A stretch of DNA of 21,504 bases. Origin: a virus. A model generated the notes under the pieces. It was not told the origin of the DNA. It did not search any database and was given only the letters and a program-made list of their open reading frames with translations. This document shows positions 1-21,504 of this stretch, one piece after another. Every line of letters starts with the position of its first letter. The stretch's first letter is position 1. The stretch lies in IMG/VR virus record IMGVR_UViG_3300006224_000042, positions 1 through 21,504 of that record; one strand, written 5' to 3'. The position numbers and the translations under genes are program-made.

Positions 1-726
1 GTTGGTCAGACCAGTGGATTTCGTGAGGGGTCGAGCGAGTTTCAGGCCAAAGACAGGAGCACCCTTCGCTAGATACCCGGCACCCCGGCCTGCTGCGCCA
101 GGAGCACCTGCGAACATCAGCGCGTCTAGACCGAAGCTAACGGGTTTCTCGTAAAGCTGTTCGGCGAACTCACCGATATCTCCTCTGAGAAGCGGTCCCC
201 ACCGAGCCTTCATATCTTCCACTATCATAGAGGGGGCGTCTTCACCCTCAGGCAAACCTAGCTTCGTGGGGATACCGAGGAAGCTTCCGACCTTACCCTG
301 AGATATCTCAGTAGGCATCCACTCGTCGTATCCCGTCATGGCTCCTACCATCCCCAAGAGGGCGGTAGGACTTTCCTCTACCGACTGTTCTCCGGGGATA
401 ACAGCAGAAGCAAGACCCTTATAGATATCGTGACCGGCTGCGCCGACGAGACTAGTCAACCCTTGGGTAAGCATCCCAAGGCCACCAGCGACGTTCTTTG
501 CGAACCCTAAGGGCAATCCGAGTAGAGATGTTTCCTCCACCTGGGAAACCACCCCAGGCTCAGGCTGTACGATACCCATAGGTGAGGCAGCAGGAGCCGC
601 CACGCTTGAGAGCGTGGGGCGAGGGGTAGCGTTAGGGAACCCTGTAACGAGTATGGTGCTCAGGGTTTTTTTCGGTGTATCGCTTTCGTTTACAGCTTGT
701 ATAAGCTGGTCGATATACTGGGTCAT
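1..726 (-). CDS. Large internal virion / DNA-ejection protein, N-terminal part (runs off left edge)
   Basis: An uninterrupted reading frame of 242 codons starts at ATG 726 and is still open at base 1, so the protein is longer. The start is fixed by an ATGA overlap with the preceding gene's stop and by AGGAG seven bases upstream. Residues 1-65 are polar and Pro/Ala/Thr-rich. Further on come Gly/Ala-rich hydrophobic helices (around GLPLGFAKNVAGGLGMLTQG and later FAGAPGAAGRGAGYLAKGAP). It is the last of four consecutive helical proteins after the nozzle gene, the place where short-tailed phages encode proteins ejected with the DNA. No lytic transglycosylase or other enzyme motif is visible in the part present. 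The reading frame is certain; the ejection role is inferred from position and composition. Confidence 0.6.
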   Translation of the reverse strand, partial: MTQYIDQLIQAVNESDTPKKTLSTILVTGFPNATPRPTLSSVAAPAASPMGIVQPEPGVVSQVEETSLLGLPLGFAKNVAGGLGMLTQGLTSLVGAAGHDIYKGLASAVIPGEQSVEESPTALLGMVGAMTGYDEWMPTEISQGKVGSFLGIPTKLGLPEGEDAPSMIVEDMKARWGPLLRGDIGEFAEQLYEKPVSFGLDALMFAGAPGAAGRGAGYLAKGAPVFGLKLARPLTKSTGLTN

Positions 727-1430
727 CAACCTGCTCCTGATAGAGTCCCTAGGGTCACGTTAGAAACTAGGGTAGCAGCCCTAGCAGCTATATCACTTAT
801 GTTCCCTGGGTTCAGCGAAGCGTACTGTCGTATCTCGTCATCCTTCATAAGAGCCAGTTCGACGAAGTACGCAAGGTTATCTACAGGCACCCCTCCCTGA
901 ACCAATCCAGCCGCGAGTTTGTTCGCTTCTTCCTGAATCACCGCAGGGTCGAAGATGTCATTGGTCTCGGTATACATCGGATACCCAGGCTCGTTGAACT
1001 GCATATTCATATCGGCTATCTGGTCGATACTAGGGACATCTGCATAGGTCTCAGGGAGCATAGGCCCAGTAGACTCAGGCATCGGAAGGCTAGACGTATC
1101 GAACAATGGCGACGGAGTGCCACGCCCCTCCGGGTATAGAGTCCGTACCGTGTCCCGCAGCGTGTCAGCCTGTTTCGGACCCACGAGGTTTGCGGTATCC
1201 CAGGCGTTCACCGCTGTCATGGTAGACCGTCTATCAGGGTACATCGTCGCCATGCCTTCTAGTTCACCTGCGTATGCCTGCATATTCTGTTTACGGGTCT
1301 GTGCTCTGGCTTGCTGCTGAGCGAGGATATCGGAAAGCACGCTGAACCCTTGGTTCGGGTCTAGACCGCCCTGTAGAGCAGCAAGAAGATTCTCTAGGCT
1401 ACTCGTTTCGTATGGGTTGAAGTTCACCAT
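726..1430 (-). CDS. Putative internal virion protein, 234 aa
   Basis: The ATG at 1430 follows GGAGGATAAT, where the ribosome site is made from the last Gly-Gly codons and the stop of the preceding gene. The protein is mixed helical and polar. It has a Gln/Arg-rich stretch (ILAQQQARAQTRKQNMQAYA, about residues 35-54), a Pro-rich middle with many Met residues, and an Ala/Leu-rich C-terminal helix (AARAATLVSNVTL). There are no cysteines, signal peptide or membrane segment. It overlaps the next gene by four bases, so translation is probably coupled. I do not recognise the family. Its place among helical proteins after the nozzle gene suggests an internal virion or ejection protein, which is inference. 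Confidence 0.5.
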   Translation of the reverse strand: MVNFNPYETSSLENLLAALQGGLDPNQGFSVLSDILAQQQARAQTRKQNMQAYAGELEGMATMYPDRRSTMTAVNAWDTANLVGPKQADTLRDTVRTLYPEGRGTPSPLFDTSSLPMPESTGPMLPETYADVPSIDQIADMNMQFNEPGYPMYTETNDIFDPAVIQEEANKLAAGLVQGGVPVDNLAYFVELALMKDDEIRQYASLNPGNISDIAARAATLVSNVTLGTLSGAG

Positions 1431-1431
1431 A

Positions 1432-2526
1432 TTATCCTCCGTACAACGGTTCGTCGGGGTCAGGGTAATATACGTTTGGACCCCATGGGAGGTAAGGATT
1501 TAGCTGAAGACCTACCTCGGGAGTATCATTTGTGCCCCACGGGTAAGAATCGGAGGGAGTATATGGGTTGAGATATGTTCGATTCTCTCTTGCTCTTCGT
1601 GCAGCTTGGAGCATCCCTCGCAACTGCTGACGAGTGTACGGACCTATCGGCGGTTGCCCTACATACTTGCGGTATAGTTCGATAATCCTTGCTGTTCTTG
1701 TTCCGCCGTTCAAGGTCGAGAGAGTTGGTGTCTCGGTGGTTCCACCTTCACGGTCTTCAGTAAGAGCGGTTGAAGGATAAGGATTAGTAGTCCCTGCGTC
1801 TGTGCCAGCATCAACTCCCGTATCTCTCGTAGGAGGTGGAGTTAGAAGACCTGAGATGTTCGCCATCATCATCTCAGCCATAGCCGCGTTGCTCTCAGCT
1901 TCTTGCTTAGCTATCGCTAGCTGCTCACGGGCTATCCTGTTCTGTAGGTTCTGCTGCTTTATCTGGTCTATCCGCTGACGAATCTCTAGCGGCATGGTAC
2001 TGGTGATACCCAACCTACGGTCCCTCATTTCCTGTTGGAAATCCTGGTAGTCTTGGATGAGGTTGGTCTGTGCGGTCTCTCGTTCTATCGCACCCTGACG
2101 CTTCGCGCTGGTGGTATAGCCGAGGTTCCGTTGACGCTGAGAGCCGAGGAGTTCGAGCCCCCCGGCCCCCAGCGTACCGTATAGACCTGCGGCAGCCGCA
2201 GCCTCACCAGCCGGGGTACCGTAGGCTATACCCTCAGGGGAGCCCTCAGGCGCATTTGCTGGGTTCGCCGTACCCAGGAGTCCTGCCAGTTCGCCAAGTT
2301 GCGCGTTGAGCGAGTCGGCTATGTTATTGGAGATTTGATTATACTGAGGGTTCAATCCCTGAAGCTCGTTTATCAGGCCCTTGTAGGCCCAATCAGCAGC
2401 ACCCATGTAGTCAGCGTACTCGTTGGCTCCACGCTTGCTTTCACGTTTGATAGCTTGGAGGGCAGGTTTGTTAGAAAGCCTCACATCCCTCGTCGCTTGG
2501 CGGTATACCTTCTTCTTACGAGGCAT
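1432..2526 (-). CDS. Putative internal virion protein, Gln-rich coiled coil, 364 aa
   Basis: The ATG at 2526 forms a TAATG junction with the previous gene and has a full AGGAGG nine bases upstream. The N-terminus is basic (PRKKKVYRQATRDVR). Residues about 90-130 are Ala/Gly-rich (GEAAAAAGLYGTLGAGGLEL). Residues about 140-220 form a long charged Gln-rich helix with heptad-like spacing (IDQIKQQNLQNRIAREQLA). The C-terminal 130 residues are Thr/Pro/Tyr-rich and probably disordered, ending in PDEPLYGG. A basic N-terminus, a long helix and disordered tails suit a protein stored inside the capsid. The family is not recognised and the role is inferred from neighbours. Confidence 0.5.
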   Translation of the reverse strand: MPRKKKVYRQATRDVRLSNKPALQAIKRESKRGANEYADYMGAADWAYKGLINELQGLNPQYNQISNNIADSLNAQLGELAGLLGTANPANAPEGSPEGIAYGTPAGEAAAAAGLYGTLGAGGLELLGSQRQRNLGYTTSAKRQGAIERETAQTNLIQDYQDFQQEMRDRRLGITSTMPLEIRQRIDQIKQQNLQNRIAREQLAIAKQEAESNAAMAEMMMANISGLLTPPPTRDTGVDAGTDAGTTNPYPSTALTEDREGGTTETPTLSTLNGGTRTARIIELYRKYVGQPPIGPYTRQQLRGMLQAARRARENRTYLNPYTPSDSYPWGTNDTPEVGLQLNPYLPWGPNVYYPDPDEPLYGG

Positions 2527-3923
2527 TATGACGCCCTCCTGTCTAAGCGGCGGTCTCGTCGCCGGTCGCGCCGACGGCTTGCTCTCGTGGAACTCTTCGT
2601 CCCCGTGACTCCCTCATACCCCGAGGTAGGGAGTCCGAGAGGAACGTTCTGAGCGGCATCGAGAGCACGCTGGATAAGCGCCTCAATCATCTGCTGTTGG
2701 TAGTTGAGGTATGCCTCGCCTTCCTGACCAGCTATATCGGCGTACTGCTGAGCGGCGCTCATAGCGAGGTCTTGCTGTTGCCGCGTGTAGTCCGCGTTCA
2801 GTCTAGACCAGTCACGGGTGGTCGTCCCCGAGTCGTATATACCCCGGTCCACGAGCCCCTCGCGCAGCGACCCGGTTTCTATACCCTGCTGGGTCGCCAT
2901 GCGTTCGAGAGCAAGGTCCACCATAGGCTGAATCTGCTCCTTCGCTATACCCAGTTGGGCTAGCTGTGCGCTCAGTTGGTCTTCATAGACCCTCATCTGT
3001 GCCTCGAACTCAGGGGTCAGGGGGAGGCCCATAGCCTCTGCCTGTGCCTTTATCTTGTCGGTAGCTGCCTGAGCAGAGGTAACTCCTGTTTCCTCATCCA
3101 CCCCTGGGGTGGCCGATTGCTCCTGCCCCCTAGCCGCAGCGCGGGAAGCATAGACAGCGTTGATATCAGGCGTAGCACCTTGCCCTAGCTTCCACCCGAG
3201 GTCTCTGAGGTACGTCCTATCGGCATCACCGATGTATCCTCCCTGGATAGCCTGGCCTATCGCCTGTCGAGAAAGCTTCTTCCCCTGAGAGGTGAAATAC
3301 TTTTGGATTGCGGTGGGGTCTCCGCTAGCGATAGCCGCTTCCAGAAGCCTACCGACTCGTTCCCCTCCGTAGTTCAAGGCGATATTTTGATGAGCGGGAG
3401 CGTACCAGGCAGCACTCCCTAGAGGAGCTTCCATCTTCCCCGCTTCCTTCTTCGCTGCCCATTTGTCATAGCTCGATGGATTCGCGCTTAGACCTGAAAC
3501 GAAGGTAGGAGTCGTGGAGCCTGTCGTGGCAGAATCACTATACGCACCGAAGGGGTTATACCCCATCTCAGGCGTTTGCTGCTGTTCGCCGATGAACTTA
3601 CCAAACTGTTTAGTTATGAAGTTCTTTGGCATATCGGTGTATCGCGTGTTGTAATCGCTTTGCCCCCATTCACGGCTGAGCTGGCGGAGGTTCTGTCGAG
3701 CGCCTTGGCGCTCTTCACCATGGGCATAGTTTCCCTTGAGATAAGCCTTCCAGGGGTCACTACCCGCACCTCCAACGAAAGCACTACCGAGTTTCCCGGC
3801 AGGACCCTCGAACCCAAGGGGCTTTATCTTCTTCCCCCAGTTCTTACGTTGAGCCGCCGTGAGCGGCTGAGAGTAAGCGGTAAGTTGATTAGCCCTTCTC
3901 CCTGGTCTGACTATATCTCCCAT
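2526..3923 (-). CDS. Putative internal virion protein with Arg-rich tail, 465 aa
   Basis: I start it at ATG 3923 (MGDIVRPGRRANQL), which overlaps the upstream stop as ATGA and has GAGG seven bases before it. A start 12 codons earlier has no such support and overlaps more. The first 270 residues are mixed and Gly/Tyr-rich. About residues 280-430 are strongly helical, with a stretch around LVDRGIYDSGTTTRDWSRLN followed by YTRQQQDLAMSAAQQYADIA. I recall this RG-(I/L)-x-SG then Y-x-x-Q pattern from phage virion contigs but cannot name a family. The last 20 residues are almost all Arg and Asp, with blocks of RRRDRR type. It sits between the small beta protein after the nozzle gene and two more helical proteins. 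The virion or ejection role is inferred. Confidence 0.55.
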   Translation of the reverse strand: MGDIVRPGRRANQLTAYSQPLTAAQRKNWGKKIKPLGFEGPAGKLGSAFVGGAGSDPWKAYLKGNYAHGEERQGARQNLRQLSREWGQSDYNTRYTDMPKNFITKQFGKFIGEQQQTPEMGYNPFGAYSDSATTGSTTPTFVSGLSANPSSYDKWAAKKEAGKMEAPLGSAAWYAPAHQNIALNYGGERVGRLLEAAIASGDPTAIQKYFTSQGKKLSRQAIGQAIQGGYIGDADRTYLRDLGWKLGQGATPDINAVYASRAAARGQEQSATPGVDEETGVTSAQAATDKIKAQAEAMGLPLTPEFEAQMRVYEDQLSAQLAQLGIAKEQIQPMVDLALERMATQQGIETGSLREGLVDRGIYDSGTTTRDWSRLNADYTRQQQDLAMSAAQQYADIAGQEGEAYLNYQQQMIEALIQRALDAAQNVPLGLPTSGYEGVTGTKSSTRASRRRDRRRDRRLDRRAS

Positions 3924-4477
3924 CACTGTACCTCGCTTTGGTCGAGTGCTAGGTAACATACCACCTCAAAGTCGAGCGTAGCAGGAGCATAGGACCCATC
4001 GGTTGTTACCCTGATGTCAACATACGAACCAGTGGACCATCCATACTGGCCTTTGTTGAACCTAGCATAAGCATACTTTGTGCTGTCAGGGAGCAAGCAA
4101 GAAGCTCCGCTGTTGACACCGTTGATGAAGAAATCAAACGATGCTGTACCTGCTGTTTTGTTCGCGCTCCCTGATACGGCTGTCGCTATAATAGAGCCTC
4201 TGTATGGCATAATGTAGCTTAGAGTGAATCCTGAGCCCGTATGTATCTGGTGAGCTGTTTGGCTCGCCAGGAGGTTATCGTCCCAAAAATCTATGGTAGT
4301 TATCCCACCCGTTCCTGTTTCGATAGAGTAAGCTATCTCCTCCATCTCTTCTATACTCGCAGGGGCGAGAGAGGTGCGCGTGGAAGAGTAGGCGGGGCGT
4401 CCAGCAGTATCGGTACTTCCGCCGCCACTCTTGTACCTGAAGCTATAGCCATACTTCTTGCTGGTGTAAACTGGCAT
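3923..4477 (-). CDS. Small beta-rich virion protein, 184 aa
   Basis: The start at ATG 4477 overlaps the nozzle gene's stop (ATGA), with GAGG five bases upstream. The N-terminus is short, basic and Tyr/Gly-rich (KKYGYSFRYKSGGG). From about residue 60 the protein alternates beta-strand-like segments (FTLSYIMPYRGSIIATAVSG, ASFDFFINGV, LDFEVVCYLALD), as in a jelly-roll or beta-sandwich. No catalytic motif is visible. It lies directly after the nozzle gene and before the internal proteins, so a tail-tip plug, needle head or small receptor-contacting protein is possible. That assignment comes only from position and predicted fold. Confidence 0.45.
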   Translation of the reverse strand: MPVYTSKKYGYSFRYKSGGGSTDTAGRPAYSSTRTSLAPASIEEMEEIAYSIETGTGGITTIDFWDDNLLASQTAHQIHTGSGFTLSYIMPYRGSIIATAVSGSANKTAGTASFDFFINGVNSGASCLLPDSTKYAYARFNKGQYGWSTGSYVDIRVTTDGSYAPATLDFEVVCYLALDQSEVQ

Positions 4478-6645
4478 CAGCGCCTCGGTTCCACGTCGTA
4501 GCCGAACATCAGTTCTTCTATATCGAACACCGCTGTCTGCCCGCTGGGGACCGTCTGCTCGAACCGGAACTGGATGTAATCTATACCGCTTGCCCCACCC
4601 ACATCGAGCCGTTCACGATAAACTCCGGTGTCGGGCCACGGCCCGATAACGTCCCGATGAATCTCGGCTCCGTTCCCGTAGGTATAGACGGTGATGCCGG
4701 TCTCGGAGACCGTCCCTCCGCGCTGCCTGACCTTATACATCAGGTGGCGAGGGGTTATCTTCGTGCCAGGACCTACGGGCCACATTTCAGGGGTCCACAC
4801 CTTATAGGTGGTGCTGAGGGTATCAAAGTCCTTCTGAAGAGATGACCCAGGGATATTGCGGTAGCTCAGCAATGTCCCTGTGGTCCCGTTCCTCGGAGCC
4901 ATCAACTGCGTGTAGTCGTAGTTGTAGAGGACCGCAGGAGCTTCGGCGGTATTGTCATGCTTCTCTTGGTACCAGACGCCCGTGCTGAGGTCGAGGGACC
5001 AGACGGTACCCGTACCAGCATCCACGATGCTGACCACATCGTTGATGAAACTCATGCTTGCCCAGGTCGTGATAGCATAAGTATCACTTACGGGACGGGA
5101 AATGAGTGTCACTTCTCCGCTCGAATCTGCCATCCATATGTGCTTATTTCCGGCGCATATAACCCCATATGGTGTCGGCATCAGAGAACGCCCCGGAGCG
5201 ATACCCCCTGTGGGGAGCCTCGTCAGGGAAAACGTGTCTGGTCCTGACCCTGAGAGGTACCACAGTGAGGTCTTCTTCCCGATGAAGAGCGCGTTGCGGA
5301 ACGGGACTATCTCCTCGATGGGTTCACCATCGTCCCGTCCGATGTCGATGTAATCGTTCGCTCCCCAAGTGGTCTCGTCGTTGATGTTGGAGTAGTAAAG
5401 TCTATAGAAGTTGACAACCGTACCACCGACGAAGACCCTATTCTTATGGACCGCCACGCATCTACCCGCAGGACCGTTCGTGATTGATTCTGATGCTCCT
5501 GAGGTGGGGTTATATGCTCGTAAGGTAGCGAACCTATGGTTCGTATAGAATGTACGGTTGAAGCCAGTGGCGAAAGCCACAGGGTCACTCACCACAGCGG
5601 TCGCTGGGGTCACAGTGTCTATCAGTGACCACGCTCCTGTGGTAAGGTCAGCAGCTCCCTTGAAGTAAACCTTGTAGTCGCTGCTCTCTGCGTTCGCCAC
5701 GAGGTAGTTGATATCAAAGGTGGTTGCTGTTTTCGCTTTCGGCTGGATGACCAAAGAACGGCTGTTCCAGGCTACGCTAGAACTGCTTGCATCTGTATCA
5801 GCGACCGTATCCGGTGGGTCTACGTCGGCATCTGTAAGTCTATAAGACGCATAAGCCGCCAGGTCTGTGTCGGTGCTTTCACCAAACCCGTTCGTGTGCC
5901 AGTCAGCGTCGGTGATTTCTTGCCATGGGAAAGAATGACGGGTGGTGAAACTCAACCCGTAGTTTCCTGACGAGCTGGTAGCTGCTGTCGCTAGAGACAT
6001 CACTACGGAGGGGTCATAAGTCACGGTGTTGTTCACATAGGTTACGGTCACGGGGTCAGGAGCAGCGGCAGTATCGGTCTCAGCAGTGATACTTTGGATA
6101 TCACTGCCACCCGACCACTCCATGAGGATAAGAGGTATCGGGGCAGACGTGGCTCCCCATGTGAACGTTTCCGTCCCGCTTCGAGGAGCAGCGTTGGTAA
6201 TCTTGAACACAAAGAAAGCATCGGTCGTGGCAGGAGTCCCGAGGACTGTCCATCCTGTGGATGAAGGAGTAGGGCTGAGGGTCCACTCACCGACGTTGAA
6301 AAGCAATGCTATCAGAAGACTTCCGTTGGTCGTGGTCTGAGGCCATGTGAGAGCAACGCTGGTGCCGTTAGGCATATTAGGAACACTGGTTCTGACGACC
6401 TGCAATAAGGTAGGAGTCTCGTACCCTGCCTGACGTGCTGAGTACCCTATACCGCGCCCTACCTTCGTAGAAGGGGCGCTGGTCGCACTCGGCTTCAACC
6501 AACCCACACGGGGTTTCAGGGAGCCAGAGGCATCGGGTACCCAGTTCTCTAGTTTCGCCATGAACCCAGGGGGCATCATCGAATCTTCGATATGCCCAAG
6601 GAGACCCTTTTCTGCGGTTATCGGTAGTGAGCGGTATTCACTCAT
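4477..6645 (-). CDS. Tail nozzle / beta-propeller connector protein, 722 aa
   Basis: This is probably the tail-tube tip (nozzle) protein of a short-tailed phage. Residues 1-60 carry the typical opening: a Gly-Leu segment, then ENWVPDASGSLKPRVGW, where a virion protein lists its solution-facing strands. Residues about 380-520 match the propeller repeats of these proteins: GPAGRCVAVHKNRVFVGG, YRLYYSNINDETTWGANDYI, EEIVPFRNALFIGKKTSLWY and YGVICAGNKHIWMADSSGEV. Residues about 80-303 are an extra beta domain that shares its pattern with the fibre gene (GSLLIALLF, GWTVLG, then FTWG). The start at ATG 6645 overlaps the previous stop (ATGA). The adaptor gene lies just upstream, as expected for the portal-adaptor-nozzle stack. 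Family assignment is by remembered motif, not by search. Confidence 0.8.
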   Translation of the reverse strand: MSEYRSLPITAEKGLLGHIEDSMMPPGFMAKLENWVPDASGSLKPRVGWLKPSATSAPSTKVGRGIGYSARQAGYETPTLLQVVRTSVPNMPNGTSVALTWPQTTTNGSLLIALLFNVGEWTLSPTPSSTGWTVLGTPATTDAFFVFKITNAAPRSGTETFTWGATSAPIPLILMEWSGGSDIQSITAETDTAAAPDPVTVTYVNNTVTYDPSVVMSLATAATSSSGNYGLSFTTRHSFPWQEITDADWHTNGFGESTDTDLAAYASYRLTDADVDPPDTVADTDASSSSVAWNSRSLVIQPKAKTATTFDINYLVANAESSDYKVYFKGAADLTTGAWSLIDTVTPATAVVSDPVAFATGFNRTFYTNHRFATLRAYNPTSGASESITNGPAGRCVAVHKNRVFVGGTVVNFYRLYYSNINDETTWGANDYIDIGRDDGEPIEEIVPFRNALFIGKKTSLWYLSGSGPDTFSLTRLPTGGIAPGRSLMPTPYGVICAGNKHIWMADSSGEVTLISRPVSDTYAITTWASMSFINDVVSIVDAGTGTVWSLDLSTGVWYQEKHDNTAEAPAVLYNYDYTQLMAPRNGTTGTLLSYRNIPGSSLQKDFDTLSTTYKVWTPEMWPVGPGTKITPRHLMYKVRQRGGTVSETGITVYTYGNGAEIHRDVIGPWPDTGVYRERLDVGGASGIDYIQFRFEQTVPSGQTAVFDIEELMFGYDVEPRR

Positions 6646-6860
6646 CAGTCTTTCCCAACGATGAGAAGGGCGATAGCCTTTTGTATGTCATCGAAACTGA
6701 AGGAGTCGGTTCCGTCTATCACTTTCTGTGCCTTAGCGAGCAACGGCTTTATCGTCCTATCCGTCTGATTCTCGAAGTTGACATCCTCCCCACCGAACGA
6801 TGGTGCCAGGGAGTAGTTGCCAAGGTCCTGCCTCGCCGAACGTACTCTCTCGAAAGCCAT
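6645..6860 (-). CDS. Small conserved-position protein, 71 aa
   Basis: The TAATG junction with the adaptor gene and GGAGA upstream support ATG 6860. The protein is soluble and acidic, with a disordered N-terminal half (SARQDLGNYSLAPSFGGEDV) and a helical C-terminal half (TIKPLLAKAQKVIDG, then DDIQKAIALLIVGKD). It lies between the adaptor and the nozzle genes and overlaps both by a few bases, so it is co-translated with the connector parts. It could be a small tail-assembly factor or chaperone. I do not recognise it. Confidence 0.5.
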   Translation of the reverse strand: MAFERVRSARQDLGNYSLAPSFGGEDVNFENQTDRTIKPLLAKAQKVIDGTDSFSFDDIQKAIALLIVGKD

Positions 6861-7522
6861 TATGACCAGTCTCCATACACATCTTGCTGTATCTGTTGAA
6901 CTTCAGGCGCGGTACGTTCAGGGATGATAGACATAGGCGAGGATATATACTTGTCCTTACCGATGTTCGGGACAGGAAGTTCACGTTCGTACTCGGAGAT
7001 ATAGCGGTCAGCCTCATCTATCTCAGCCTCCGCATACTTGGCTTGAGCGGTAGCGTACTGGACCATCTTGAGCTGTAGACCCATCGGGAGCACACATACA
7101 TCGGTAGAATCCTCTAGGTCCGCAGGCATATAACTATATCTCAGCGCATAGGAGGTACCCGCCGATGCCGCTGGGTATATCTCGATATTCTCATTGAATA
7201 TCCGAGCCAGCGTGCGCGGGGGAGTGTTGCCGGTATCTTGGTAGGAATCGAATACATCCTCATTCGTGAACTCCACCCTATTCGTACTGTCACCGTCCGT
7301 CAGCGTGAAGCTGATAGGCGCTACGAAATCAGTGGGTAGAGCAAGGGTGGAGACGATGGTAGCCCCTGTCGCCTCTTTAGTCATCACCTTCGTCCTTAGG
7401 CAGAGGTCGGTCTGTGCCATGTTCAGCCACCCGGCCACCATCTCAGGAGCGATGAAGTTGCGTTCCGAATCCCTGAGCAGGTTATAGACCTTCTGCCGCA
7501 TCTGTTCCAGCGTGAATGCCAT
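6860..7522 (-). CDS. Head-tail adaptor (portal-binding connector) protein, 220 aa
   Basis: The N-terminal 60 residues form the helical bundle typical of phage adaptors: LEQMRQKVYNLLRDSERNFI, then the hallmark WLNMAQTDLCLRTKVMTKEA (the Leu-Asn-x-Ala-Gln helix). A beta-rich middle follows (STLALPTDFVAPISFTLTDG, ARIFNENIEIYPAASAG, ALRYSYMPADL). The C-terminal helix (MVQYATAQAKYAEAEIDEAD) carries the Ala-rich register and ends in an extended tail. In P22- and SU10-type phages this protein forms a ring under the portal and holds the nozzle. The start at ATG 7522 has TAAGGA six bases upstream, and the nozzle gene follows after one small gene. A neck protein of the siphovirus type is the alternative, made less likely by the absence of tail-tube genes. 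Confidence 0.75.
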   Translation of the reverse strand: MAFTLEQMRQKVYNLLRDSERNFIAPEMVAGWLNMAQTDLCLRTKVMTKEATGATIVSTLALPTDFVAPISFTLTDGDSTNRVEFTNEDVFDSYQDTGNTPPRTLARIFNENIEIYPAASAGTSYALRYSYMPADLEDSTDVCVLPMGLQLKMVQYATAQAKYAEAEIDEADRYISEYERELPVPNIGKDKYISSPMSIIPERTAPEVQQIQQDVYGDWS

Positions 7523-7531
7523 GTGCGGTCC

Positions 7532-7822
7532 TTACTCGAATGGAGTGTCTTCGACGAATACCGTGCCAGCCCTCGCCGCAGCAGCGTTCCCGGTACCTAC
7601 CCACTTCCAGCGCCATGTACCCTCGGAGTCGAATGTATACTGTTTAGAGAAGATGCCGGTGCTGTCTTTGGTCACGGTACCCCCACCATAGGTGTAGGTC
7701 GTGGTGGTGCCGTTCGGCGTATAGAGCTTAAAGGTGATGGTCGTCGGGTCCGTGAGGGTATCACCAACCCGGAACTCACAGGTGAACTTCGGGGTGTCCC
7801 CGACGTAGAACTTAGTAGCCAT
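7532..7822 (-). CDS. Ig-like beta-sandwich virion protein, 96 aa
   Basis: ATG 7822 has AGAAGGA seven bases upstream and overlaps the end of the fibre gene by 11 bases. The whole chain looks like one immunoglobulin-type sandwich: KFYVGDTPKFTCEFRVGDTL, ITFKLYTPNGTTTTYTYGGG, a DSTGIFSKQYTF strand and GTWRWKWVGTGNA. Such single-domain proteins in phages usually lie on the virion surface or at fibre joints. Its position right after the fibre gene suggests a fibre attachment or accessory decoration protein, which is inference. There are no enzymatic residues and no membrane segment. Confidence 0.55.
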   Translation of the reverse strand: MATKFYVGDTPKFTCEFRVGDTLTDPTTITFKLYTPNGTTTTYTYGGGTVTKDSTGIFSKQYTFDSEGTWRWKWVGTGNAAAARAGTVFVEDTPFE

Positions 7823-10800
7823 CTATGTATCCTTCTCCCTTGTTCAGATTCACCACGGTAGCTGTGGCCGTGTGGTATATCTCCACACTCGCTTTGGCCT
7901 TGTGATAGAGCGTAACGGTACAGGTGGCGGTGGCGTGGACGCCAGGAACGAAGAAGTCGAAGACCACCGAGAGCGTGGCCCCGAGGCTCTTGAGGAGCCT
8001 GGTCGCCTTCTGGACCGCTGGGGTGGCCGTCATCGAGACCGCGATGACCAACCGCTGAGCAGCCGTTTTTGCGATGGCTGGTGTAAACGTGCTGGTCAGA
8101 GCCACGAGTTTCCTCGAAACTCGCCTAACCGTGAGCGATAACGTCGTCGCCAAGTTTATACTTTTCACGGAGGCTTTCTGGCTAATCGCCGCCGTTAGCG
8201 TAGCCGTCCGGTCTATAATCTTGCGCGTAGCCCGCGTGACCCCGACCGTCATGGTGGAGGTAACTTGGACCAGTTCCGTGAAGGGGGTACCGGCAACAGA
8301 CTGATAGAACTTCTCAAATGCTGCGGTGAGGGTAGCACCTATACTCTTGGTGGTCGTGACCACTTTCTTCACCGCAGGGGTGAGAGTGGCAGTCACAGCT
8401 ATCGTCTTCGTCGCTATCCAGTTCCGAGCGAACGTTACCGCTCCGGTCAGGGTGAGGGCTATATTCTTCACGGTAGCTCTGAGATGGGCTACCGTACCCG
8501 TTAGACCAAGGGCTATACTTTTCGTGAGCGCCTTCCGTGCCGTAGGCGTGAGCGTAGCTCCGAGAGCGACCAACTTTCTTACGGCATTGGTTCGACCCAC
8601 TGCAAGAGTAGCTGATATCGCTATGGTTTTGGCTGCTATCCAGAGGCGCGTGACCGCCACAGCTAAGGTCGCAGATATCGCCGCTGTCTTGGTAATAGCC
8701 TTGAGGGTAGCAGGGGAAAGGGTGGTGGTGATATTGACTTGCTCGGTAAAATGGTCAGCTCCTGCTGGTGTGTAAACCTTGTCAAACTCAGCGAGGAAGG
8801 TTCCCGTGATAGCTAGGAGTTTAGAAGTTGCATTCCTTACGACGGGAGTAAGGGTTGCGCCCACCGCAATGAGTTTCGAGTATATAGCTAGTCGGGTCAT
8901 CGCTACAGTTCCCGTGACTCCGACACTTATCGTTCTAACGAACGTCCCTAGTTTGGTCAACGCCACCGTTAGAGTAGCGGCTATGTTTTTGGCGGTGGTG
9001 ACGGTTTTCTTTGTCGCTACCCCCCCCGCTCCTCCTCCCGTACCGTGGACCGTCGCGCTCCCTGCGAGCTTCGAGTAGGTGTGAGAAACGGGGGTGCGTG
9101 TCCCCGTTGCCCCCGCTGTCAGCCGTTGCTCCTCGGCAATGAACAGCCCTGCGGAGGCAAGTGGCGAACCACCGATGCCGACCCGCTCGGTCATGCCCGA
9201 CGGAGCAACCGTGGTTCCGTCGTTATTGATGTAGAACAACAGGTCGCCCGCATCGGCGGTGACGGTCGGGCTGACGTAGGTGTCCGCCAGCCCGAACTCA
9301 TAGTTGAAGCCGAAGTCCTCCGAGGGCATCGCCTCGCCCGTCGGAGCACCGATGTAGGTCAGGATGGCGATGTCTATCTCGTTGCCGTTCTCGATGGTTG
9401 CCCCGTAAGTGTAGTTCGCGGGCTCGCTAGCACCCGCGACCTTGGTGTAGACTCGAATCCACCAGTCATCGACCGTCTCGTTGAAGTCTTCGTCGAGGTC
9501 GTCTACGTCCGCGTAGCCCTCGAACGTCCAACCCCCCGGAGGTGTAAACGTCGGGAGGTTGTACCGCTCGGGATAGAAGATGCCGACGACCATGACCATC
9601 AGGTCGCCCTCGACCGTCCCGGTGGGCTTGTCTACGACGATAGTTGATTGGTTCGCGTTGCTGTTCGTCGCGGCGTTGCGGAACTCAAGGGGCGTAGCAC
9701 CACCAGCAAAACTCATCGCTATGTTCTTAGCTAGAACCGTTGCTTTCTTAAACGCGATAGCCAGGGTTGCAGATATAGCGGCTGTCTTCGTGACAGCTTT
9801 GATGGTAGAAGGGGAGAGGGTGGCGCTGATGTTGACTTCTTCGGTGAACGGGGTTCCATTCACGCCGTCGTAAATCTTGGTAAACTCGGCAAGGAAGGTT
9901 CCCGTGATGGCACTCAGAAGCCTTGTGGCTCTGGTAGTAGCCACCAGGAAGGTTTCTGTGATAGCACTCAGAAGCCTTGTAGTCTTGGTGGTAGCCACCG
10001 TTAGCCACGAGCTAGAGGTACTTAGTGGGCCTATCCATCCACTTGAGTCTGCCGCGATAGCGTCGATGAACAACTCTAAATCGGCGCCTGCTGTCCCGAA
10101 CCTTACACGGTCGAAGATTGCTGTAGGATAGGTGAAACTCGCTCCGGTACCACTATGAGACTCTGTAGGAGTCTCACTCTCTAGGTCTGCCCCAGTGAAC
10201 AACCTAAGTTCCCAGGCTCCGGTGCTCTGTTTGAAGTATGTTTCTAGCCTGAACCATTCGTTCAGAGCAGGGACGGCTGTGAACGTAGACCCTGTGACTG
10301 TCCCAATATCATCCAACATCGCCAATACGCGCCCTGTTGTGAACCGTGCTCCACCGAGGCTCGTTGGTCCATCAGAGTCTAGGAAGTAGATTATCCTCGT
10401 GAGGGAGTTGGAGTTAGCAAATCTTCCGTAAATCCGGGTATAGATGGAATCGACCTCGCCGACGACCCAATAGCTGGCCGCTCCGGTGTTGGTTCCAGCG
10501 GCGTAGTACCTACCAGAGAGGGTTCCATGAAGAGCAGTGGTCGAATAGGTCACTGAGTTGCCCGAACCTGTGTTGAACCCAGTCCATTGTGTACCGCTTC
10601 CGGTATCACTCGTTGTGAGTCCTACGCCATTTGACCCTCCCTCGAAGGTGTAATAGTAGTCCCTGGCTGTGTCGTCTCCGCTCGGCACACTCTTTAGTTT
10701 AGAAGTTGCGCGTTTCGTTGCTGGTGTAAGGGTAGAAGCCAAGCTCGTGAATCTGGCTCCTGCCTTCAGTATCCCTGGTGAAAGTGTTGCTGTAATCGCA

Positions 10801-11504
10801 GCGGTTTGGGTGTAGTTCTGAATAGGCGGTGTCGCCTTCAGAACCATCGTCACTGCGGCCCACGCAGCACCGGCACCGTTATCAGTGAATACCCCTGGGT
10901 CTTCGGGGTCGCTGGGGGCTAGTTTGTAAGCAAGACCGACCGAAATATCGAAGTTGTCATTGCCGATGGAGTTGACAGCGTTGGTGGTGTAACCCGTCGG
11001 AGCCGTCAGCGTGAGTGCTGACGTGTTTCCTACCGCACCAGCGATGACTACTGCGCTGCTAGCTTCCGTGAATCCAGAAACCTGAGGTGGATTTGGGTCT
11101 CCGCCTGTGGTACCGTTTGCGGTCTGTATAGATATCTCTAGTGGTCCGCCTTGCGCGACGCTTGCCACATCCCGAAACAACATCACAGCAAGCGCGGTAG
11201 ATGAGTCGGTGCCTGTACCACTCGCCGTCGAAACGATGTTCGTATCTGTACCGTTGTGGTACTTGTAGAATACAGCTAGGTTGGCGTCACCCGCAGTTCC
11301 ACCGTCAACGCTTATAGTCGATGTTGTTAGTTCTGTGTAGCCCGCCGTGGTTATCGCTAGAGTTGGCTCCGTGAAGTCATCGTCGCCTGCTCCGAGAACG
11401 GCGATGATAAGGTCAGAGGTTGCTCTCGCTGCGGGAAGAGCCAGTGTGATTGACCCACCGTTGGTGGCATTGCCAACAACACTGCCGACATAAGATATAG
11501 CCAT
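7812..11504 (-). CDS. Giant modular tail fibre / adhesin with basic 18-residue repeats, 1230 aa
   Basis: The domains, in order, are as follows. Residues 1-226 are a beta domain (SDLIIAVLGAG ... AVMLFRDV). 231-272 hold three short repeats. 281-495 are a LamG/concanavalin-like jelly roll (DYYYTFEGG, YTRIYGRF, ALNEWFRLETYFKQSTGAWE), a fold that commonly binds sugars. 501-600 hold five repeats. 603-815 are a second beta domain (EGDLMVMVVGIFYP, PPGGWTFEGY, VYTKVAGASEPANYTYGA). 820-828 are a Gly-rich linker. 830-1186 hold about 18 repeats. 1187-1230 are a short tail with two YHxxAxA units. The repeats have the form K-x-I-A-x-T-A-T-L-T-P-A. The start at ATG 11504 has no clear ribosome site, and the 11524-11916 gene ends only 20 bases upstream. 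It probably contacts the host surface. Fibre identity is inferred from size, modularity and position. Confidence 0.7.
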   Translation of the reverse strand: MAISYVGSVVGNATNGGSITLALPAARATSDLIIAVLGAGDDDFTEPTLAITTAGYTELTTSTISVDGGTAGDANLAVFYKYHNGTDTNIVSTASGTGTDSSTALAVMLFRDVASVAQGGPLEISIQTANGTTGGDPNPPQVSGFTEASSAVVIAGAVGNTSALTLTAPTGYTTNAVNSIGNDNFDISVGLAYKLAPSDPEDPGVFTDNGAGAAWAAVTMVLKATPPIQNYTQTAAITATLSPGILKAGARFTSLASTLTPATKRATSKLKSVPSGDDTARDYYYTFEGGSNGVGLTTSDTGSGTQWTGFNTGSGNSVTYSTTALHGTLSGRYYAAGTNTGAASYWVVGEVDSIYTRIYGRFANSNSLTRIIYFLDSDGPTSLGGARFTTGRVLAMLDDIGTVTGSTFTAVPALNEWFRLETYFKQSTGAWELRLFTGADLESETPTESHSGTGASFTYPTAIFDRVRFGTAGADLELFIDAIAADSSGWIGPLSTSSSWLTVATTKTTRLLSAITETFLVATTRATRLLSAITGTFLAEFTKIYDGVNGTPFTEEVNISATLSPSTIKAVTKTAAISATLAIAFKKATVLAKNIAMSFAGGATPLEFRNAATNSNANQSTIVVDKPTGTVEGDLMVMVVGIFYPERYNLPTFTPPGGWTFEGYADVDDLDEDFNETVDDWWIRVYTKVAGASEPANYTYGATIENGNEIDIAILTYIGAPTGEAMPSEDFGFNYEFGLADTYVSPTVTADAGDLLFYINNDGTTVAPSGMTERVGIGGSPLASAGLFIAEEQRLTAGATGTRTPVSHTYSKLAGSATVHGTGGGAGGVATKKTVTTAKNIAATLTVALTKLGTFVRTISVGVTGTVAMTRLAIYSKLIAVGATLTPVVRNATSKLLAITGTFLAEFDKVYTPAGADHFTEQVNITTTLSPATLKAITKTAAISATLAVAVTRLWIAAKTIAISATLAVGRTNAVRKLVALGATLTPTARKALTKSIALGLTGTVAHLRATVKNIALTLTGAVTFARNWIATKTIAVTATLTPAVKKVVTTTKSIGATLTAAFEKFYQSVAGTPFTELVQVTSTMTVGVTRATRKIIDRTATLTAAISQKASVKSINLATTLSLTVRRVSRKLVALTSTFTPAIAKTAAQRLVIAVSMTATPAVQKATRLLKSLGATLSVVFDFFVPGVHATATCTVTLYHKAKASVEIYHTATATVVNLNKGEGYIDGY
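7947..9017 (-). repeat. Coding repeat array, block C: about 18 copies of a 17-20-residue unit
   Basis: These bases encode fibre residues 830-1186. Anchor positions of the basic residue before the strand fall near residues 839, 857, 877, 895, 939, 959, 978, 995, 1013, 1033, 1053, 1095, 1114, 1132, 1151 and 1172, with two variant units at 921 and 1077 that begin with EQ or EL. Typical units are KTIAISATLAVGRTNAV, KSIALGLTGTVAHLRAT and KTIAVTATLTPAVKKVV. Hydrophobic and Thr residues alternate, as in beta-strands, with a Lys/Arg pair at each turn. This points to a stacked beta structure such as a solenoid; the fold is inferred. Confidence 0.85.
9021..9704 (-). other. GC-rich domain cassette inside the fibre gene
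   Basis: This stretch encodes residues 601-828. Three of its 60-base lines, counted by hand, are 57, 63 and 62 percent GC. Two lines from the flanking fibre DNA are 52 and 48 percent. Codons here end mostly in C or G (GTC GGC ATC TTC, GAC GAC CTC GAC), while the flanks use ATA, AGG and CTA. The edges fall at the borders of a folded domain between two repeat blocks, which suggests that the domain was acquired as a unit. Confidence 0.6.
9705..10004 (-). repeat. Coding repeat array, block B: five repeat units
   Basis: These bases encode residues 501-600: two nearly identical 18-residue units (TRLLSAITETFLVATTRA type), then EEVNISATLSPST, KTAAISATLAIAF and KNIAMSFAGG. Residues 528-584 are a close copy of 895-950 in block C, with about 39 of 56 aligned residues identical by eye. 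Part of a block was therefore copied as a longer segment. Confidence 0.8.
9892..9999 (-). repeat. Tandem 54-bp direct repeat, two copies
   Basis: Bases 9892-9945 and 9946-9999 are adjacent copies with about 46 of 54 identical positions by eye. Each is exactly 18 codons. It is the youngest-looking duplication in the fibre repeat system and shows that the array grows in units of 54 bp. Confidence 0.9.
10689..10814 (-). repeat. Coding repeat array, block A: three short repeat units
   Basis: These bases encode residues 231-272: TQTAAITATLSPGILKAG, ARFTSLASTLTPATKRAT and a truncated SKLKSV. They join the first beta domain to the LamG-like domain, so every folded domain of the fibre is bordered by repeats. 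Confidence 0.75.
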
Positions 11505-11523
11505 GTAGGACTACTTTATGGTA

Positions 11524-11916
11524 TTACGAAGGGTCTATCGTGAACGTGACCGCCAGGGTGTCGTTGGCACTCATGTTGACCGCAGCGAAGGTGGCACGGA
11601 TAGCCATAACACCAGCAGAAGAGGCGGTGAACAAGCCAGCCTCGGTGATAGCATAAGTGGTATCAGCGGTGATAGCGGCCCCCGCAGCCTGGTACTTCGC
11701 GGTGTCCGTAGACCCCGTAACAGAGATAGTGACGGTCCCACGCGCAGGCGTGCCATCAGTAATCTCCGTGGTCAGAGCCGTTTGAGTCTTCGCCTCAGCG
11801 GTGGTCCCGGTACCGAGACCGATGTGCGACATTGGGATATCGTAGGTCGCGTTAGCATCTTCAGCGAGACGGTGCGTGACCCACTCTTCCCCGGTGTGCG
11901 TTAGAACAGCAGCCAT
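11524..11916 (-). CDS. Small virion protein, possibly fibre-associated, 130 aa
   Basis: The start at ATG 11916 has a full AGGAGG four bases upstream, one of the best ribosome sites in the operon. The protein is Thr/Ala-rich and beta-like throughout. It contains SHIGLGTGTTAEAKTQTALT, RGTVTISVTG, TYAITEAGLFTASSAGVMAI and ends in DTLAVTFTIDPS. I recall this pattern (IGxGTTA, then TYxIxEAGLF and RATF) from short phage tail or fibre-base proteins. It lies directly before the giant fibre gene with a 19-base gap, which fits a fibre-base or collar role. A 20-base stretch around the HIGLGT codons closely matches one in the capsid gene. Confidence 0.5.
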   Translation of the reverse strand: MAAVLTHTGEEWVTHRLAEDANATYDIPMSHIGLGTGTTAEAKTQTALTTEITDGTPARGTVTISVTGSTDTAKYQAAGAAITADTTYAITEAGLFTASSAGVMAIRATFAAVNMSANDTLAVTFTIDPS

Positions 11917-11924
11917 ATTTCCTC

Positions 11925-12080
11925 CTACTTAGTTTCAGGTGTGAACCGAGCCCGCCCTGTGGCAAGCTTATCGTACTTGACAACGGTGCCATCAGCTTTC
12001 GTGAGTACGGCACTCACAACGACGTTCGGGCCGTAGATGACCGTCATCAACTTGTTCCAAAGCTTCTTCAGCTTCTTCAT
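11925..12080 (-). CDS. Very small basic protein, 51 aa
   Basis: I place the start at ATG 12080, giving MKKLKKLWNKLMTVIYGPNV as the opening. It overlaps the upstream stop as ATGA, and GGAG lies 11 bases before it. A start further upstream would add 37 residues inside the previous gene and is unlikely. The N-terminus is a Lys/Leu amphipathic helix, followed by a short beta-like part (VVVSAVLTKADGTVVKYDKL). It is too short for the helix to be called membrane-spanning. The function is unknown; it could be a small head or tail accessory protein. Confidence 0.45.
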   Translation of the reverse strand: MKKLKKLWNKLMTVIYGPNVVVSAVLTKADGTVVKYDKLATGRARFTPETK

Positions 12081-12526
12081 CAGACTATATACTCCGTTCC
12101 AGGGACGGTATCGTATTCCATAACGATGACAGAAGGAGCACCGTAATCGGTGTTCGCTCCTATACCAGAGGTCGAGGTACGGACCCGCCAACCAGGAGAC
12201 AGAAGCATCACGCCAGGAAGCGTCTTGCTTCCGTATCTGTTAGGGGATGTACCAGTAAGGTCAAACTCTTTGTAGTTAGCACCCCACATATACCGCACCG
12301 TCGTAGAGATAGACTGTGCCGTGGTGAATCCTGGGGCAAGATACTGGACGTTCGTACCATCGTCTATGATGAACGACGGGTTCGGGGTCTGCGTTGCACC
12401 CTGAACACACGTCACCGCGAAGCTGATAAGTTGCCAGTATTTGCCAGCAGGAACGGTCTCTGACACCTCGTTGTTCGCCGCTGGGTTAGTCCCAGTGACG
12501 ACCTTTAGAACTCCTTGTCTACCCAT
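12080..12526 (-). CDS. Beta-sandwich virion protein, 148 aa
   Basis: ATG 12526 follows AGGGGG five bases upstream. The gene starts nine bases after the stop of the preceding gene. The sequence is almost entirely beta-like: AGKYWQLISFAVTCVQGATQ, PSFIIDDGTNVQYLAPGF, STTVRYMWGANYKEFDLTGT, GVMLLSPGWRVRTSTSGIGA and SVIVMEYDTVPG. This arrangement (a K-Y-W-x-L strand, then a 'loses solvent' pair and a closing VxEY strand) is common in small phage structural proteins. Head decoration or tail-spike base are both possible. There is no enzymatic motif. Confidence 0.5.
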   Translation of the reverse strand: MGRQGVLKVVTGTNPAANNEVSETVPAGKYWQLISFAVTCVQGATQTPNPSFIIDDGTNVQYLAPGFTTAQSISTTVRYMWGANYKEFDLTGTSPNRYGSKTLPGVMLLSPGWRVRTSTSGIGANTDYGAPSVIVMEYDTVPGTEYIV

Positions 12527-12535
12527 CTGTACCCC

Positions 12536-12964
12536 CTAATCCGCTGTGCTGAGGAGCCCCTGTTTGATGAGAGAGGGCTTGTGGGTTCCGCAGAACTCTT
12601 CACCGACGAGGGCCGGATTCTTACACTGACGAATCTCACCCTTCTCGGTGACGAAGTGAGAACAGCGCAGTTCCTCAGGAGTAGCGTTCGTCTTGTACCC
12701 TTCGGGGGCAACCTGACCGGGGGCAAGCCAGAGATGGTGCCCGAAATCCGTATGGTTCAACAGGTAGTCCTCAACTTGCTTACGCTCTTCATCGGACCAG
12801 CGGTTCGTCTTCTGTGCAGACTCAGAATCCCAGAGTCTACCTCTTCCTCGGAAGTTCACAGAGAGCCCAGGGACGGGTGTGACCCTACCGGAAACAGGGT
12901 GAACCTGCTCCCACTTCGGGCGGACCACATACGTCATATTCTCAAACTGGGACATAAATATCAC
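12536..12964 (-). CDS. Virion-region protein with C-terminal CCCH zinc-binding motif, 142 aa
   Basis: GTG 12964 is preferred because AAAGGA lies eight bases upstream; the ATG three codons later would be 16-17 bases away. The N-terminal 90 residues are mixed (YVVRPKWEQVHPVSGRVTPV, WSDEERKQVEDYLLNHTDFG). The C-terminus carries C101-x12-C114-x10-C125-x2-H128, spaced much like the plant WRC zinc motif (C-x9-C-x10-C-x2-H), with the sequence CKNPALVGEEFCGTHK. That pattern binds one zinc and DNA in WRC proteins. Here the role is unknown; a structural zinc or DNA contact in the head is possible. It lies among capsid-accessory genes. Confidence 0.5.
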   Translation of the reverse strand: MIFMSQFENMTYVVRPKWEQVHPVSGRVTPVPGLSVNFRGRGRLWDSESAQKTNRWSDEERKQVEDYLLNHTDFGHHLWLAPGQVAPEGYKTNATPEELRCSHFVTEKGEIRQCKNPALVGEEFCGTHKPSLIKQGLLSTAD

Positions 12965-12979
12965 AGCGATAATCCTTTC

Positions 12980-13402
12980 TTAGTAACCCCAGGCCACCCA
13001 GCGGAGGCTGGTAATAGCGGAAAGGTTCGTGGTGGCGGTACATTGAGTCACGAGCCCATCGGTGTACGCCAACAGAAGTTTGCTCGTGGTGTTCACGTCA
13101 ACGGTCCTTGCCGCAGCCACGTTCGGCTGTTGGAAAAGCACACCGCTGACAACTCCTGAGGGGAACGCATCCCATATGGCGCTGATGTCCTCGCCCCCCG
13201 TGGGGTACGAAGAGTCGAACGCAAAGGTACCCGTCAGGATGACAGGCCGCTTCCCGGCAGTGGTGAGTCCGCGTATAGACCCGCCGATACCACGAACCTC
13301 GCGGCCCTGTCCAGCGTGACCAGGAACCTTCGTGGAATACTTCGCATCGCCAGAGAGGGTGTTATTCCAGACGGTACCGTTATCGAAAGTCACAGTTGCC
13401 AT
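12980..13402 (-). CDS. Putative head decoration / capsid-accessory protein, 140 aa
   Basis: ATG 13402 has AGGAG six bases upstream. It is the first gene after the major capsid gene, where decoration or stabilisation proteins are usually encoded. The sequence is Gly/Thr/Val-rich and beta-like: MATVTFDNGTVWNNTLSGDA, GIGGSIRGLTTAGKRPVILT, SGVLFQQPNV, TVDVNTTSKLLLAYTDG, and a C-terminal SLRWVAWGY. There are no charged helices, enzymatic residues or membrane segment. A strong G-C hairpin lies between the two genes and might set the ratio of the two proteins. The decoration role is inferred from position. Confidence 0.5.
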   Translation of the reverse strand: MATVTFDNGTVWNNTLSGDAKYSTKVPGHAGQGREVRGIGGSIRGLTTAGKRPVILTGTFAFDSSYPTGGEDISAIWDAFPSGVVSGVLFQQPNVAAARTVDVNTTSKLLLAYTDGLVTQCTATTNLSAITSLRWVAWGY

Positions 13403-13422
13403 GTAGTTCTCCTATGGATGAG

Positions 13423-13442
13423 GGGGGGGCTTTCGCCCCCCC
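13423..13442 (-). promoter_or_regulatory. Intercistronic G-C hairpin with GAAA loop, after the capsid gene
   Basis: On the minus strand the two 8-bp arms are GGGGGGGC and GCCCCCCC, closed by a GAAA tetraloop. The stem begins about 12 bases after the capsid stop and ends just before the ribosome site of the 12980-13402 gene. No U-run follows, so it is not a classic terminator. It could protect the 3' end of a processed capsid message or lower downstream expression. Confidence 0.7.
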
Positions 13443-13454
13443 GAACTCAGACGG

Positions 13455-14696
13455 TTACGCCGTCACGTTCTTGAGGATTCCGTGAACCTCAGGAGTCGAG
13501 ACCTGAAGGCCCGCCTCCGTGAGATACTCGTCAATCCAGCCGTCCATCCCAGGACCCTGACGGTCCATCAGCAGCTTGGTCGCACCGTTCGAGAACGGAC
13601 GGTACATAAGCTTACTGACATCGACAGCCAAAGCCCAGGAACCCCAGCCCTGAGCCCCACCGGGGCCATTCTCCAACAGGCGGTGCTTCACGATGTTGAG
13701 CGTACCGTGCGAGGTGAGCCACTGCGTCACCGCGATACCATACGTCTTGTCGGAAGGCACCGTCTGAAGACGGGCCGCAGCAAGCTGGTCTATAACACTG
13801 ATGACGCCCGCAGCCGCGAACAGCGTGCGGGAATCGGTCGCAGAGGTCTTCGAGAAAACGTCGGCAAGCCACGTTTCCATCTCAGCCTCGGTCAGCGTTC
13901 CACCAGCATCCTTGACCTGCATCGAGCCGTTACCGAATCCCGTAGCGAAGTTGACGAATCCACGGGTGGTACGGAGCGGGGCACCGGCCCCGAGGGAACC
14001 TTCCTGCGTGGTAGAGTCTTCCGACCCGTACCCGAAGAGCATTGCCCTCTCGATGTCTATAGCGTGCTCGATGGCCTTTTCCGCACGCTGAGTCTCACGG
14101 TTCCCGCCGAAGTACGACTCAGAACCCTCGCGGGTACGGGTCGCGCCGAAGGGACGCCGGAAAATCTGCGTGAAGTTAGACACCTGAACACTCTGCCACT
14201 CGTCAGGCGTGGACACGTCCTGGCCTTCAGAGAATGCCGACCCGATGACGAACAGCGAGTCGTTGGTGCTCGTAGAAGTAGCGCCAGTCGTACCAGCGAT
14301 ACCACGGACCACAACCACAACGTCAGCCGTAGCAGAAGCAACCTTCATAACCTCTGCGGTGGACGGGTTGAGAACGAGGTCGCCCTTCTGGAAGTAAAGT
14401 CCAGTTCCGGTGACGACCGGGATATCCGTGGTAGTGTTGTTAACTGAGCTACTCAGAGCGGAAGTCTTGGGGCGAAGCCCCTTCTCATACCACTCGAATC
14501 GAGGGTTCGTAGCGACCTTGGACCCCGCCTTCTCGCTAAGAAGCGTGAAGGGGGAAGCCGAGGGGTCAACGTAGAACACCTTGGGGCCAACGTCACGGAC
14601 CAGGATTGCGGTCGTTCCGTTGTAGCCAAGGGTCACGTCGGTACCAAGACCAATGTGCGTGGTCGCGCCCGAACCCTGCTTGATAGTCACAGGCAT
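13455..14696 (-). CDS. Major capsid protein, 413 aa
   Basis: It follows the scaffold gene and has a strong site (AAGGA eight bases before ATG 14696). Residues about 165-200 contain WQSVQVSNFTQIFRRPFGAT, followed by ETQRAEKAIEHAIDIERAML and FGYGSEDSTTQEGSLGAGAP. This is the pattern of the DUF5309-type major capsid proteins of short-tailed phages (the strand NxTQIF, the long helix, then a Gly-rich stretch). Later parts (AEMETWLADVFSKTSATDS, WLTSHGTLNIVKHRLLENGP, LLMDRQGPGMDGWIDEYLTE) fit the rest of an HK97-type fold. Residues 70-160 hold a small beta insertion (VLNPSTAEVMKVAS). The family name is from memory, not a search. No separate protease gene was seen. Confidence 0.8.
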   Translation of the reverse strand: MPVTIKQGSGATTHIGLGTDVTLGYNGTTAILVRDVGPKVFYVDPSASPFTLLSEKAGSKVATNPRFEWYEKGLRPKTSALSSSVNNTTTDIPVVTGTGLYFQKGDLVLNPSTAEVMKVASATADVVVVVRGIAGTTGATSTSTNDSLFVIGSAFSEGQDVSTPDEWQSVQVSNFTQIFRRPFGATRTREGSESYFGGNRETQRAEKAIEHAIDIERAMLFGYGSEDSTTQEGSLGAGAPLRTTRGFVNFATGFGNGSMQVKDAGGTLTEAEMETWLADVFSKTSATDSRTLFAAAGVISVIDQLAAARLQTVPSDKTYGIAVTQWLTSHGTLNIVKHRLLENGPGGAQGWGSWALAVDVSKLMYRPFSNGATKLLMDRQGPGMDGWIDEYLTEAGLQVSTPEVHGILKNVTA

Positions 14697-14733
14697 ATGC
14701 TGTGTCCTTTCATAGTAGGTTTACGGGGGTACC

Positions 14734-14763
14734 AACCGAGGCCGCGAAGCGGGTGTATCGGTT
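14734..14763 (-). promoter_or_regulatory. Intercistronic two-part hairpin between scaffold and capsid genes
   Basis: AACCGA (14734-14739) pairs with TCGGTT (14758-14763), and inside it CCGC (14742-14745) pairs with GCGG (14749-14752). On the minus strand it begins on the scaffold stop codon and ends about 37 bases before the capsid start. No U-run follows. With the hairpin at 13423-13442, both ends of the capsid message are flanked by stable stems. Confidence 0.6.
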
Positions 14764-15832
14764 AGAAGAAGATGCTACCCTTCTGGGTCTTCTCTTTACG
14801 GAGAGCCATCACAGCAGCATCGAACTCATCCAGCGGTCGCTCGTCTCGTGGAGGCGCTGCGCCAGAAGCCTTCTCGGCCACCGGCTTATTAGGGACACGG
14901 CGTTGCTCCGTGGTGGGTGCGGGCTTGTCCTGCTGCTGGGTGAGTCTAGACTCAAGCAACTCGGCTTGGCCTCGGGCCAGCAGCATACCTTCTTCAGACT
15001 CGATATACGACGGGTTTAACTCTAGCACCTTCCGCAACGCGGGACGCTGGGATGCCTCATACGCAATCTCGTAGTTCCCAGTGTCCGTGAGGTCTAGGGT
15101 CCAACCCTCCGGCTCCCAAGATTTATGGAGTGTCACGATGGTCTCAGCTATCTTGGAGTCATCCTCGCTATCGGGTTCGATATCGGGATGAGCTGCGAAG
15201 AACTGAGCCAATGCCTCAGAAGCCGCACGCGATTCTTGCTCTTCAACCGCACGCTGGTTCCGAGTGTGCTCTTCCTCCATGAGTCGGGTCTGAACGGCCT
15301 GGTCGATGAGGGGCTTGACCTGAGCAGGGGTCAAGGTGTCGGGGGTTTCCCCGTCCTCCCAAGGCCACGATTCCCCGTCCTTCTGCGCAGGCTTCTTGGA
15401 CATAACCTGCTGGATAACGGGGACCGCCTCTTGAAGCGCCTTTTGTAGTTCGAGTGCCCTTTGCTCGACCTGCAATCTCTGGCGCTCTGCAACCTTCGCG
15501 CGTTCTGCCGTCCTGCGCTGAAGGTCACGAAGTTCCTTATAGCCCTTTTCAAGCTCCTCGGGACTCGTGTATTTCCCGGCCCACCGGACCTCGGGAGTCT
15601 CCTCCACGGGTTCCGATTCCGGGGTCGCTTCCTCTTCGACAGACTCAGCCAAGGGAACCTCAGGGGTTTCCTCAGGCTGTTCGGAAGCGGGTTCCTCTTC
15701 TGGACTATCCAGTGGCAGTTGCAACTGCTCTGGCTCGGTGGTCTCCTCTGCCGAGGGCACCTCATCCCTGAGGAAATCTAGTGCTTCGTTGTTCTCTATA
15801 TCTAAGCTGCCGACATTGAATACGTCACTCAT
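14762..15832 (-). CDS. Capsid scaffolding protein, 356 aa
   Basis: I start it at ATG 15832 (MSDVFNVGSLDIENNEALDF), with AGGAAGAGA immediately upstream. Starts further back would add 24 residues that overlap the preceding gene. Residues 1-85 are extremely acidic and Pro/Glu-rich. Then comes RWAGKYTSPEELEKGYKELR, a signature of phage scaffolds (W/F-x-G-K-Y-x-S-x-E-E-L). A long Arg/Gln/Glu coiled coil follows (DLQRRTAERAKVAERQRLQV, then RALELQKALQEAV). The C-terminus is short and basic, in a segment RPLDEFDAAVMALRKEKTQK, as in scaffolds that bind the capsid protein. It lies directly before the capsid gene. Scaffold identity is strongly supported by motif and order. Confidence 0.8.
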   Translation of the reverse strand: MSDVFNVGSLDIENNEALDFLRDEVPSAEETTEPEQLQLPLDSPEEEPASEQPEETPEVPLAESVEEEATPESEPVEETPEVRWAGKYTSPEELEKGYKELRDLQRRTAERAKVAERQRLQVEQRALELQKALQEAVPVIQQVMSKKPAQKDGESWPWEDGETPDTLTPAQVKPLIDQAVQTRLMEEEHTRNQRAVEEQESRAASEALAQFFAAHPDIEPDSEDDSKIAETIVTLHKSWEPEGWTLDLTDTGNYEIAYEASQRPALRKVLELNPSYIESEEGMLLARGQAELLESRLTQQQDKPAPTTEQRRVPNKPVAEKASGAAPPRDERPLDEFDAAVMALRKEKTQKGSIFF

Positions 15833-16121
15833 TCTCTTCCTCATCTTGTAGACGGCTTCTCTCTTGTTCAAGGTCTCGCTTGACAGAGAGGAGGTGGCGC
15901 ACAAGCTTTATCTTGGCTCGGTGACTATCGGCATCTTCCTTTCCGTTGATGAGCGCGTCCGTAGAATCACGCTCAATCTTCAGCAATCGCTTCTCGAACA
16001 GAGGCCACGCCTCGGTATAGAACAAGGAAAGCTCGAAGTCAACCTCGGCCACCTGACGCCGCACGTCTTGGAGCCGACGCTCCTGCTCTTCTATATCTTC
16101 GACGCTTTCCTGTATATTCAT
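15825..16121 (-). CDS. Small coiled-coil head protein, 98 aa
   Basis: ATG 16121 overlaps the portal stop (ATGA). The whole chain is helical and highly charged: VEDIEEQERRLQDVRRQVAE, a short break at FYTEAWPLFEKRLLKIERDS, then KIKLVRHLLSVKRDLEQERS and an acidic DEEENE end. Heptad-like Leu/Val spacing suggests a two-helix coiled coil. It lies between the portal and the scaffold. It could be a head-assembly chaperone or an internal core protein; neither can be proved from sequence. Confidence 0.55.
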   Translation of the reverse strand: MNIQESVEDIEEQERRLQDVRRQVAEVDFELSLFYTEAWPLFEKRLLKIERDSTDALINGKEDADSHRAKIKLVRHLLSVKRDLEQERSRLQDEEENE

Positions 16122-17992
16122 CCCTGGCCCATCATCTGTGCGAGGAGTTCAGGAGGAATCTCCTGCTGACCATTAGGTACCTGCTCTTCCATGCCCTCAG
16201 GTTCCTCACCCGGAGGGAGCATCCCCTGTTCCTGTCCCGGCCCCATCATCGGGGGCGGGGGGGCTATATACCTTTCGGTGTCCTTACGCCCGAAGCTCTT
16301 GAGCACGTCCTCGACAAGCTCGGTCTGGTTGACCACCGGGTTGCCTGCCAGCATATTGTAGAGAGCGAGGGTCTGTTCCCTGCGGACGGTCTCGGTCTGT
16401 GCGGAAGACTCGGACTCGATGCGGTAATCGAACGCGCCCTGTATAGACTCCGCCGTGATGGGCACGAACTCAGCTTGTCCGTCCTCACCGATGAGCCGTA
16501 TCTGCATCTCTTCTGGCATGAACTGTTGGAGGATGCTGCCGTACTGGTACGCCAGCTTCTTCAGCCCGGTAATCTCAGAGAGCTTCAGTTTCAGAGAGAA
16601 TCGGGTGTTCCCCTGCTCACTGATGAGGGCGACACCCGTGGCGGTGCGGTTGAGGTTGGAGTTATTATCCATCCCCATCTGGTACGCGGACACACCGCTC
16701 ACCTTTTCGGATATCCGCTCGACCTCAGCGGCCTCTTGGTAGCTCCCAGCCGTGGCATCACCCAGATTTATCTCCTGAACCACGTCACGGATAGGCATAC
16801 CATCCTCCACGCGGATGATTCCGCCCGGACGGCTGGTAAGGTCTTTCAAATCCTTGATATAGTTGGTGCTCACGGCGTACATCTTGTTCATCGTGAGCTT
16901 CACGTTGTCGATTCGCCCGTTCCAGAGGGCGTTCAGGGTGGCCTGGATGCCCTCTTCGGGCTCAAGCTCCCCGATTCCCCAGAACTCATGGGGAACTATG
17001 TGGTCAACGACCCGTATGAAGGGCTTTTGGCCGTGCGCATAGGGGTTTTTCTCCGCTCTGACCACCAAACGCCTACCAACCACGGCCACAACGACCTCAT
17101 CGGTCCATATTTCGAGGATTTCGATGAGTCCTTCGGTGTTCACGGTCCCTGAGGGCGATAATCCGACCGATGCAAGCCTTTCGGCCATGGGATAGTCGTA
17201 GTTGCTGAGGAAGTTATGCCAATCATCTTCGCTCGGGAGCTTATAGACCCCCATCTTTTCCATCTTTTCGATGTGGTCACGGTTCCTGAAGACCTGATGG
17301 ATGACGTAACTGGCGTCGTCGATGGTCGCAGCCTCGGGAGAGGGGAAGAACTGAGCGATATCGACGCATTCAGCGGTCGGACCCGCGTAACTGATGAACT
17401 CTTCGCGGGTCATCTCCCATTCTCCGGTCGGTTGCTCGCCTATCTGCTGTTGTCCGAAGATGCCAGCCCCGTTGAAATCGGTTTCACCCGTGTCTATAGA
17501 CTGCATAACGGGTTCCATTATGCTCTTCCGGGTCATCCGGTAGCCGGTTTTCTCGTCGTAAGCGGTCTTTATGATGCCTGTACCGTACATCAGCGCGGAT
17601 TTGAACGCTTCGACGAGCGGGAGATACGCCTCAGAACGGTCTATACTCCACGACAGTAAAGTTTCCATCTGCTCCGCGCCCTGTTCGTCCTCCGGTTCCT
17701 CGGGATAGACGTTGAACGTGGGCATCTGAGCGACCAACTTGGGGAGTATAGTTTCTATAAGATAGAAACTTAGGGGGAACCACACGTTGCTGCGCCATTC
17801 ACCTTGCTTCCGCTTGGGCACGAAGCTCCGGTACATCTTGTAGTACCGACGCCACTGCTCCATATAACCTTGTTTCGCGGCCTCAGCATCCGTGAATGCC
17901 TTGAGGACCCAGGTGAGGAGGTTCCGCTGACCCTCTTCTGTGTTAGGAAGTAGGTCTTCCTTGTCTGATTTCAGGTCAAGAGGTATATCCAT
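16118..17992 (-). CDS. Portal protein (P22-type), 624 aa
   Basis: The gene begins six bases past the large terminase stop. The N-terminal third has helical segments typical of portals: YMEQWRRYYKMYRSFVPKRK, then WRSNVWFPLSFYLIETILPK. Around residues 330-400 it has the core signature HGQKPFIRVVDHIVPHEFWG, IGELEPEEGIQATLNALWNG and RIDNVKLTMNKMYAVSTNYI. These correspond to the wing and stem of the P22 portal family. Further on come SEKVSGVSAYQMGMDNN and RTATGVALISEQG. The last 55 residues are Pro/Gln/Met/Glu-rich and probably disordered. Twelve copies form the DNA gate that terminase docks to, with the adaptor below. A perfect hairpin at 17750-17770 lies in the coding sequence. Confidence 0.92.
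   Translation of the reverse strand: MDIPLDLKSDKEDLLPNTEEGQRNLLTWVLKAFTDAEAAKQGYMEQWRRYYKMYRSFVPKRKQGEWRSNVWFPLSFYLIETILPKLVAQMPTFNVYPEEPEDEQGAEQMETLLSWSIDRSEAYLPLVEAFKSALMYGTGIIKTAYDEKTGYRMTRKSIMEPVMQSIDTGETDFNGAGIFGQQQIGEQPTGEWEMTREEFISYAGPTAECVDIAQFFPSPEAATIDDASYVIHQVFRNRDHIEKMEKMGVYKLPSEDDWHNFLSNYDYPMAERLASVGLSPSGTVNTEGLIEILEIWTDEVVVAVVGRRLVVRAEKNPYAHGQKPFIRVVDHIVPHEFWGIGELEPEEGIQATLNALWNGRIDNVKLTMNKMYAVSTNYIKDLKDLTSRPGGIIRVEDGMPIRDVVQEINLGDATAGSYQEAAEVERISEKVSGVSAYQMGMDNNSNLNRTATGVALISEQGNTRFSLKLKLSEITGLKKLAYQYGSILQQFMPEEMQIRLIGEDGQAEFVPITAESIQGAFDYRIESESSAQTETVRREQTLALYNMLAGNPVVNQTELVEDVLKSFGRKDTERYIAPPPPMMGPGQEQGMLPPGEEPEGMEEQVPNGQQEIPPELLAQMMGQG
17750..17770 (-). repeat. Perfect 8-bp inverted repeat inside the portal gene
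   Basis: AGTTTCTA and TAGAAACT are separated by five bases. The repeat encodes part of FYLIETIL, so it may be accidental. It is A/T-rich compared with its surroundings, and it has no promoter hexamers at the right spacing. Confidence 0.55.
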
Positions 17993-17995
17993 ACG

Positions 17996-19741
17996 TTATC
18001 CAGTCATCTCGTCGGCAGGCTCATACAGCGTAGGGGAGTCACCTTGCCACCCGTGACGGTGCTCACGCGCCATCTGGTTAGCGATAGCGAGGGCTATCAC
18101 CCGGTCATCGTGGCACCCTTCCTCCGCCATAGGCTTTCCGTTCTCCCAAATCACGAACGTTACCATCTCTCGGACGATATCCTTGGAGGGTATCTCAATC
18201 TGTCCGAGTCTCACCTTATGCCCTAGCTCATCGAGCATCGGCATCCGGGTCTCTACGGTGGTTTTCCACCCGAGGGTTCGGCTGGTCCTGCGTGTGAGCT
18301 TATTCATCTCTCGGTGCCAATACAGCCGTGGGTACCTGTAATGCTCCCTCAGGAGCCTCAGGACCGTCTGCCCCGAGCTGTGGGACCTCTCTACCCCGAT
18401 GAGGGCCACGGAGCGAGCCGCGCCTTCGCCGCAGGAGTACCAGTTCCCCAGGAGTCTCAGTTGCTCTGCGAACACTTCAGGAGCTACGCGCCCGTGAAGC
18501 TCAGCGACCACTTGGTCCGTGTCCACCCTATAGACCACGGCGGAGGAGTAGTCCCGTCCGCCCCGCTCTTGGGTGCTTGAGTTCCCACCCATGCGTTCCG
18601 CAACCAACTTACCTTCTGCGGTATCAGCCCCGATGACGTAATGCCCTTCGTCATCAGGGTTCTCGAACACCCGCAGGAACCCGCGTGGGTTGGGTCTATA
18701 CACCACGAGCCTGTCGTTCAGGCCCAACATCCCTCGGGTCTTCGCTTCTCCTGAGGTTCTGGTCATCAGGCGTATCTGGTCCTCATCGAAGAAACAGGCA
18801 CCGCTGACGAGGAACGCTTCCTCTGCGGTAGCAGGGTATTCCTGCTGGAAGTTCCGTACCGCGTCCCTGCCGAGTCTCTGTCTATCCCCACCGAACCGCT
18901 CCACGATGACGGCTCGCCGCCACGCGAGCTTGTCTAGACTCAGCGTGTGGAACTCGCCCTCGTAATATATACCCTCGGTGAGAGCCTGCTTCTCGAAATC
19001 GTCCGGGTCGTTCAGGATGAGGTCGCGGGTCTCATCGTCAGGGACCATCTCGTACTCTGAGTGAATCCACCACGGGAGGAAGATGGCGAGCCAGTTAGAC
19101 TCACCGTTCACTGCGGACTCCCACATCTCGTGGAACAATCCGCCTGCTCCCTTGGCGGTGGACTCTATGATTATCTCAGAGTTGCTCTGCGGGACCGCCT
19201 GCATCAGCGATATCCAGGCTTCGTACCCTGTGGTCCCCCAGTACGCTAACTCAGAAGCATGGAGCAGGTGGATGGTCTGCGCTCGCCCTGCCTCTGTGTC
19301 ACTCGCTGGCCTTACGGAGATATCCGAATCGTGGACGAAACTGAGGTGCTTCCGCCTCCCCACAGCTTTGCGGGTAGGGGCTAGTTCGGGTGGCAGATGG
19401 TCGTAATATCGAGCATATATATCGTATAGGACCCCTGCTCGTTCGAGACTGTCAGCAACGACCATGGCAGACGTAGCGGGCCACAGATGTAGTCTCCGAA
19501 GGAACCTGGCTGCCACATAGGTACTGACGCCTTCCTGTCGGGCTTTGAGGACGATAGCTCTGACACGCCCTGTTTCCTTCCGCTGCTGGGATATCTTCTC
19601 GTGGACTATCTTCTGCGCCTCGTTGAACTCAAGGTAGTTCAGCGTGGCGTCCTTCTTACGAATCTGAAGACAGACTTTGCAGTATAGCTCAAGGTCTCTG
19701 CGGAAATCTCTGATGAGGTCGTTAGTCGCTTTCTTGGTCAT
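17996..19741 (-). CDS. terL: Terminase large subunit (packaging ATPase-nuclease), 581 aa
   Basis: The motor that pumps DNA into the head and cuts it. The ATPase domain has a P-loop-like KARQEGVSTYVAA (about 66-78), a Walker-B region IHLLHASELAYWG (157-169, with the His-x-Ser-Glu form seen in some terminases) and the coupling motif EIIIESTAKGAGG (189-201). The nuclease domain has YVIGADTAEGK (368-378, first metal Asp at 373), ALIGVERSHSSGQT (446-459, Glu 451) and a C-terminal CHDDRVIALAIA (543-554, final Asp residues). All expected acidic residues are present, so the enzyme looks active. The start at ATG 19741 overlaps the small terminase gene by 20 bases, with GGAGA about ten bases upstream. 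The portal gene follows after three bases. Confidence 0.95.
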   Translation of the reverse strand: MTKKATNDLIRDFRRDLELYCKVCLQIRKKDATLNYLEFNEAQKIVHEKISQQRKETGRVRAIVLKARQEGVSTYVAARFLRRLHLWPATSAMVVADSLERAGVLYDIYARYYDHLPPELAPTRKAVGRRKHLSFVHDSDISVRPASDTEAGRAQTIHLLHASELAYWGTTGYEAWISLMQAVPQSNSEIIIESTAKGAGGLFHEMWESAVNGESNWLAIFLPWWIHSEYEMVPDDETRDLILNDPDDFEKQALTEGIYYEGEFHTLSLDKLAWRRAVIVERFGGDRQRLGRDAVRNFQQEYPATAEEAFLVSGACFFDEDQIRLMTRTSGEAKTRGMLGLNDRLVVYRPNPRGFLRVFENPDDEGHYVIGADTAEGKLVAERMGGNSSTQERGGRDYSSAVVYRVDTDQVVAELHGRVAPEVFAEQLRLLGNWYSCGEGAARSVALIGVERSHSSGQTVLRLLREHYRYPRLYWHREMNKLTRRTSRTLGWKTTVETRMPMLDELGHKVRLGQIEIPSKDIVREMVTFVIWENGKPMAEEGCHDDRVIALAIANQMAREHRHGWQGDSPTLYEPADEMTG

Positions 19742-20135
19742 CAGGCCCTATCTCCGCGAGTCTATCCTCGAACTTGGTGGTCCCCTGGGAAGCTCGTGGT
19801 CCTTGAGCTTTCTCGAACTCTTGGAGCCGCTTGATGACTTCACCTGCGGCCTTGAGCCGTATGCTCATCATCTTGTCAGCTTTGTCCCCGAGCAGAGCCG
19901 CCTCGTAGACCTTGAGGGCGTGAGGCAGGAGGAGGGCTAGACCTTTCTCCGCTATCTTGGCCTGGGACTTACCTTCCTGTTCCAGAGCCGCAGCGAACTC
20001 CGGGTCTTCCGCTTTCCAGCGAGCCACAGTGACCCTGTGGACCCCTGCCGCTTTCCCCGCCTCTTCCTGGGTACCACCCTCTGCGAGCACCTTGAGAGCG
20101 ATAGCTTTGGCGTTGGTGTCTGCTGGTTTACCCAT
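19722..20135 (-). CDS. terS: Terminase small subunit, 137 aa
   Basis: Residues about 13-45 form a helix-turn-helix: KVLAEGGTQEEAGKAAGVHR followed by VTVARWKAEDPEF, typical of the DNA-recognition domain of small terminases. The next part is a helical oligomerisation region (SQAKIAEKGLALLLPHALKV), then KMMSIRLKAAGEVIKRLQEF. The last 30 residues are polar and would contact the large subunit. It overlaps the preceding gene by eight bases and the large terminase gene by 20. Small terminases recognise the packaging start (pac or cos), which often lies in or near this gene. I could not identify that site. Confidence 0.8.
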   Translation of the reverse strand: MGKPADTNAKAIALKVLAEGGTQEEAGKAAGVHRVTVARWKAEDPEFAAALEQEGKSQAKIAEKGLALLLPHALKVYEAALLGDKADKMMSIRLKAAGEVIKRLQEFEKAQGPRASQGTTKFEDRLAEIGPDDQESD

Positions 20136-20394
20136 GTAGTTCTTCGGGGTTGACGACGTACTCAGGACCAGACATCAGGTACTTCATATCCTTGCCCTTG
20201 GTCTCTTCCAGGTACCGTTCCTCGGAGTCCTCACCGAACTGGTCTCGGATGGCCTCGGAGTCGTAGTAGTTCTTCAACTCTCTAGACTCGAAGCCGGAGT
20301 AACTGACCTGGAAGCCCTTGGCACGCGCAGCGAAGCTGAGCCCACAGTTGCAGGCCCAGCTTCCTCTGTTACAGGTTGTGCAGTATGTAGCCAC
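20128..20394 (-). CDS. Zinc-knuckle small protein, 88 aa
   Basis: The start is GTG 20394, sharing one base with the upstream TAG stop; the next possible ATG is far inside. The N-terminus carries C5-x2-C8-x6-C15-x-C17 (YCTTCNRGSWACNCG), a compact zinc-binding cluster. The rest is acidic and helical (ESRELKNYYDSEAIRDQFGE). No classical ribosome site lies close to this GTG; the only good one, AAGGAG, is about 20 bases away. A consensus promoter ends just before it, so the message may be leaderless here or translated by coupling. The function is unknown; it may regulate transcription or help packaging. Confidence 0.55.
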   Translation of the reverse strand: MATYCTTCNRGSWACNCGLSFAARAKGFQVSYSGFESRELKNYYDSEAIRDQFGEDSEERYLEETKGKDMKYLMSGPEYVVNPEELHG

Positions 20395-20612
20395 TAAGTA
20401 GGAAGTATACCATACTCCTTAGGCTTTGTCAAGCCTTTACGGTGGAATAGATAGTATCCTGCTCCAAGGACCAAGAAGCTTACAGGGATGAAGCTCCCTG
20501 TGTACCAGAGCCACATCACGAACAAAGACATCAGTATGCCTGTCCAGAGTACCGCGAAGGCGATGAGAGGAGCTACACAAACGCTGGCGATAACCAATCC
20601 GATTCGTTCCAT
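20394..20612 (-). CDS. Small membrane protein, holin-like candidate, 72 aa
   Basis: I place the start at ATG 20612, giving MERIGLVIASVCVAPLIAFA; a GTG 12 bases upstream lies inside the hairpin and lacks a ribosome site. The protein has two or three membrane segments (about residues 4-22, 24-38 and 41-56), separated by very short loops such as YTGSF. It ends with a basic-polar tail (FHRKGLTKPKEYGILPT). Small multi-span proteins near terminase genes are sometimes holins. I see no endolysin next to it, so the role is open. Its ribosome site is inside a hairpin (20619-20638), suggesting controlled or low translation. Promoter P2 lies within its 3' half. Confidence 0.5.
   Translation of the reverse strand: MERIGLVIASVCVAPLIAFAVLWTGILMSLFVMWLWYTGSFIPVSFLVLGAGYYLFHRKGLTKPKEYGILPT
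20404..20432 (-). promoter_or_regulatory. Promoter P2 (sigma70 consensus) inside the small membrane gene
   Basis: On the minus strand: TTGACA (20432-20427), a 17-base spacer, then TATACT (20409-20404). The predicted RNA start is near 20397, about three bases before the GTG of the zinc-knuckle gene. The -35 box lies within a 6-bp inverted repeat AGGCTT/AAGCCT (20421-20436), which could be a repressor operator. Confidence 0.7.
20421..20436. promoter_or_regulatory. Inverted repeat over the -35 of P2, candidate operator
   Basis: AGGCTT (20421-20426) and AAGCCT (20431-20436) are separated by TGTC. The arms are 6 bp and perfect, and they surround and overlap the -35 hexamer. A protein bound here would block P2. 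Confidence 0.5.
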
Positions 20613-20618
20613 GCCGAA

Positions 20619-20638
20619 GCCCACCTTTTCAGGTGGGC
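20619..20638 (-). promoter_or_regulatory. Hairpin that hides a ribosome binding site (GAAA loop)
   Basis: The minus-strand RNA has arms GCCCACCT and AGGTGGGC with a GAAA tetraloop. The 3' arm contains AGGTGG, the only ribosome-site-like sequence for ATG 20612, eight bases before that start. When folded the site is paired, so translation would need melting, a binding factor or ribosome passage. Confidence 0.65.
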
Positions 20639-20651
20639 GATGGCACGGTCT

Positions 20652-20675
20652 TAGGGTCTTGCTCCTAGGACCCTA
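20652..20675 (-). promoter_or_regulatory. 7-bp stem-loop in the operon leader
   Basis: TAGGGTC and GACCCTA pair around a 10-base loop. On the minus strand the loop reads CTAGGAGCAA, so it exposes an AGGAG. No start codon lies at proper distance, so any ribosome contact here would be non-productive. Confidence 0.5.
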
Positions 20676-20705
20676 GCGGAAGTTGGGGTTCCGTATACCT
20701 TCACC

Positions 20706-20873
20706 CTATCCACGGGTATCAGAGTAGTTGCGGTGAAGAGGAGATTCTGGTTTCCCTGAATCCTCAGGGAAGAGGAAGTCTAGGAACTGACGCGCATCCA
20801 TCACGTCACGATGGATGCGCTCTACGGTTCTCGAAAGCTCTTCAAGCGGTTCCGCTCTATGCTCGCTTTCCAT
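20706..20873 (-). CDS. Possible small acidic protein, 55 aa
   Basis: The minus strand is open from ATG 20873 to TAG at 20708-20706. The start of the product is MESEHRAEPLEELSRTVERI and the end is SPLHRNYSDTRG. It is acidic and likely helical, and the composition looks protein-like. Against it: there is no good ribosome site (only GTGGGG touching the ATG), an in-frame stop lies just upstream, and the reading frame contains two perfect hairpins (20752-20771 and 20792-20820). It could be a real leader gene or chance within a structured RNA. Confidence 0.4.
   Translation of the reverse strand: MESEHRAEPLEELSRTVERIHRDVMDARQFLDFLFPEDSGKPESPLHRNYSDTRG
20752..20771 (-). repeat. Perfect 8-bp inverted repeat in the leader
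   Basis: TTCCCTGA and TCAGGGAA with a four-base loop (ATCC on plus). It lies inside the possible 55-residue ORF. No U-run follows on either strand, so it is not a clear terminator. Confidence 0.75.
20792..20820 (-). repeat. Perfect 11-bp inverted repeat in the leader
   Basis: GCGCATCCATC and GATGGATGCGC with a seven-base loop (ACGTCAC). Eleven pairs without mismatch are hard to explain by coding alone. It sits in the possible 55-residue ORF at the residues IHRDVMDAR. Confidence 0.8.
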
Positions 20874-20905
20874 CCCCACGCTCGCAGTCTATCTATCTTC
20901 TCTTC

Positions 20906-20932
20906 GCCAAGGGTCTCCTCTAGACCCTTGGC
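20906..20932 (-). promoter_or_regulatory. Perfect 11-bp stem-loop near the 5' end of the P1 transcript
   Basis: GCCAAGGGTCT and AGACCCTTGGC with a five-base loop (CCTCT on plus, AGAGG on minus). It starts about 47 bases into the RNA predicted from P1. The minus loop holds a ribosome-site-like AGAGGAG flanked by the stem. It could protect the RNA end or bind RNA polymerase or a protein. Confidence 0.75.
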
Positions 20933-20985
20933 TCAGTTTCTCTTCACTCGGTCGCTATCCTCTTGTCGCTCCCTCGTATAAGAGC

Positions 20986-21014
20986 AGTATACAACTTCCC
21001 AGGGAGGGTGTCAA
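20986..21014 (-). promoter_or_regulatory. Promoter P1 (sigma70 consensus) of the leftward late operon
   Basis: On the minus strand: TTGACA (21014-21009), a 17-base spacer, then TATACT (20991-20986). The -35 is a perfect match and the -10 differs from TATAAT at one base. The predicted RNA start is near 20979, followed by about 365 bases of structured leader before the first solid start codon (20612). P1 has the same two hexamers and spacer length as P2. Confidence 0.75.
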
Positions 21015-21081
21015 CCTAAAGAGGAAAGAAAATCGATACACCACAACATCTGGTGGTTACAGCCCGTAGATTCTTCTCTCT

Positions 21082-21141
21082 GGGGACCCTCGTTTTTCTC
21101 TGTGTTGCGGTGTAGCCGCAGTTACGGAGCGGGGGACCCTC
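21082..21141. repeat. Two direct copies of GGGGACCCTC, 50 bases apart
   Basis: Both copies are followed by CGTTT or CCGTTT. The second lies within a weak fold ACGGAG/CTCCGT. Together with a diverged copy at 21191 they could be protein-binding iterons. Confidence 0.5.
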
Positions 21142-21220
21142 CGTTTACGGAATGTAGCGCACGAGTTTTTGTAGGTACCATATATTAATAGAGGACCCGC
21201 GAACTCCTGTTTGTCCAATC

Positions 21221-21242
21221 GATATCCGAATGCCTGATATCC
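21221..21242. repeat. Direct repeat GATATCC, spacing 15 bases
   Basis: Copies lie at 21221-21227 and 21236-21242. The second runs directly into the palindrome that starts at 21242, so together they could form one compound binding site. Confidence 0.45.
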
Positions 21243-21256
21243 CTTGCATTGCAAGG
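21242..21256. promoter_or_regulatory. 15-bp palindrome CCTTGCA-T-TGCAAGG, candidate operator
   Basis: The arms of 7 bp are perfect around one central base. The shape fits a dimeric repressor site. It lies between the divergent genes. Confidence 0.55.
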
Positions 21257-21368
21257 CTTTCCGAGGGCTAGAATCGACTAATGCCACACAACCAGCCTGT
21301 TCCGAGGGTAGGGCCGCTGAGAATCGTTGCACCGCAACCCACTTGACCGTCGTGCTAATCTCTCCTCA

Positions 21369-21387
21369 GGTCGGCACCGCGCCGACC
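21369..21387 (+). promoter_or_regulatory. 7-bp GC hairpin upstream of the rightward gene
   Basis: GGTCGGC and GCCGACC close a five-base loop (ACCGC). It ends about 20 bases before the ribosome site of the 21425 gene, and no U-run follows, so a 5' untranslated hairpin is more likely than a terminator. Confidence 0.55.
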
Positions 21388-21424
21388 GGGCCGCACCTTG
21401 ACAACGGAAGAGGAGGCAAACCCG

Positions 21425-21504
21425 ATGGCATGGGAAACCACGTTCACAGCGGATTTCGGAAGCATCGCGGTGGTGGCGGGCCACAACGGCGGGCAGCGTA
21501 GCGT
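21425..21504 (+). CDS. Rightward gene, first 26 codons (runs off right edge)
   Basis: ATG 21425 is preceded by AGAGGAGG with an eight-base spacing, among the strongest ribosome sites in the window. The frame is open to the edge: MAWETTFTADFGSIAVVAGH and a few more residues (NGGQRS). Too little is present to name a function. It is the only gene reading rightward, so the 410-base gap to its left is a divergent control region. GC of the visible codons is higher than in the late genes. Confidence 0.6.
   Translation, partial: MAWETTFTADFGSIAVVAGHNGGQRS

Follow-up and report, generated by a model that had tools for sequence, protein, structure and literature searches.

A likely conserved leader RNA with a fixed-loop hairpin and duplicated stem-loops ahead of a phage virion operon

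Background

Only a few known RNA elements influence the transcription or stability of an entire phage operon. In phage lambda, the nut site (boxA, then boxB) provides a leader hairpin near the phage promoter, with a purine-rich loop. The put RNA of phage HK022 (putL, putR) suppresses termination by way of the zinc-binding domain of RNA polymerase beta'. Its putL site lies just downstream of the promoter and has adjacent stem-loops with non-canonical G.A pairs (PMC9378689). The dual hairpins of the ANTAR family have stems of ~3 bp and hexaloops with A1 and G4, and stand ahead of a terminator (PMC3369931). In the T4 genes e, soc, 49 and I-TevI a hairpin buries the Shine-Dalgarno (SD) sequence and the AUG, and in the gene 43 operators of T4 and RB69 the loop and hairpin top are identical between the phages while the remainder varies (PMC3014915). 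In staphylococcal phages, a structured RNA, cabRNA, derives from the terminase region (PMC10686824).

The window considered here, that is, the whole stretch of DNA analysed, is a 21.5-kb IMG/VR virus record with a virion operon on its minus strand. In an earlier note on this DNA, a leader with five perfect stem-loops was placed ahead of the operon, and roles in terminator read-through, packaging or translational control were considered. The leader is compared below with its counterpart in a diverged relative and with the systems just described. It is likely a real, conserved and previously undescribed phage leader RNA.

Results

The searches returned a contig that is nearly identical, L002, and a single diverged relative, L003 (a 46,780-bp contig), and the portal, capsid and 88-aa proteins had these same two contigs as their only close relatives. 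At the sensitivity used, no close relative was found in phage, plasmid and species-genome collections. Terminase relatives at ~33% identity were also considered, and the upstream regions of the two that were read (L013 and L014) are unrelated. The main features of the window are as follows.

21040-21057, minus strand: inverted repeat ACCAC-N8-GTGGT upstream of P1, kept in L003 at ~5012-5029
20986-21014, minus strand: promoter P1, TTGACA-17-TATACT, 11/12 match to sigma-70
20404-20432, minus strand: promoter P2, TTGACA-17-TATACT with TG, just before the 88-aa gene
20128-20394, minus strand: 88-aa protein with a C-x2-C-x6-C-x-C motif, 67% identical in L003 and the first gene past the leader to be conserved
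19722-20135, minus strand: small terminase (PHROG match, E 1.7e-8), 75% identical in L003
17996-19741, minus strand: large terminase (PHROG match, E 2e-16), about 87% identical in L003
17992-16118, minus strand: portal, SU10/P22-type
14696-13455, minus strand: capsid, SU10-type

The operon is preceded by a region of ~1 kb, bounded by an opposite-strand gene with a start near 21431 and a relative in L003. The 88-aa protein has no family match in Pfam, PHROGs or NCBIfam, and its AlphaFold prediction is uninformative (pLDDT 42). After the capsid gene, both phages have a strong GC hairpin of different sequence (window 13423-13442, minus strand; L003 12250-12276; ~-24 kcal/mol each). It has no U tract and is possibly a 3' protector of the mRNA.

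The equivalent of P1 in L003 is a 12/12 match and the sole TTGACA-N16-18-TATAMT match in the 46.8-kb contig, and that of P2 is a 10/12 match plus TG with the same geometry. A single promoter driving ~20 kb, as supposed in the earlier note, is contradicted by this second promoter: P1 need not drive the whole 20 kb, because P2 sits before the 88-aa gene. By its position, P2 can bypass the leader in both phages. Its predicted start lies ~5 nt upstream of the 88-aa start codon in each (window 20404-20394; L003 ~5343-5353), which would give a nearly leaderless mRNA.

Two further conserved elements are seen upstream of P1. The more distal one, TATATGGTACCT-(A/T)-C ... GCGCTACA-(A/T)-TC, lies at ~21150-21187 in the window (minus strand) and ~4896-4931 in L003. 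Its TACA(A/T)T could be the -10 of a further promoter that has no matching -35, and the RNA that follows it folds well (z -2.6 in the window and -4.6 in L003). The inverted repeat ACCAC-N8-GTGGT is placed between this element and P1 and is a possible regulator site.

A scan of the whole window for perfect stems, with a lower limit of 8 bp, recovered four of the five proposed stems (20906-20932 and 20792-20820, 11 bp each; 20752-20771 and 20619-20638, 8 bp each), and the fifth, below this limit, was read directly from the sequence, so that all five stand at their proposed positions. No perfect stem in the 21.5 kb is longer than the two of 11 bp, and Markov shuffles yielded none above 10 bp. The high degree of structure is also confirmed by folding. 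The 374-nt leader (20979-20606) has a predicted energy of -153 kcal/mol, as compared with -116 ± 5.6 for its shuffles (z -6.6), and none of the 100 shuffles folds as well. Its first 122 nt alone give z -5.3, and the L003 leader gives z -5.7 as a whole and z -7.8 for its first 145 nt. No leader stem combines a GC-rich stem with a U tract on the minus strand, as an intrinsic terminator or attenuator would; with no sense-strand U tract after them, the leader hairpins are not intrinsic terminators.

The order in L003 is P1, E1, two hairpins, E2, P2 and the 88-aa gene, where E1 and E2 are the stem-loops described below; the window has one hairpin in place of the two. E1, the first hairpin and E2 are the parts common to both. 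The distance from E2 to P2 is ~430 nt in the window versus ~40 nt in L003, and the extra segment of the window holds a possible 55-codon ORF, the other four stems and a 72-aa membrane ORF, all missing in L003. Since the relative has no such later segment, the comparison is limited to roughly the first 120 nt of the window leader. These comprise the following elements.

20946-20977, minus strand: stem-loop E1, ACGAGG-GAGCG-ACAAGAGGAU-AGCGA-CCGAGU, at the predicted transcript start (alone, z -3.2)
20906-20932, minus strand: hairpin HP, 11 bp, with loop AGAGG inside UAGAGGA (z -6.5)
20889-20905, minus strand: purine-rich linker GAAGAGAAGAUAGAUAG, of which GGCGAAGAGAAGA, the 3' flank at the foot of HP, is identical in L003
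20860-20886, minus strand: stem-loop E2, UGC-GAGCG-UGGGGAUGGAA-AGCGA-GCA, which includes the AUG of the 55-codon ORF

E1 and E2 are absent from the earlier list of stems; their stems are rich in G.A and do not form perfect Watson-Crick repeats. Pairing in the two phages was compared by hand, and an automatic alignment did not register the stems. In the counterpart of HP (L003 5198-5228) the upper stem and loop (AGGGUCUAGAGGAGACCCU) are unchanged, and the lower stem differs yet remains fully paired (GCCA/UGGC in the window, GCCUUC/GAAGGC in L003). The perfect pairs number 11 in the window and 13 in L003, and by reading, arms exchanged between the phages would lose the lower pairs. E1 starts 1-2 nt from the predicted transcript start in both phages, and its L003 counterpart alone has z -3.5. 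The E2 core differs from that of L003 by one base, and its outer stem is altered with pairing retained; taken alone, E2 is no more stable than its shuffles (z -0.5).

E1 and E2 have a common core, GAGCG-N10-12-AGCGA, closed by different stems. The E arms form 2, 3, 4 and 5 consecutive pairs with their own partners and 0-1 when swapped between the phages, while the two L003 copies pair with each other's arms equally well. Tandem G.A pairs are predicted to fill the internal loops of E1 and E2, and RNAfold independently draws 2x2 internal loops such as these pairs would fill. In the MFE folds, the purine linkers pair over long range with downstream pyrimidine tracts, but differently in the window and in L003.

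Among the 1.6 Mb searched on both strands, two E elements within 250 nt of each other occur in these leaders only, and a composition-trained model gives such a close pair a probability of 4.5e-4 per 150 nt. Among 46 IMG/VR hits to the loop and linker, the hairpin is found in these two lineages only (11 and 14 pairs, including G-U), the others having at most 4. Two 22-nt matches to the E2 core were judged to be due to chance: one (L031 101-122) falls in primase-like codons for SERGDGKR, and the other (L033 6250-6271) is antisense to a pilus-type gene of a bacterial MAG.

With respect to compensatory changes in homologues, which the earlier note had called for, the stem arms do differ on both sides with pairing kept; the evidence comes from one diverged relative and is thus not a formal covariation test. 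Considering the order of parts, the invariant loop and cores, the two-sided changes in the arms, the rarity of E pairs and the confinement of HP to both lineages, it is likely that the module is under selection for RNA pairing, as far as one relative compared by hand may indicate. The conservation of the E2 core could be partly translational, because it overlaps an AUG.

The segment between E2 and P2 adds the following features.

20706-20873, minus strand: possible ORF, 55 codons long if begun at ATG and 57 if begun at GTG (20879), holding the stems 20792-20820 and 20752-20771
20652-20675, minus strand: 7-bp stem UAGGGUC/GACCCUA, present in the MFE folds, with a loop resembling that of HP
20609-20648, minus strand: two-tier hairpin of 15 bp in which the SD (AAGGUGG) and AUG of the following ORF are sequestered (-29.6 kcal/mol, z -7.1)
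20394-20612, minus strand: hydrophobic ORF of 72 aa (76 aa from GTG), with two apparent membrane segments and, by eye, a resemblance to holins

The leader is not certain to be non-coding, since two of the five stems fall within the 55-codon ORF (20873-20706). This ORF has weak support from its codons (p 0.008, with one reverse frame scoring higher), its AUG has no well-spaced SD, and neither a family nor a counterpart in the L003 contig was found for it. In L003, the reading frame opened by the E2 AUG leads without a shift into the 88-aa gene (5254-5613, plus strand), and by this reading P1 transcripts of that phage could yield an N-extended 88-aa product. The codon score of the 72-aa ORF exceeds all 2000 shuffles; no family at cut-off and no match in the L003 contig were found for it, and naming it a holin would be guesswork. 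For the ORF at 20612, SD and AUG alike have a predicted unpaired probability of about 0, and the hairpin at 20609-20648 would be a separate device that keeps this ORF shut in P1 transcripts. Translational control is thus directly plausible for this one stem, over the SD and AUG of the 76-aa ORF, and is not established for the leader as a whole.

Discussion

It is highly probable that an RNA-level leader element exists as such. The leader is probably a real control RNA, because the diverged relative keeps the folded RNA with its pairing intact. The order of parts, the loop and cores, and the pairing in L003 support the proposal that the leader RNA is structured and functional, while the particular roles named for it are not established.

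The overall best explanation, to which a probability of about 0.4 is assigned, is that the P1 transcript opens with a modular leader of ~120 nt, which works in cis, is read by a protein and acts on the whole transcript. On leaving RNA polymerase, the leader would fold into E1 at the 5' end, the strong fixed-loop hairpin and E2, with the purine linkers joining them remaining open. That the loop and core bases do not vary suggests that a protein recognises them; the loop and the duplicated G.A-rich cores may be read by RNA polymerase, by a host elongation or RNA-binding factor, or by a phage protein. The bound leader would then promote elongation past pauses or Rho and/or protect the 5' end. As the leader is kept whether ~40 nt or ~430 nt lie between E2 and both P2 and the next conserved gene, an effect on the whole transcript is favoured over one on a single start codon.

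A put/nut-like effect on elongation ranks first among the mechanisms; it is the single most likely one, and even so a tentative choice with odds well below even. Beyond short matches at chance level (best E about 2), no sequence similarity to HK022 was found in support of the put role once suggested, and no need for read-through is apparent, since intrinsic terminators on both strands are not enriched (15 found versus 13.8 expected). This lack of enrichment, the P2 bypass in both phages and the shuffle-level stability of E2 alone count against the best explanation. A search of the L003 contig for a phage-encoded RNA polymerase was silent, as were its controls. That the leader represents a new class of polymerase-modifying RNA, in which duplicated tandem-G.A stem-loops around a fixed-loop hairpin replace N/Q-type proteins in a virion-gene operon, is quite doubtful.

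A translational operator and a 5' stabiliser rank next, and each is unlikely. As an operator, the leader would control translation from the E2 AUG through an RNA-binding protein that attaches to its loops and E2; this protein, from host or phage, might resemble CsrA or be encoded in the operon, as the 88-aa protein is. The in-frame AUG GAA AGC GAG of E2 is identical in both phages, and in L003 its frame runs into the 88-aa gene; the downstream product is, however, not the same in the window and L003, and the AUG lacks a well-spaced SD, which many late genes have. GGA is found in nearly all the loops, but it is commonplace in purine-rich loops, and no CsrA gene was found in the L003 contig, although the host could supply one. 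The gene 43 operators of T4 and RB69 also retain the loop and vary the rest (PMC3014915).

A stabilising role, about equally improbable, would have E1 cap the 5' end and the hairpin block ribonucleases, so that P1 mRNA lives longer. The nearness of E1 to the predicted start (1-2 nt in each phage), the strong hairpins and the short linkers are all consistent with this. Nevertheless, the invariant loop, the linker and the near-identical E2 core are left unexplained, and P2 transcripts are without the leader.

The two remaining explanations come last, and both are very unlikely. The upper HP stem is a perfect 7-bp dyad, the same in both phages, and AGGGTC is somewhat clustered in both intergenic regions, as might be expected if a repressor bound AGGGTC half-sites (AGGGTCT-N5-AGACCCT) in the DNA just downstream of P1. 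However, the clustering is weak when each dyad is counted once, the dyad is prolonged by lower arms that have changed yet stay complementary, conservation extends to the spacer and to 13 nt of flank on one side, and E1 and E2 are not inverted repeats at the DNA level. A free noncoding RNA, cut off or accumulating as an abundant species with its own target, would suit the self-contained fold and has a precedent in the cabRNA of the staphylococcal terminase region (PMC10686824), but no terminator is seen after E2 and there is no Rfam match. A packaging RNA like that of phi29, where a pRNA-dependent motor takes the place of small and large terminase subunits, is unlikely, since both subunits, of ordinary type, are encoded by the present phage.

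Comparison with known systems

In Rfam 15, no family matches the window at gathering score, and both leaders give sub-threshold matches only. The cabRNA lies inside the terS/terL coding sequence, whereas the present RNA is a leader upstream of the terminase genes. ANTAR dual hairpins are similar in their paired small stem-loops and conserved loop bases; here, in contrast, the loop sizes and sequences differ and neither U tract nor terminator follows, so that the leader falls outside the ANTAR definition.

Two T4-type controls resemble parts of the leader. The predicted sequestering of the SD and AUG of the next ORF by the hairpin at 20609-20648 is of the gene e type, but no releasing promoter of the sigma-70-like type, the type covered, was found in its 5' arm or elsewhere between P1 and 20612 on the minus strand. 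HP, in keeping its loop and upper stem between phages while the rest varies, behaves as the gene 43 operators do; these are, however, single hairpins at the start of one gene, with a known binding protein.

The lambda nut likeness consists of a hairpin near the promoter with a purine-rich loop. In the present leader the hairpins are longer, the E cores are duplicated and no N-like gene is identified. No nut boxA was seen by eye in the transcript; TGCTCTTA resembles boxA, but its place is at the promoter, ahead of the predicted start, and L003 does not have it.

HK022 put is also a phage leader RNA near a promoter with adjacent stem-loops and G.A pairs (predicted ones here). E1 and HP are adjacent near the predicted start, but in shape they do not match the published put fold. 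In contrast, put is ~70 nt long, has two specific stems and serves early operons, while here virion genes follow and a bypass promoter is present. Even as a stabiliser or an operator, the invariant loop and duplicated core would constitute a compact RNA-protein recognition module not in Rfam. Should the leader prove to act as put does, an activity with one well-studied example would gain a new sequence family, and this at a virion-gene operon.
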